Part shown: positions 1 to 64,000 of the stretch, piece after piece | Layout of the letters: the number at the start of each line of letters is the position of its first letter | Position numbering within the stretch: position 1 is the stretch's first letter | NCBI RefSeq assembly: GCF_024721605.1 | Contig: NZ_CP102630.1 | Coordinates: 868,001-932,000 of the forward strand | Length of the DNA stretch: 64,000 nt | Direction: 5' to 3' | From: Sphingomicrobium flavum | GTDB lineage: Bacteria > Pseudomonadota > Alphaproteobacteria > Sphingomonadales > Sphingomonadaceae | The notes under the pieces: generated by a model | The model's input: only the letters and a program-made list of their open reading frames with translations | The model's database searches: none | What the model was told of the DNA's origin: nothing | Program-made: the position numbers and the translations under genes

Positions 1-393
1 ATCACTCGCGCCCTTGGTGGCGCGGCGGATCTTCTCCAGCTCATCGAGGCTATCGAGGCTGAAGGTCTTCACGCCGTGGCAGAAATAGGCCTCGGCAATG
101 ACTTCCTCGGCCTTGACCGGGTGCATGAAGCACAAGGTGGCTTCCGGCAGAGTTTCCGCCACCAGGCGCACTTCACCGATCGAGGCGACGTCATAATGCG
201 TGATGCCGCCATCCCACAGCACCTTCAAAAGGTCGGGCGAAGGATTGGCCTTCACGGCATAAAGCGACTTGCCCGGAAACTTCTCAACGAAGAAACGGGC
301 AGCGCGATGCGCAGCATGCGGGCGGAGTAGCGTAACGGGCTGGACGGGCCTCTTGGCCGTCGCTAGCCCCAGCGCAGAATGATGCTCGTGCAA
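1..393 (-). CDS. Type III PLP-dependent decarboxylase (ornithine/lysine decarboxylase-like), 3' part outside window
   Basis: N-terminal 131 codons of an alanine-racemase-fold, PLP-dependent amino acid decarboxylase of the ornithine/diaminopimelate/lysine type, expected to act in the cytoplasm in polyamine synthesis. The PLP-lysine motif YAVKANP and the following DVASIGE and CFMHPVK segments are visible. No ATG fits. The best start is TTG at 393, nine bases after a GGAGG at 403-407, which gives LHEHHSALG at the N-terminus (initiated as Met). The rest of the gene lies off the left edge, so substrate specificity, which depends on C-terminal residues, cannot be judged. Ornithine decarboxylase is the likeliest member in this lineage (inference). 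Confidence 0.8.
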   Translation of the reverse strand, partial: MHEHHSALGLATAKRPVQPVTLLRPHAAHRAARFFVEKFPGKSLYAVKANPSPDLLKVLWDGGITHYDVASIGEVRLVAETLPEATLCFMHPVKAEEVIAEAYFCHGVKTFSLDSLDELEKIRRATKGASD

Positions 394-574
394 CTCAAGG
401 GACCTCCTGGGAATCGTCGTCATTCAAAGCTGCCTTGCGGAAGGAAGTCCCCTGGGGCAGCGAGGGCGATATAGGAATCGAATATGGCGAAGTAAAGATG
501 ATTCCGCTCAAATGTTTCATTCGCGGAACGATGCCAAAATGCCCCGCAATTCTCGGGTTTAAGGTGGGAATGCC

Positions 575-1519
575 ATGCTGACGATAGAAGATGTCATCAC
601 CGCTGCGCGCCGCATTAAAGGCGCGGTTCGCCGCACCCCGCTCAGCTGGACGCAAATTCACGGCAAAAATGTCGGCATCAAATGGGAAAATCAGCAGAAA
701 GGCGGGGCCTTTAAGCTGCGCGGTGCGTCCAATCGACTGCTCGCTTTATCGCCCGAAGAGCGCGAAAAAGGCGTCGTCGCTTTCTCAAGCGGCAATCATG
801 CCCGCGGCGTCGCCATTGCGGCCCGCCGCCTGGGCATGCACTCCGCCATCGTCATGCCTGCCGATGCGCCCAAGGCCAAGATTGACGGCACTCGCAGCGA
901 AGGCGCGGAAATCATCCTCTATGACCGTATGAGCGAAAGCCGCGAGGAGATCGCTGCCCGCATGGCCGAAGAACGTGGCGCCACGCTCGTTCCCAGCTTC
1001 GATGATCCCTATATCGTTGCAGGGCAGGGCACGTCGGGTCTCGAAATCCTCGAACAATGCGTTGAAACCGGGATGGGCGTGCCCAGCCAGATCCTCGTTT
1101 GCTGCGGTGGCGGCGGCCTGTCGGGCGGTATCGCCTTGGCCTGTCCGGACAGCCGGATCATATGCATCGAGCCTATCGGGTGGGACGATATGGCCAAATC
1201 GCTCACTGCGGGCAGTCCGCAATCGATCGGCCCCAACCCGCCACCAACAATGTGCGATGCGATCCAGACCTTCAAACCCGCCGAGATCACCGTCTCGACG
1301 CTGCTTTCGGCAGGCGCCGGCGCCGCGCAGGTCAGCGAGGAAGAGGTGAAACAGGCCATCCGCTACGCCTGGGCCGAACATCAGCAAATCGTCGAGCCCG
1401 GCGGCGCGGTCGCGCTGGCGGCAGCGCTCTCAGGCGCAGTCGAGCTCAATGATGGAGATGTATTGCTGGTATCGGGCGGCAATGTAGACCCGGCGCTGCA
1501 CGCCGAGATTGTCGCCTAG
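575..1519 (+). CDS. Threonine/serine dehydratase (fold-type II PLP enzyme)
   Basis: A 314-residue beta-family PLP enzyme related to threonine ammonia-lyase and serine dehydratase, which deaminate L-threonine or L-serine to the 2-oxo acid. The Schiff-base lysine is Lys47 in GGAFKLRGA. The substrate loop SSGNHARG follows, and the glycine-rich phosphate loop CCGGGGLSGG lies near residue 176. There is no C-terminal ACT regulatory domain, so it resembles the short catabolic type rather than allosteric IlvA. The ATG at 575 follows an AGGTGGGA ribosome binding site. It is divergent from the decarboxylase and its stop overlaps the next minus-strand gene. Its exact substrate cannot be read from sequence. 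Confidence 0.85.
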   Translation: MLTIEDVITAARRIKGAVRRTPLSWTQIHGKNVGIKWENQQKGGAFKLRGASNRLLALSPEEREKGVVAFSSGNHARGVAIAARRLGMHSAIVMPADAPKAKIDGTRSEGAEIILYDRMSESREEIAARMAEERGATLVPSFDDPYIVAGQGTSGLEILEQCVETGMGVPSQILVCCGGGGLSGGIALACPDSRIICIEPIGWDDMAKSLTAGSPQSIGPNPPPTMCDAIQTFKPAEITVSTLLSAGAGAAQVSEEEVKQAIRYAWAEHQQIVEPGGAVALAAALSGAVELNDGDVLLVSGGNVDPALHAEIVA

Positions 1520-1770
1520 GCAGCGTTGCGCGCGCGATAGGGGCCCGGATCGAGCCGCGCCGGGCTGGATTTCTCCACCGCCACGATCAGCTCTTCCAGT
1601 TCGGCGGCCAAAATCTGCAATTCGGCGGCCAGCGCCTTGGGATCGGCATCGCCAAGCCCCGCCGATGCTTCCATCAGCGTTTCCAGCATCATCGCGATGC
1701 AGGGCAGGATCGTCTCTTCAATCCGCTCGAAAGCGTCATCCAGACGTTCTTCAGGTGACAGGCTCGCCAT
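1516..1770 (-). CDS. Small hypothetical helical protein
   Basis: An 84-residue protein, acidic and almost wholly predicted helical, with a heptad-like stretch around residues 45-65 (LAAELQILAAELEELI). I recognise no domain. Its stop overlaps the dehydratase stop by three bases (CTA against TAG), a convergent arrangement seen elsewhere in this window. The ATG at 1770 has no strong ribosome binding site. Composition and the tidy gene ends favour a real gene, but it could be spurious. Confidence 0.5.
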   Translation of the reverse strand: MASLSPEERLDDAFERIEETILPCIAMMLETLMEASAGLGDADPKALAAELQILAAELEELIVAVEKSSPARLDPGPYRARNAA

Positions 1771-1823
1771 GGCCGCGCTTTTGGGGCAAAAGCGGTAAAA
1801 ATTTCGCTAAGAGACGTTCCGAA

Positions 1824-2000
1824 ATGCCAGCAATCGCCAGTTTTGCCCTCTCGCTAGCTATGATCGCCGCCTTCCTGCTGGGCATCGTCGGCGTCCGCCA
1901 GGCGCGCAAAAAAGAAGACCGCGTCGCACGGCAACGCGGTCTCCTGATGATTGCAATGGCGATCATCCTCATCGCCAACGTCCTGATCTCGACGCTCTAG
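1824..2000 (+). CDS. Small two-helix membrane protein
   Basis: A 58-residue protein with two hydrophobic helices (about residues 4-24 and 41-57) joined by a basic, charged loop (RQARKKEDRVARQR), so both ends probably lie on the same side of the inner membrane. The start is ATG 1824, preceded by AAGAGA; a longer reading from 1509 would run through the neighbouring minus gene and lacks the clean topology. Its stop overlaps the next minus gene's stop by two bases. Function unknown. Confidence 0.6.
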   Translation: MPAIASFALSLAMIAAFLLGIVGVRQARKKEDRVARQRGLLMIAMAIILIANVLISTL

Positions 2001-2653
2001 CGGATCGGGCAATCCGGATCGAGGCGATAGTCGAGATATTGATCGATCACGCCGAATAGCACGTCCGTCTCGTCAGCGAAGAAATGGTTCGCGCCCGGAA
2101 TTTCCTTATGTTCGATGGTGATGTGCTTTTGGGTGCGCAGCTTGTCGACCAGTTTCTGCACCGCGCCCGGCGTCACCACTTCATCGCCGGTGCCCTGGAT
2201 GATGATACCGCTGGCCGGGCAGGGGGCCAGGAAGCTGAAATCATACATGTTGGCGGGCGGCGCGATCGAGATGAAACCGCGGATTTCCGGGCGGCGCATC
2301 AGCAATTGCATGCCGATCCAGGCGCCAAAGCTGACGCCCGCGACCCAGGTCACTTCGGCTTCGGGATGGATCTGCTGCACCCAGTCGAGCGCGCTCGCCG
2401 CATCGCTCAGTTCGCCAATACCATTGTCGAACGTGCCCTGGCTCTTGCCGACACCGCGAAAATTGAAGCGCAGCGTGGCGAAACCACGGCGGACAAAATC
2501 CTTGTGCAACAATTGCACGATCTTGTTGTTCATCGTGCCCCCGGCCTGGGGGTGCGAATGGAGGATCAGCGCGACCGGTGCGCGGGGACGGGGCCCGGGG
2601 GTGAAACGGCCTTCAAGACGGCCTTCGGGTCCGGGAAAAATCACTTCTGGCAT
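1997..2653 (-). CDS. Alpha/beta hydrolase
   Basis: A 218-residue single-domain alpha/beta hydrolase. The nucleophile elbow GVSFGAW (G-x-S-x-G), the oxyanion-region HSHPQAGGTMNNK and a C-terminal GANHFF histidine are visible, giving a plausible Ser-Asp-His triad (Asp in GTGDEVV). There is no signal peptide, so it is cytoplasmic. The family acts on esters or thioesters of unknown identity. It is transcribed divergently from the cysteine desulfurase operon, with about 115 bases between them that must hold both promoters. Confidence 0.85.
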   Translation of the reverse strand: MPEVIFPGPEGRLEGRFTPGPRPRAPVALILHSHPQAGGTMNNKIVQLLHKDFVRRGFATLRFNFRGVGKSQGTFDNGIGELSDAASALDWVQQIHPEAEVTWVAGVSFGAWIGMQLLMRRPEIRGFISIAPPANMYDFSFLAPCPASGIIIQGTGDEVVTPGAVQKLVDKLRTQKHITIEHKEIPGANHFFADETDVLFGVIDQYLDYRLDPDCPIR

Positions 2654-2768
2654 GAAAAACTCTGTTCAAATGATATGGTGTTGCACGCTTGGGGTTCCGC
2701 GCGCTCGCGCATCCTATATAGGGATGGGGCGATTTCTGGCAATCAAGAGATTGCCGAGGGGAGAGGAA

Positions 2769-3839
2769 ATGACACGCCAACTCTATTTCGATCATGCTGC
2801 CGCGACGCCGATCCACCCGGAAGCGCGCGAAGCGATCGCCAAGGCGATGGATGACTGGGCCAACCCCAACGCCCCCCATGCCGACGCGCGCAATAGCCGC
2901 AAGATGCTCGAAGATGCGCGCAAGTCGCTCGGCGCGGCCTTGGACTGGGATCATGATGTGGTCTTCACATCCGGCGCCAGCGAAGCCGTTTCCATCGCCG
3001 CCAAGCGCGCCTGCTGCAATGGCCGCGTCTATGGCGCCACCGAACATGCCATCGTCCCCGCCACCATGGGCGAGGCGAGCAAGACGCTCCCGGTCGATCG
3101 GCACGGTCTTGTCGACATGGATGCTCTGGACGAAGCCCTGGCGGGCGATCCCTGCCTGGTCGCCATCCAGCATGTGAACAATGAAACCGGCGTCATCCAG
3201 GATATCGAGGCCATTTACGCCAAGGTGCAGGCCGCCGGTGCTTTGCTGCTGGCCGATTGCGCCCAGTCCGCCGCCAAGATCGACCTGCCAGACGCCGATT
3301 TTATCGCCACCTCGGGCTATAAGCTGGGCGGGCCTCCGGGCATTGGCGCGCTGCTCATCAAGGATCTGTCCTCGCTGGAAGCCTGCGGCGGGCAGGAAAA
3401 GGGCTATCGCCGCGGTACGCAAAATGTGCCGGGCGCTGTCGGCATGGCCGCCGCCGCCAGCGCGGGCCGCTTCAAGGAAGCGATGCCGCGTCTCAAGATG
3501 CTCAGGCAAAAGCTTGAAGATGCAGTGGAAAGTCTCGGCGGCAGCGTCATCGGCAAGGGTGCGCCCCGCATCCCGACCATCGGTGCCATCGCATTGCCCG
3601 GCGTGCCCTCCAACGTCTCCTTGGTCCAGCTTGACCTTGCCGGCATTTCGGTGGCGGCGGGCAGCGCCTGCTCCTCGGGCAAAATGAAGCCCAGCCATGT
3701 GCTGGAAGCCATGCAGGTGGAGGCTGACCAGCTCAGCAACTTCCTTCGTATCAGCTTCGGCGCCAATACGTCGGATGAGGATGTGGACGGGCTGATTGCC
3801 GAGCTCACGCGCATTGTGGAGCGCACCAAGGCCGCATGA
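2769..3839 (+). CDS. Cysteine desulfurase, first of a tandem pair
   Basis: A 356-residue NifS/IscS-type class V aminotransferase that takes sulfur from L-cysteine for Fe-S clusters or thio-modification. The N-terminal FDHAAATP motif is present. The PLP lysine is Lys185 in SGYKLGGPPG, where most family members have SxHK with His, and the persulfide Cys301 lies in GSACSSGK. I chose ATG 2769 because it follows GAGAGGA and begins at the conserved family N-terminus; a reading from 2115 would cross the divergent hydrolase. It overlaps the next desulfurase by four bases (ATGA), so the two are probably translationally coupled. Confidence 0.9.
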   Translation: MTRQLYFDHAAATPIHPEAREAIAKAMDDWANPNAPHADARNSRKMLEDARKSLGAALDWDHDVVFTSGASEAVSIAAKRACCNGRVYGATEHAIVPATMGEASKTLPVDRHGLVDMDALDEALAGDPCLVAIQHVNNETGVIQDIEAIYAKVQAAGALLLADCAQSAAKIDLPDADFIATSGYKLGGPPGIGALLIKDLSSLEACGGQEKGYRRGTQNVPGAVGMAAAASAGRFKEAMPRLKMLRQKLEDAVESLGGSVIGKGAPRIPTIGAIALPGVPSNVSLVQLDLAGISVAAGSACSSGKMKPSHVLEAMQVEADQLSNFLRISFGANTSDEDVDGLIAELTRIVERTKAA

Positions 3840-4936
3840 TCTATCTCGACTATCAGGCGACGACCCCGCTCGCGCCCGAAGTTGTGGCGACGATGCAACC
3901 CTGGATTGGCGACAAATTCGCCAATCCCCATTCGCCCTATACTGCTGGCCGAGAGGCTGCCGCCGCCATTTCGGTGGCTCGCGAACGCGTAGAGGTCGCC
4001 ACTGGCCTGGACGGGGGCCACGTCGCCTTCACCGGCTCGGCCACCGAAGCGATCAATTGGGCGATCCGCGGCACACTGGAAGATAATCCACGCCGCAAGA
4101 TCGTCACCATCGCCACCGAACATGCCGCCGTGCTCGATACGGCGAACTGGTGGGGGCGACATCATGACGTCACGATTTTACCCGTCGATTCCAACGGCAT
4201 GGTCGATCTCGACACGGTAGCGGAAGCGGTCGATGATCAAACCGCGCTGGTCGCCGCCATGCTGGTCAACAATGAGATCGGCGTCATCCAGCCCATCGCG
4301 GCCATCGCCCGCATCGCCCATGAACATGGCGCATTGATGGTGTGCGATGCGGTGCAGGGGTTGGGCAGGGTGGCCATCCCCGAAGGCCCGGACATGGTCG
4401 CCATGTCCGCCCACAAGATCCACGGCCCCAAGGCCATCGGCGCCCTGTGGATGAAGCATGGCAAGGAACCCAGGCCCCTCATCCATGGCGGCGGACAGGA
4501 AGAAGGCCTGCGTTCAGGCACATTGAGCCCCGCGCTTTGCGTCGGCTTCGGCACAGCGGCGAGATTGGCGACAGAGCGGTTCGCCCAGGATGCGCAGCAT
4601 GTCGCCGACCTGTGGAGCGCCGCCATCAACCATCTCGACGATGGCTGGATCATCAATGGCAGCGAAGAGGATCGCTACAAAGGCAATCTCAATATCCGCC
4701 GTGAAGGCCTTGATAGCGCACGCCTTTTGGCAGACCTACGCGGCATCGCCATCTCGCTGGGCAGCGCCTGTGCGTCGGGTTCAGGGCGTCCCAGCCATGT
4801 CCTGCGCGCGCTTGGCCTCGGCGATGCCGAAGCCCGCGCCAGCATCCGCATCGGCTATGGTCGCTATACAGAGCGCGATGAGCTGCTCGAGTCGGTCAGC
4901 CAGATCAACCAGGCGGCGAGGGCGCAGGGGGTATGA
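3836..4936 (+). CDS. Cysteine desulfurase, second of a tandem pair
   Basis: A 366-residue class V PLP enzyme, paralogous to the gene upstream but clearly diverged. The motif LDYQATTP opens the protein, the PLP lysine is Lys194 in SAHKIHGPK (canonical SxHK), and the active cysteine is Cys312 in GSACASGSGR. It starts inside the previous stop (ATGA) and ends inside the start of the ferredoxin. This copy looks closer to IscS; which paralogue supplies which acceptor cannot be told. No IscU, IscA, HscAB or Suf gene is in the window. Confidence 0.9.
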   Translation: MIYLDYQATTPLAPEVVATMQPWIGDKFANPHSPYTAGREAAAAISVARERVEVATGLDGGHVAFTGSATEAINWAIRGTLEDNPRRKIVTIATEHAAVLDTANWWGRHHDVTILPVDSNGMVDLDTVAEAVDDQTALVAAMLVNNEIGVIQPIAAIARIAHEHGALMVCDAVQGLGRVAIPEGPDMVAMSAHKIHGPKAIGALWMKHGKEPRPLIHGGGQEEGLRSGTLSPALCVGFGTAARLATERFAQDAQHVADLWSAAINHLDDGWIINGSEEDRYKGNLNIRREGLDSARLLADLRGIAISLGSACASGSGRPSHVLRALGLGDAEARASIRIGYGRYTERDELLESVSQINQAARAQGV

Positions 4937-5265
4937 CCAAGGTGCGTTTCCTCCATCCCGACGGCAGTCTCGACCGCGAAGTCGAGGCCGAACCCGGCAC
5001 CAACCTGCTCGATCTCGCCCAGAAGAATGGCCAGCCGCTCGAAGGCACCTGTGAAGGCTCGATGGCCTGCTCCACCTGCCACATCATCCTCGGCGCCGAT
5101 GATTTCGCCCGCCTGCCGCGCATGAGCGAGGAAGAAGACGATCTCCTCGATCTCGCCGCCCACGTCACCCGCCACAGCCGTCTCGCCTGCCAATGCGGCG
5201 TACCCGAAGGCGAGCCCTTCAGCGTGAAGATGCCCGGCGGCAGCGTGAATTTGGAAAATCGATGA
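4933..5265 (+). CDS. fdx: 2Fe-2S ferredoxin, ISC/adrenodoxin type
   Basis: A 110-residue ferredoxin with cluster cysteines C40, C46, C49 (CEGSMACSTC) and C86 (RLACQCG), the C-x5-C-x2-C spacing of vertebrate/ISC-type ferredoxins. The acidic helix MSEEEDDLLD is typical of the surface that docks to redox partners, including IscS. It overlaps the upstream desulfurase and the downstream beta-lactamase by ATGA junctions. It probably donates electrons for Fe-S assembly (family knowledge plus context). Confidence 0.92.
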   Translation: MTKVRFLHPDGSLDREVEAEPGTNLLDLAQKNGQPLEGTCEGSMACSTCHIILGADDFARLPRMSEEEDDLLDLAAHVTRHSRLACQCGVPEGEPFSVKMPGGSVNLENR

Positions 5266-6194
5266 AACCTTTGGTCGCGATTGCAGCCGCCTCGACACTC
5301 ATCGGCTGCGCAACCCCGCCAGCCTTGTCGGCACATACCCAACAGAAAATCAGCACTGAGCAGGCCACCTCAGAGGACGCGGCTCGCCGCATTGCGGCGG
5401 AACTGAATGCGATCGAGCAGCGGACCGGCGGCACGCTGGCCGTCGCGCTGCTGGATCGGAACGGCCAGCCGCTCATCCTGCGCAACAGCAGCACGCCCAT
5501 GGCGACCTGCTCGGCCTTCAAGTTCCAGCTTGCCGCCGCCGCCCTCGACGCTGCGCGCAAAGGCGAGTTCGACCTCGATACGCCGATCGCCTTCGATAAG
5601 GCGGCGCTGCCCGGCTATTCACCAGTCCTGGAGAAAGATACCGACAGCGCCGTGACGCTTGGCGAAGCGATCGAAGCGGCATTGACGCTGAGCGACAATG
5701 GGGCCACCAACATTATCATGCGTGCGCTCGGCGGCCCCCGCAAAGTGTCTGAGCGCTTCAATCTCATGCGTGATTTCCAGATCCGCATGCATCGCTACGA
5801 AACCGATCTCAACCAGAACGCCAAGGGCGACCTCCGCGATACGTCCAACGCGATCGGCTTCGCTCAAGCCATCCATCGCCTGGCCTTGTCCGACATGCTG
5901 CATCCTGATGACCGCGTCACATTGCTGCGCCTCAGCGCGGCATCGACCACCGGCCTTGATCGGGTGCGCGCCGGTCTGCCTGAGGGCTGGAAGGTCGGCG
6001 ACAAGACCGGCACCTGCAAGCCCGAAGGGCATGAAGACCAGCAGATCAACGATATTGGATGGATCGAGACGCCAGCTGGCTTTTTCAGCTTCGCGGTCCT
6101 GGTGCAGCGCCCAACCGCACCCGGCCGTGACGTCAAAGCGGCGATGGCGGATGTCGGCAGGTTGATGGCACTCGCAATCCAGGACTTGCCTTAG
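5262..6194 (+). CDS. Class A (serine) beta-lactamase, putative lipoprotein
   Basis: A 310-residue serine beta-lactamase. The signal peptide ends in a lipobox-like TLIGC with Cys16, so it may be a periplasm-facing lipoprotein. The catalytic set matches Ambler numbering with a constant offset of 14: Ser84-x-x-Lys87 (S70/K73), Ser144-Asp-Asn (SDN130), Glu180 in ETDLN (E166/N170) and Lys248-Thr-Gly (KTG234). Cys83 and Cys252 fall at Ambler 69 and 238, and Arg234 at 220, the pattern of the KPC/SME/NMC-A carbapenemases. It overlaps the ferredoxin stop by ATGA, so it probably shares that operon's mRNA. Its real substrate range is unknown. Confidence 0.9.
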   Translation: MKPLVAIAAASTLIGCATPPALSAHTQQKISTEQATSEDAARRIAAELNAIEQRTGGTLAVALLDRNGQPLILRNSSTPMATCSAFKFQLAAAALDAARKGEFDLDTPIAFDKAALPGYSPVLEKDTDSAVTLGEAIEAALTLSDNGATNIIMRALGGPRKVSERFNLMRDFQIRMHRYETDLNQNAKGDLRDTSNAIGFAQAIHRLALSDMLHPDDRVTLLRLSAASTTGLDRVRAGLPEGWKVGDKTGTCKPEGHEDQQINDIGWIETPAGFFSFAVLVQRPTAPGRDVKAAMADVGRLMALAIQDLP

Positions 6195-6212
6195 GCGCCC
6201 TTCGTCGCCATA

Positions 6213-6312
6213 TGCCCTCTCGGAAGTCGGCGGACGGCTTGCCCGTGAACCTGGTCAGGCCCGGAAGGGAGCAGCCACAGCGGTTTCGGTCGGGTCGTCG
6301 GCTTCCACCTTT
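6213..6312 (+). ncRNA. ffs: Signal recognition particle RNA, small bacterial (4.5S) type
   Basis: The conserved tip of SRP RNA is present at 6245-6276: GTGAACC, then GGTCAGG, then CCGGAAGGGAGCAGCC, giving the symmetric and asymmetric internal loops and the GGAA tetraloop that bind Ffh. The arms close with GGAAGTCG (6222-6229) against CGGCTTCC (6299-6306). The size is about 100 nt with no Alu domain, as in most proteobacteria. Ends are estimated from the stem. It lies 3' of the beta-lactamase and 5' of dnaX. Confidence 0.93.
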
Positions 6313-6408
6313 CCAACAGCACCGAGAGCAAAATTAGCGGAGCGCAGCGAGCGTCTTTGCTCGAGAGCGCTGTGGAGCGGCCAGCCTGCGCGAAGCGACA
6401 GGACTGAC

Positions 6409-6430
6409 GGGGTCAGGCCGCCCTGACCCC
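6409..6430. repeat. Perfect hairpin in the ffs-dnaX gap
   Basis: A perfect 9-bp stem (GGGGTCAGG against CCTGACCCC) with a 4-base loop. It has no adjacent T-run on either strand, so it is not a clear intrinsic terminator. The 210-base gap between the SRP RNA and dnaX otherwise holds only low-information sequence and the second palindrome at 6482-6501. Confidence 0.5.
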
Positions 6431-6481
6431 GCTGACGCCGCCGTGAAGCCGCTTCTTTTAAACAAAAGAAAAAAGACATGG

Positions 6482-6501
6482 ATGCCAGCCTTCGCTGGCA
6501 T
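6482..6501. repeat. Short palindromic repeat of the sphingomonad REP type
   Basis: ATGCCAGC and GCTGGCAT flank a CTTC loop, an 8-bp perfect stem. Palindromes of this kind are common intergenic repeats in sphingomonad genomes (recalled, not searched). It sits 25 bases before the dnaX start. Confidence 0.55.
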
Positions 6502-6525
6502 GACGGATGTTGCTAGGCTCGCGCC

Positions 6526-8274
6526 ATGAACGATCCCGAATCGCCGCTTCCCGACGAAGAGCCCGAACGCGACACCCTGACCATGGGTCTGGGCTTCGAC
6601 GAGCCCGAGCAGCCCAAGGCGCCAGCGCCCGAGCCCAAAGCCGAGCCCGCCACACCCGCGCCCAGGCCCGAAGCCTCAACTGACGATGCCTACCGCGTCC
6701 TGGCGCGCAAATATCGCCCGCAAACCTTTGCCGAGCTGATCGGCCAGGATGCGATGATCCAGACGCTGGCCAACGCCATCGAAAAGGATCGCATCGCCCA
6801 TGCCTTCCTGATGACCGGCGTTCGCGGGGTGGGGAAGACCTCGACCGCGCGCCTCATCGCCAAGTCGCTCAACTGCATCGGCCCGGACGGTGAGGGCGGC
6901 CCCACCATCACGCCTTGCGGGGTATGCGAACCCTGTGTCGCCATCACCGAAGGCCGACATATCGACGTTGTCGAGATGGACGCCGCCAGCCATACCGGCG
7001 TCGACGATGTGCGCGAGATTATCGAGGCCGTGCGCTATGCCGCAGTCTCGGCGCGCTACAAGATCTACATCATCGACGAAGTGCACATGCTGTCCAAAAA
7101 CGCCTTCAACGCGCTGTTGAAGACGCTTGAGGAGCCGCCCGCCCACGTCAAATTCATCTTCGCCACGACCGAGATCGACAAGGTCCCGGTTACCGTCCTG
7201 TCGCGCTGCCAGCGCTTTGACCTGCGCCGCATTCCGACCGAATTGCTCGCCCGTCATTTCGGCAATGTCGCCGAGGCCGAAGGCGTCGAGGTCGAAGAAC
7301 AGGCGCTCAACATCATCGCCCGCGCCGCGGAGGGATCGGCTCGCGATGGCCTTTCACTGCTGGACCAGGCGATAGCGCATGGTGAGGGCGGGGTGACGGC
7401 CGCGGCGATCCGCAAGATGCTGGGCCTGGCCGATCGCGGACGCACCCAGCGCCTGCTCGACACGATGATCTCGGGCGATGTGCCCAGCATGCTCGAGCAA
7501 CTGGACGAAGCCCATGCGCTCGGCATCGATCCAACCGCCTTGATGCGCGGGCTGATGGAAGCCGTGCACAATATCAGCCGCGCCAAGGCCGGCGGGGTAG
7601 GGGATATTTTGCGCTCCGATGAGGATCGCGCCGCCGCCTCGGCCCATGCCGACAAGATGGGCTGGCCCCAGCTCCACATGATCTGGCAGCTGATGCTCAA
7701 AGGGCTTGCCGACCTGCAGATCGCACCCGATCCGCGCGAAGCGCTCGACATGGCCATGCTCCGCCTAGTCCATGCTGCCGGCATGCCTGATCCGGGCGCG
7801 GTCATCGATGCCATCAAATCGGGCAAGGGCGCCGCGCCCAATGTCATTGCCGGGCCCGCAGCCGCTGCTTCGCAGGAACCGCAGGCAGCGCTCCCGCCCG
7901 AAACGCCTCCACTGCCAGCCGATTATGCTGCCTTCGTCAAAGCGGTGGACGATGCCGGCAATCACGCATTGGCGATCGAGCTGCACGACAAGCTTGGCCT
8001 GGTGTCCTACGAGCCGCCCAAGGTGACGCTCCAGCCCAAGGCCCCGCTCGATGCCAATTTCGCGCGTGACTTGGCGTTGAAGGCCAAGGATGCGACCGGG
8101 GAAAATTGGGAAATCACCCTTGCCGACAGCGGCGGCGGCCCCACATTGCGCGAACAGGAGCAAATGGCTGAGGCCCGCGCTCGCGATGAAATCCTGGCTC
8201 ATCCCATGGTGAAGGCGGTCTCCGACACCTTCGAGGGAACCGAGCTTGAAGCAGTGAATGAGAAAGGCGGCTGA
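6526..8274 (+). CDS. dnaX: DNA polymerase III subunits gamma/tau
   Basis: A 582-residue clamp-loader ATPase of the replisome. An acidic, proline-rich N-terminal extension of about 55 residues precedes the conserved start KYRPQTFAELIGQ. Walker A GVRGVGKT is at residues 98-105, the zinc-binding cysteines include CGVCEPC, and Walker B/DExH is DEVHML. The C-terminal third (tau-like) is poorly conserved and Ala/Pro-rich. I saw no A6G-type slippery site in the gamma region, so production of a short gamma form is not evident. The ybaB-type gene follows immediately, the standard dnaX-ybaB pair. Confidence 0.95.
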   Translation: MNDPESPLPDEEPERDTLTMGLGFDEPEQPKAPAPEPKAEPATPAPRPEASTDDAYRVLARKYRPQTFAELIGQDAMIQTLANAIEKDRIAHAFLMTGVRGVGKTSTARLIAKSLNCIGPDGEGGPTITPCGVCEPCVAITEGRHIDVVEMDAASHTGVDDVREIIEAVRYAAVSARYKIYIIDEVHMLSKNAFNALLKTLEEPPAHVKFIFATTEIDKVPVTVLSRCQRFDLRRIPTELLARHFGNVAEAEGVEVEEQALNIIARAAEGSARDGLSLLDQAIAHGEGGVTAAAIRKMLGLADRGRTQRLLDTMISGDVPSMLEQLDEAHALGIDPTALMRGLMEAVHNISRAKAGGVGDILRSDEDRAAASAHADKMGWPQLHMIWQLMLKGLADLQIAPDPREALDMAMLRLVHAAGMPDPGAVIDAIKSGKGAAPNVIAGPAAAASQEPQAALPPETPPLPADYAAFVKAVDDAGNHALAIELHDKLGLVSYEPPKVTLQPKAPLDANFARDLALKAKDATGENWEITLADSGGGPTLREQEQMAEARARDEILAHPMVKAVSDTFEGTELEAVNEKGG

Positions 8275-8275
8275 A

Positions 8276-8590
8276 ATGCCCAATATGGAAGACATCCTCA
8301 AAATGGCGCAGCAGGCGCAGGCCGATCTGGCGCGCGCGCAGGAGGAATTGGACAAAATTGAGGTCGAAGGGCAGTCAGGCGGCGGTCTGGTTTCGATCAA
8401 GGCCAGCGCCAAGGGCCGCATCATCGGCGTTTCGATCGATAACAGCCTGATCGTCCCTGAAGACAAGGGCATGCTCGAAGATCTCGTCGCCGCCGCCTTC
8501 AACGACGCCAAGGTCAAGGCCGATCAGGCCGCTGCCGAGGAAATGAAGAAGGCGATGCCCGCCGGTTTCCCGACCCCGCCGGGCTTCTAA
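8276..8590 (+). CDS. YbaB/EbfC-family nucleoid-associated protein
   Basis: A 104-residue DNA-binding protein of the YbaB/EbfC family, which dimerises into a tweezer shape and coats DNA. An N-terminal helix MEDILKMAQQAQ is followed by the central sheet with GGGLVSIKASAKGRI. I chose ATG 8276, one base after the dnaX stop and after AAAGGCGG; ATG 8258 would overlap dnaX and gives a non-family N-terminus. Being next to dnaX (and usually recR) is conserved, but recR is not the next gene here. Confidence 0.9.
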   Translation: MPNMEDILKMAQQAQADLARAQEELDKIEVEGQSGGGLVSIKASAKGRIIGVSIDNSLIVPEDKGMLEDLVAAAFNDAKVKADQAAAEEMKKAMPAGFPTPPGF

Positions 8591-8659
8591 CCCCAACTGA
8601 ACCCTTGCCTTTGTCCGGGCGTTCGTCATGTTGACCTCATTGTCAGCAGGGAGAAGCGC

Positions 8660-10294
8660 GTGACCCTAAGGCTCGGAACGATGCAGGATTGGCCGCTCAA
8701 CGTGATGCGGCTCGTGGACCATGCCGAGCGCGAGCACGGGCAGAACGAAGTCGTGTCCGCATGGGCGGATGGTTCCACCACCCGCACCAATTGGGGCACC
8801 ATCGTCGCCAAGGCACGCCAGACCGCGCAGGCGCTCGAGGCTGCAGGCGTGAAGCCCGGCGACCGCGTCGCCACGCTGGCGATGAACCATGATCGCCACC
8901 TGACCAGCTGGTATGGCGCGATCGGCATGGGCGGGGTCATCCACACCATCAACCCGCGTCTCTTCCCCGAACAGCTCGCCTATATCGGCAACCATGCCGA
9001 GGATAAGATCCTCTTCTACGACGCCATGATGGCCCCGCTGGTCGAAGCGCTGAAGCAGCATTGGACCACGATCGAGAAATATATCGTCTACGACCCGCCC
9101 GAAGGCTGGGAAGGGGACCAGTCATTCGAAGACTGGATCGGCGGCCATGACGGCGACTATCAGTGGGTCGATGCAGACGAACGCGATCCGGTCGGCCTGT
9201 GCTACACGTCGGGCACCACGGGCAATCCCAAGGGCGTCATCTATGAGCACCGCTCGATGGTCATCCATGCGCTGGCCGGGATCCAGCCCGATTGCTTCAA
9301 CCTGTCCGAACGCTCGGTCGCGCTGCCCATCGTGCCGATGTTCCACGCCAATGCCTGGGGCATGCCCTTCGCCGCCCCGATGACCGGCTGCAAGATGGTG
9401 CTGTCCGCCGATTATTCGGCGCCGCGCATGGTCAAGCTCTTCCGCGAGGAAAAGGTCACCCATTCGGCCGGGGTGCCGACCATCTGGGTCGACATGATCG
9501 CGCATATCGAAAAGACGGGCGAGGATCTCGGCCCGCTCCAGAACGTCACCATCGGCGGCTCGGCCGCCCCGCGCGCCATGATCAAATGGTTTCGCGCCCG
9601 CGACATCCAGGTCGGCCACGCCTGGGGCATGACCGAATTGAGCCCGCTCGGCACCATCGGCGGCAAGCCGGCCGAATGGGACGCGATGAGCGATGAGGAG
9701 CAGGTCGATTATACCGCGCGGCAGGGAAGGGTGCCCTTCGGCATCGAAATGCGCATCATCGGCGATGACGGGCAGGAATTGCCCCGCGACGGCAAAAGCT
9801 CGGGAAATCTGGAGGTGCGCGGTGCCTGGGTCGTCGATCGCTATTTCAAGGCCGATGCCCCCGCCACCGACAAGGACGGCTGGTTCGACACCGGCGACGT
9901 TGCCTGCCTCCACCCCGATGGCAGCATGCAGATTACCGACCGCTCCAAGGACGTCATCAAATCGGGCGGCGAATGGATCAGCTCGATCGAACTGGAAAAT
10001 GCCGCCATCGGCATCGATGGCGTGCACGAAGCCGCCTGCATCGGCATCTTCCACCCCAAATGGGACGAACGCCCGCTGCTGGTCTGCGTCCGCGAAGACG
10101 GCAGCCAGGTGAGCGCCGACGACATTATCGCCGGCCTCAAGGGTCAGGTCGCCAAATGGTGGATCCCCGATGCCGTCGAATTCGTCGATGAACTCCCCCA
10201 CACCGCCACAGGCAAACTTTCAAAAAAGACGCTAAGAGAACAGTTTAGCGATTATAGCTTCGACGGCGTGGAAAGCATGACCGGCCGCGACTAG
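8660..10294 (+). CDS. Long-chain acyl-CoA synthetase (AMP-binding)
   Basis: A 544-residue ANL-superfamily adenylating enzyme that probably activates medium- or long-chain fatty acids to CoA thioesters. The P-loop motif [11 protein letters not shown], the adenine motif [11 protein letters not shown], the hinge [13 protein letters not shown] and the C-terminal catalytic lysine in TATGKLSKK are present. GTG 8660 is chosen over ATG 8681: a GGGAG stands seven bases before it. The very close resemblance of its layout to FadD-type enzymes supports beta-oxidation, but substrate length is not readable. Confidence 0.9.
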
Positions 10295-10665
10295 GCGTCA
10301 GGCTCGGGCCTTCACCCGCAGCCACCGGCTGCAAAACGACGGGGCCCGTTCTGGGCCGGGGAGGTCTTGCTTGCCGAGCTACAGCAAAGCGTCGGATGGC
10401 TGACGACGGTCCTTCAACCCTTCGGTCCGCGCCCACCTAGGTCTTGGCCAATCCCGCAACGGTCCCCGCCGTTCGCACCTGCAGAATAGGTCAAACGCTC
10501 CGTCAATACCGTCCGAACCGGGTCCGAAACGGTAGAGAACCCTCGTAACCTCCTCCATTTGGGACCAAACCTGCGCCTCCGCATCGCGCCATTGCGCGGC
10601 GCGCGCCTTTTCGCTAGGCGACTGCGCAACATTTCCACTCCCTTTTTCAAGGACATCAGCGACCC
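10295..10665. other. 371-base intergenic region upstream of ettA
   Basis: No convincing coding region on either strand. It holds two small hairpins close together, GCAGCC-ACC-GGCTGC (10318-10332) and GGCCC-GTTCT-GGGCC (10343-10357), neither followed by a T-run, and an imperfect element at 10508-10533 in which ACCGT and ACGGT enclose two direct copies of GTCCGAA. The length suggests a leader or promoter region for ettA, but I cannot assign a regulator. Confidence 0.4.
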
Positions 10666-12339
10666 ATGGCCGCCCAATATGCTTTCGTCATGAAGGATAT
10701 GACCAAGTCCTTCCCCGGTGCTCCCAAGCCCGTGCTTTCCAACATCAACCTGCAATTCTACCAGGGCGCCAAGATCGGCATCGTCGGCCCCAACGGTGCG
10801 GGTAAATCCACGCTGATGAAGATCATGGCGGGCATCGACACCGATTATTCGGGCGAAGCCTGGCCGGGCGAGAATATCTCGGTCGGCTACCTCCCGCAGG
10901 AGCCCGAGCTCGATCCCACCAAGACCGTGCTGGAAAACGTCAAGGATGGCGCGCGCGAAACCGCGGACATGGTCGATCGCTACAACCAGATCGCCGCCGA
11001 AATGGCAGAGCCTGACGCCGACTATGAGAAGCTTGGCGATGAAATGGGCGAACTCCAGACCAAGATCGACGCGGTCGACGGCTGGACGCTCGACAACCAG
11101 CTCGAAATCGCGATGGAGGCCCTGCGCTGCCCGCCGTCGGATGCATCGGTCGAAAACCTTTCAGGCGGTGAAAAGCGCCGCGTCGCGCTCACCCGCTTGC
11201 TGATCCAGAAGCCGGACATCCTGCTCTTGGACGAACCGACCAACCATCTCGATGCCGAAAGCGTCGAATGGCTGGAAAACCATCTCAAGGAATATGCGGG
11301 CGCGGTGCTGATGATCACCCACGATCGCTACTTCCTCGACAATGTGGTGGGCTGGATCCTTGAGCTCGATCGCGGGAAATACTTCCCGTACGAAGGCAAT
11401 TATTCCACCTATCTGGAAAAGAAGGCCAAGCGCCTCGAACAGGAAGCGCGCGAGGAATCGGGCCGCCAGAAATCGCTGTCACGCGAGCTGGAATGGATCC
11501 GCCAGACCCCGGCCGCCCGCCAGACCAAGTCCAAGGCGCGTATCCGCAAGTTTGAAGAACTGCAGGACGCCCAGAACGACCGCAAGCCCGGCAAGGCCCA
11601 GATCGTCATCCAGGTCCCCGAACGCCTCGGCGGCAAGGTGATCGAGGTGGAGAATATCTCCAAGGCTTACGGCGACAAATTGCTGTTCGAAGATTTGACC
11701 TTCTCGCTGCCGCCCGGCGGCATTGTCGGCGTGATCGGCCCCAACGGCGCTGGTAAATCGACCCTGTTCAAGATCATCACCGGCCAGGAAACGCCCGACA
11801 GCGGCAAGATCGAAGTGGGTGAGACCGTCCGCCTCGGCTATGTCGACCAGAGCCGCGATCACCTCGATCCCAAGAATAACGTCTGGGAAGAGATTTCAGA
11901 TGGCCTCGATTATATGCAGGTCAACGGCCACGACACCTCGACCCGCGCCTATGTCGGTGCCTTCAACTTCAAGGGCGCGGACCAGCAGAAAAATGTCGGC
12001 AAGCTGTCAGGCGGTGAACGCAACCGCGTCCATATCGCCAAGATGCTGAAGACCGGCGGCAACGTGCTGCTGCTCGACGAACCGACGAACGATCTGGATG
12101 TCGAAACGCTGGGCGCACTGGAAGAAGCCATCGAAAATTTCGCCGGCTGCGCCGTGGTCATCTCGCACGACCGCTTCTTCCTCGATCGCCTGGCCACCCA
12201 CATCCTCGCCTTCGAAGGCGACAGCCATGTGGAATGGTTTGAGGGGAACTTCGAAGCCTATGAGGAGGATAAGCGGCGGCGCCTCGGCGACGCCGCGGAT
12301 CGTCCGACGCGTTTGGCGTACAAGAAGCTGACGCGGTAA
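10666..12339 (+). CDS. ettA: Energy-dependent translational throttle protein EttA (ABC-F ATPase)
   Basis: A 557-residue cytoplasmic ABC-F protein with two nucleotide-binding domains and no membrane segment; EttA binds the ribosomal E site and gates entry into elongation according to ATP/ADP. Walker A is GPNGAGKST in both halves (about residues 39-47 and 358-366), the signatures are LSGGEKRRV and LSGGERNRV, and Walker B are LLLDEPTNHLD and LLLDEPTNDLD. A charged linker rich in Lys/Arg/Glu separates the halves. The full-length match to the EttA subgroup, including the arm insertion near residues 95-140, makes this more specific than generic ABC-F. Confidence 0.93.
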   Translation: MAAQYAFVMKDMTKSFPGAPKPVLSNINLQFYQGAKIGIVGPNGAGKSTLMKIMAGIDTDYSGEAWPGENISVGYLPQEPELDPTKTVLENVKDGARETADMVDRYNQIAAEMAEPDADYEKLGDEMGELQTKIDAVDGWTLDNQLEIAMEALRCPPSDASVENLSGGEKRRVALTRLLIQKPDILLLDEPTNHLDAESVEWLENHLKEYAGAVLMITHDRYFLDNVVGWILELDRGKYFPYEGNYSTYLEKKAKRLEQEAREESGRQKSLSRELEWIRQTPAARQTKSKARIRKFEELQDAQNDRKPGKAQIVIQVPERLGGKVIEVENISKAYGDKLLFEDLTFSLPPGGIVGVIGPNGAGKSTLFKIITGQETPDSGKIEVGETVRLGYVDQSRDHLDPKNNVWEEISDGLDYMQVNGHDTSTRAYVGAFNFKGADQQKNVGKLSGGERNRVHIAKMLKTGGNVLLLDEPTNDLDVETLGALEEAIENFAGCAVVISHDRFFLDRLATHILAFEGDSHVEWFEGNFEAYEEDKRRRLGDAADRPTRLAYKKLTR

Positions 12340-12406
12340 GCTTTGCAAGTCGCTGTGCCTAACTTCGGGCCGTGCCAAGGCTTGACGAGTGGTTTTTAAG
12401 AGTGTC

Positions 12407-12433
12407 TTTTCCCCTGCTTCAGGCAGGGGAAAA
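12407..12433 (+). promoter_or_regulatory. Hairpin overlapping the amidohydrolase ribosome binding site
   Basis: An 11-bp perfect inverted repeat (TTTTCCCCTGC against GCAGGGGAAAA) with a 5-base loop. Its 3' arm contains the AGGGGA that serves as the ribosome binding site for ATG 12437. It could close translation initiation, and with its U-rich 5' side may also act on the minus strand as a terminator. No T-run follows on the plus strand. Confidence 0.55.
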
Positions 12434-12436
12434 AAG

Positions 12437-13393
12437 ATGCGTATGGTCCTCGCGCTAGCTACATTGCTGACCGCAAGCCTCGGACACGCTCAAGAGGCAC
12501 CGCGTAATTTGCCGGAACGCGTCATCGACGTGCACCTTCATTTCTATCCAGAAGACATGAAGGTCCCACCCGTGCCGTACCGTGGTGCTGATCCGGCTGG
12601 CAGGACGGCGCCGATGCCAAAGACAGGCGCGGAACTGCGGGAATTGACGATAGCGGCAATGCAACGCAACAATATCGTCATCGGCATGATATCGATGGCA
12701 ACTGGCAACCCAGGACAGTTCGAAATCGCCAGGAATTGGCAAGTCGAAGGTGGGCCGAAAATCTTGGTCGGTGGCAGCTCCCGAACGGTAATGGGCGAGC
12801 AAACGCCCGAGCAGGTAGCCTCGTTGTACGATGCAGGCGATATGTTCTACCTCGGTGAGTTGGGGTTGCAATATCTCGGCCATACCCTCGACGAAGCGAA
12901 ATTCGAGCCTTACCTTGCGATTGCCGAAGCCAAAGGCATACCGGTCGCGATCCACACGGGACTGGGGTCACCGGAAATGGCAAGGGGGCCCGCACCTGAC
13001 TTCCGCATTGATATGGGCAATCCACTGCGCCTTGAAGAAGTGCTCATCCGTCACCCCAAGTTGAAGATATGGGCTATGCATGCAGGATTTCCGTGGGACG
13101 CTGAGATGTTTGCCATCATGCAACAATTCACCAATGTCTATGTAGATTTGGGCGTTCATACCTGGCTGATGCCGCAGGACGTATTTGACGCTCGCTTAAA
13201 GTGGCTGATGGACATGGGAATGGGTAAGCGCATTATGTTCGGCACTGACCAAATGTTTTGGCCGCAGGCAATCGACGAGGCGGTGGCGAAAGTGGAAAAC
13301 AGCGCCGTTCTGACCCGAGAACAGAAAGACGACATCTTCTACAATAACGCCGTGCGTTTTTTCGGTTTCGATGACAGCCCGGATAGTGACTGA
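12437..13393 (+). CDS. Exported amidohydrolase-2 family protein
   Basis: A 318-residue TIM-barrel metal-dependent hydrolase or decarboxylase (amidohydrolase 2 superfamily). The signal peptide is MRMVLALATLLTASLGHAQ, so it is probably periplasmic. Metal-ligand motifs DVHLHF, IHTG, MHAGFPW and GTDQMFW are in order. ATG 12437 is chosen over 12389, because it gives the clean signal peptide and follows AGGGGA. Base use is AT-richer than its neighbours (about 47-50% GC in two 60-base lines I counted), suggesting acquisition. The substrate is unknown; characterised relatives include aromatic-acid decarboxylases and lactonases. Confidence 0.75.
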   Translation: MRMVLALATLLTASLGHAQEAPRNLPERVIDVHLHFYPEDMKVPPVPYRGADPAGRTAPMPKTGAELRELTIAAMQRNNIVIGMISMATGNPGQFEIARNWQVEGGPKILVGGSSRTVMGEQTPEQVASLYDAGDMFYLGELGLQYLGHTLDEAKFEPYLAIAEAKGIPVAIHTGLGSPEMARGPAPDFRIDMGNPLRLEEVLIRHPKLKIWAMHAGFPWDAEMFAIMQQFTNVYVDLGVHTWLMPQDVFDARLKWLMDMGMGKRIMFGTDQMFWPQAIDEAVAKVENSAVLTREQKDDIFYNNAVRFFGFDDSPDSD

Positions 13394-13435
13394 GGTAGCT
13401 GAATTTCGATACCGCGCCGTACCGGCGCACGGTCA

Positions 13436-13789
13436 TTAGCTCCTCGAAGAATCTCCATCATCGGTAATTGCCTTAACTTCGATCTCCACACCCTTGTCCG
13501 CTTCTTGCTTGGCTGCCCGCGCCTTCTCCGCCGCCCGCTCGGCAATTTCGCCGGCGCGTTCGGCGGCTTCCAGGATACGCTGCTTGACGCGTTCGGCAAT
13601 GGCAGGGGCTTCTTCCCTCAGGCGTGCCGCTTCATCGCGGGCGCGGCGGATGGCTTCATTGGCTTCTTCCAGAGCGATGGTGCGCGCTTCGCTGGCCGCC
13701 GCCAATGCTTCATCACGCGCGGTGCGAGCGGCATCCTTGGCGCGCTCATAATGCTCTTTGGCCAGCTGCAATTTCTCTTCTCTCGACAT
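13436..13789 (-). CDS. Hypothetical Ala/Glu/Arg-rich coiled-coil protein
   Basis: A 117-residue soluble protein that is nearly one continuous charged helix (for instance EEANEAIRRARDEAARLREE), then a short acidic tail ending DDGDSSRS. No signal peptide or known domain. Composition resembles apolipoprotein-like or stress-related helical repeat proteins, but I do not assign a function. ATG 13789 begins MSREEKLQLAK. An AT-rich palindrome lies 29-46 bases upstream and may be its promoter or operator. Confidence 0.6.
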   Translation of the reverse strand: MSREEKLQLAKEHYERAKDAARTARDEALAAASEARTIALEEANEAIRRARDEAARLREEAPAIAERVKQRILEAAERAGEIAERAAEKARAAKQEADKGVEIEVKAITDDGDSSRS

Positions 13790-13817
13790 CGCTATATTCC
13801 CAAAACAGAGTCTTACC

Positions 13818-13835
13818 GTATTACATATATAATAC
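13818..13835. promoter_or_regulatory. AT-rich palindrome upstream of the coiled-coil gene
   Basis: GTATTA-N6-TAATAC, a perfect 6-bp inverted repeat in an otherwise GC-rich region. It lies where the promoter of the minus-strand gene starting at 13789 should be and reads TATTATAT on that strand, so it may be a -10 region, an operator, or both. Confidence 0.4.
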
Positions 13836-13879
13836 AGATAGTCGATGTGATCAAGATGGTCGGAGAGTTTCAACAGACC

Positions 13880-13965
13880 CCGCTCAGGCTGAGCCTGTCG
13901 AAGCCTCACCGCATGCACCGCCGTCTGCGTGGCGCTGACCCTTCGACTTCGCTCAGGGTGAGCGG
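13880..13965. repeat. Inverted pair of sphingomonad REP-like elements
   Basis: One element at 13880-13905 (with GCTCAGGCTGAGC, then CTGTCGAAG) faces a second at 13938-13965 (CCTTCGACTTCGCTCAGGG then TGAGCGG). Both ends carry TCGAAG or its complement CTTCGA and GCTCA, so the 86-base unit can fold back on itself. This is the arrangement of REP pairs mobilised by RAYT transposases; no transposase gene is nearby. Confidence 0.55.
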
Positions 13966-14703
13966 GAGAGGGTAGTGGGGCCTGTCATGGAAAAACCCGG
14001 CAATTGACGATTGTTGGATACAAGTAGGATTTCATCTGCTTCAGCACTGGTCAGCTCTTTGACCCGGCCGGTGATACCCTACAGCGCGATGCCCGCTTTT
14101 TCTGCATCCGGACGGCTGAAGTTGACGAAGTTGACGACCCCCCATTTTCGCTGGATCGCGCGCTTATCGGAAAGAAAATGCAGGTGCCGGGCCAAGGCGA
14201 TAGCACGTGTGCCTTCAAAGCGCCCGGCACCTGCCGATCCGTTTGGACGGGTCGGGGAATTGCGCCGAGCAAATCGCCTTCCCGATCTGGACAACCCGCA
14301 AGCGCGCAATCGGTTCAATGCCAAAGTGGCGGGCGCCGGACGTAGCACGTGTGATTACACCGCCCGACACCCGCCCACTCGCCCAAAGGAGACGAGTGTT
14401 GGCCTGGCAAGGTCGGCTGATGCCGCCTTGCAACCCGATCCAACCGTTTGAAAGAGCCCCCAGATGCCAACAGGTGCCGGGGCCGAACGTCCGTACGCAC
14501 TGAACCCCGTCACCTGCCGCCCCGTTGTGAAACGGAGCCGAGGCCGGCAATGCCCCGGGCCATTCTTGGCGAATCCCCGTGCAGAGCCGCGTGTTACGAA
14601 AGGGAGAGAGCCTGATTTGCGGCCATCATTCAATCGCCCATTCAATGGGATGATAACCGTTATCGGCGAGCCGAGTCCTGACAGCGGCGAAACGAGAAGG
14701 TGT
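13966..14703. other. Gene-free 0.7-kb region
   Basis: I see no protein with recognisable domains on either strand; the longest open frames (about 90-146 codons) are low-complexity Arg/Pro/Ala translations typical of noncoding GC-rich DNA. A minus-strand stretch at about 14000-14150 reads somewhat protein-like but has an in-frame stop near 14088. The main content is the tandem hairpin series at 14181-14535. Confidence 0.5.
14181..14535. ncRNA. Three tandem two-hairpin modules, candidate structured RNA
   Basis: Three units start at about 14181, 14326 and 14471 (spacing about 145). Unit 1: CAGGTGCCGGGC (14181-14192) pairs perfectly with 14222-14233, followed by hairpin GATCCGT/ACGGGTC (14236-14253). 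Unit 2: GTGGCGGGCG (14326-14335) pairs with 14361-14370 with one mismatch, followed by CACTCG/CGAGTG (14376-14398). Unit 3: CAGGTGCCGGGG (14471-14482) pairs with 14505-14516 with one mismatch, followed by CCGTT/AACGG (14522-14535). Loops of units 1 and 2 share TAGCACGTGTG. The stem sequences differ while pairing is kept, as expected for conserved structure. Strand, promoter and terminator are not evident. Confidence 0.45.
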
Positions 14704-15297
14704 TCAGGGCGCTAACCAGCTTGCTTCAACCGCGCCGTCCGCAGCGAAGCGAAAGCCCGCGCGGCGATGCCCCTCATGGCTGAGCGAAAACCAGTCGAGC
14801 GAGGTGAGGGTGACCAGCAAGACTGCAAAATTCGCGCGGCCTTGTGCGGCGCGGTCATCATCGGGGGCAACTCCCTCAAGATCGGCCGGCAGATTGCTGG
14901 TCGGCGCACCGGCAGCGCTGCTCGGCGGCTGGGGGGCGAGATAGCAGCGTTTGGCAAAATTGGTCGCCGCCGCCCAGGCCGTATCGGTCACCGGACCATC
15001 CCGCTCGATCCGCGCGACACCCTTGCAGCGCAATTGCAGCTTGCCATCATGATCGTAGAGCAGGAGCCCGACCGCAGGCTCCGCCGCAATCACACTGACC
15101 TTGGGCGCGCGTGCATCGGTGTGAAAGCGCAGCGTGCGCGTTTCGGCATCATAATCGCGCAGCACCATGATCCGTTGATCCGCATCGGCCGTCGCCACCA
15201 CGACCTGGTGCATGGGATGACGCCAATCATTGCCCGCCGCCGCCAGCTGGGCCTCGGCATGGGCCAATACTTCCTTGAGCGTCTGCGGTGTCTCCAT
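14704..15297 (-). CDS. Pyridoxamine 5'-phosphate oxidase-like flavin-binding protein
   Basis: A 197-residue split-barrel protein of the PNPOx-like FMN-binding family. Features are HPMHQVVVATADADQR and RIMVLRDYDAETRTLRFHTD near the N-terminus, then the ATNFAKRCYLAPQPPS segment and a C-terminal HRRAGFRF. It may be an FMN-dependent oxidoreductase; the catalytic set of true PdxH (vitamin B6 synthesis) is not clearly complete, so I keep it generic. ATG 15297 (METPQTLKEV) is preferred to the longer reading from 15393, which adds a low-complexity tail across the divergent promoter of the DUF1905 gene. Confidence 0.75.
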   Translation of the reverse strand: METPQTLKEVLAHAEAQLAAAGNDWRHPMHQVVVATADADQRIMVLRDYDAETRTLRFHTDARAPKVSVIAAEPAVGLLLYDHDGKLQLRCKGVARIERDGPVTDTAWAAATNFAKRCYLAPQPPSSAAGAPTSNLPADLEGVAPDDDRAAQGRANFAVLLVTLTSLDWFSLSHEGHRRAGFRFAADGAVEASWLAP

Positions 15298-15342
15298 GCA
15301 ATCGCCATAGCGCCGCAGGGTCGTCGAGGGTAGGGGAGTGGG

Positions 15343-15629
15343 ATGATCCGTTTTACCGCACCCTTGTGGCGCTGGCAGGGTGGCAATTGGCATTTCATCA
15401 CCCTGCCGCAGGACGCCGCCGCCGAAATCCGCTTCGAGGCGGCCGGCCTTCGCGGCGGCTTCGGCTCGATCCGGGTCGAGGTGGAGATTGGCAGAGCAGC
15501 TGGAAGACCTCGCTATTCCCCGACAAGAAAAGCGAGAGCTTTCTCCTGCCCGTCAAGAAAGCGATCCGCATCGCCGAGGGGCTGGAAATCGATAATGAGG
15601 TGGAGGTGACGCTGCAGCCGCTCGGCTAG
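15343..15629 (+). pseudogene. DUF1905-domain protein, frameshifted
   Basis: From ATG 15343, after AGGGGAG, the reading gives a DUF1905 N-terminus (WHFITLPQDAAAEIR) up to VEVEIG near 15492. The rest of the domain (SSWKTSLFPDKKSESF, then LLPVKKAIRIAEGL) continues in another frame to the stop at 15627-15629. A duplicated AG in GGCAGAGCAGC near 15493-15497 (two extra bases) explains the shift; removing it restores a protein of about 95 residues. It is either a recent inactivation or an assembly error. Confidence 0.8.
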
Positions 15630-16135
15630 CGGTCCGAAACCCGTTCCCGGGCCTCGGAAATGCGCGCGGTGATGGCACCATAATCTTCCGCGCTCAGCAG
15701 TCCTTCCTCCCGAAGCGCAGACAGCTGCGCCTCGGCCTGCGCCAGCCGCGCTGTGGCATCGGCAGCGTCGTTGCTGCTGGTGTCGGTGATGTCCGGAAGG
15801 GGTTCACCCTTGGCCTTGGCGACGGTGCGGCGAATAGCCAGGTTGATAGCATCGCGCCGGCTCATCTCGCCGCGCTCGACCGCACCTTCCAGCGCGCCCA
15901 TTTGCTCGACATAGACCGGATTGCTGTCATTGACCGCATCATCGATCTCGTCGCTCAGTCGATCGAGCTCCGCCAGTCGCTTATCCATCTGCCCTAGCGA
16001 GCGGTCGAGCTGCGCATCGATCTGCGTCGCACTTCGGTCCGAACCGTCCCACCAGCTTTCGATATCGTCGCTCTTGACCAGGATGCCACCGATCGCTGCC
16101 AACCCCGTCAATCCGACCCAGAAAATTCCGCGCAT
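15626..16135 (-). CDS. Membrane-anchored hypothetical protein A, paralogue of its neighbour
   Basis: A 169-residue protein. The N-terminus MRGIFWVGLTGLAAIGGILV is a single hydrophobic anchor or uncleaved signal, followed by an acidic, helical domain with coiled-coil tendency (LAELDRLSDEIDD) and a C-terminal LAQAEAQLSALREEG. ATG 16135 follows AAGGGTG; a TTG at 16183 would add a tail that breaks the anchor. It shares anchor sequence and overall plan with the gene just upstream (16194-16751) and is cotranscribed with it. No known domain recognised. Confidence 0.7.
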   Translation of the reverse strand: MRGIFWVGLTGLAAIGGILVKSDDIESWWDGSDRSATQIDAQLDRSLGQMDKRLAELDRLSDEIDDAVNDSNPVYVEQMGALEGAVERGEMSRRDAINLAIRRTVAKAKGEPLPDITDTSSNDAADATARLAQAEAQLSALREEGLLSAEDYGAITARISEARERVSDR

Positions 16136-16193
16136 TGCATCACCCTTTCGCCCGCACTGTATCACAATGGCAATACAGCGCAAGGTCTGGCGG

Positions 16194-16751
16194 TCATTCC
16201 TCGAAGGCGTCGCTGATCTGCTGGTTGATCTCCTCGGCGGTTTCCTTCAGCGCGGCCGCGCGTTCCTCGCCGCTCAGCACCTTGCCGTCGCGCACCACGT
16301 CGGCATCCGATTGCTCGATCCCGTCGAACACCCGGTCGACCGTGCGCGAAATCCGCTCCTCGACCACGCTGCGCGGTTGATCGTCTGCAGGCTCGGCAAC
16401 CGGCTCCTCGGTCAGCTTGGCGAGCGCGATGGCACGGTCCGCCTCCGCTTTCGATAGCGCTTCGCTGCGTTCGGCATCGGAGAGGCTGGTATCTGCCCGG
16501 ATCTCGGCGATGCGCTCCTGCGCGGCGGAGAGCGCTTCGATGGCTTCGTCCAGCCCTTCGGCCGCATTTGCTTCCGCGCTGTCGGCCTCGTCGCTGCGCA
16601 CGGCGATATCGCCGCCATCGGTAACGTCGACGATAACCCGGTCGCTCTCGGCAACTTCGGAAAGGACCGATCCGATCTCGCTGCCATTCTTGATCGCCAC
16701 CCCGCCAATGGCGGCCAGGCCGCAAGCCGCAATCCAGAAAAACCCCTTCAT
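16194..16751 (-). CDS. Membrane-anchored hypothetical protein B, paralogue of its neighbour
   Basis: A 185-residue protein opening with MKGFFWIAACGLAAIGGVAI, which aligns residue by residue with the anchor of protein A (M-x-G-x-F-W then GLAAIGG). The remainder is acidic and helical: an AQERIAEIRAD heptad-like stretch and a charged C-terminus with two ordered segments (RSVVEERISRTVDRVFDG and ETAEEINQQISDAFEE). No catalytic motif or known domain. The pair is separated by 58 bases on the same strand and looks like a tandem duplication that diverged. Confidence 0.7.
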   Translation of the reverse strand: MKGFFWIAACGLAAIGGVAIKNGSEIGSVLSEVAESDRVIVDVTDGGDIAVRSDEADSAEANAAEGLDEAIEALSAAQERIAEIRADTSLSDAERSEALSKAEADRAIALAKLTEEPVAEPADDQPRSVVEERISRTVDRVFDGIEQSDADVVRDGKVLSGEERAAALKETAEEINQQISDAFEE

Positions 16752-16827
16752 CTGTTCCCTCCACTTTCAGTCCCAAAGATATATCGGGGCAGTGGGGCAT
16801 GAGGGCAAGGGCGCCTTCGATGAACGA

Positions 16828-16857
16828 CAAAAGGGCCGCGCCCTGCGGCGCAGCCCT
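16828..16857 (-). terminator. Probable intrinsic terminator
   Basis: An 11-bp stem with one mismatch (16832-16842 with 16847-16857, loop CTGC), followed on the minus strand by TTTT. It would end the minus-strand transcript of the 17651-16885 gene pair, before the membrane-anchored pair begins its own unit. Confidence 0.55.
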
Positions 16858-16884
16858 CAAACTGTCAGTAATGACGCGAGGCCC

Positions 16885-17121
16885 TTAGCCGTCGCCGCGC
16901 CTGTCCGAAAACTCGAACATGCCATGGTTGATCTGATCCTGTTTGGTCACGCCTTCGGTGGCGTCAGAATCGTCAACGCGTTCCTCGGCAGCCTGCGTGC
17001 CGACATCGCGGTTGAGATTACCCTGCGACCGACCCTGCTGGCTTGGCGTCGGCGGATCGCTGGTCAGATCGCTGTCATCGTTCATCTTTGCGGTTTGCGC
17101 CCTGCGGTTCAGGTCTTCCAT
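16885..17121 (-). CDS. Small hydrophilic hypothetical protein
   Basis: A 78-residue, highly polar and probably disordered protein (MEDLNRRAQTAKMNDDSDL; later VDDSDATEGVTKQDQINHG). Its start overlaps the upstream stop by one base (TAATG), implying translational coupling with the general stress-type protein. No recognisable domain. It ends shortly before the terminator at 16857. Confidence 0.6.
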   Translation of the reverse strand: MEDLNRRAQTAKMNDDSDLTSDPPTPSQQGRSQGNLNRDVGTQAAEERVDDSDATEGVTKQDQINHGMFEFSDRRGDG

Positions 17122-17651
17122 TACGAGAGCTCCACATCTGCGCGCTTGTCTTCATAGCTGGGCGGCTCGACATCCTTGCCAAAGGCTTCCAGTGCCGCCT
17201 TGACCAGATGTTCCGCTCCGCCGGCAAGCCAGACATTGGCAGTTTCAGTGTCGAAACGCAGCAGCGTAAGGTTGGGGTCTTCCTTATTGCCCTCGAACCA
17301 AGGGGCAATCATCGGGCCCCACAGGCGGTCGATGACGGCGCGATCATTGTCGATGACGAGGTCCCCATGGATATGGGCGAAGATGTCATGGCCCTTGTTG
17401 ACGAAGGTGGCAAGGGCCCGGTGGCGTTCGCCAATAGCTTCAACCAGGTTCTCGCGCTTGTCGGCAAAGAAGTAGATGGTCTTTTTGCCATCCTGCTCGT
17501 CGATCTGGACCGACATCGGCCGCGTGCGGCTATCTTCCACGCCCTGCAGGCCGAGCATCACGAACGGGCTGGACGACCCAAGTCCATCCCAAAGCTTTTT
17601 TTCAAGGTCAGCGCGCACTTCGGCGTCGCTCTTGTCATTGTCGAAGAACAT
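17121..17651 (-). CDS. General stress protein 26-type, PNPOx-like split barrel
   Basis: A 176-residue pyridoxamine-5'-phosphate-oxidase-like protein of the general stress protein 26 group (YdaG-like), which bind flavins and are often induced by stress. Diagnostic segments are RPMSVQIDEQDGKKTIYFFAD, the DLVIDNDRAVIDRLWGPMIA region and WFEGNKEDPNLTLLRFD. First gene of a two-gene minus unit; the following 78-residue protein starts inside its stop codon. Function beyond FMN or heme binding is not established for the family. Confidence 0.85.
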   Translation of the reverse strand: MFFDNDKSDAEVRADLEKKLWDGLGSSSPFVMLGLQGVEDSRTRPMSVQIDEQDGKKTIYFFADKRENLVEAIGERHRALATFVNKGHDIFAHIHGDLVIDNDRAVIDRLWGPMIAPWFEGNKEDPNLTLLRFDTETANVWLAGGAEHLVKAALEAFGKDVEPPSYEDKRADVELS

Positions 17652-17707
17652 ATGTTCCTCCTTTCATTGAACCATCAACGAAGGAGTAGAGCGGATCGCT
17701 CCTCGGC

Positions 17708-18460
17708 CTACCGCAGACGCTTCACGACCAATCGTCCGTCAGTGCCGTCCTTAACGTCATACTGATCGAGCGAACGGACCAGGTCCGACAGACGGGTAAA
17801 GCCGAAATTGCGCACTGCGAAGCTGGAGACAGCCTTTGCGCGCTGCCCCATTTCGGACAGTGAGGCATAGCCTTCGGTGTCGCGCTTGGAAGCCTTCCAT
17901 GCATTGCCGAGAATATTGAGCAGATCCTCGTCGACGACCTGCTTACCCTTGTCGTCCTTGCCGTCGCCATTGTCACCATTCTTGTCGGCCAGCGCGGCGA
18001 CGTCGAAGAAGCGGGTGCAGGCCTGCTTGAAGCTTTCTGGCGTCTTGGCGGTTCCAAAGCCATAGACGGGCAATCCGTCTTCGCGGATGCGCTGGGTGAG
18101 GGGCAGGAAATCACTGTCCGAGCTCATGATTCCGAACCCGTCGACATTCCCGCGATAGAGCAGGTCCATCGCATCGATGCACATTTTCATGTCGGTAGCA
18201 GACTTGCCCTTGACGATATCGAACTGCTGCACGGGCATGATCGAATGTCTGCCCGACAGCGAACCCCAGGTCTTGAGCGCGGGCTTGGACCAATTGCCAT
18301 AAGCCCGGCGAATGTTGATCTCGCCTAGCTCGGCCAGGACGGTCAGCACCTCGTCGAGATGATCGGGGGAGGCGTTGTCGGCATCGATCAGCAACGCGAT
18401 GTTGAGTTCGGTCTCGGCGGAGTCGTTGGTGCGAGTCATCGTATATTCATTCCGGTTCAT
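17708..18460 (-). CDS. NYN-domain protein with C-terminal OST-HTH/LOTUS-like domain
   Basis: A 250-residue protein. The NYN (PIN-like) nuclease-like domain begins at LNIALLIDADNAS (first acidic residues of the site), with the later acidic motif GIMSSDSDFLPLTQRI. A disordered acidic linker (DKNGDNGDGKDDKGKQ) leads to a domain with the OST-HTH/LOTUS pattern (SLSEMGQRAKAVSSFAVRNF, then GFTRLSDLVRSL), a fold that binds RNA or RNA-protein complexes. It is probably an RNA-processing nuclease; targets are unknown. ATG 18460 is used, and an in-frame ATG at 18439 is a possible alternative. Confidence 0.8.
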   Translation of the reverse strand: MNRNEYTMTRTNDSAETELNIALLIDADNASPDHLDEVLTVLAELGEINIRRAYGNWSKPALKTWGSLSGRHSIMPVQQFDIVKGKSATDMKMCIDAMDLLYRGNVDGFGIMSSDSDFLPLTQRIREDGLPVYGFGTAKTPESFKQACTRFFDVAALADKNGDNGDGKDDKGKQVVDEDLLNILGNAWKASKRDTEGYASLSEMGQRAKAVSSFAVRNFGFTRLSDLVRSLDQYDVKDGTDGRLVVKRLR

Positions 18461-18537
18461 CTAGGACATTGCAACGGGTGCGGAACGGATCGGGCTATTT
18501 ATTTGTGGATAGGCCGTCCAACACAATGGAGTATCTC

Positions 18538-18873
18538 ATGAAGAAGCTCGCTATCACCGCCGTCGTCGCCAGCATGGCGCTGACCGCGTGTCAGACCACC
18601 GATCCTTACGGCTATAACGATCCCTATCGCAGCAGCAACAGCAGCACTGAACGTGCGGTCAAGGGTGCCGCCGTCGGCGCCGCCGCTGGCGCTGTCGTTG
18701 GTGCCGTTGTCGATGGCGTCTCGCCCGTCCAGGGTGCGGCTGCCGGTGCCGTTGTCGGCGCAGTGGCCGGCGCGGTCATCAAGGGCAAGCAATATTACCG
18801 AGATACCCGCGGCTATTGCTATTATGAAGACCAGTATGGCAACCCCGTCTACGACTATAAGGCGCGCTGCTAG
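18538..18873 (+). CDS. Glycine-zipper lipoprotein
   Basis: A 111-residue protein with a lipoprotein signal MKKLAITAVVASMALTAC (Cys18) and two glycine/alanine zipper helices (AVGAAAGAVVGAVVDG and AAAGAVVGAVAGAVIKG) of the 17-kDa antigen/RcpB-like type, then a Tyr/Cys-rich tail. Likely outer-membrane associated. ATG 18538 follows TGGAGT with good spacing; the ATG at 18526 is inside that site. It is divergent from the NYN gene and convergent with carbonic anhydrase. Confidence 0.85.
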   Translation: MKKLAITAVVASMALTACQTTDPYGYNDPYRSSNSSTERAVKGAAVGAAAGAVVGAVVDGVSPVQGAAAGAVVGAVAGAVIKGKQYYRDTRGYCYYEDQYGNPVYDYKARC

Positions 18874-18876
18874 CCC

Positions 18877-19500
18877 TCATTCGGCGAGGAAGGCGTCGCT
18901 TTCCTCGTCGAGCACGTAGAGCTGGCCCTCGCCGATCGCGAAATGGCAGCCGTGCAGCTTGAGCTGTCCGGCTGCCTCGCGCTGCGCAATGAAGGGGAAG
19001 CTGCGCAAGTTGGCGAGGCTCTGCCGGATTGCTTCCAGCTCGAGGCCCGTCTGCTTGTCGATAATGCTGTCATCGGCCAGCACACGGTCGCGCGGTTCGT
19101 CGACCAGAGCAATCCAGGCATCGAGGAAGCTTGGCCCCGGCAAACCCTGATCACCCCCCGCCAGCGCCGCTTTGATCCCGCCGCACGCACCATGCCCCAT
19201 CACGACGATGTGCTTGACCTCAAGGCCAGTGACGCCAAATTCGATGGCCGATGACACGCCGTGCAGCCCACCGCTCGTATCGTAGGGCGGGACAAGGTTG
19301 GCGACATTGCGCAGCACGAAAGCCTGGCCCGGCACGGTATCGAAGACGGTCGCCGGATCGACCCGGCTGTCGCAGCAGCTGATGATCATGATCGGCGGAT
19401 GCTGGCCTTCCTGTAGCTCCGACCAGCGCCCGCGATGACGATAATATTCGTTGCGGCGAAAGCGGTGATAGCCGTCCAGCAGTTCGATAAATTCAGGCAT
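18877..19500 (-). CDS. Beta-class carbonic anhydrase
   Basis: A 207-residue beta carbonic anhydrase interconverting CO2 and bicarbonate in the cytoplasm. Zinc ligands are Cys42 in the CxDSR motif (SCCDSRVDP, with Asp44/Arg46 dyad) and His/Cys in MGHGACGG. The start overlaps the upstream PII-like gene's stop by one base (TGATG). With the two upstream genes it forms a bicarbonate-handling operon. Confidence 0.93.
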   Translation of the reverse strand: MPEFIELLDGYHRFRRNEYYRHRGRWSELQEGQHPPIMIISCCDSRVDPATVFDTVPGQAFVLRNVANLVPPYDTSGGLHGVSSAIEFGVTGLEVKHIVVMGHGACGGIKAALAGGDQGLPGPSFLDAWIALVDEPRDRVLADDSIIDKQTGLELEAIRQSLANLRSFPFIAQREAAGQLKLHGCHFAIGEGQLYVLDEESDAFLAE

Positions 19501-19805
19501 CAGAAACGGTCCTGCCGAATGACTTCGCAGTCACTGATGGTCAGCAACAGGCGATAGCTGGTTAGAATGGGCTCAAGCGCCGCTTTCAGTGCTTCGGCTT
19601 CTTCCTCGCCGCCAATGGCCAGCACCATCACCTTGCTCGACGAAGTCAGCCGCTCATCACGCCAACGGCCATGGCCGCCTTCGCCCGACAGGACCGGCAT
19701 CACCGTATGGCCGGAAAAGCCCGCTTCCTTGATCGCCTTGGCGAGCAGCGGAAGGATCTGTTCCTCGGCGAGGATTTCGAAGCGTTTCTTGGTTGTCGTC
19801 TGCAT
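19500..19805 (-). CDS. PII-like regulatory protein (SbtB-type by context)
   Basis: A 101-residue protein with a PII-like layout: N-terminal FEILAEEQILPLLAKAIKEAG, a T-loop-like segment GEGGHGRWRDERLTSSSKV, and C-terminal ISDCEVIRQDRF. Cyanobacterial SbtB binds adenine nucleotides and controls SbtA; here it lies directly between an SbtA-like permease and a carbonic anhydrase, with one-base overlaps on both sides. I do not see the CGPEGC redox loop of some SbtB proteins. Ligand binding is inference. Confidence 0.75.
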   Translation of the reverse strand: MQTTTKKRFEILAEEQILPLLAKAIKEAGFSGHTVMPVLSGEGGHGRWRDERLTSSSKVMVLAIGGEEEAEALKAALEPILTSYRLLLTISDCEVIRQDRF

Positions 19806-20749
19806 TAGCCAATCACCTGCGCAAGCCAGCTGAGGAAAGCGATATTCACGATGACGTTGAAGGGGAAGGTGATCCCCAGCGACATGGAAAGATAGATGCC
19901 GGGATCGGCCTGCGGCAAGGCCAGGCGCATCGCGGCGGGAACGGCGATGTAGGAGGCGCTGGCGGACAGCACGCCGAGGATCGCCGCCGTGCCAGGATCG
20001 AGCCCCAGCAACGTACCAAGCACCACCCCGATGATCCCGTTGACCACCGGCAGAAGGATGCCGAGCGAGGCAAGCTTGATCGTGATCGCCTTGGTTTCCG
20101 ACAGCCGCCGCGCGGCAATCAGCCCCATATCGAGCAGGAACAGGCAGAGCACGCCGCGATAGCCACCCTCAAAGGCGGGCGAAATCGGCTCGAACCCGTC
20201 CTTGCCGGCAATGAAGCCGATAATCATGGCGCCGACCAACAGCACGACGGACGCGTTGAGCATCACTTCATGGATCAGTTGCCCGCGCGATCCGCCACCC
20301 TCACGTCGCGCCAGCGAGAGGCCTGAGATGATGGCCGGGGTCTCCATCAGCGCCAGCACCGCGACCATGAAGCTTGCCGCGGGCAGACCGGCAGCTTCGA
20401 ACATCTCCGCGGCCGTGATGTAGGTCACCAAGCTGACCGAGCCATAATGGGCTGCCGTCGCCGCCGCATCGGTGCGGTTCAATCCGCCGATCGAGCGGAA
20501 TAGGGCAAAGGCAGGGAAGGGGAGGATGAAGCTGAGCGCGATGCCTGCCGCGCCAGCCAGCAACAATTCGGTCGAAATCCCGTTTTCGGCAATCGAGACC
20601 CCGCCCTTAAGGCCAATCGCCGCCATCAGATAGATGGCCATCGCCTTGGCCATCGCTTCTGGGATCGCAAGGTCGGACTTGGCAAACCCCGCCACCAACC
20701 CCAGCACGAAGAATAGGATGATAGGAGAGGAAAAGGTCTCGAGGATCAT
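19805..20749 (-). CDS. SbtA-like sodium-dependent bicarbonate permease
   Basis: A 314-residue integral membrane protein of the SbtA/DUF897 family, with about ten hydrophobic helices. The family signature LMAAIGLKGGVSIAE is in the first half, GVLCLFLLDMGLIAARRL and GVLSASASYIAVPAAMRLA in the second. SbtA proteins import bicarbonate with Na+. First gene of the operon with the PII-like protein and carbonic anhydrase. Substrate is inferred from family and neighbours. Confidence 0.85.
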   Translation of the reverse strand: MILETFSSPIILFFVLGLVAGFAKSDLAIPEAMAKAMAIYLMAAIGLKGGVSIAENGISTELLLAGAAGIALSFILPFPAFALFRSIGGLNRTDAAATAAHYGSVSLVTYITAAEMFEAAGLPAASFMVAVLALMETPAIISGLSLARREGGGSRGQLIHEVMLNASVVLLVGAMIIGFIAGKDGFEPISPAFEGGYRGVLCLFLLDMGLIAARRLSETKAITIKLASLGILLPVVNGIIGVVLGTLLGLDPGTAAILGVLSASASYIAVPAAMRLALPQADPGIYLSMSLGITFPFNVIVNIAFLSWLAQVIG

Positions 20750-20830
20750 CTAGCGCCCCTGTTGCTGATGTTGGCCGCCACGTGCCGCAATGGGTTGGCA
20801 TAAGCAAGAGGCATCGCTATCTCGCGCCCC

Positions 20831-21760
20831 ATGAACGCTCCGCTCCCCGTGCCGCCCAAGAAGCGCAAGCCCGACTGGATCCGTGTGAAGGCTCCGGTGT
20901 CCGAAGGCTATTCGGAAACAAAGAAGCTCATGCGCTCGCTTGGCTTGGCGACGGTGTGTGAGGAAGCGGCCTGCCCCAATATCGGCGAATGCTGGACCAA
21001 GAAGCATGCCACGGTGATGATCCTTGGCGATACCTGCACGCGCGCCTGCGCCTTCTGCAATGTGAAGACCGGCATGCCGCGCGCGGTCGATCCGCTGGAG
21101 CCCGAACATGTTGCGGTTGCCGCGGCCGAACTGGGGCTCGAACATATCGTCATCACTTCGGTCGATCGCGACGATCTTCCCGATGGCGGGGCGAGCCAGT
21201 TCGTCAAGGTGATCGAGGCGCTGCGCCGCAACACCCCCGACACCACCGTCGAAATCCTGACGCCGGACTTCCGCAACAAACATGAGCAGGCGATCGAAAA
21301 GATCGTCGAGGCTCGGCCCGACGTGTTCAATCACAACCTCGAAACCGTGCCGAGGCTCTATCCCACGATCCGCCCGGGCGCGCGCTATTACGCCTCGATC
21401 CGGCTGCTCGAGACGGTCAAGAAGCTGGACCCCAGCATCTTCACCAAATCGGGCGTCATGGTCGGCCTGGGCGAAGAGCGGATGGAAGTGCACCAGGTGA
21501 TGGACGATATGCGCTCGGCCGATATCGATTTCCTCACCATGGGCCAATATCTCCAGCCCACGCCCAAGCATGCCGAAGTGAAAGAATTCGTCACGCCCGA
21601 TGCGTTCAAGGCCTATGCCTCGATCGCGCGTGCCAAGGGCTTCCTGCAGGTCGCGGCATCGCCGCTGACGCGCTCTTCCTATCATGCCGGCGATGATTTC
21701 AACGAAATGCGCGCTGCCCGCGAAAAGCAGTTGGCGCGCAGCGGGGAGCTCAAGCGCTAA
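20831..21760 (+). CDS. lipA: Lipoyl synthase
   Basis: A 309-residue radical SAM enzyme that inserts two sulfurs into protein-bound octanoate. The auxiliary cluster cysteines are in [13 protein letters not shown] and the radical SAM CxxxCxxC in [10 protein letters not shown]. The closing [14 protein letters not shown] segment appears as [15 protein letters not shown]. Its stop overlaps the ratA-type start (TAATG). Confidence 0.97.
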
Positions 21761-22218
21761 TGCCGCGGCATAGCGAAACGCGCTTCCTGCCTTACACCCC
21801 CGAACAATTGTTCGCGCTCGTTGCCGATGTCGGGCGCTATGATGAATTCCTGCCCTGGGTCACTGCGGTGCGCGTGCGCTCCAACAGCGAGACCGAGATG
21901 ATCGCGGACCTGGTGGTGGGCTTCAAGGCCTTCAAGGAACGCTTCACCAGCAAAGTGGTGAAGTCGCGGCCCGATCGCGTCTGCGTCGATTATATCGAAG
22001 GCCCGCTCAAATATCTGCACAATGAATGGAAGTTCGAGCCGGCCGAGGGCGGGACGAACGTGCATTTCTCGGTCGATTTCGCTTTCAAGAGCCGCATCTT
22101 CGAAACGCTGGCGGGCCAAATGTTCGACCGCGCGCTGCGGCGGATGACGGGCGCCTTTGAAGAGCGCGCCGCCGTTCTTTACGGCTCCAGCAAGGACAGC
22201 GCCGTCAGCGCCGCCTGA
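21760..22218 (+). CDS. RatA/COQ10-type START-domain (ubiquinone-binding) protein
   Basis: A 152-residue SRPBCC/START-fold protein of the polyketide cyclase-2 family that includes mitochondrial COQ10 and E. coli RatA. The family N-terminus is [26 protein letters not shown]; the lipid-pocket segment [14 protein letters not shown] follows. It lies next to lipA, a common alphaproteobacterial pair. A role in coenzyme Q delivery is more likely than toxin activity (inference). It overlaps the cinA gene's 3' end by 40 bases. Confidence 0.88.
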
Positions 22219-22679
22219 CACCGCACCCCCGCGCGACCACCGGAAGCATCGAATTGATGCCGGTGTGTTTGCGCAGCTTCACCGCTGCGTGTCGCCACCC
22301 CGAAGATGACGAGGCCCACAGGCTTCTCCTCGCTACCCCCGGTCGGCCCGGCAACGCCGGTGATCGACACCGCGATATCCGCCCCGCTGGCGAGCATCGC
22401 TCCGCGCGCCATGGCAGCAGCGGTCTCTTCGCTCACCGCGCCCTCGCGTTCGATGATGTCGGCATTGACGCCCAGCTGGATGCGCTTAGCGGCGTTGGAA
22501 TAGGTGACGATGCCGACCATGAAAACATCGCTGCTGCCCGAAATTTCGGTCAGCGCCGCCGACACCAGCCCACCAGTGCAGCTTTCCGCCAGCGCGATGC
22601 GGCGACCTGCGGCGCGGTTGGCATCGACCACCTGCTTGGCCTTCTCGACGATATCCTTGGGCAGCACGAAATCCATCAT
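22179..22679 (-). CDS. CinA C-terminal domain protein (nicotinamide-nucleotide amidase)
   Basis: A 166-residue stand-alone CinA amidase domain, the PncC type that deamidates nicotinamide mononucleotide. Motifs [27 protein letters not shown] and [18 protein letters not shown] are complete. Two overlapping in-frame ATGs (22679, 22676) begin it; the second makes an ATGA overlap with the ispDF stop. The N-terminal MoCF domain of long CinA proteins is absent. Confidence 0.9.
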
Positions 22680-23818
22680 TTTGCCTCCATCCGCACGCTG
22701 GCGATCGCCTGGCAGGCAATCCCTTCGCGCCTGCCGGTAAAACCCAGTTTCTCGGTCGTCGTTGCCTTCACGCTGACCGCGCGTTCATCAAGGTCGAGGA
22801 TGCGGGCGATATTGGCGCGCATCGCGGCGCGGTGGGGGCCGACCTTGGGCGCCTCGCAGATCAGGGTCGCATCGACATGATCGATGATACCGCCGGCACC
22901 GCGCACCAACTGTGCAGCGTGGAGCAGGAAAGCTTCGCTGTCGGCGCCCTTCCATTGCGGGTCCGACGGCGGGAAATGCTCGCCAATATCCCCCATCGCT
23001 GCCGCGCCGAGGATGGCGTCTGTAATGGCGTGGAGCAGCACATCAGCATCGCTATGCCCCTTTAGGCCCTTGTCATGCGGCACTTCGATCCCGCCCATGA
23101 TGACGGGGCCGGGGCCGTCAAAGGCGTGGACGTCGAAGCCCATGCCGGTGCGGCTCACCATATTGGCGGCGAACTGCCGCTCGGCCCGGTCGAAATCGCC
23201 CTGGGTGGTCAATTTGTCGAGCATTGCATCTCCTTCGACCAGCGCGACATCGACACCAAACGCCTTGGCGACCTGCGCTTCATCGGTCGGCGCGCCGTCA
23301 TAAGCATCATAGGCCGCGCGGATGACATGGGTGTGAAAAGCCTGCGGCGTCTGGACGCGCACGATGGCAGCGCGATCGACCACATCGCCCAGCTTGTCAT
23401 CCGACTGGCCGGCCAGCGTATCAGCTGATTCCAGCATTGGCGTCGCGGCCTGATGACTGTCGAGCGCATCGAGCAGACGGTCGATGACCTGAGGCGGGCA
23501 GAAGGGGCGGGCGGCATCGTGGATCAACACCCGGTCCGCCTCGATGGCGGCAAGCCCGTTACGCACACTTTCGGACCGCGAGGCCCCGCCGACAATGAAG
23601 TCACCGACATCACGGCTGCCCAGCGCTGAGCGCGCATCTTCCTGCGCATCGGCAGATATGACCACGCGCACCGCATCGATCCTCGGGTGACCCGCCAGTG
23701 CGTCCACTGCATGCGCCAGCACCGCCTTGCCGCCGATAGTGCGAAACTGCTTGGGTGTCTCGCCGCCCATGCGGCTTCCCGATCCGGCGGCGACGATAAG
23801 GGCAATGGTCTTCATCAC
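22676..23818 (-). CDS. ispDF: Bifunctional MEP-pathway enzyme IspDF
   Basis: A 380-residue fusion. Residues about 1-215 are IspD (cytidylyltransferase: [19 protein letters not shown], and HDAARPF); about 223-380 are IspF (cyclodiphosphate synthase: [10 protein letters not shown] with Asp-x-His zinc ligands, [23 protein letters not shown]). The fusion is usual in alphaproteobacteria and alters the order of non-consecutive steps of isoprenoid synthesis on one chain. Followed by cinA; divergent from dusB. Confidence 0.95.
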
Positions 23819-23866
23819 CGCTTGGCGCTAGCCGTGAAAATCTTGTGTCTCAAGGGGCTTGTCGCT

Positions 23867-24880
23867 ATGGGCCGCGCCATCATGAGCATGATCAAGCCCA
23901 TCAATATCGGTCCCATCCGGATCGAGGACCCCGTCATCCTTGCGCCGATGACGGGCGTGACCGACGTGCCGTTCCGCAAGATCGTCAAGCGCTATGGCGC
24001 AGGCCTGACCGTGTCCGAGATGATCGCGTCCGAAGCGATGATCCGCGAAACCCGCCAGTCGATCCAGAAGGCGACCTGGGATCCCTCCGAGGAACCCGTC
24101 TCGCTCCAGCTCGCCGGCTGCGAACCCACGCGCATGGCCGAAGCCGCCAAGCTGAACGAGGATAAGGGCGCGGCGATCATCGACATCAATATGGGCTGCC
24201 CGGTGAAGAAGGTGGTGAACGGCTATGCCGGTTCGCACCTGATGCGCGACCTGCCGCTTGCCGCTTCGCTGATCGAGGCGACGGTCAAGGCGGTCAAGGT
24301 GCCGGTGACGGTCAAGATGCGCATGGGCTGGGATCATGACAGTCTCAATGCGCCCGAACTGGCCAGGATCGCAGAGGATCTGGGCGCGCAATTGATTACC
24401 GTCCATGGCCGCACCCGCTGCCAGCTCTACAAGGGCAAGGCGGACTGGCGCTTCATCGCCAAGGTGAAGGAAGCGACCAACCTTCCGGTCATCGCCAATG
24501 GCGACATCAATTCGATCGCCGAAGCGCGCGAGGCATTGAGCCAGTCGGGCGCCGACGGCGTGATGATCGGACGCGGCGCCTATGGCCGCCCCTGGCTGCT
24601 CGGCCAAGTCATTGCCGACCTGAAAGGCGAGGGCGCGCGACCTGATCCCTCGCTGGAAGAGCAGCTAGCCGTCATCCTCGAACAATATGAGGATATGCAG
24701 GCGCTTTATGGCCGCCAGGTCGGCACTATGTGTGCGCGCAAGCATATTGGCTGGTACACCAAGGGCATGAATGGCTCGGCAGAGTTCCGCAACCTGGTGA
24801 ACCAGGAAGACGATCCCGAAGTCGTCAAGCAGATGCTGCGCGAGTTTTACGGTCCCTACGCCCAGCAGAACGCGGCCTGA
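23867..24880 (+). CDS. dusB: tRNA-dihydrouridine synthase (DusB family)
   Basis: A 337-residue flavin enzyme that reduces uridines in the tRNA D-arm. The TIM-barrel start LAPMTGVTDVPFRK, the catalytic-cysteine motif NMGCPVKKV, and the FMN-phosphate site IANGDIN with MIGRGAYGRPW are present. ATG 23867 follows AAGGGG at good spacing; the ATGs at 23882 and 23888 are possible alternates. Upstream of ntrYX, a conserved alphaproteobacterial order (dusB/nifR3-ntr). Confidence 0.93.
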   Translation: MGRAIMSMIKPINIGPIRIEDPVILAPMTGVTDVPFRKIVKRYGAGLTVSEMIASEAMIRETRQSIQKATWDPSEEPVSLQLAGCEPTRMAEAAKLNEDKGAAIIDINMGCPVKKVVNGYAGSHLMRDLPLAASLIEATVKAVKVPVTVKMRMGWDHDSLNAPELARIAEDLGAQLITVHGRTRCQLYKGKADWRFIAKVKEATNLPVIANGDINSIAEAREALSQSGADGVMIGRGAYGRPWLLGQVIADLKGEGARPDPSLEEQLAVILEQYEDMQALYGRQVGTMCARKHIGWYTKGMNGSAEFRNLVNQEDDPEVVKQMLREFYGPYAQQNAA

Positions 24881-24948
24881 ACAGGCTTTTCCGGCAGACT
24901 GCACACACTGTGTTTTTTATGCAACGCTTCCGTGCTAGGGCGGAAGCG

Positions 24949-27201
24949 ATGGATGCGCCCCGTACCGATTCTGCCCCCGACATTAGCGAGAGGCGCGGCT
25001 ATGACCGCTGGCTGACGATCGCCACCTGGGTGGCAGGCGTCGTGCTGATCGTCATGCTGGCGGTATCGGGCGATCTCTTGCTGCACGAGCATGGAGATTC
25101 GGCCGACCTGGTGTCGCTCCCGACCATTGCCGCGCTGATGATCGGCACGCTCATCCCCGCGATCATCCTGATGGTGCTGCTGTCGCGCAAGATCGCGCAG
25201 CGCAGAGGGTTCCGCCAAGGGCTTGGAACAGGCCGCCTGCATACCCGCCTAGTCGCCCTATTCTCGATCATCGCGGCCGTCCCAACGGTCGTTGTCGCGG
25301 TTTTTGCTACGCTGCTCATCCAAAGCAGTCTTGAATTCTGGTTCTCCGAACGTCCCAGAACCTTGATCGAAAACACGCAAAGTATCGCGGAATCCGCCTT
25401 GAATGCCGCCTATGTAGAACTCACTGAAGACGGCGCAGCGGCTTCCATCGATGTTGTGCAGGAAATGCAAGAATTTGCCGTAGATAGTCCAGCATTCAAA
25501 GAAGTTCTCGAAGCCCAGATGCTGTTTCGCCGATTAAATGAAGCTGCGATCATTGCAGTCGGCGATGGAGGGGATGTTCGCGCATATGCCGTTGTCCATG
25601 ATTATGTGGGCATGCTGGCACCGGAGAGGATCATCCCGGCAATCGAAGAGATTGCAGAACTTGGCGTGCAGCCCGGCGACTCCGTAGTAGTCGAAGACCC
25701 GCGTAAACTCCAAATATTGATGCCCTTGCCCGACGTAGAGAATGGCTATCTGTTTATTTCCCGAGACATGGATGACTTCCTCCTGGACAATTTCAGCGGG
25801 TCGAATAGCGCGATTGAGAGCTACAATGAGCTGATCAATGAGTCTCGCAAGAATCAGCTTCAGTTCAATGCTGCGTTGCTGCTCGGTTCAATCTTAATTG
25901 TTGCACTGGCGATCGCGGCCGCGTTGAAGCTTGCTGACCGCCTTGCTCGCCCGATTAGCCGCCTCGTCGAGGCTGCGGGGCGAGTTGAAGATGGTGACTT
26001 TTCTGCACGTGTCGAAGAACTCGAAACCACCGAAGAAATCGCCACGCTTTCCGCTGCCTTCAATCGGATGACATTCCGGATTGAGGAGCAGACCGGTGCG
26101 CTGCTCACCGCCAACGAACAGCTCGATACCCGCCGCGCCTTCATGGAGGCGGTGCTCTCGTCCGTGACCGCCGGCGTCATCGCGCTCGACGACAAGAACC
26201 ATATCCTGCTGACCAACCGCTCTGCTGCCGCTCTGCTGGGCGATGAGGCGCTGGATGGCCGCGACCTTCATGACGTGTCCGAAGAACTGGACGAATTCAT
26301 GGAGGGCGAGGCGCAGGAGGCCAATGCCATCATCCCGTCCGCCGCCGGGCAGCGCACCTTGGCGGTCAAGCGTGTACGCTATGGCGACGGTTCGGTCCTG
26401 ACCTTTGACGACATCACCGACCAGTTGACCGATCAGCGCCGCGCCGCCTGGTCCGATATTGCCCGCCGCATCGCACATGAAATCAAGAATCCGCTCACCC
26501 CGATCCAGCTGGCTGCCGAGCGGCTGCAGCGCCGCTACGGTAAGGATATCGAGGATGATACGTTCGGCCGCCTGACCGATACCATCGTGCGCCAGGTCGG
26601 CGATCTTCGCCGCATGGTCGACGAATTCTCCAATTTCGCGCGCATGCCCAAGCCGGTCTTCCGCGACGAGAATGTGCATGACATCGCGCGCGCCGCGCTC
26701 TTCCTGCACGAAGTCGCGCATCCGGGTGTCAGCTTCGCGATGGAGCCCGCCCATGCTGAAATCCGCATGGTGTGCGACCGTCGCCAATTGGCGCAGGCGC
26801 TGACCAATATCGTGAAGAATGCGGTCGAGGCCATTGAGGCGCGCCGCAAGACCGAGGCCGAGCATCCCGAAGGCGACCGCGTCCATCTCAAGATCCGGCG
26901 CGAGGATGGGGAGCTCATAATCGATGTCACCGATACCGGCGTCGGCCTGCCCGAAGAGCGTGAGCGGCTGACCGAACCCTATATGACGACGCGCGTGCGC
27001 GGCACCGGGCTCGGGCTCGCCATCGTCAAGAAGATTGTCGAGGAACATGAAGGCGAGATCGCCTTCCTCGACCGGCAGGGAGGCGGCACCCATGTCCGTA
27101 TCCTGTTCCATGCCGACCGCCTGGAAAGCATGGCAACCGATGAACCCGCTAAACCGTTGATCCGGCGCGGCGAGGATGATGAATATGATGAGGAAAACTG
27201 A
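24949..27201 (+). CDS. ntrY: Sensor histidine kinase NtrY
   Basis: A 750-residue membrane kinase. Three N-terminal transmembrane helices, a periplasmic sensor of about 170 residues, another helix (LGSILIVALAIAAALKLADR), a HAMP, a PAS domain, HisKA (ARRIAHEIKNPLTPIQLAAE with the phospho-His) and HATPase (NAVEAIEA, DTGVGLPEE, GTGLGLAIVKK). ATG 24949 follows GGGCGGAAG; ATG 24919 is an alternative. Its stop overlaps ntrX by one base. The sensor domain DNA, about 25.3-26.0 kb, is clearly AT-richer than the rest of the gene. Confidence 0.92.
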   Translation: MDAPRTDSAPDISERRGYDRWLTIATWVAGVVLIVMLAVSGDLLLHEHGDSADLVSLPTIAALMIGTLIPAIILMVLLSRKIAQRRGFRQGLGTGRLHTRLVALFSIIAAVPTVVVAVFATLLIQSSLEFWFSERPRTLIENTQSIAESALNAAYVELTEDGAAASIDVVQEMQEFAVDSPAFKEVLEAQMLFRRLNEAAIIAVGDGGDVRAYAVVHDYVGMLAPERIIPAIEEIAELGVQPGDSVVVEDPRKLQILMPLPDVENGYLFISRDMDDFLLDNFSGSNSAIESYNELINESRKNQLQFNAALLLGSILIVALAIAAALKLADRLARPISRLVEAAGRVEDGDFSARVEELETTEEIATLSAAFNRMTFRIEEQTGALLTANEQLDTRRAFMEAVLSSVTAGVIALDDKNHILLTNRSAAALLGDEALDGRDLHDVSEELDEFMEGEAQEANAIIPSAAGQRTLAVKRVRYGDGSVLTFDDITDQLTDQRRAAWSDIARRIAHEIKNPLTPIQLAAERLQRRYGKDIEDDTFGRLTDTIVRQVGDLRRMVDEFSNFARMPKPVFRDENVHDIARAALFLHEVAHPGVSFAMEPAHAEIRMVCDRRQLAQALTNIVKNAVEAIEARRKTEAEHPEGDRVHLKIRREDGELIIDVTDTGVGLPEERERLTEPYMTTRVRGTGLGLAIVKKIVEEHEGEIAFLDRQGGGTHVRILFHADRLESMATDEPAKPLIRRGEDDEYDEEN

Positions 27202-28586
27202 TGGCGCTTGAAGTGCTGGTCGTCGACGACGAAGCCGATATCCGCGAACTGGTCTCCGGCGTGCTGGAGGATGAAGGCTATGAGGTGCGCACCGCTGGCG
27301 ACAGCGATAGCGCGCTCGAGGCTATCGAACAGCGCCGCCCGCAGCTCGCATTGCTCGATGTCTGGCTGCAGGGCTCCAAACTGGATGGCCTGCAATTGCT
27401 TGAAGCCATCAAGGACCGCGATCCCACTTTGCCCGTCATCATGATTTCAGGTCATGGCAATCTCGATACCGCGGTCGCCGCGGTGCGCGCCGGCGCGGTC
27501 GATTTCATCGAAAAGCCGTTCGAAGCCGAAAAGTTGCTCCACCTGGTGGGCCGCGCGACCGAAACCGATCGCCTGCGCCGCGAAAACGAGCAATTGAAGG
27601 CGCAAAGCGGCCAGGAGGATCAGCTCAACGGCAATAGCGCCGCGTTGAACGCCGTGCGAGCCACCTTGAAACGTGTCGCGCCCACCGGCAGCCGCGTCAT
27701 GATCAATGGCCCGGCCGGGGTCGGCAAGGAAATCGCCGCGCGTACCATCCACCAGTGGAGCCCGCGCGCCGCTGCACCCTTCATCACCGTTTCTTCCGCC
27801 ATGATGGCGCCCGAGCGGGTGGAAGAAGAGTTGTTCGGTGTGGAGCGCGACGGCGTGGCGCGTCCCGGCCTGCTCGAACAGGCGCATGGCGGCACGCTCT
27901 TTCTCGACGAAATTGCGGATATGCCCTTGAATACGCAGGCCAAGATCCTGCGCGTGCTGACCGACCAGAGCTATACGAGGGTAGGAGGGCAGCGCCCCGT
28001 CAAGGTCGATGTGCGCGTCCTCTCGGCCACCTCACGCGACTTGCAGGAAGAAATCGACGCCGGGCGCTTCCGCGAAGACCTTTTCTATCGTCTGAACGTG
28101 GTGCCCGTGCGCATTCCGCCGCTTGCCGAGCGGCGTGAGGACATTCCCGTGCTGGTCGATCATTTTCTCGCGCGCTTCGCCGCCGAACGGCGCATGCCAC
28201 CGCCCGGCGTATCGGACGAGGCGCTGGCCGCGCTGCAGGCGCATGACTGGCCGGGCAATGTGCGCCAGCTGCGCAACATCATCGAGCGCACCATGATCAT
28301 GATGCCCGGTAACCGCGCTGAATGTATCGAAATAGACCTGCTGCCGCCCGAAGTCACCGACGGCGGCGGGGATGGGGGGAGCATCACCTCATCGGCCGCC
28401 ATCATGGGCTCGCCGCTGCGCGAGGCACGCGAGAATTTCGAGCGCGAATATCTCAAAATCCAGATCCGCCGCTTTTCGGGCAATATTTCGCGCACCGCAG
28501 CCTTTATCGGGATGGAGCGTTCAGCACTGCACCGTAAATTGAAGGCGCTGGGCATCAATGAGAAGCGCAGCGGCGAAGATAAGTAA
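27201..28586 (+). CDS. ntrX: Response regulator NtrX, AAA+ domain lacking GAFTGA
   Basis: A 461-residue regulator. A receiver (VVDDEADIRELV, phospho-Asp in ALLDVWLQG, K in FIEKPFE), an AAA+ domain (Walker A GPAGVGKEIAARTIH, Walker B GGTLFLDEIAD, second region RFREDLFYRLNVVPV) and a C-terminal Fis-type helix-turn-helix (ISRTAAFIGMERSALHRKL). The sigma-54-contacting GAFTGA loop is replaced: the line reads FGVERDGVARPGLLEQA. So it probably does not activate sigma-54 promoters by the usual route, and more likely works as a DNA-binding regulator. Confidence 0.93.
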   Translation: MALEVLVVDDEADIRELVSGVLEDEGYEVRTAGDSDSALEAIEQRRPQLALLDVWLQGSKLDGLQLLEAIKDRDPTLPVIMISGHGNLDTAVAAVRAGAVDFIEKPFEAEKLLHLVGRATETDRLRRENEQLKAQSGQEDQLNGNSAALNAVRATLKRVAPTGSRVMINGPAGVGKEIAARTIHQWSPRAAAPFITVSSAMMAPERVEEELFGVERDGVARPGLLEQAHGGTLFLDEIADMPLNTQAKILRVLTDQSYTRVGGQRPVKVDVRVLSATSRDLQEEIDAGRFREDLFYRLNVVPVRIPPLAERREDIPVLVDHFLARFAAERRMPPPGVSDEALAALQAHDWPGNVRQLRNIIERTMIMMPGNRAECIEIDLLPPEVTDGGGDGGSITSSAAIMGSPLREARENFEREYLKIQIRRFSGNISRTAAFIGMERSALHRKLKALGINEKRSGEDK

Positions 28587-28597
28587 GCATATAAACC

Positions 28598-29026
28598 ATG
28601 GCCGATAATGCGCAGTCATTGCAGCATATTTTCCTCAATGCCTGTCGCAAGCAGAAGCTGCCGGTCAGCCTGTTCCTGATGAAGCGGGTGCGCCTGCAGG
28701 GGCAGGTGGCAGGCTTTGGCAGCTACGCGCTCCTGCTGCAGCGCGACGGGGCCGAACAGCTGGTCTACAAGCACAGCATCTGTTCGATCCTGCCCGCGCA
28801 GGACCCGGTTATCGAAGCGCCTGCGCATCATGGTGAATCGATGCAGGATGATTTCCTCACCCGGCATCTTGGCAATCCGCTGACCGTATTTCTCGCCAAT
28901 GGCGACATGCTCAAGGGCAAGCTGATGGCGCATGACAATTTCGTCTTGCTGCTCGGCACGCGCCAAGGCCCGCAACTCTTGTTCAAACATGCGCTGTCCA
29001 CGCTGCAGCCGGGAGACAATCACTGA
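28598..29026 (+). CDS. hfq: RNA chaperone Hfq with two Sm domains
   Basis: A 142-residue Hfq. Sm domain 1 is about residues 6-68 (QSLQHIFLNACRKQKLPVSL, Sm2 motif YKHSICSI); domain 2 is about residues 82-140 (DDFLTRHLGNPLTVFLANGD, Sm2 motif FKHALSTL). Canonical Hfq has one domain and forms a hexamer; two per chain implies a three-chain ring or a double-stacked assembly (inference). Two-domain Hfq is known in Zymomonas. It follows ntrX by 11 bases, and hflX starts inside its stop codon. Confidence 0.93.
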   Translation: MADNAQSLQHIFLNACRKQKLPVSLFLMKRVRLQGQVAGFGSYALLLQRDGAEQLVYKHSICSILPAQDPVIEAPAHHGESMQDDFLTRHLGNPLTVFLANGDMLKGKLMAHDNFVLLLGTRQGPQLLFKHALSTLQPGDNH

Positions 29027-30321
29027 GTATTTTCAATCGCGACGAAGATGATGGCATCGCCCGGGGCGAGGCTGCACTGCTCGTCGTGCCCGAAATCGTC
29101 CAGAAGCCCGCCTCGCGCTCCGCCGATGCGCGAATTGCCGAGGCGAGCGGTCTTGCCGAAGCCATCGGCATCGAAGTGGTCGACAGCCGCGCCTATCGCA
29201 TCCGCGCCATCAAGCCGGGCAGCCTGTTCGGCATGGGCCAGGTCGAAGAAATGGCCGAGCTGGCCGACGACGCCAAGGCCGGCCTCGTCATCGTCGATGG
29301 CGCGTTGACGCCGGTGCAGCAGAAGACGCTGGAGGACAAGACCAAGCGCAAGGTCATCGATCGCACCGGGCTCATCCTCGAAATCTTTGGCGAGCGCGCG
29401 GCAACGGCGGAAGGCCGCCTTCAGGTCGAACTCGCGCATCTCGACTATCAGGCCGGCCGATTGGTGCGCAGTTGGACCCACCTTGAACGCCAGCGCGGCG
29501 GTTTCGGCTTCCTCGGCGGTCCTGGTGAAACCCAGATCGAGGCCGACAGGCGCATGATCCGCGATCGCATGGCCAAGATCCGCAAGGAGCTGGAACAGGT
29601 CAAGAAAACCCGCGGCCTGCACCGCGATCGGCGCCAACGCGCGCCCTGGCCGGTGGTCGCGCTTGTCGGTTACACCAACGCGGGGAAATCGACACTTTTC
29701 AATCGCTTGACGCGCGCTTCTGTGATGGCGGAAGACCTATTGTTTGCCACTCTGGATCCGACCATGCGCGAAATTCGCGTGCCCGGGCATGACAAGGTGA
29801 TCCTGTCGGACACAGTGGGCTTCGTCTCCGACCTGCCGACGCAGCTGGTCGCCGCCTTCCGCGCCACGCTGGAAGAGGTGGAATCGGCCGATCTCATCCT
29901 CCATGTCCGCGATATCTCGCACGGCGACAGCGAAGCGCAGGCCGAGGATGTGGAACAGGTGCTCGCAGAACTGGGCCTTGACGGTGATGGCGCGCCGCCG
30001 CGCCTGGAAATCTGGAACAAGATGGACCTCCTGTCGGGGGAGCGACGCGAACAGGTGGTCAACGAGGCGCTGCGCCGCGATGACGTGCTGGCGATCAGCG
30101 CGCAGACCGGGGAGGGCGTGGACGCCATGCTTGAACGCGTCGGCACCATGCTGACGCCCGACACCACGCTGTACACCATCGAGCTTCCGGCGGGCGACGG
30201 GGCACGCCTCAGCTGGCTCCACAGCCGCGGCAAAGTGCAGGAAAGCAGCGTTGAAGGTGACGTCATGACGCTAAAGGTGGAGTTGAGCGCAGAAGCAAAG
30301 GCCCGTTTTGACGCCCTTTAG
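29023..30321 (+). CDS. hflX: Ribosome-splitting GTPase HflX, likely CTG start
   Basis: A 432-residue GTPase that rescues stalled ribosomes. The HflX N-terminal domain carries RRQRAPWPVVALVGYTNAGK and the Walker A GYTNAGKST near residue 220, with DTVGF following. No ATG/GTG/TTG begins the domain. CTG 29023, overlapping the hfq stop (CTGA), is seven bases after GGGAGA, and gives a family-like N-terminus (SIFNRDEDDGIARGEAALLV). The later GTG 29086 would cut about 21 residues. The stop overlaps mazG's stop convergently. Confidence 0.88.
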   Translation: MSIFNRDEDDGIARGEAALLVVPEIVQKPASRSADARIAEASGLAEAIGIEVVDSRAYRIRAIKPGSLFGMGQVEEMAELADDAKAGLVIVDGALTPVQQKTLEDKTKRKVIDRTGLILEIFGERAATAEGRLQVELAHLDYQAGRLVRSWTHLERQRGGFGFLGGPGETQIEADRRMIRDRMAKIRKELEQVKKTRGLHRDRRQRAPWPVVALVGYTNAGKSTLFNRLTRASVMAEDLLFATLDPTMREIRVPGHDKVILSDTVGFVSDLPTQLVAAFRATLEEVESADLILHVRDISHGDSEAQAEDVEQVLAELGLDGDGAPPRLEIWNKMDLLSGERREQVVNEALRRDDVLAISAQTGEGVDAMLERVGTMLTPDTTLYTIELPAGDGARLSWLHSRGKVQESSVEGDVMTLKVELSAEAKARFDAL

Positions 30322-31049
30322 CGCTTGGCCTCCTGCCACAATTCCTCTTTTTCGTCCAACGACATAGCCTCAAAATCCGGCGCCGTTTCGATGGAGCGAA
30401 AGCGTTTCTCGAACTTGCGATTGGCCTTGCGGAGCGCCTCTTCGCTGTCGACGTTCAGGAAGCGCGCCAGATTGACGACCGCAAACAGCAGGTCGCCAAT
30501 CTCTTCCTCGCGCTCTGCCTCGCTCTGCGCGGCCTCAACCTCGGCCAGCTCCTCGGCAATCTTGTCCTTCGCTCCCGAAGCATCGGGCCAGTCGAACCCC
30601 GTCCGCGCCGCGCGCTTCTGCAGCTTTTGCGCCCGTTCCAGTGCGGGGAGGGCGAGCGCAACCCCGGCCAGCGCGCTCTGGTCCGCGTCTTTCTCGCGTT
30701 CGGCCGCCTTGATCTCCTCCCACAGATGATGTCCGCCCTTCTTGGCCTCGCCAAAGATATGCGGGTGCCGCCGCTCCATCTTGTCGCAGATCCGCGCGAA
30801 CACATCGTCCAGCGTGAAATGCCCGGCTTCTTCCGCCATTACGCTGTGGAAGATTACCTGCAGCTGCAGATCGCCCAGTTCGTCGGCAAGCCCATCCATA
30901 TCCTCGCGAGCGATGGCGTCGGCCACTTCATAGGCCTCCTCGATCGTGTAGGGCGCGATGGTGGCGAAATTCTGCACGCTATCCCATTCGCAGCCCGTCT
31001 TCGGATCGCGAAGACGGCGCATGATCTGGGTGAGGCGGTCGAGGCTCAT
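30318..31049 (-). CDS. mazG: Nucleoside triphosphate pyrophosphohydrolase MazG
   Basis: A 243-residue protein with two MazG repeats. The first has WDSVQNFATIAPYTIEEAYE and DELGDLQLQVIFHS (the E-x-x-E and acidic Mg2+ residues), the second has KIAEELAEVEAA and EEIGDLLFAVVNLARFL. It hydrolyses nucleotide triphosphates, housecleaning or lowering (p)ppGpp-related pools. ATG 31049 (MSLDRLTQIM) is chosen; a longer reading from 31196 adds an Arg-rich, non-family tail. It is divergent from the DUF819 permease. Confidence 0.92.
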   Translation of the reverse strand: MSLDRLTQIMRRLRDPKTGCEWDSVQNFATIAPYTIEEAYEVADAIAREDMDGLADELGDLQLQVIFHSVMAEEAGHFTLDDVFARICDKMERRHPHIFGEAKKGGHHLWEEIKAAEREKDADQSALAGVALALPALERAQKLQKRAARTGFDWPDASGAKDKIAEELAEVEAAQSEAEREEEIGDLLFAVVNLARFLNVDSEEALRKANRKFEKRFRSIETAPDFEAMSLDEKEELWQEAKR

Positions 31050-31171
31050 AAATATCCTTGGGCTTGACGATGGAGCGCCATCCTTGGCGATGCGGCGCGA
31101 CAAATAAAGGCCAAAGCTTGCCCATCGCCTCCATATCTGCATGAGTGCACGCCTGCACAGGGGAGAGAGCA

Positions 31172-32425
31172 TTGACCGAGGCCGCCATCGAAGCACCGCT
31201 GATCACCAACACCGCCGTTCATTTCGGGTTGTTATGCGCGGTATTGGGACTGCTGTTCTGGCTGCGCAGCCTGGGCGGCTTCTGGGACAAATTCTTCCGT
31301 TTCCTCCCCATCATCCTGCTTTGCTATCTGATCCCGTCGCTGATGAGCAGTTTCGGCATCATCAGCGAGGAATATACCGGCCTCTGGCCCGTCGCCCGCG
31401 ACTATTTCCTGCCCGCCGCGCTCATCCTGCTGACATTGAGCATCGATCTCAAAGCCGTGATCGGCCTGGGCCCCAAGGCACTGATCATGTTCTTCACCGC
31501 CACCATCGGCATCATCATCGGCGGCCCGATCGCTGTGGCCCTGGTCGGCACCTTCAGCCCGGAAACCGTCGGCGGAGAGGGGGCCGATGCGGTCTGGCGC
31601 GGGCTCGCCACCGTGGCGGGCAGCTGGATCGGCGGCGGCGCCAACCAGACCGCCATGCTCGAAGTCTATGGCTATAATGTCGACAATTATGCCGCGATGG
31701 TCGCGGTGGATATCGTGGTCGCCAATATTTGGATGGCCTTCCTGCTTTATGGAGCGGGCAATCCCGAGCCCATCGATCGCTGGCTGAGGGCCGACACCAG
31801 CGCCATCGACCGCCTCAAGGTCCAGATGGCCGATTATAGCGCCAAGACCGAACGGATCGGCCAGGTGCCCGATTATATGCTGCTTCTGGCGATCACCTTC
31901 GTCGGGGTCGGCCTGTCGCACCTTGTGGCGATGATCGTCGGCGGCTGGATCGGCTCGCTGCCCGGCATGGAAGAAAGTGTGCTGTCCGCCAGCTTCTTCT
32001 GGGTCGTCGTGACCGCTACCACCTTCGGCCTGGCGCTAAGCTTCACCCCGTTCAGCCAGCTTGAAGGGGCGGGCGCATCCAAATTCGGCACCGTCTTCAT
32101 CTTCCTGCTCGTGACCGTCATCGGCACGCGCATGGATATCTTCTCGGTCGCCGAACAGCCGATGATCTTCCTCGTGGGGATCATCTGGATGCTGGTGCAC
32201 ACCATTCTGCTCTTCATCGTCGCCAAATGGATCCGCGCGCCATTCTTCTTCATCGCCATCGGGTCGAAGGCCAATGTGGGCGGGGCGGCGTCAGCGCCAG
32301 TTCTGGCCGCAGCCTTCCATCCCGCACTGGCGCCGGTCGGCGTGCTGCTCGCGGTGCTGGGCTATGCGCTCGGCACCTATGGCGCGATCCTGACCGCCGA
32401 GATGATGCAGATCGTCGCGCCCTAA
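31172..32425 (+). CDS. DUF819-family membrane permease
   Basis: A 417-residue integral membrane protein with about eleven hydrophobic helices, of the DUF819 (YjcL-like) family. The motif SWIGGGANQTAML and the C-terminal GSKANVGGAASAPVLAA repeat-like segment are visible. TTG 31172 is chosen: GGGGAG precedes it by six bases, whereas GTG 31145 would add a hydrophilic, non-family N-terminus. The transported substrate is unknown. Confidence 0.85.
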   Translation: MTEAAIEAPLITNTAVHFGLLCAVLGLLFWLRSLGGFWDKFFRFLPIILLCYLIPSLMSSFGIISEEYTGLWPVARDYFLPAALILLTLSIDLKAVIGLGPKALIMFFTATIGIIIGGPIAVALVGTFSPETVGGEGADAVWRGLATVAGSWIGGGANQTAMLEVYGYNVDNYAAMVAVDIVVANIWMAFLLYGAGNPEPIDRWLRADTSAIDRLKVQMADYSAKTERIGQVPDYMLLLAITFVGVGLSHLVAMIVGGWIGSLPGMEESVLSASFFWVVVTATTFGLALSFTPFSQLEGAGASKFGTVFIFLLVTVIGTRMDIFSVAEQPMIFLVGIIWMLVHTILLFIVAKWIRAPFFFIAIGSKANVGGAASAPVLAAAFHPALAPVGVLLAVLGYALGTYGAILTAEMMQIVAP

Positions 32426-32486
32426 TCGGTATTTTGGGAAAATGAGGCCGGGAGGGGGCTGCTTGCCCGACTGATCCATAAGTCTG

Positions 32487-32500
32487 ATAATATATATTAT
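32487..32500. promoter_or_regulatory. 14-bp perfect AT palindrome
   Basis: ATAATATATATTAT in the short gap between two convergent genes, in an otherwise GC-rich region; it does not resemble a terminator. It may be protein-bound or merely low-complexity DNA. Its AT-rich character recalls the palindrome at 13818-13835. Next to it the GCCG-TTTTCAGCCG repeats (32523-32540) are not clearly structured. Confidence 0.3.
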
Positions 32501-32548
32501 GTAAAGTTCGATCGTGCAGTAACAGCCGTTTTCAGCCGTTTCTGTCAA

Positions 32549-33139
32549 TCACGGCTGTAAAATCAGCCAACGACCCTCCACGGACCATCGATCAAGCGAT
32601 GACAGGAAATTCATGCCCAGCACATTCATATCGTCGCGCTCAGCCACATGGACCCGCATATTCTCGCGCCGGACGCCCGCAGCTTCTAACAGTTGCGCGC
32701 GACCGCGATAGACTGCGACCGTTCCATTGGCTGTTTCGACCAGCTGGTTGGCCTGGGCTTCGCGCTCGACGCCGGCGGCCTGCGCTGCCGATGCGCCCAA
32801 GGTCGTCACCGTGGCGCCGCTATCGACCAGGAAGTTCACCGGCATGCCGTTGACGTCCGCCTCGATCCAGAAATGCCCGTCGACCGCCATCGGAATACGG
32901 ATTTCATCCTCAAGCTCCACTGGCGCGCCCGTCGCTTCGGCCTGAAGCCGCTGAAAAACATAGCCAAAATCGTCACGAAAAGTGAAAAGTACGAAGACGG
33001 CGGCAAAGATTACCACCCAGGACAGCGCCATCTTGGCCAATTTGCCCAGCGGTTCGCCGCGGCGGCCACCGATCAGGCCGCTCAGCAGGAAGATGGCAAA
33101 AATGATCAAGAGGCCGCCCGCGGCCCAATTTATCGTCAC
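32549..33139 (-). CDS. Membrane-anchored retropepsin-like aspartic protease
   Basis: A 196-residue protein with two N-terminal membrane helices (about residues 7-25 and 38-54), then a clan AA aspartic protease domain in the TIGR02281 style: catalytic NFLVDSGAT and a later GMNFLSSLDRW. Homologues are usually membrane-tethered and dimeric; their substrates are unknown. Overlaps the upstream MBL hydrolase by four bases. Confidence 0.85.
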   Translation of the reverse strand: MTINWAAGGLLIIFAIFLLSGLIGGRRGEPLGKLAKMALSWVVIFAAVFVLFTFRDDFGYVFQRLQAEATGAPVELEDEIRIPMAVDGHFWIEADVNGMPVNFLVDSGATVTTLGASAAQAAGVEREAQANQLVETANGTVAVYRGRAQLLEAAGVRRENMRVHVAERDDMNVLGMNFLSSLDRWSVEGRWLILQP

Positions 33140-33903
33140 AATATGATCTCCAACCCGTCATGCGCCGGCGCCGCCCAATCGGGCAGCTCACTCATTAGTT
33201 GGGCATGATCCATCACGATGTCGAGATGCGTGAGCCATATCTGCCCGACCTTGAGCTCGCGCGCCCAGCCCATCACGGCATCGAGATGCGTGTGCGTGGG
33301 ATGCGGTTTGCGGCCAAGACAGTCACAAATCCAGACATCCACGCCTTCATAAAGCGCCGTCATTTCGTCGGTTAAGTCATGGAAATCTATAGCATAAGCG
33401 ATTGAATGCCCGTCGGCATCGAACCGCAGCCCGAGGCTGGTGATGCCACCATGCGGTTGATCGACGAAGCGCAGCAGCCCGCCCGCCCATTCGCGCTGAT
33501 TTTCGACAAGCGGCACCGGATCGAGCAACGCATCATAATATTTGTGGCCCTGGAAAGCATAAGAAAAGCGCGTCCGCAGCCGCTCGATCGTGTCCGGCCG
33601 CGCCCATAAGGGCATCTTTCTGCCATTGCGCCGCACCAGTTGCCGCAGATCGTCAATGCCGTGGCAGTGATCGGCATGGTCATGCGTCACGATGGTCGCA
33701 TCGACATGATCGATCTGGGCGTCCAGCAGCTGTTCGCGAAGGTCCGGCCCGCAATCCACCAACAAGCGCTCGCCGCCATGCTCGAGCGTGATGGCAGAAC
33801 GTGTGCGCCGGTTCTTGGGATTGGCGGGATCGCAGGCGCCCCAGTCATTCCCGATCCGCGGCACCCCGCTCGATGTGCCGCAGCCGAGAATGCGCGCCTT
33901 CAC
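33136..33903 (-). CDS. MBL-fold metallo-hydrolase (PhnP-like)
   Basis: A 255-residue metallo-beta-lactamase-fold protein. The opening ILGCGTSSGVPRIG and the metal motif THDHADHCHG (HxHxDH) match the PhnP/RNase Z-like hydrolases, followed by CDCLGRKPHPTHTHLD. The family includes cyclic phosphodiesterases. It overlaps tatD by four bases and sits within a metG-tatD-MBL string that is conserved in many bacteria. Confidence 0.9.
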   Translation of the reverse strand: MKARILGCGTSSGVPRIGNDWGACDPANPKNRRTRSAITLEHGGERLLVDCGPDLREQLLDAQIDHVDATIVTHDHADHCHGIDDLRQLVRRNGRKMPLWARPDTIERLRTRFSYAFQGHKYYDALLDPVPLVENQREWAGGLLRFVDQPHGGITSLGLRFDADGHSIAYAIDFHDLTDEMTALYEGVDVWICDCLGRKPHPTHTHLDAVMGWARELKVGQIWLTHLDIVMDHAQLMSELPDWAAPAHDGLEIIL

Positions 33904-34679
33904 GCCGCCGCTTTATCGAACAGTTTGAAGAAGTTATCGGCAGTCGCTTGCTTCAATGCCTCAACATCCTCGCCGCGCAATTCCGCCAGGAACGCCGCCG
34001 TATCTGCCACGAATGCCGGCTCGCAGGTCTTGCCGCGATTGGGCACGGGCGCAAGGAAAGGACTGTCGGTTTCGATCAGCAGCCGCTCGAGCGGCAGTTT
34101 CTGCGCGGTATCCTGTAGTCCCTTGGCATTCTTGAAGGTCACGATCCCGCTGATCGAGACATAGAAGCCGCATTCCAGCCCGACATCGGCCAGCCATTGC
34201 GAACTGGTGAAGCAGTGCAGCACGCCCGTCACCCCGCCCTTGGCGGTCTCGCGGCGCAGGATCTCGGCGGTATCTTCCTCGGCATCGCGCGTATGGATGA
34301 CCAAAGGCAGCCCGGTTGCGCGCGCCGCCTCGATATGCGCCTGGAACCGCTCTTTCTGTGCACCGCGATCAGACTTGTCATAATAATAATCGAGCCCGCA
34401 TTCGCCGATCGCGACCACCTTGGGATGCTTGGCGGCCTCAATCAGCGCCGCTGCGCCCAGATCGGGATGCGCGTCGGCCTCGTGGGGATGCACGCCAACG
34501 GTGGCCCAGATATCCTCATGCTTCTCGGCGGTCGCGATGATCGCGTCCCATTCCTTCTGGCGCGTGGAAATGTTGAGCATGCCGGTGACGCCGCGCCCGC
34601 GCGCATTGGCGATCACCTCGTCCTGCCGCTCGATCAGCCCCTCATAATTGAGGTGGCAATGGCTATCTATCAGGCTCAC
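33900..34679 (-). CDS. tatD: TatD-family DNase
   Basis: A 259-residue metal-dependent hydrolase. SHCHLNYEG (HxH), AIGECGLDYYYD, VIHTRDAEEDT and LIETDSPFLAP give the TIM-barrel metal site. Family members are 3'-5' DNases or D-aminoacyl-tRNA deacylase-like. Lies directly downstream of metG with a four-base overlap, the classic metG-tatD order. Confidence 0.93.
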   Translation of the reverse strand: MSLIDSHCHLNYEGLIERQDEVIANARGRGVTGMLNISTRQKEWDAIIATAEKHEDIWATVGVHPHEADAHPDLGAAALIEAAKHPKVVAIGECGLDYYYDKSDRGAQKERFQAHIEAARATGLPLVIHTRDAEEDTAEILRRETAKGGVTGVLHCFTSSQWLADVGLECGFYVSISGIVTFKNAKGLQDTAQKLPLERLLIETDSPFLAPVPNRGKTCEPAFVADTAAFLAELRGEDVEALKQATADNFFKLFDKAAA

Positions 34680-36181
34680 GCTTCCTGCTCCGGCAGTTCG
34701 AGGCGCGGGAAGGCGGGGGTCGGCTTGTCGATGGGCTGGCCCCCTTCCCCGCTCTTCAGCTGGTCGAGAATGGCCTGCGCACCCGTCGGCGCCACCGGCA
34801 GAAGCGCTAGCGCCAAGGGCTGGATCGCCGCCGCCAACGTGCCGAGCACTTCGGCCATGCGATCCGGATCAGTCTTTTTCAGCGCCCAAGGCGCCATCGT
34901 GTCGACATAGGCATTGCAGGCATAGACCGCGGCCAGCCAGGCCTCGAGCCCGGCCGAAAAGGCCCAGCGGTCGAAGGCCTCGGGCAGTTTCTGCGTCGCT
35001 GCCGCCATGACGTCATCGAGCAACGCCTTGTCTTCGCTGGCATTTCCGGCGGCGGGGATCACGCCATCGCAATTCTTGTGGATCATCGACAAGGTGCGCT
35101 GCGCCAGATTGCCGAAGCTGTTGGCGAGCTCGGCATTGACGCGCGTCACCAGTGCTTCCTCGCCCACTGCGCCATCCTGGCCGAAGGTCACTTCGCGCAT
35201 CAGGAAATAGCGCAGCGCATCGACGCCATAGCGCTCCCACATCTGCTTGGGATCGACCACGTTGCCGAGGCTTTTCGACATCTTGATGCCGCCTTCGCCC
35301 AGCAGATGCCCATGGGCATAAACCTGCTCGGGCAGCGCGATATCGGCGCTCATCAGGAAGGCCGGCCAGTAGATGCAATGGAAGCGCACGATGTCCTTGC
35401 CGATCAGGTGGCAGGCCGCAGGCCAATATTTGTCCCATTTATCCCCGCCATCGGGATAGCCAACGCCAGTGATATAGTTGGTGAGCGCATCCAGCCACAC
35501 ATACATGACATGGCCCTCGCTGCCCGGGAGCGGAACGCCCCAGTCGAAGCTGGTGCGGCTGACCGACAGGTCGCGCAGCCCGCTTTCAAGGAAGCTCACC
35601 ACCTCGTTGCGGCGGCTCGTAGGCTGGATGAAGTCTGGGTTGGCAGCAATATGGTCCAGCAAGGGCTGCTGATAGGCCGAAAGCTTGAAGAACCAGCTCT
35701 CCTCCACCGTCCATTCGACCGGCGTACCCTCGGGCGACAATTTTTCGCCCCCCTCGCCCTCTTTCAGCTCCTTCTCGTCGTAAAAGGCCTCGTCGCGCAC
35801 CGAATACCAGCCTTCGTAACGGCCAAGATAGAAGTCGCCTTTTTCCTCGATCGCCGTCCAGATGGCCTGGCAGGCCTTGTGATGGTCCTCGTCCGTGGTG
35901 CGGATGAAACGGTCATAGGTCACATCAAGAGCATCGCACATGTCGATGAAAAGCTGCGACATTTTGGCTGCCAGCTCACCCGGTGCCATCCCTTGGTCGC
36001 GGGCCGCCTGCGCCATTTTCAGACCATGTTCGTCCGTCCCCGTCTGGAAATAGACATCGCGGCCCTGCGCGCGCTGGAACCGCGCCATGACATCGGCGGC
36101 AATCGCCTCATAGGCATGGCCGATATGCGGCGCGCCATTGGGATAGCTGATCGCCGTGGTAAGATAATAGGGTTTGGACAT
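34676..36181 (-). CDS. metG: Methionyl-tRNA synthetase
   Basis: A 501-residue class Ia synthetase. The HIGH signature is APHIGHAYEA and KMSKS is GIKMSKSLGN. There is no C-terminal dimerisation/tRNA-binding domain and no obvious zinc-knuckle cysteines (FYDEKELKEGE region has none), so it is the short MetRS2-like type. ATG 36181 (MSKPYYLTTA) is chosen; a reading from 36217 adds 12 residues before it. In an operon with holB and tmk upstream. Confidence 0.95.
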   Translation of the reverse strand: MSKPYYLTTAISYPNGAPHIGHAYEAIAADVMARFQRAQGRDVYFQTGTDEHGLKMAQAARDQGMAPGELAAKMSQLFIDMCDALDVTYDRFIRTTDEDHHKACQAIWTAIEEKGDFYLGRYEGWYSVRDEAFYDEKELKEGEGGEKLSPEGTPVEWTVEESWFFKLSAYQQPLLDHIAANPDFIQPTSRRNEVVSFLESGLRDLSVSRTSFDWGVPLPGSEGHVMYVWLDALTNYITGVGYPDGGDKWDKYWPAACHLIGKDIVRFHCIYWPAFLMSADIALPEQVYAHGHLLGEGGIKMSKSLGNVVDPKQMWERYGVDALRYFLMREVTFGQDGAVGEEALVTRVNAELANSFGNLAQRTLSMIHKNCDGVIPAAGNASEDKALLDDVMAAATQKLPEAFDRWAFSAGLEAWLAAVYACNAYVDTMAPWALKKTDPDRMAEVLGTLAAAIQPLALALLPVAPTGAQAILDQLKSGEGGQPIDKPTPAFPRLELPEQEA

Positions 36182-36213
36182 GGCGCCTGCCCTAGCCGCG
36201 CCCGCGCCGGGCT

Positions 36214-37185
36214 TCAAGCAGGCTGAGGCGCGGCATGCGCAAGTTTGGATCCGATCCGCAGCACCACCGATCCTGGATCGAGCGTCAGGCGCGGCGCGAC
36301 CGCAGCGATCTGGCGCACTTCGCGATAGGCTTCCAGCAAGGCTTCGCGCTGCATCGGATCGGCCGTGCGCGCCTCCGCCGCAATCAGCGAAGGCACGATA
36401 TCGAGGAAACGGGCATAACGCTCGGCATTGGCCTTGTTGGTCAGCGACTGGACCAGCGCGGCGCGGCCGGCATTGGTGGGGTCGCCGCGGCGCATGATGG
36501 CGCGCGCCTGGTCGACGATGCTGGCCAGGTCCAGTTCGGCCATGGCGATCGCGCGGCCTGCCGAGCCTTGCGACAGCTCAGTCAGCGCGGAGAATTCGTC
36601 CGCGCTCTTGCCGGGCAGCTGCTGGCGCAGGACCGACGCCATGACGTCATCTTTAAGCGGTTGAAATTCCAGCCTTCTGCAGCGCGACTTGATGGTCGGC
36701 AGCAGGCGACCGGGCGCATGGCTGACCAGCATGAACAAGGTGTGCGCGGGCGGTTCTTCCAGCATCTTGAGCAGCGCATTGGCGCCGCTCGCTTCCAGAT
36801 CGTCCGCGCTGTCGATCAGGATCACCCGCCACGGGCTGAGCGATGCGGTGACGTTCAGGAACTTGCCGATATTGCGGATCTGGTCGACGCTGATATTGCG
36901 CTTGAGCGCAGTCTTCTTGTCGTTGAGCTGCCGTTCGATCAGGCGGAAATCGGGATGGCTGCCCGCCTCCATCAAAGAGGCGGTCGGCCCGGTCGAAATA
37001 ATCTCAAGCCCCGTGCCATGATCGCCGCCACTGACCGCTGCGGCCAGCACATGGGTGGCGATATCCTTCGCAAAGGTCGCCTTGCCCACGCCCATCGGCC
37101 CCGCCAGCAGCCAGGCATGATGCGGCGTGCCGGTGCGCCAGGCTTTCAGAAATTGATGGACCGCCGCGTCCTGCCCTTCGATCAT
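36214..37185 (-). CDS. holB: DNA polymerase III subunit delta'
   Basis: A 323-residue AAA+ clamp-loader subunit. HAWLLAGPMGVGKATFAKDI is the P-loop-like segment, VILIDSADDLEASGANALLK is the Walker B-like region and LEEPPAHTLFMLVSH the SRC-loop area. The short zinc module of DnaX is missing, as expected for delta'. Overlaps tmk by ATGA, a conserved pair. Confidence 0.92.
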   Translation of the reverse strand: MIEGQDAAVHQFLKAWRTGTPHHAWLLAGPMGVGKATFAKDIATHVLAAAVSGGDHGTGLEIISTGPTASLMEAGSHPDFRLIERQLNDKKTALKRNISVDQIRNIGKFLNVTASLSPWRVILIDSADDLEASGANALLKMLEEPPAHTLFMLVSHAPGRLLPTIKSRCRRLEFQPLKDDVMASVLRQQLPGKSADEFSALTELSQGSAGRAIAMAELDLASIVDQARAIMRRGDPTNAGRAALVQSLTNKANAERYARFLDIVPSLIAAEARTADPMQREALLEAYREVRQIAAVAPRLTLDPGSVVLRIGSKLAHAAPQPA

Positions 37186-37808
37186 GGCAGCAAATCCCCC
37201 AGCGCATAGAGCAAGCGCGCGGTCACCGTCGCGGCATTGCCCGATGCATCGATCAGGCGCACACGCCCCGGCTCCGCCTCTGCCATCGCCTTGAAGCCCT
37301 TGTCGACCGCGGCATGATAGCTGGGCGGGCGCGAACCGATGCGGTCGCCTTCCTCGCCATCGCGGTGACGGGCACGAGCAGCCCCCTCCCCGCCTTCAAG
37401 GCGCAGCACCAATGTCCGATCGGGCAGGAAATCCTCGCTTCCGAAACGATGCAGATCGCGCACGCGATCGATCCCGAGCCCGCCCGCTTCCCCCTGATAG
37501 GCGAGCGAGCTGTCCAGGAACCGGTCCGACAATACCCATTTGCCCGCCCGCAGCGCCGGCTTGATCGTCTTTTCGACATGGTCGGATCGCGCCGCGGCAA
37601 AGAGCAATGCCTCGGCGCGCGGGTTCCAGCGCCCCTCTTCGCCTTCGAGCAGCAAACTGCGGATCGCCTCCGCGCCCTTGCTGCCGCCCGGCTCGCGGGT
37701 GACGAGGACTTCGACGCCTCTTCCCTCCAGCGCCTCGGCCAGCGCGGCAAGCTGGGTCGATTTGCCGACCCCTTCGCCGCCTTCCAGAGAGATGAAGCGC
37801 CCCGTCAT
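37182..37808 (-). CDS. tmk: Thymidylate kinase
   Basis: A 208-residue kinase phosphorylating dTMP to dTDP. The P-loop SLEGGEGVGKSTQ, the DR motif LSDRFLDSSLAYQG and the LID arginines are visible. Cytoplasmic; followed by holB, the usual arrangement. Stop of the penicillin-binding gene lies six bases upstream of its start. Confidence 0.95.
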   Translation of the reverse strand: MTGRFISLEGGEGVGKSTQLAALAEALEGRGVEVLVTREPGGSKGAEAIRSLLLEGEEGRWNPRAEALLFAAARSDHVEKTIKPALRAGKWVLSDRFLDSSLAYQGEAGGLGIDRVRDLHRFGSEDFLPDRTLVLRLEGGEGAARARHRDGEEGDRIGSRPPSYHAAVDKGFKAMAEAEPGRVRLIDASGNAATVTARLLYALGDLLP

Positions 37809-37814
37809 GATCGC

Positions 37815-38972
37815 CTAGGCCATTCCGACCAGCTGCTTGAAGCCGATCCATGCCTTGCGGAAGAAGCCCGCCATTTCGACATCGTCGGCCGCGACTAGCG
37901 GCAACAGGCTTTCGCCCTCCGCCGTCTTCACCACCAAGTCGGCGATGTGGTCGCCCTTGGCGATCGGCGCCTTGATCGGCCCTTGGTAGCGGATCGCGAT
38001 CGATGGGTCGTCAAAAGCGTTCTTTGGGAAGGTCGCCGCCAGCGCGCGCGGCGCAAGCAAACCGACCGTCTCGGCCCCGCCCAACTGCACCGACGCTTCG
38101 CCAACCTTCGCGCCTTCTTCATAGAGCGACAGCGATTCCCAGGCGTTGAAGCCCCATTCCATCAACCGCACACTCTCGGTGGTGCGCTGCGACTGGCTGT
38201 CGAGCCCGGTGACGACCATCACGAGGCGCCGCCCGCCGCGCTCGGCCGATCCGGTAAAGCCATAGCCCGCTTCCTCGGTATGTCCGGTCTTCAACCCGTC
38301 GGCGCCCTCGACGCGGCCCATGATAGGGTTGCGATTGGGCTGCGCCTTGACCGGCTCGCCATTGGTGCGCGTGCCCCACTGGAATTCGCGCTGCCCATAA
38401 TATTTCTTGTAGAGATCGGGATGCCGCTCGATCCCCGCCTTGGCCAGCGTCGCCAAGTCGCGCGCGGTCACCAGCGTCTGCCCTTCATCGGGCCAGCCAT
38501 TGCTGTTGCCAAAACGGCTGTTGGTCAGCCCCAATTCCTTGGCCAGCGCATTCATCTGGCCGACGAACGCCTCCTCGGTCCCGCCAATACATTCGGCCAG
38601 CACGACCGAGGCATCGTTGCCCGACACCGTCACCACGCCGTGCAGCAGATTTTCCACCGACACCTGTTCGTTCACCGCCAGGAACATGGTCGATCCCGCA
38701 TTGGACCATTGCCGCCAGGTTTCAGGCCGCACCGTGCACATCTTCTGCTCATCGAGCTTGCCCGACGCGATCAGCTCGAAGGCGACCTCGGTCGTCATCA
38801 TCTTGGCCATCGATGCCGGCGGGATTTGCAGGTCGGCATCCTTTTCAAACAGGACGCGGCCCGATGAAAGGTCGATCAGGAAGGCACTGCGAGCCGGGGT
38901 TTCAAAGGCCGGCTGCGCATTAAGCGGCAGCGCGAGGGCAAGGGCGGTGGCAACGAGAAGGGTTTTACGCAT
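37815..38972 (-). CDS. D-alanyl-D-alanine carboxypeptidase (PBP5/6 type)
   Basis: A 385-residue periplasmic penicillin-binding protein. Signal peptide MRKTLLVATALALALPLNAQ; catalytic SxxK in PASMAKMM, SGN in VSGNDAS and KTG in LKTGHTEEAGYGF. A C-terminal amphipathic region (FFRKAWIGFKQLVGMA) would hold it to the inner membrane, as in PBP5. ATG 38972 is chosen over the reading from 39002. It trims the peptidoglycan stem peptide. Confidence 0.93.
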   Translation of the reverse strand: MRKTLLVATALALALPLNAQPAFETPARSAFLIDLSSGRVLFEKDADLQIPPASMAKMMTTEVAFELIASGKLDEQKMCTVRPETWRQWSNAGSTMFLAVNEQVSVENLLHGVVTVSGNDASVVLAECIGGTEEAFVGQMNALAKELGLTNSRFGNSNGWPDEGQTLVTARDLATLAKAGIERHPDLYKKYYGQREFQWGTRTNGEPVKAQPNRNPIMGRVEGADGLKTGHTEEAGYGFTGSAERGGRRLVMVVTGLDSQSQRTTESVRLMEWGFNAWESLSLYEEGAKVGEASVQLGGAETVGLLAPRALAATFPKNAFDDPSIAIRYQGPIKAPIAKGDHIADLVVKTAEGESLLPLVAADDVEMAGFFRKAWIGFKQLVGMA

Positions 38973-39036
38973 GAATGCTCCGGTGAATCGGGTTTGACCC
39001 ACCCTAGGGCGGTTCGCCCCCCAAGGCCAAGCAAGA

Positions 39037-40119
39037 TCAGCGTTCGATCGCGTCCGCCACCAGCCCGATCGTCAGCGCATAGAAATTGGAGCAGTTATAA
39101 TCGAGGATCTGGTCATAATTGTGCGTCAAGAGATAGGCCCGATTGCCCGGCCCGTCAGGCTCGAAAAGCTTGAGCATCACGCCATCGGAAAAGCTGGTGG
39201 TCACCGGGGTGATGCCGCGCGCGCGCCATTCGGCCATGGTCATCCAGCGGCTGTGGCGATTGAAGACGGCAGGGCAGCGCGTCGGCGGTTCGGTGCGCAC
39301 CACCGAAGAACGGTCGAAGCCGGCAGGCACATTGACCGCAATCCCCCAATCGATCCCGGGCTCCCACCCCTTCTGCACCAGATAATTGGCGATCGAGGCA
39401 AAGGCGTCAGGTTCCGAATTCCAGATATCGGCAAAACCATCGCCGTCACCGTCCGCAGCCAGAGTCAGGATATTGGTGGGCATGAATTGCGTCTTGCCCG
39501 CAGCGCCGGCATAGCTGCCCTTCAGATGCGCGCGGGTATAGCCCTTGTCGAGCAGCTTGAGCGCGGCCATGAATTCGCCCTCGAACAGGTCGCGGCGGCG
39601 GCCTTCCCAGGCCAGCGTGCCGAGCGCTTCGAACAGGTCGAAATTGCCGGTAATCCGCCCGTAACTGGTTTCCTTGCCGTAAATGGCCAGCAGGATGTCC
39701 TTGTCGACGCCGGTCTGCTGCTGGATCCGCCACAGCGTATCCCAATGCTGGCGTGCCTCGGCCTTACCGCGGTTGATGATGTCACGGGTGACATGACGGC
39801 GATAATAAGGCGCATAAGGCGGGATCGTCGTCGAACCCGGCGCGCCGCCCGGCTGGCTGCGGTCAAGGCGAATGCTGGTCTGGTTGATCTGCAACGAGGG
39901 CAGCACCGCCTGGATCGAACGCTGGCTGATCCCCTCGGCCTGCGCGCGGGCAGCCAGATGGCCCTTATAGGCCTCCCAGCTCATATTGCCCGTGGGCGTG
40001 GCGCGAACGGTGGTGACATTGCTGGTCGGCAGCGGCGCCAGCGGGTCGGACGCCCCCTGACCGCAGGCAGGCGTCGCCGCCATCATCAGGGATATCGCTA
40101 TGGCCGTCTTACGCATCAT
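39037..40119 (-). CDS. Lytic murein transglycosylase (MltB-like)
   Basis: A 360-residue exported enzyme. After a signal peptide (MMRKTAIAISLMMAATPAC) the catalytic Glu sits in AIYGKETSYGRITG, with the family motifs AWEGRRRDLFEGEFM and GSYAGAAGKTQFMPTN. Cleaves the glycan strand to anhydromuramoyl products. There is a cysteine at the end of the signal but the lipobox is not canonical. Two in-frame ATGs (40119, 40116) begin it. Confidence 0.9.
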   Translation of the reverse strand: MMRKTAIAISLMMAATPACGQGASDPLAPLPTSNVTTVRATPTGNMSWEAYKGHLAARAQAEGISQRSIQAVLPSLQINQTSIRLDRSQPGGAPGSTTIPPYAPYYRRHVTRDIINRGKAEARQHWDTLWRIQQQTGVDKDILLAIYGKETSYGRITGNFDLFEALGTLAWEGRRRDLFEGEFMAALKLLDKGYTRAHLKGSYAGAAGKTQFMPTNILTLAADGDGDGFADIWNSEPDAFASIANYLVQKGWEPGIDWGIAVNVPAGFDRSSVVRTEPPTRCPAVFNRHSRWMTMAEWRARGITPVTTSFSDGVMLKLFEPDGPGNRAYLLTHNYDQILDYNCSNFYALTIGLVADAIER

Positions 40120-40231
40120 CACATCGCCTTTCCTAGGGAGTGCGACATTAACGCAGCATTTGCGCGATGCCAGCACGTTCATCGTAGCGCTTGCACCTTT
40201 CGGCCTTTGCTTTTAGCGAAGCGACCATCAA

Positions 40232-40321
40232 GGAGAGATGGCTGAGTGGTTTAAAGCACTGGTCTTGAAAACCAGCGTGGGTTCACGCCCACCGTGGGTT
40301 CGAATCCCACTCTCTCCGCCA
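40232..40321 (+). tRNA. tRNA-Ser (anticodon TGA)
   Basis: A 90-nt class II tRNA with encoded CCA. Acceptor arms GGAGAGA (40232-40238) and TCTCTCC (40311-40317), D-arm GGCTGAGTGG, anticodon stem CTGGT/ACCAG around loop CTTGAAA (anticodon TGA), a long variable arm GTGGGTTCACGCCCAC and T-arm GTTCGAATC. Reads UCA. A short T-run (CTTTTT) follows the CCA. Confidence 0.96.
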
Positions 40322-40340
40322 CTTTTTCGGGGCGCTCCAC

Positions 40341-40805
40341 ATGGCCGTACAGAAGCAGAAGCCGATCGTGGGCTGGCGCGAATGGGTGTCACTGCCTGAT
40401 TTTGGTGTGGCGGTGCGTGCCAAAATCGATACCGGCGCCAAGACCAGCGCCATCCATGTCTTCCGCCCCCATGTCTTCGAACGCGATGGCCGCGATTTCA
40501 TCCGTTTCACGCTACACCCGCGCCAGCGGTATAAGAAACCGTCCGTGCGGTGCGAAGCGGAACTTATTGAGCAGCGCAAGGTTACTAGTAGTAACGGGCA
40601 GACCGAAGAACGCTATGTCATCAAGACCATGGCGACCATCGGGGAACAGACCTTCCCAATCGAACTGACGCTGACCAGACGCGATTCACTGACTTTCAGG
40701 ATGCTGGTTGGCAGGCAAGCGCTGAAACGCCGCTTTCTCGTCGATAGCGGACGCAGCTTTGTCCAAGGAAAAGAACGACCTGAAGTCGATACCGGAGATT
40801 TATAA
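40341..40805 (+). CDS. rimB: RimB-type retropepsin-like protease
   Basis: A 154-residue protein with aspartic-protease signature [12 protein letters not shown] and the C-terminal [17 protein letters not shown] segment. In the RimABK system of Pseudomonas, RimB removes glutamates added to ribosomal protein S6 by RimK. It starts just after tRNA-Ser and overlaps rimK by one base (TAATG). RimA is not in the window. Confidence 0.85.
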
Positions 40806-41710
40806 TGAAACTGGCCCTCATGTGCCGCAACGCCGAACTTTATTCCCATCGGCGCCTGGTCGAGGCCGCAGAGCAGCGCGGGCATGACATTGATGTCATC
40901 GATCATCTGCGTTGCTACATCAACATCACGTCCAACAATCCTTCGATCAAATATCAGGGCGAGAATTTACCCAAATATGACGCAGTGATCCCGCGTATCG
41001 GCGCATCGGTCACCTTTTACGGCACCGCCGTGCTGCGCCAGTTCGAGATGATGGGGGTCTATCCCCTCAATGAAAGCGTCGCGATCAGCCGCAGCCGCGA
41101 CAAGCTCCGCTCGATGCAGCTGATGGCGCGCAAGGGCATCGGCATGCCCACCACCGTCTTTGCCCACCGCACCAGCCGCGCCGATGAAATCGTCGAGATG
41201 GCGGGCGGCGCGCCCGTGGTCATCAAACTGCTCGAGGGAACGCAGGGCATCGGTGTGGTGCTAGGCGAAACGCAAAAAGCCGCCGAATCCATCATTCAGG
41301 CCTTTGGCGGTGTCGGCTCCAACATCTTGACCCAGCAATTTATCGCAGAGGCGGGCGGCGAAGATGTGCGCTGCTTCGTCATCGGCGACAAGGTCGTGGC
41401 AGCCATGCTGCGCAAGGGCAAGGAAGGCGATTTCCGCTCAAATCTGCATCGCGGCGGTACCGCAACGGTCGCCAAGATTACCCCCGCCGAACGCGCCACT
41501 GCAGTCAAGGCAGCGCGAGCGATGGGCCTCGAGGTATGCGGCGTAGACTTGCTGCGCTCCAAGGATGGTCCGGTGGTGATGGAAGTGAACAGCTCGCCCG
41601 GCCTTGAAGGGCTCGAAAAAGCCACCGGCAAGGATGTTGCCGGCATGGTCATCGAACATCTGGAAAAAGAGGCCAAGCCCGGCAAGACCCGCACCCGCGG
41701 CAAGGGCTAA
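40805..41710 (+). CDS. rimK: RimK-type alpha-L-glutamate ligase
   Basis: A 301-residue ATP-grasp ligase. The N-terminal domain carries [16 protein letters not shown], the ATP site [19 protein letters not shown], and the metal/ATP residues in [21 protein letters not shown]. It adds glutamates to the C-terminus of S6 (or makes polyglutamate). Translated right after rimB. Convergent with crtZ, with overlapping stops. Confidence 0.92.
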
Positions 41711-42219
41711 TCGAACTTTGCCTCGGGACGATTGGCCTTGAGCTGCGCCTTCAGCGCGCGGATCGGCGGGGCGTAGAGGAAGCCGAAGCTGACGCAGCCC
41801 TCGCGGCCTTCCACGGCATGGTGCAGGCGATGCGCCTGGTAGAGCCGCTGGAGATATCCGCCCTTGGGCACGATGCGGAACGGAAGGCGGTTATGCACCA
41901 GCCCGTCATGCGCCAGGAAATAGAGCAGGCCGTAGAGCGTGATACCCAGCGCGATCCAGAAGATCAGCGCCACACCCAAATAAGTCGCCAGTCCGAACAG
42001 GCTGATCGCCAGCCCGGCAAAGACCACCGCGTAGAGATCGTTCTTTTCCAACGCGCCATGGCGCTCCTGGTGATGGCTTTCATGCCAGCCCCAGCCCAGC
42101 GCGCCATGCATGATCCAGCGATGCGTGGCATAAGCGGTCAATTCCATCGCCGCGACGATGGCCAGCGCCACCAACAGACCCTGCCACACGGGCAGCGCTT
42201 CTAAATAGCTGAAATCCAT
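41707..42219 (-). CDS. crtZ: Beta-carotene hydroxylase CrtZ-type
   Basis: A 170-residue membrane di-iron hydroxylase of the fatty acid hydroxylase/CrtZ family. Four histidine clusters are present: [23 protein letters not shown] and HRLHH. It hydroxylates beta-ionone rings, giving zeaxanthin-type pigments that sphingomonads make. ATG 42219 ([12 protein letters not shown]) is chosen over 42249. No other carotenoid gene lies in the window. Confidence 0.9.
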
Positions 42220-42259
42220 GGCGGCCTTATAGGCCAGCCGCCGCTGCACTCAATGATTT

Positions 42260-43747
42260 TCAGCCCTGGCGCACGGGTGCCGGGTGCAATTCGTCCATCG
42301 GCCGGCTGCGCCCGTCGGGGCAGACCATGCGCACATGATGTCGCTTCAGCCCGCGCGGGCTGTGCACGCCGCAGCTATGCGCGATCACGCCCACCTCGTT
42401 GCGCATGCTCTCCACGAAGTTCGCAACCTTGTCGGCCTTTTCCTCGGGCACCAGCCCGCGCTGCAGCCGCTTGTTGTGCGTGGTCACCCCGGTGGGGCAT
42501 TTGTTGGTGTTGCACTTCATCGCCTGGATACAACCGATCGAGAACATGAAGCCGCGCGCCGAATTGATGAAATCGGCCCCCGTCGCCAGTGCCCAGGCGA
42601 CATCGCCCGGCGTCACCATCTTGCCAGAAGCGATGATGCGGATGCGGTCCTTCAGCCCATGTTGGTCGCGCAGATCCACCACCATCGGCAGGCTCTCGCG
42701 GATCAAGAGGCCGACATTGTCCATCAGCGGCATCGGCGCCGCGCCCGTCCCGCCATCGCCGCTATCGACGGTGATGAAATCGGGCGCATCATCGGGATTG
42801 CCCGCCGCGATATGCGCGAAATAATTGTCGAGCCAGCCATAGGCGCCGATCACCGTCTTGATCCCCACCGGCTTGCCCGTGACCTCGCGCAGGTGGCGGA
42901 TCATCGCGCACAGGTCCTCCATCTTCTCGATCTCGGGGTGGCGATTGGGCGAAATGCTGGCTTCGTGCGCACGGATGCCGCGAATCTTCGCGATCTCCTC
43001 ATTTACCTTTTCGGCGGGCAGGATACCGCCCTTGCCGGGCTTGGCGCCCTGGCTCAGCTTCAACTCGAACATTTTCACTTCGGGATGCGCGGCGACCTCC
43101 TTCAGCTTCTCGTCGCTCAATTCCCCCTCTTCGGTGCGCACGCCATATTTGGCCGTCCCAATCTGGAAGACGACATCGCAACCGCCTTCAAGATGATAGG
43201 GGCTGAGCCCCCCTTCCCCCGTATTGAGCCAGCACCCGCCCTTGGCCGCGCCAAGAGACAAGGCGCGGATGGCGGGCTTGGACAGCGAACCATAGCTCAT
43301 CGCCGAAACGTTGAAGAAGGATGGCGCCCGATAGGGCTGGCGCGCCCCCTCCCCGATGATCAGCGCCTCGGCCTCGACCGCTTCCTCGTCCAGCGTGGGC
43401 CAGGGGCAGTTGACAAAAATGGGCGTGCCCACTGGCTGCAAGTTCTTGGTCGATCCGAAGGCGAGCGTATTACCCTTCCCGCTCGCCGCCCGGCTGACCC
43501 AGTCGCGCTGGGCACGGTTGAAGGGCATCTCCTCGCGATCCATCGCGAAGAAATATTGACGGAAAAACTCCCCCAGCTCGGTGAAGAGGTGGCGAAAGCG
43601 CCCGATGACCGGATAATTGCGCCGCACCGCATCCTTGGTCTGGTTGATATCGATGACGAACAGGATCACCACCAGCAGCGCCGCCAGCCCCAATACCCAG
43701 ATAAAGGCGACTGCGAGCCACTCCGCAACGTTCGACATCTGCATCAC
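42260..43747 (-). CDS. FMN-binding glutamate synthase domain protein, membrane-anchored
   Basis: A 495-residue protein with the glutamate-synthase FMN/(3Fe-4S) domain but no amidotransferase half. An N-terminal helix (VAFIWVLGLAALLVVILFVI) anchors it, then comes NVSAMSYGSLSKPAIRALS (the SAMSFG motif), DGGTGAAP and the cluster cysteines in CIQAMKCNTNKCPTG. It probably works with a partner; its amine donor and acceptor are unknown. Confidence 0.88.
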   Translation of the reverse strand: MMQMSNVAEWLAVAFIWVLGLAALLVVILFVIDINQTKDAVRRNYPVIGRFRHLFTELGEFFRQYFFAMDREEMPFNRAQRDWVSRAASGKGNTLAFGSTKNLQPVGTPIFVNCPWPTLDEEAVEAEALIIGEGARQPYRAPSFFNVSAMSYGSLSKPAIRALSLGAAKGGCWLNTGEGGLSPYHLEGGCDVVFQIGTAKYGVRTEEGELSDEKLKEVAAHPEVKMFELKLSQGAKPGKGGILPAEKVNEEIAKIRGIRAHEASISPNRHPEIEKMEDLCAMIRHLREVTGKPVGIKTVIGAYGWLDNYFAHIAAGNPDDAPDFITVDSGDGGTGAAPMPLMDNVGLLIRESLPMVVDLRDQHGLKDRIRIIASGKMVTPGDVAWALATGADFINSARGFMFSIGCIQAMKCNTNKCPTGVTTHNKRLQRGLVPEEKADKVANFVESMRNEVGVIAHSCGVHSPRGLKRHHVRMVCPDGRSRPMDELHPAPVRQG

Positions 43748-43800
43748 TGCGCTCCCCTGCCCTCGTTGCGATCACTCATTCGTCGCGCTGCCGATCGGCG

Positions 43801-44343
43801 TCACTCGGCCGCGTCCAGCGGTGCCTGGCTGAACAGCACGCCAAATGCCCGGCACCAGATCACAACCGACCGGACCTCATCGAGGTTCACATCGGCCGGC
43901 AAAATATAATTCTGGCTGCCGACATTGCCCTTGAGCGGTGCAAGCTCGATTGTCTTGCTGTTCTTGATGTCATCGCTGGTGGCGCCCGGCCCGGCGTCGG
44001 AGACCCAGACATAAAGATCGGGCCCGTTGGTCACGCGGAAATCCTCGAACCGCAACGCAGCGCTGCCATCGTCCAGCCGATACAGCGTCGCCGCGCCCTC
44101 ACCCTTGTGAACCGCGTCGGCATCGGAAAAGCGCCCGCTGGCCAGCGCTCGGGGCGCCGCCGGCATGGCGTCATCCATCACCCGGTCGGGCAAGCTGTCA
44201 TCCGCCATGCTGGTCGGAAAGTCTTCGTCGACCGCGCGGTCGATGAACAAGGGCGATGCCAGGTACCAGCCCACCGCAAGGGCAGCGAGCGCTGCGATGA
44301 CCAGCACACTTCTGGCAAGCGGAGACTTGGGCAGCAGCGACAT
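43801..44343 (-). CDS. DM13-domain membrane protein
   Basis: A 180-residue protein with an N-terminal anchor (ARSVLVIAALAALAVGWYLA) and a C-terminal DM13 domain: ALRFEDFRVTNGPDLYVWVSD, QNYILPADVN and the cysteine loop VVIWCRAFGVLFS. DM13 is proposed to hold a cysteine-based redox or electron-transfer site. ATG 44343 (MSLLPKSPLARS) is chosen; the longer reading from 44451 adds an out-of-family, Cys-rich piece. Divergent from the TIR gene. Confidence 0.85.
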   Translation of the reverse strand: MSLLPKSPLARSVLVIAALAALAVGWYLASPLFIDRAVDEDFPTSMADDSLPDRVMDDAMPAAPRALASGRFSDADAVHKGEGAATLYRLDDGSAALRFEDFRVTNGPDLYVWVSDAGPGATSDDIKNSKTIELAPLKGNVGSQNYILPADVNLDEVRSVVIWCRAFGVLFSQAPLDAAE

Positions 44344-44479
44344 ATCTTCCTCCTGTTTGCCGATCGAGTCTATCGTAATGGCGGCCAAAGGAACAGGCGC
44401 GGAACTGCGGGATTTTTTTGCCTTTTCCTCGCAATGGGTGCAGCATGGCATCTTACGCGGATCTACATAGGTGGGGGTT

Positions 44480-46420
44480 ATGGGCGATCAGGACGCTGTA
44501 AACGCTGCGCAACCCCACCGCGCGCCCATCTTCATCAGCTATAGCCGCCATGACGAAGCGGCAGCCAAGAAGCTCCACCACTTCCTGACCGGCAAGGGCC
44601 ATGAGGTCTGGTGGGACGCGATGATCGCGGGCGGCCAGCGCTATGCCCATATCATCGAGGAACGCCTCGACGCCGCCAGCGCGGTCATCGTGCTCTGGTC
44701 CGAACATTCGCTCCATTCGGAATGGGTGCTCGATGAAGGCGCCAAGGGCCGCGACCGCGGCGTCCTCCTGCCGATGAGCCTCGATGGCAGCGCACCACCT
44801 CTGGGATTTCGCCAGCATCAGGTGATCGATGCGCGCAATGCCCGCTATCTCGATGGCGATCCGGTGATGGACGAATTGATGAAGGCGCTCGATCTCGTCC
44901 AGCATGGCAAGGTCATCCCGCCGCCCGCCGGCTCCTCCGGCAAGAGCGGGATCAGCAGGCGGCAGGCGTTGATTGGTGGCGGTCTCGTCGCAGCCGCAGC
45001 AGCGGGCGGGTTCACGCTGTTCGGCGACAGGCTTTTCGGCCCCGGCGCGGCCGAGCGCAGCATCGCCATCCTACCCTTCGTCAATCTGAGCGAAGATAAC
45101 AGCCAGGCCTATCTCGCCACCGGTCTTGCCGAGGAATTGCGCAACCTCCTGAGCCAGAATCCCGACATCCTGGTAGCCGCCCAGACCTCTTCGGCGCAGG
45201 CCAGCAGCGAGGGCGGCGACGCGCGCGCCATCGCCAGTCGTCTTCGCGTCGGCAGCGTCCTTGAAGGCAGCGTGCGGCGCGCGGAATCGCTGGTGCGTGT
45301 CACCGTGCGCCTGGTCGAGGGCAAGACCGGCTTTGAACAATGGAGCGACAGCTTCGACCGCGATTTCGGTGACATCCTCGAGCTGCAACGCGAAGTCTCG
45401 ACCCGGGTCGCCGACATGCTGGCCGTCAACCTGGTGCCCGAGGGCGAGCGCGGCGCCACCGGTGGCACCCGATCCGCCGCCGCCTTCGACGCCTTCCTCC
45501 ACGGCGCCGACCTTTACGACCAGGCGGTGGGCGAGGAAACCGACCGTCCTGCGCTCACTTACTTTGACGAAGCGCTCGCCATCGATCCCGAATATGCCGC
45601 AGCGCATGCCGCCCGCGCCCGCGTGCTGACCGTCATCGCCAACAATTATTCATCGGGCAGCGAACTCGCCGAGCTTTACGATGCCGCCATCCTGGCCGCG
45701 CGCCGGGCGACCGAAATTGCCCCCAATTTCGCCACCGGCCATAGCGCACTCGGCTTCGTCCTCGCCAACGCCAAGCTCGACATCGGCGGCGCGGCTGCAG
45801 CCTATCAGCGCAGCTTCGAAACCGGTTTTGGCAATGCCGACGTGCTTGGCGGCTATGCCAATTTCGCCGCCCGCATCGGTCGCTTCGATGAAGCCCGCGA
45901 GGCGATCGCGCGCACCAAGCGGCTCGATCCGCTCAATAGCGGCAATCTGCGCATCGAAGCGCTGATCGAGCTCAATGCGAACAATTTCGATGCCGCCCGC
46001 GCCCTCATCCGCAATGCGCTCTCGCTCAATGCAGACCAGCGTAGCGTGCATAACCTGCTGGGCGTCATGGCCTATGTCGAAGGCGATCTTGCCGCCGCGC
46101 GCGCAGCGTTTGACGCCGAGCCCGCAACATTGTCACGCCTGCGCGGGCTGGCGATAGTCGCCCAGGCCGAAGGCAAGGATGAAGAAGCCGCGCGCCACCG
46201 TGCCCAGGTAATTGCAGAATATGGCGACAACAGCCTCTTCCAGCTGGCGGAAATCGATGCCCAGTCCGATACGCCCGCGCTGGCGCTCGACAAGTTGGAG
46301 GCCGCGCTTGCGATCGGTGACAGCGGGCTGGTGCAGATGCGCTTCGACCATTTCCTCGATCCGGTGCGCGAGGATCCTCGGTTCAAGGCGATCGAAGCGA
46401 AGCTGGGCTTCCCGCAATAG
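44480..46420 (+). CDS. TIR domain - membrane helix - FlgO/TolB-like - TPR protein
   Basis: A 646-residue protein. A TIR domain at about 15-135 (APIFISYSRHDEAAAKKL, WWDAMIAGGQRYA, and HSEWVLDEGAKGRD with the Glu at the position that is catalytic in NAD-cleaving TIRs), a membrane helix near residue 175 (RRQALIGGGLVAAAAAGGF), a FlgO/TolB-like segment (RSIAILPFVNLSEDNSQAYL), and about six TPR repeats to the C-terminus. ATG 44480 is used. The TIR may hydrolyse NAD+ or only bind partners; the rest resembles adenylate-cyclase-associated TPR proteins. No defence genes sit beside it. Confidence 0.85.
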   Translation: MGDQDAVNAAQPHRAPIFISYSRHDEAAAKKLHHFLTGKGHEVWWDAMIAGGQRYAHIIEERLDAASAVIVLWSEHSLHSEWVLDEGAKGRDRGVLLPMSLDGSAPPLGFRQHQVIDARNARYLDGDPVMDELMKALDLVQHGKVIPPPAGSSGKSGISRRQALIGGGLVAAAAAGGFTLFGDRLFGPGAAERSIAILPFVNLSEDNSQAYLATGLAEELRNLLSQNPDILVAAQTSSAQASSEGGDARAIASRLRVGSVLEGSVRRAESLVRVTVRLVEGKTGFEQWSDSFDRDFGDILELQREVSTRVADMLAVNLVPEGERGATGGTRSAAAFDAFLHGADLYDQAVGEETDRPALTYFDEALAIDPEYAAAHAARARVLTVIANNYSSGSELAELYDAAILAARRATEIAPNFATGHSALGFVLANAKLDIGGAAAAYQRSFETGFGNADVLGGYANFAARIGRFDEAREAIARTKRLDPLNSGNLRIEALIELNANNFDAARALIRNALSLNADQRSVHNLLGVMAYVEGDLAAARAAFDAEPATLSRLRGLAIVAQAEGKDEEAARHRAQVIAEYGDNSLFQLAEIDAQSDTPALALDKLEAALAIGDSGLVQMRFDHFLDPVREDPRFKAIEAKLGFPQ

Positions 46421-46495
46421 CCACTTGCCACTGGCATCATCGCGCGTGCCTCGCTATGGCGCGCCCGAACTCATTTTCCACCCGGAGACCTTGTT

Positions 46496-47689
46496 GTGGC
46501 CGACACGCCAATCCAGCCCTTTGACTATCAGGATCCCTTCGATCTCGATGGCCAGTTGACCGATGAAGAACGCATGGTGCGCGACACCGCCCATTCGTAT
46601 GCACAGGAAAAGCTGCTGCCCCGCGTCAAGGATCACTTCCTCAACGATGAATTCGACCGCGACATCATGTCGGAAATGGGCGAACTCGGCCTGCTGGGCG
46701 CCACCGTGGCCCCCGAATATGGCGGCGCCGGCCTTGGCTATGTCAGCTACGGCCTGATCGCGCGCGAGGTCGAGCGCGTCGACAGCGGCTATCGCAGCGC
46801 CTGCTCGGTCCAGTCCAGCCTCGTCATGCACCCGATCAACGCCTACGGTTCGCAAGAGCAGAAGAAGAAATATCTGCCCGGTCTCGCCAGCGGCAAGCTC
46901 ATCGGCTGTTTCGGCCTCACCGAACCCGATGCCGGCTCCGATCCCGGTGGCATGCGCACCCGCGCCAAGAAGATCGATGGCGGCTATCTCCTGTCGGGCG
47001 CCAAGATGTGGATCACCAATTCGCCCATCGCCGACGTCTTCGTCGTTTGGGCCAAGTCGGACGAACATGGCGGCGCCATTCGCGGCTTCGTGCTGGAAAA
47101 GGGCATGAAGGGCCTGACCGCGCCCAAGGTGAAGGAAAAGCTGTCCCTGCGCGCCTCCATCACCGGCGAGATTGTCATGGACGAGGTCGAGGTGCCCGAA
47201 GAAAACATGTTCCCCGAAATCAGCGGCCTCAAGGGTCCGTTCGGCTGCTTGAACCGCGCGCGCTACGGCATTGGCTGGGGCGCGATGGGCGCGGCGGAAG
47301 CCTGCTACCAGGCCGCGCGCGACTATATGCTCGATCGCAAGCAGTTCGGCCGCCCGCTGGCCGCCAACCAGATCCCGCAGCTGAAGCTGGCCAACATGAT
47401 CACCGAAATTACCTTGGGGCTTCAGGCTGCCTTGCGCGTGGGTCGCCGCATGGATGAAGGCGTGCTGATCCCCGAGACCATCAGCATGATCAAGCGCAAC
47501 AATTGCGGTAAGGCGCTGGAAATCGCCCGCACCGCGCGCGACATGCATGGCGGCAACGGCATCTCCGCCGAATATGTGCCGATGCGGCACCTGATGAACC
47601 TGGAAACGGTCAACACCTATGAAGGCACGCACGATGTGCACGCCCTCATCCTGGGCCGCGCCATCACCGGCATCCAGGCATTTTCCTGA
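46496..47689 (+). CDS. gcdH: Glutaryl-CoA dehydrogenase
   Basis: A 397-residue flavoprotein acyl-CoA dehydrogenase of the GCDH subgroup, which oxidises and decarboxylates glutaryl-CoA to crotonyl-CoA in lysine and tryptophan breakdown. Evidence is [33 protein letters not shown] and the catalytic Glu in [20 protein letters not shown] 46496 is preferred, nine bases after GGAG. It ends before a strong terminator at 47723-47756. Confidence 0.93.
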
Positions 47690-47722
47690 TTTCAATTGTC
47701 GCTTAACCGGTGACACGATAAG

Positions 47723-47756
47723 CTCCCCCGGAACGCATGTTCTGGGGGAGTTTTTT
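47723..47756 (+). terminator. Intrinsic terminator of gcdH that carries the lemA ribosome binding site
   Basis: A 12-bp stem, with one G-U pair (CTCCCCCGGAAC against GTTCTGGGGGAG), a GCAT loop and then TTTTTT. It is a textbook Rho-independent terminator. The 3' arm GGGGGAG is also the only ribosome binding site for lemA (ATG 47758), so the structure probably limits both readthrough and initiation. Confidence 0.9.
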
Positions 47757-47757
47757 C

Positions 47758-48318
47758 ATGAGTTTGCCGACCATCGTTTTCTTCGTCGTGCTGGTGCTGC
47801 TGATCTTCTGGGGCATCGCCATCTACAACAAGCTGGTCCGCCTGCGCGCGCTGGTGCACGAAGCCTTTAGCGGCATCACGGTGCAGCTGCGCCGCCGCGC
47901 AGACCTGATCCCCAATCTGGTCGAAACCGTGAAAGGCTATGCCACCCACGAACGCGAAACGCTGGAAAAGGTGATCGCCCAGCGCGGCGCCGCCGTTTCC
48001 GCCAAGGGCGTGGAAGCGACCGCCGCTGCCGATGCCGCCTTCACCGGCCTGCTCGGCCGACTGCTCGCCACCGTCGAAGCCTATCCCGACCTCAAGGCCG
48101 ATGAGAATTTCCGCCAGCTGCAGAATGAGCTGAGCGAGATCGAAGAGGATCTCCAATCCTCGCGCCGCTATTACAACGCCACCGCGCGCGACCTGAACAC
48201 CCGTATCCAGAGCGTGCCCGACAATCTTATTGCGGGCACCACGGGCTTCAAGGTCGAGCCCTATTACGAGGATGGCGACGAGAGCATCAAGACCGCGCCC
48301 CAGGTGGACTTCAACTAG
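47758..48318 (+). CDS. lemA: LemA family protein
   Basis: A 186-residue membrane-anchored helical protein: one N-terminal helix ([20 protein letters not shown]) then the LemA signature [23 protein letters not shown] 47758 follows GGGGGAG at seven bases. Paired with the DUF2207 membrane protein downstream, a common partnership; the function is unknown, though LemA is tied to envelope and phage-related phenotypes in various bacteria. Confidence 0.92.
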
Positions 48319-48329
48319 GGAGCCGGCCG

Positions 48330-50249
48330 TTGCTGCTGCGCTGGCTCCTCATGCTGGCCATGCTGTTTGCCGCGCCCTCGCTGGCGCGGGCGGACGAACG
48401 CATCCTCTCTTTCCATAGCGACATCAAGATTGCCCAGGATGGCAGCCTCGATATTACCGAGAGCATCCGGGTGCGCGCCGAGAATATCCAGATCAGGCGC
48501 GGCATCTATCGCGAACTGCCGACCCGCTACCGAGGCGAAAGCGGGCGCGTCGTCGATGTGGGCTTCGAACTGATCGACACCTGGCTCGATGGCGCGCCGG
48601 TCACCACCCGGATCGAACATGAAGCCAATGGCGTGCGCATCCGCATGGGCGATGCCGATCGGCTCGTGGCGCGCGGGGAACATGTCTATGCGATCCGCTA
48701 CCGCGTCAAACGAGCGATCGGCTTTTTCGATGGCTATGACGAAATCTACTGGAACATCACCGGCAATGACTGGTCCTTCCCCATCGATCGTGCCAGCACT
48801 GCCATCGCCCTGCCCCAGGCCGCAACGTTCGGGAACCGCGCCTTCTATACCGGCAGGCCGGGTTCGACCGCCGGCAATGCGCGCGCCATCCGTGAAGAGG
48901 CCGGCAGCATTCGCATCGAAACCACCCGCGGCCTCGCCCCCCGCGAGGGGCTGAGCGTCGCCGTCGCCTTCCCCAAGGGCATCGTCACCCCACCAAGCGC
49001 CGCCGAGCAGCAATGGCGTGCCATCGCCGCCTGGCTGCCTGCAGCGGCTGGGCTTTCCGGCCTGCTACTGGTCATTTTCTATTACTGGTATGCCTGGAAG
49101 CATGTCGGGCGCGATCCCAGGCCAGGTACGGTTGTTCCCCTGTTCGCCCCGCCCGACGGCATGTCGCCGGCAGAAATTCGCTACCTGGTCAAGCAGCGCA
49201 TCGACGATCGCGCCTTTGCCGCTGCCATGGTGGAAGCGGGGGTAAAGGGTCATATTCGCCTCGTCGAGGAAAGCGGCGGGCTGCTCAGCAAGGGAAAGAC
49301 GCGGATCGACCGGATGGGCAGAGACGCGCCCAAACGTCCGCTCGGCAAGGCTGAAGTCTCGATGCTCGACCGCCTGCTCGATCCCGGCCAGAGCCTCAAG
49401 ATCGAACAGGAGCATCATGCAGATTTCGCGGCGGCGCGCCGTCGGCTCGGGCGCCACTTTTCCGATATTCATACGGGCAAGAGCTTTCACCGTAACGGCA
49501 GCTGGGCCGCCGCCGGCGTGCTGGTCTGGATCCTCTCCATCTGGCTGACGTCGATCGGCGTGGTGTTGGCAGCCGATGCCGCCAATCCGCTGCATCTGCT
49601 GCTGGCGATTGCCGGCACTGCGATTGGTGCGCTGCTCTTCTTCGGCGCTCCAGAAGACGGCGCTGCGCTGCGCTGGCCCATCATCATCTTCGCCATCCTG
49701 TTCGGATTAGCAGGCTTCATCTCCGGCTTCCCCTTCATCCCGATGGCCGTCAAGGTCGGCGGTCCCGCGCCGGTGCTGATCCCGGCATTCATTGGCGGCG
49801 TGGTGATGCTGAGCGGTTTTTTCTGGATGTCCGCCCCCACCGTGGCGGGCCGCGCCCGGCTCGATGAGGTTGCCGGCTTCAAGCAATATCTTGCCACCGT
49901 CGAGGGCGAGCGATACGACCGCATGCAGGCCCCGACCGAAAGCCTCGCTTTGTTCGAACGCTTCCTGCCCTATGCCATCGCGCTCGGGGTCGAAAATCGC
50001 TGGGCCGACAGGTTCAAGGATCGGCTCGAGGCCGCGTCCACCATGCCGGGGCGTCAGGACGATCATTTCCTCTGGTATTCGGGCTCGCACTCGCCCTGGT
50101 CCAACCCGGGCGGCTTTTCCAAGGCCATGGGGGCCAGCCTGGCCGGCAGCATCGCCTCGGCCGCTACCGCGCCCGGCTCATCCAGCGGTTCGGGCGGTGG
50201 CGGCTTTTCCGGCGGCGGCGGCGGTGGTGGCGGCGGCGGCGGCTGGTAA
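48330..50249 (+). CDS. DUF2207-domain membrane protein
   Basis: A 639-residue protein with a signal peptide ([20 protein letters not shown]), a large extracytoplasmic beta-rich DUF2207 domain ([35 protein letters not shown]), several transmembrane helices (for example [13 protein letters not shown]) and a C-terminal glycine run. TTG 48330 is the start, after AGGGAG. It makes a conserved pair with lemA. Confidence 0.9.
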
Positions 50250-50251
50250 GC

Positions 50252-50776
50252 CTAGCCGCGATAGGGCCGCTTCAGGATATCGATCGGGTCACCCTCCAGC
50301 GCACTGCGCTCGATGACGGCAAAGCCCAGCTTGTCGGCCAGTCGGTAGGACGGATCGTTGCCCGGCGAGATGATCGCCCAGATATCGCGCTGCACATGGC
50401 TGTCGGCCCATTGCAGCAGCGCGCGGCACGCTTCCAGTGCATAGCCGTTGCCATGCATGGCGCGGTCGAACACCCAACCCATCTCGGGCTCACCGTCGAA
50501 CCCGATTTGGCGCTGGGCATCGAACAGGCCGATATCGCCGATCAGCCGGTCATCTTGCTTGCGCACGACCATCAGCCCGCCATATCCGCGCACGGTCCAT
50601 TGCCCGACCCCGCTGACCACGCGCCGCCAATGGTCCGACCAGGATAGCGGCCGGCCCAGGAACTGCTGCGTGCCCGATTGGGTCAGGATGTCATGTTTCG
50701 CAGCAAAATCCTCCGCGACGAAGCCGCGAAGGATCAGCCGTTCGGTTGTCAGCACGGGCGCAGGATGCGCGCCCAC
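50252..50776 (-). CDS. GNAT-family N-acetyltransferase
   Basis: A 174-residue acetyltransferase of the RimJ/RimL-like type. The acetyl-CoA P-loop region is RAMHGNGYALEACRALLQWA (GNGYA), preceded by GYGGLMVVRKQDDRLIGDIG. Target amine unknown. It starts three bases after the rpmE stop on the same strand, so the two are likely cotranscribed. Confidence 0.85.
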   Translation of the reverse strand: MGAHPAPVLTTERLILRGFVAEDFAAKHDILTQSGTQQFLGRPLSWSDHWRRVVSGVGQWTVRGYGGLMVVRKQDDRLIGDIGLFDAQRQIGFDGEPEMGWVFDRAMHGNGYALEACRALLQWADSHVQRDIWAIISPGNDPSYRLADKLGFAVIERSALEGDPIDILKRPYRG

Positions 50777-50779
50777 GGC

Positions 50780-51010
50780 TTAGCTCTTCTTGGAGAGCGA
50801 CAGACCGCCAAAACGCTTGTTGAACTTGTCCACGCGGCCACCTTCGGCGGCGCGGCGCGAACCACCGGTCCAGGCCGGGTGCGTCTTGGGATCGATGTCG
50901 AGGTGCAGCGTGTCGCCTTCCTTGCCCCAGGTGGACTTGGTCTGGAAGGTGGTGCCGTCGGTCATTTCGACGTTGATGATGTGGTACTCGGGATGCGTAT
51001 CGGTTTTCAT
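50780..51010 (-). CDS. rpmE: 50S ribosomal protein L31
   Basis: A 76-residue L31. The signature [17 protein letters not shown] and HPAWTGG match the family; no cysteine is present, so it is the zinc-free (C-) paralogue type. It is divergent from the cobalamin riboswitch unit. Confidence 0.93.
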
Positions 51011-51088
51011 TGTCTTTTTTCCATGGTTTGGCTGGTTTCCGACCAGCCCGGGAAAGATCGAAGCGCCCTCTAACCGCTCATCATGCGC

Positions 51089-51117
51089 TTGACAAGCAAA
51101 AGCTCCCGGACCATCGG
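51089..51117 (+). promoter_or_regulatory. Candidate promoter of the cobalamin operon
   Basis: A consensus-like TTGACA (51089-51094) is followed about 17 bases later by a weak -10 (CATCGG, about 51112-51117), directly before the riboswitch. The -35 is good, the -10 is not. Confidence 0.4.
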
Positions 51118-51118
51118 C

Positions 51119-51243
51119 GCCTGTAGGACAAAGGTTTCGCCCCTGTAATCGGGGCGACGAAGAGGGAAGCCGGTGGCAATCCGGCGCTGTGCCCGCAACT
51201 GTGATCCCGGCAAAGCCCGGGAAAGCCAGATACCGACCCTTGA
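51119..51243 (+). promoter_or_regulatory. Cobalamin riboswitch
   Basis: The class signature is present: GGGAAGCCGGTG (about 51161-51172), GGCGCTGTGCCCGCAACTGT (51183-51202) and the B12 box AGCCAGATACCG (51224-51235), with flanking P-stems such as TCCCGG/CCGGGA. It senses adenosylcobalamin-type cobamides and would repress the TonB receptor and ABC importer downstream when B12 is plentiful. Confidence 0.95.
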
Positions 51244-51311
51244 TCCGTCGTCCGCCTTGCTGCCGGGGTCAGCGCCAGGGCGTGGATCGTGGTGGGCATT
51301 AGCCGCGCACC

Positions 51312-51353
51312 GTCTTTCCGCCGTGACGACATCGTCATGGAAGAAGGAAAGAC
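51312..51353 (+). promoter_or_regulatory. Expression platform hairpin covering the btuB ribosome binding site
   Basis: GTCTTTCC (51312-51319) pairs with GGAAAGAC (51346-51353); inside it TGACGA-CA-TCGTCA (51324-51337) is a second perfect stem. The 3' arm includes AAGGAAAG, the ribosome binding site for ATG 51357. No T-run follows, which fits translational rather than transcriptional control. Confidence 0.75.
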
Positions 51354-51356
51354 CTA

Positions 51357-53279
51357 ATGTTTCAGGATTTACCACCACCGCCTGCGGTCGAACAGCCGGC
51401 AGAGGATTATGAAGAAGTCCTCCCCATCTTGCTGATGCTCGAGCCCGGCCCCGCACAAATCGTGATTACCGCGTCACGCGAGCCCATCTACGCGAGTAGT
51501 TCGAGCAAGAGCACGACCGTCATCTCCTCGGAGACGATCGAGAAGCTCGGCCCGACGCGCTCGGTTGATATATTGCGCCTTACGCCCTCGCTTGCGGTCG
51601 CGGAAACCGGTCCCGCGGGAACGCAGGCGCAAATCCGCATTCGCGGCGCAGAGGCCAATCACAGCCTGCTCTTCATCGAGGGGATCAAGGCCAACGATCC
51701 TGCTGCCGGTAACGAAGCGCGCTTCGAACTGATTGGCGAAGGCAGCTATGATTTCATCGAAATCGTGCGCGGACCCCAATCCTCGCTCTGGGGAAGCGAG
51801 GCAATAGGCGGGCTCATCACCTCTCGCAGCCATGATCGCTACACCCATGGCACACGCCTGGCGACAAAGGCCGAGGCGGGCAGTTTTGGCACGCTCTCGG
51901 GGCTTGCCAAGCTGGAGTTGGGCGACCGCAGGACGGGGCTGACCATGACCTTGGCTGGTCAACGTAGCGATGGCATCGACAGTTTTGGCTCCGACGGCGA
52001 GAAGGACGGCTATCGCAACTTGTCGGCCCGCTTCTCTGGTTCTGTCGAGCTGAGCGATCACATTCAACTGGAAACCAGCGGCTTCGCCATCGATGCCAAC
52101 AGCGAATTTGATGGCTTCGATCCTTTCACCTTTCAACGTGCCGACACGCAGGACGAGAGCGATCAGCGCATTGGCGCCATCCGCGCTGGACTGTCGATCG
52201 ATCCCAGCCATGATTGGGGCTTCTGGATCGGTGGGTCGGCACTGGGGTCGAGCAACATCAATCTGCTCGACGATACGGAAACAAATCGCACTTCTGCCGA
52301 GCGGTATACGGCGCTTGGCATGGCTTCGCATCACTTCGAGCTCTTCGGCGCTTCCCAGTCGCTGAACCTCGCCATCGATCATGAACGTGAGGATTTCCGC
52401 GCGGACGACATCGCCTTCGGCGGGTTCACCCGGCAAGACCAACATCGTGATCGGTCGGGTGCGGCTTTGGAATGGCGGATCGACCTACCCCGGGACGCAA
52501 ATGTGCAATTGGCGCTACGGCATGACGATTTCAGCGACTTTGCCGATGCTACCAGCTTTTCGGCGGGCCTGATGGTACCGCTCGCCGACAATCTGGACCT
52601 TACCGCCAACTATGGCGAAGGCATTGCGCAGCCCAGCTTCTACGACCTTTACGGCTTCTTCCCGGGTAGCTTTGTCGGCAATCCTGCGCTCAAGCCCGAA
52701 AGCAGCAAGGGCTATGATATCGGCCTTCGGTTTGATGTAGACGATTTCTACGGTAGCCTGGTCTGGTTCGAGCAGGATCTAGACGATGAGATCGTCGACA
52801 TTTTCGACCCGACCACTTTCCTTTCGACGACCGCCAATGGCGAAGGCAAGAGCCGGCGGCGCGGGTTGGAACTGGTCGCGGGCTATGGATCCAGTCGCCT
52901 GCCGTTCGATCTGAGCTTCAATTACAGCTATCTCGATGCGGAAGGCCCGCAGGCGCCCGACGGTTCGCGCCTGCGCGAAACGCGGCGACCGAAGCACCGT
53001 GCTGCCCTCCACCTCACCGGCAAAAGCGGCGATTTAGACTATGGCGCGTCGCTGGCCATCGTCGGCGCGCGATTCGATGACGATTTCGACCGTTTTCCGG
53101 CGGAACGGGTAAAGCTCGACGCCTATGCCCTCGCCTCCGCGCGCATCGGCTATGAACTCAATGACAAGATTGAACTGAGCCTGCGCGGCACCAACCTGTT
53201 CGATGCCGATTATCAGGATGTGGTCGGTTATGAAACGCAAGGGAGGGCCATCTTCCTTGGCATTTCTCTCGCTCCTTAG
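51357..53279 (+). CDS. TonB-dependent receptor, BtuB-like
   Basis: A 640-residue outer-membrane receptor, by context for cobalamin. The TonB-box-like IVITASREP, the plug (ISSETIEKLGPTRSVDIL, RIRGAEANHSLLFIEGIKAN, RGPQSSLWGSEAIGG) and the barrel up to a C-terminal aromatic-rich strand (YETQGRAIFLGISLAP) are present. The N-terminus MFQDLPPPPAVEQPAEDYEE has no recognisable Sec signal. It follows the riboswitch and overlaps the next gene by 50 bases. Confidence 0.88.
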   Translation: MFQDLPPPPAVEQPAEDYEEVLPILLMLEPGPAQIVITASREPIYASSSSKSTTVISSETIEKLGPTRSVDILRLTPSLAVAETGPAGTQAQIRIRGAEANHSLLFIEGIKANDPAAGNEARFELIGEGSYDFIEIVRGPQSSLWGSEAIGGLITSRSHDRYTHGTRLATKAEAGSFGTLSGLAKLELGDRRTGLTMTLAGQRSDGIDSFGSDGEKDGYRNLSARFSGSVELSDHIQLETSGFAIDANSEFDGFDPFTFQRADTQDESDQRIGAIRAGLSIDPSHDWGFWIGGSALGSSNINLLDDTETNRTSAERYTALGMASHHFELFGASQSLNLAIDHEREDFRADDIAFGGFTRQDQHRDRSGAALEWRIDLPRDANVQLALRHDDFSDFADATSFSAGLMVPLADNLDLTANYGEGIAQPSFYDLYGFFPGSFVGNPALKPESSKGYDIGLRFDVDDFYGSLVWFEQDLDDEIVDIFDPTTFLSTTANGEGKSRRRGLELVAGYGSSRLPFDLSFNYSYLDAEGPQAPDGSRLRETRRPKHRAALHLTGKSGDLDYGASLAIVGARFDDDFDRFPAERVKLDAYALASARIGYELNDKIELSLRGTNLFDADYQDVVGYETQGRAIFLGISLAP

Positions 53280-63098: not shown

Positions 63099-63652
63099 TG
63101 GGTCAGGATTTCCTGTTCCTTGGCCGCGGCGACCTTGTCGATTTCGGCGACATGATCGTCGGTCAGTTTCTGCACATCGGCCTCATGGCGCTTGCGCTCG
63201 TCCTCGCCAAATTCATGCGCTTTTTCGTCAGCCTTCAGTGCGTCCATGCCATCGCGGCGCACGTTGCGCACGGCGACCTTGGCCTTTTCGGCATATTGGC
63301 CGACCAGCTTGGCCAGTTCCTTGCGGCGTTCCTCGGTCAGATCGGGCAGCGGCAGGCGGATCATCTGACCATCGCTGATGGGATTGATGCCCAGCCCCGC
63401 ATCGCGGATCGCCTTTTCCACCGGGGTGACGTTGGAGCGGTCCCACACCTGCACCGTGATCAGGCGCGGTTCGGGGACCGACACGGTCGCCACCTGGTTC
63501 AATGGCATCTTGGAGCCATAAACATCGACCTGCACCGGATCGACCAATGCGGTCGAGGCGCGGCCGGTCCTGAGGCCGCCAAGATCATGTTTCAGGCTTT
63601 CCAGCGCACCATCCATGCGGCGGCTGATATCGCCCTTGCTATACTGAGCCAT
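63095..63652 (-). CDS. frr: Ribosome recycling factor
   Basis: A 185-residue RRF, which with EF-G splits the post-termination ribosome. Motif GGLRTGRASTALVDPVQVDVYG and the C-terminal helix KLTDDHVAEIDKVAAAKEQE. Overlaps uppS by four bases. Confidence 0.96.
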   Translation of the reverse strand: MAQYSKGDISRRMDGALESLKHDLGGLRTGRASTALVDPVQVDVYGSKMPLNQVATVSVPEPRLITVQVWDRSNVTPVEKAIRDAGLGINPISDGQMIRLPLPDLTEERRKELAKLVGQYAEKAKVAVRNVRRDGMDALKADEKAHEFGEDERKRHEADVQKLTDDHVAEIDKVAAAKEQEILTQ

Positions 63653-63655
63653 TTC

Positions 63656-64000
63656 CTACTCCTCATTCTTGACGATGGTCGCAGTCCCCTCACCCGCCAG
63701 GACATCGGACAGATTGCCCTCTTCGCGGATGTTGAACACGACGATCGGAATATCGTTATCGCGGCACAGCGCCACGGCGGCCGCATCCATCACCTTGAGA
63801 TTGTCCGCCAGCACGCGGCCGAAGCTCAAACTGTCATAGCGGGTGGCATCGGCCACCTTCTTGGGATCGGCGCTGTAGACGCCGTCGACGCTGGTGCCCT
63901 TGAACAAGGCATCGCAGCCCATTTCGGCGGCGCGCAGCGCAGCGGTGGTATCTGTGGTGAAGAAGGGGCTGCCCGTGCCTGCAGCGAAGATCACCACGCG
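63656..64000 (-). CDS. pyrH: Uridylate kinase, C-terminal part
   Basis: The last 115 codons of PyrH, which makes UDP from UMP. The region [20 protein letters not shown], then [18 protein letters not shown] and [19 protein letters not shown] is the family C-terminal half. The 5' part is off the right edge; the frr start is three bases beyond its stop. Confidence 0.95.

Follow-up and report, generated by a model that had tools for sequence, protein, structure and literature searches.

An array of three tandem two-hairpin modules lies beside a PNPOx-like gene, within a 64-kb window (the whole stretch of DNA analyzed here) of a 2.34-Mb single-contig genome, G000. The locus is probably an RNA, with a function that is predicted: our preferred reading, to which we give about an even chance, is a tandem structured RNA of the minus strand, made either as a transcript of its own or as part of the PNPOx-like gene's 3′ UTR. 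The original prediction of an undescribed structured RNA thereby survives as the best reading – there is no Rfam or Pfam match, the spacing is not triplet and a relative in the congener G018 occupies the same place – but it missed the strand, the long stems contain little covariation, the element was found in only two other congeners and the G018 region folds weakly (z −1.40). The features of the locus, all on the minus strand and listed in the order in which that strand is read, are as follows.

14704–15393, minus strand: PNPOx-like gene, upstream of the array and a possible source of read-through (Pfam)
14651–14669, minus strand: block similar (4 mismatches of 19) to one found after PNPOx in three congeners (L038, L039, L042); possible promoter region
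14519–14538, minus strand: unit 3 short hairpin (covariance model alignment, folding)
14470–14517, minus strand: unit 3 long hairpin, its loop lacking the shared string (inverted repeat, folding, covariance model alignment)
14376–14398, minus strand: unit 2 short hairpin (folding, covariance model alignment)
14328–14375, minus strand: unit 2 long hairpin, CACACGTGCTA in the loop (inverted repeat, folding, covariance model alignment)
14236–14253, minus strand: unit 1 short hairpin (folding, covariance model alignment)
14180–14234, minus strand: unit 1 long hairpin, 13/13 Watson-Crick pairs, GCACACGTGCTA in the loop (inverted repeat, covariance model alignment, window-wide hairpin count)
14169–14179, minus strand: T-rich tail ATTTTCTTTCC after unit 1, candidate 3′ end (by eye)
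13436–13789, minus strand: small coiled-coil-like gene, downstream of the array, with no Pfam family (Pfam scan)

The three hairpins are real. As had been proposed, there are three tandem units some 145 bases apart (142 for one neighboring pair and 290 for units 1 to 3, that is, about 142–148), each an inverted repeat with a long stem and a loop, which in unit 1 amounts to 13/13 pairs around 29 bases. A short hairpin adjoins each of the long ones, again as claimed; the order given originally is reversed, because the favored strand is the minus strand, on which each short hairpin precedes its long one, three times over, with the T-rich tail after the last. The loop sequence said to be shared by units 1 and 2 is likewise there (TAGCACGTGTG in both) and is missing from unit 3, while a loop core, CACACGTGC, is kept in units 1 and 2 and in G018. 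The core CACGTG is itself a palindrome. Palindromic loops were set aside as a common feature of the array: unit 3 has CGTACG in place of the CACGTG of units 1 and 2, and we estimate the chance of such a palindrome at about 1/4 per 22-base loop.

Unit 1 stands out from the rest of the window. No other perfect Watson-Crick hairpin in the 64 kb has 13 pairs (loop of 3–35), and 40 shuffles averaged 0.05 such hairpins, with a maximum of 1. When G-U pairs and one mismatch are allowed, stems of at least 13 pairs are common in the GC-rich window (37 on the plus strand, 64 on the minus strand), and units 2 and 3 are therefore unremarkable on their own.

Folding strength points to the minus strand, which is probably the favored one and is opposite to the strand first described. 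Over a 386-base region the minus strand gives a z of −5.87, equaled by none of 100 shuffles, and the plus strand a z of −2.56, equaled by one of 100. For units 1, 2 and 3 in turn the values are −5.1, −5.5 and −2.5 on the minus strand and −5.6, −1.8 and −1.3 on the plus strand: unit 1 folds about equally well on both, units 2 and 3 better on the minus. In 160-base tiles the array scores −3.8 to −4.2 on the minus strand, where the first percentile of the window is −4.0; four of 320 background tiles fall below −4.0, the lowest at −5.2, which places the array near the first percentile without making it unique. The departures from Watson-Crick pairing lean the same way. Read on the minus strand, the five long stems (units 1–3, G018 and the congener G043) contain five G-U pairs, no A-C and one other mismatch, and the four short stems depart from pairing by three G-U and one A-C; the arms of the short stems were chosen by their minus-strand pairing, so that only the long-stem G-U count, a small one, is free of choice.

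It had been argued that the stems differ between units yet keep their pairing. This holds for the short hairpins, whose predicted pairing is retained across differing sequences, but not for the long stems, which follow a near-constant sequence, GCRGGUGNCGGG. Among their 13 pairs eight are invariant, four vary on one side and one on both, so that covariation there appears slight and the long stems look like sequence copies. In an alignment that was padded by hand to the predicted structure, and on which all covariation counts rest, 97.6% of cells are paired, and both sides have changed in 8 of the 22 pairs, compared with 3.8 in shuffles; seven of these eight changes fall in the short helix and one in the long helix.

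As far as searched, the element appears limited to a small lineage. A covariance model built from the three units and G018, of the kind originally suggested for a search of relatives, returned only G000 and G018 from whole genomes (71 congeners; 397 genomes of the family), and a local search of ten loci added a copy in G043 at 30.6 bits, together with weaker matches at L039, L038 and L040 (E 0.16 to 3.4); no further carriers appeared among the 71 congeners. The whole-genome searches missed the G043 copy, and absence from other genomes is therefore not proven. A search of 297 relatives with the stem pattern gave the same three genomes and no others, with one place per genome. Three of 71 congeners thus have a detected element: G000 with three copies, G018 with one, and G043 with one whose loop is shortened.

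In G018 the single module lies on the same strand as in G000 and, as there, between the PNPOx-like and coiled-coil-like genes, the latter following the hairpin directly. Plain blastn also ties G018 to the G000 locus (E 0.002–0.003). From the ettA stop to the PNPOx stop (12340–14703) only the coiled-coil-like gene and the hairpin match G018; in the remainder of the 20-kb comparison, some intergenic gaps are bridged by long alignments that span genes, and the SRP RNA matches. The 221-base G018 region folds only slightly better than chance, 17 of 200 shuffles equaling it. In G043 the stem is perfect and the loop is short, having lost the loop core; the copy lies in the same gene cluster but on the opposite side of PNPOx, ahead of a reading frame that by eye resembles the small membrane-type protein at 16194–16751. 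The long stem sequence is shared by three species, their PNPOx proteins being 50–61% identical to that of G000.

Other matches were discarded. A search of 396 genomes from the order matched four; two of these, G166 and G311, were set aside because their matches fall within long reading frames, presumably those of a ribosomal protein S9-like and a glycosidase-like protein. Thirteen of 15 blastn rows (the others being G018 and the locus itself) contained no hairpin by eye, and nine of them look like one coding sequence. Weak model matches in G058, G055 and G006 seem by eye to be ordinary terminators, and one in G017 overlaps reading frames. Within G000 only the locus itself matches at length. 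Plasmid and phage collections, searched at distant sensitivity, contained no match to the array, and a pattern search of IMG/VR gave 0 matches.

The claim that no recognized family accounts for the region stands: an Rfam scan of the window gave no family at the gathering threshold for the array, and a relaxed scan of 13950–14720 reached no more than 12.5 bits, where the threshold is 40. Elsewhere in the window are a cobalamin riboswitch (51115–51255), a bacterial small SRP RNA (6219–6312) and a tRNA-Ser (TGA) (40232–40321). Nor does a protein gene explain the array, as had been stated; a protein-coding repeat was rejected on the spacing of 142, which is not a multiple of three, and on the two reading frames crossing part of the array, which have no Pfam match.

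At the downstream end, G018 has by eye TTTCCTTCCCC where unit 1 has its T-rich tail, and no T-tract follows units 2 and 3, where pairing is kept. A consensus scan of 13700–14800 for terminators (with loops of 3–8) and promoters found none. The block at 14651–14669 has a weaker likeness about 60 bases before the G043 hairpin; a search at 3 mismatches gave no match, and by our estimate the DNA scanned should contain about one such match by chance, so that its possible promoter role is a hint only.

Several observations concern the surroundings. The ettA–PNPOx gap (12340–14703; counterparts L035–L043) is a variable spot in which several congeners have other genes, among them, at L038, L039, L041 and L042, one for a Thr/Asp- or Gly-rich secreted-type protein. 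On the minus strand, 13990–14181 reads as a protein-like remnant with an in-frame stop and no Pfam match. Beyond the unit 1 tail, the coiled-coil-like gene has by eye a palindrome of its own, TGTATTAnnnnnnTAATACG. Palindromes of the form TGTATT-N8-ATACA precede this gene (13816–13837), with similar ones in G018, G043 and G051, and another at about 16150–16185 precedes the gene at 15626–16183 (all by eye); they may be a single operator that serves a small regulon. Paired inverted repeats around CTTCGACTTCGCTCAGGGTGAGC and GCCTGTCGAAG occupy 13876–13966, and we take them to resemble a dispersed sphingomonad repeat.

The loop sequence suggests a candidate target. In both G000 and G018, a small-peptide gene has a leader complementary to CACACGUGC, the string found in the unit 1 and unit 2 loops:

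L082, G000 C1, about 563278–563359, minus strand: peptide gene with the core FWDW[LV][LF]GG, found by pattern (other loci L083, L099–L112)

The peptide of G000 has 27 residues (MKTNKKPVRGFWDWVLGGGWSGTGGAG). Complements of the 9-base loop core number four in G000 (two loops, one coding site and one leader) and two in G018 (one loop and one leader), and in both genomes the leader site lies 29–37 bases upstream of the start codon of the orthologous gene. A degenerate pattern for the peptide motif matches 14 of 392 relatives, including 6 of the 71 congeners; 12 of the matches are of 22–28 residues, one is of 15 and one, in G222, lacks any start codon within 60 bases. Only in G000 and G018, two of the 14, does the upstream stretch contain the leader site: G001, G013, G034 and G055 have the peptide gene, no detected hairpin and no leader site, and in G043 neither the pattern nor a 140-kb stretch selected by synteny yielded the gene. 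By eye, a hairpin and a T-run follow the congener peptide genes.

Predicted duplexes rank this leader unevenly. With unit 2 it pairs better than all 178 background leaders; with unit 1 and with the G018 loop at least 6 of the 178 do better, and shuffled leaders equal the real one in 33, 0 and 66 of 2000 cases for unit 1, unit 2 and G018, respectively. Conserved leader sites expected by chance number 0.05 for a 9-mer and 0.011 for a 10-mer, an estimate made from 94 ortholog leader pairs (more than 45% identity, shadow frames perhaps included) with 1,700 orthologs assumed. Because 0.01–0.05 such sites are expected by chance, we treat targeting of the leader by the loop as a lead, and a doubtful one; the presence of the site in both genomes may also reflect shared ancestry.

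From the structure, its strand bias, its relatives and its complementarity we infer a course of transcription, termination, processing and regulation. The three sibling modules, in each of which a variable short hairpin precedes a long one with a near-constant stem, would be transcribed from the PNPOx side, by read-through of the 3′ UTR or from a start near 14650, and the transcript would end at the unit 1 long hairpin and its T-rich tail. The RNA would perhaps be released from the PNPOx 3′ UTR. The CACACGUGC loops of units 1 and 2 would then act as antisense seeds, with the 5′ leader of the 27-residue peptide gene as the best candidate partner. Against this course speak the lack of any promoter- or terminator-like site in the region scanned, the weak G018 fold, the equal folding of unit 1 on the plus strand, the A-C mismatch in the short hairpins, the absence of the loop string from unit 3 and the loss of the loop in G043. 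Its most specific form – a young, lineage-born array whose loop, through its self-complementary CACGUG core, controls by antisense or kissing contacts the short mRNA that encodes a conserved sphingomonad microprotein (FWDW[LV][LF]GG), neither partner being in the family libraries searched – we consider unlikely.

The main rival, quite possible in our judgment and somewhat short of probable, is a cluster of 3′-end hairpins with no function in trans, in which an intrinsic terminator or exonuclease barrier for the upstream transcript underwent local duplication, with a T-tract retained by the last copy alone. The array is indeed downstream of PNPOx, on the same strand, in both G000 and G018, T-rich tails follow unit 1 and the G018 hairpin, and other genes in the genus are followed by long GC stems with T-runs, three of these stems being weakly detected by the model. 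A terminator, however, needs no loops of 20–29 bases with a kept core, units 2 and 3 pair without a T-tract, and the stem sequence is identical in three species despite the divergence of their PNPOx proteins. Conservation of stem sequence, and not of pairing alone, would suit a palindrome acting as DNA, either a protein-binding site or a mobile inverted repeat, with the CACGTG loop core and the leader site as copies of one operator; CACGTG is self-palindromic and occurs again near the start of the peptide gene, and the G043 stem sits elsewhere in the same cluster. We nevertheless hold this to be very unlikely: the stem pattern finds one locus per genome, G000 has no second long copy, none of the nine neighboring frames is a transposase (Pfam) and the minus-strand G-U bias, small as its numbers are, would not be expected. 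REP-type dispersed palindromes, for their part, would be expected in many copies per genome, against one place per genome in 3 of 297 genomes.

If the preferred minus-strand RNA is transcribed, it would be a recently born tandem RNA caught in three states across three related species – one copy, three copies, and one copy with a shortened loop – and with a concrete target candidate. The locus also points to a sphingomonad small-peptide family, of which the three members scanned have no match in Pfam or NCBIfam. In the literature searched, titles and abstract openings name neither the element nor the peptide, which does not imply that they are unpublished.

Among known systems, tandem sibling sRNAs such as AbcR1/AbcR2 and PrrF1/PrrF2 are similar in being neighboring homologous copies, and PrrH is a known case of read-through across a tandem pair (PMC4211561); unlike them, the array has no Rfam match and a T-rich tail after only one unit of three. 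The nearest precedents are alpha-r14 and CcsR1-4. The alpha-r14 or cuckoo RNAs (NfeR1) have three hairpins with one loop motif and highly differing stems (PMC10746234). The array resembles them in its three hairpins and common loop motif, but their motif CCUCCUCCC is absent from it and the balance is reversed: in alpha-r14 the stems are unlike and all three loops agree, whereas in the array the long stems are alike and two of three loops agree. CcsR1-4 of Rhodobacter sphaeroides (ccaF1-CcsR operon, CIN1 locus) are several homologous RNAs that form a cluster in the 3′ UTR of ccaF1, from which they are processed with RNase E; a terminator closes the cluster (PMC10253847, PMC8625941, PMC7866481). 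The putative RNA of the array would be organized like them, as an alphaproteobacterial cluster of homologous modules. Because CCTCC, their loop motif, is absent from the minus strand of 14169–14560, and because Pfam finds no DUF1127 among the nine neighboring frames, the array is not a member of the CcsR or alpha-r14 families, yet by analogy it may work as they do.
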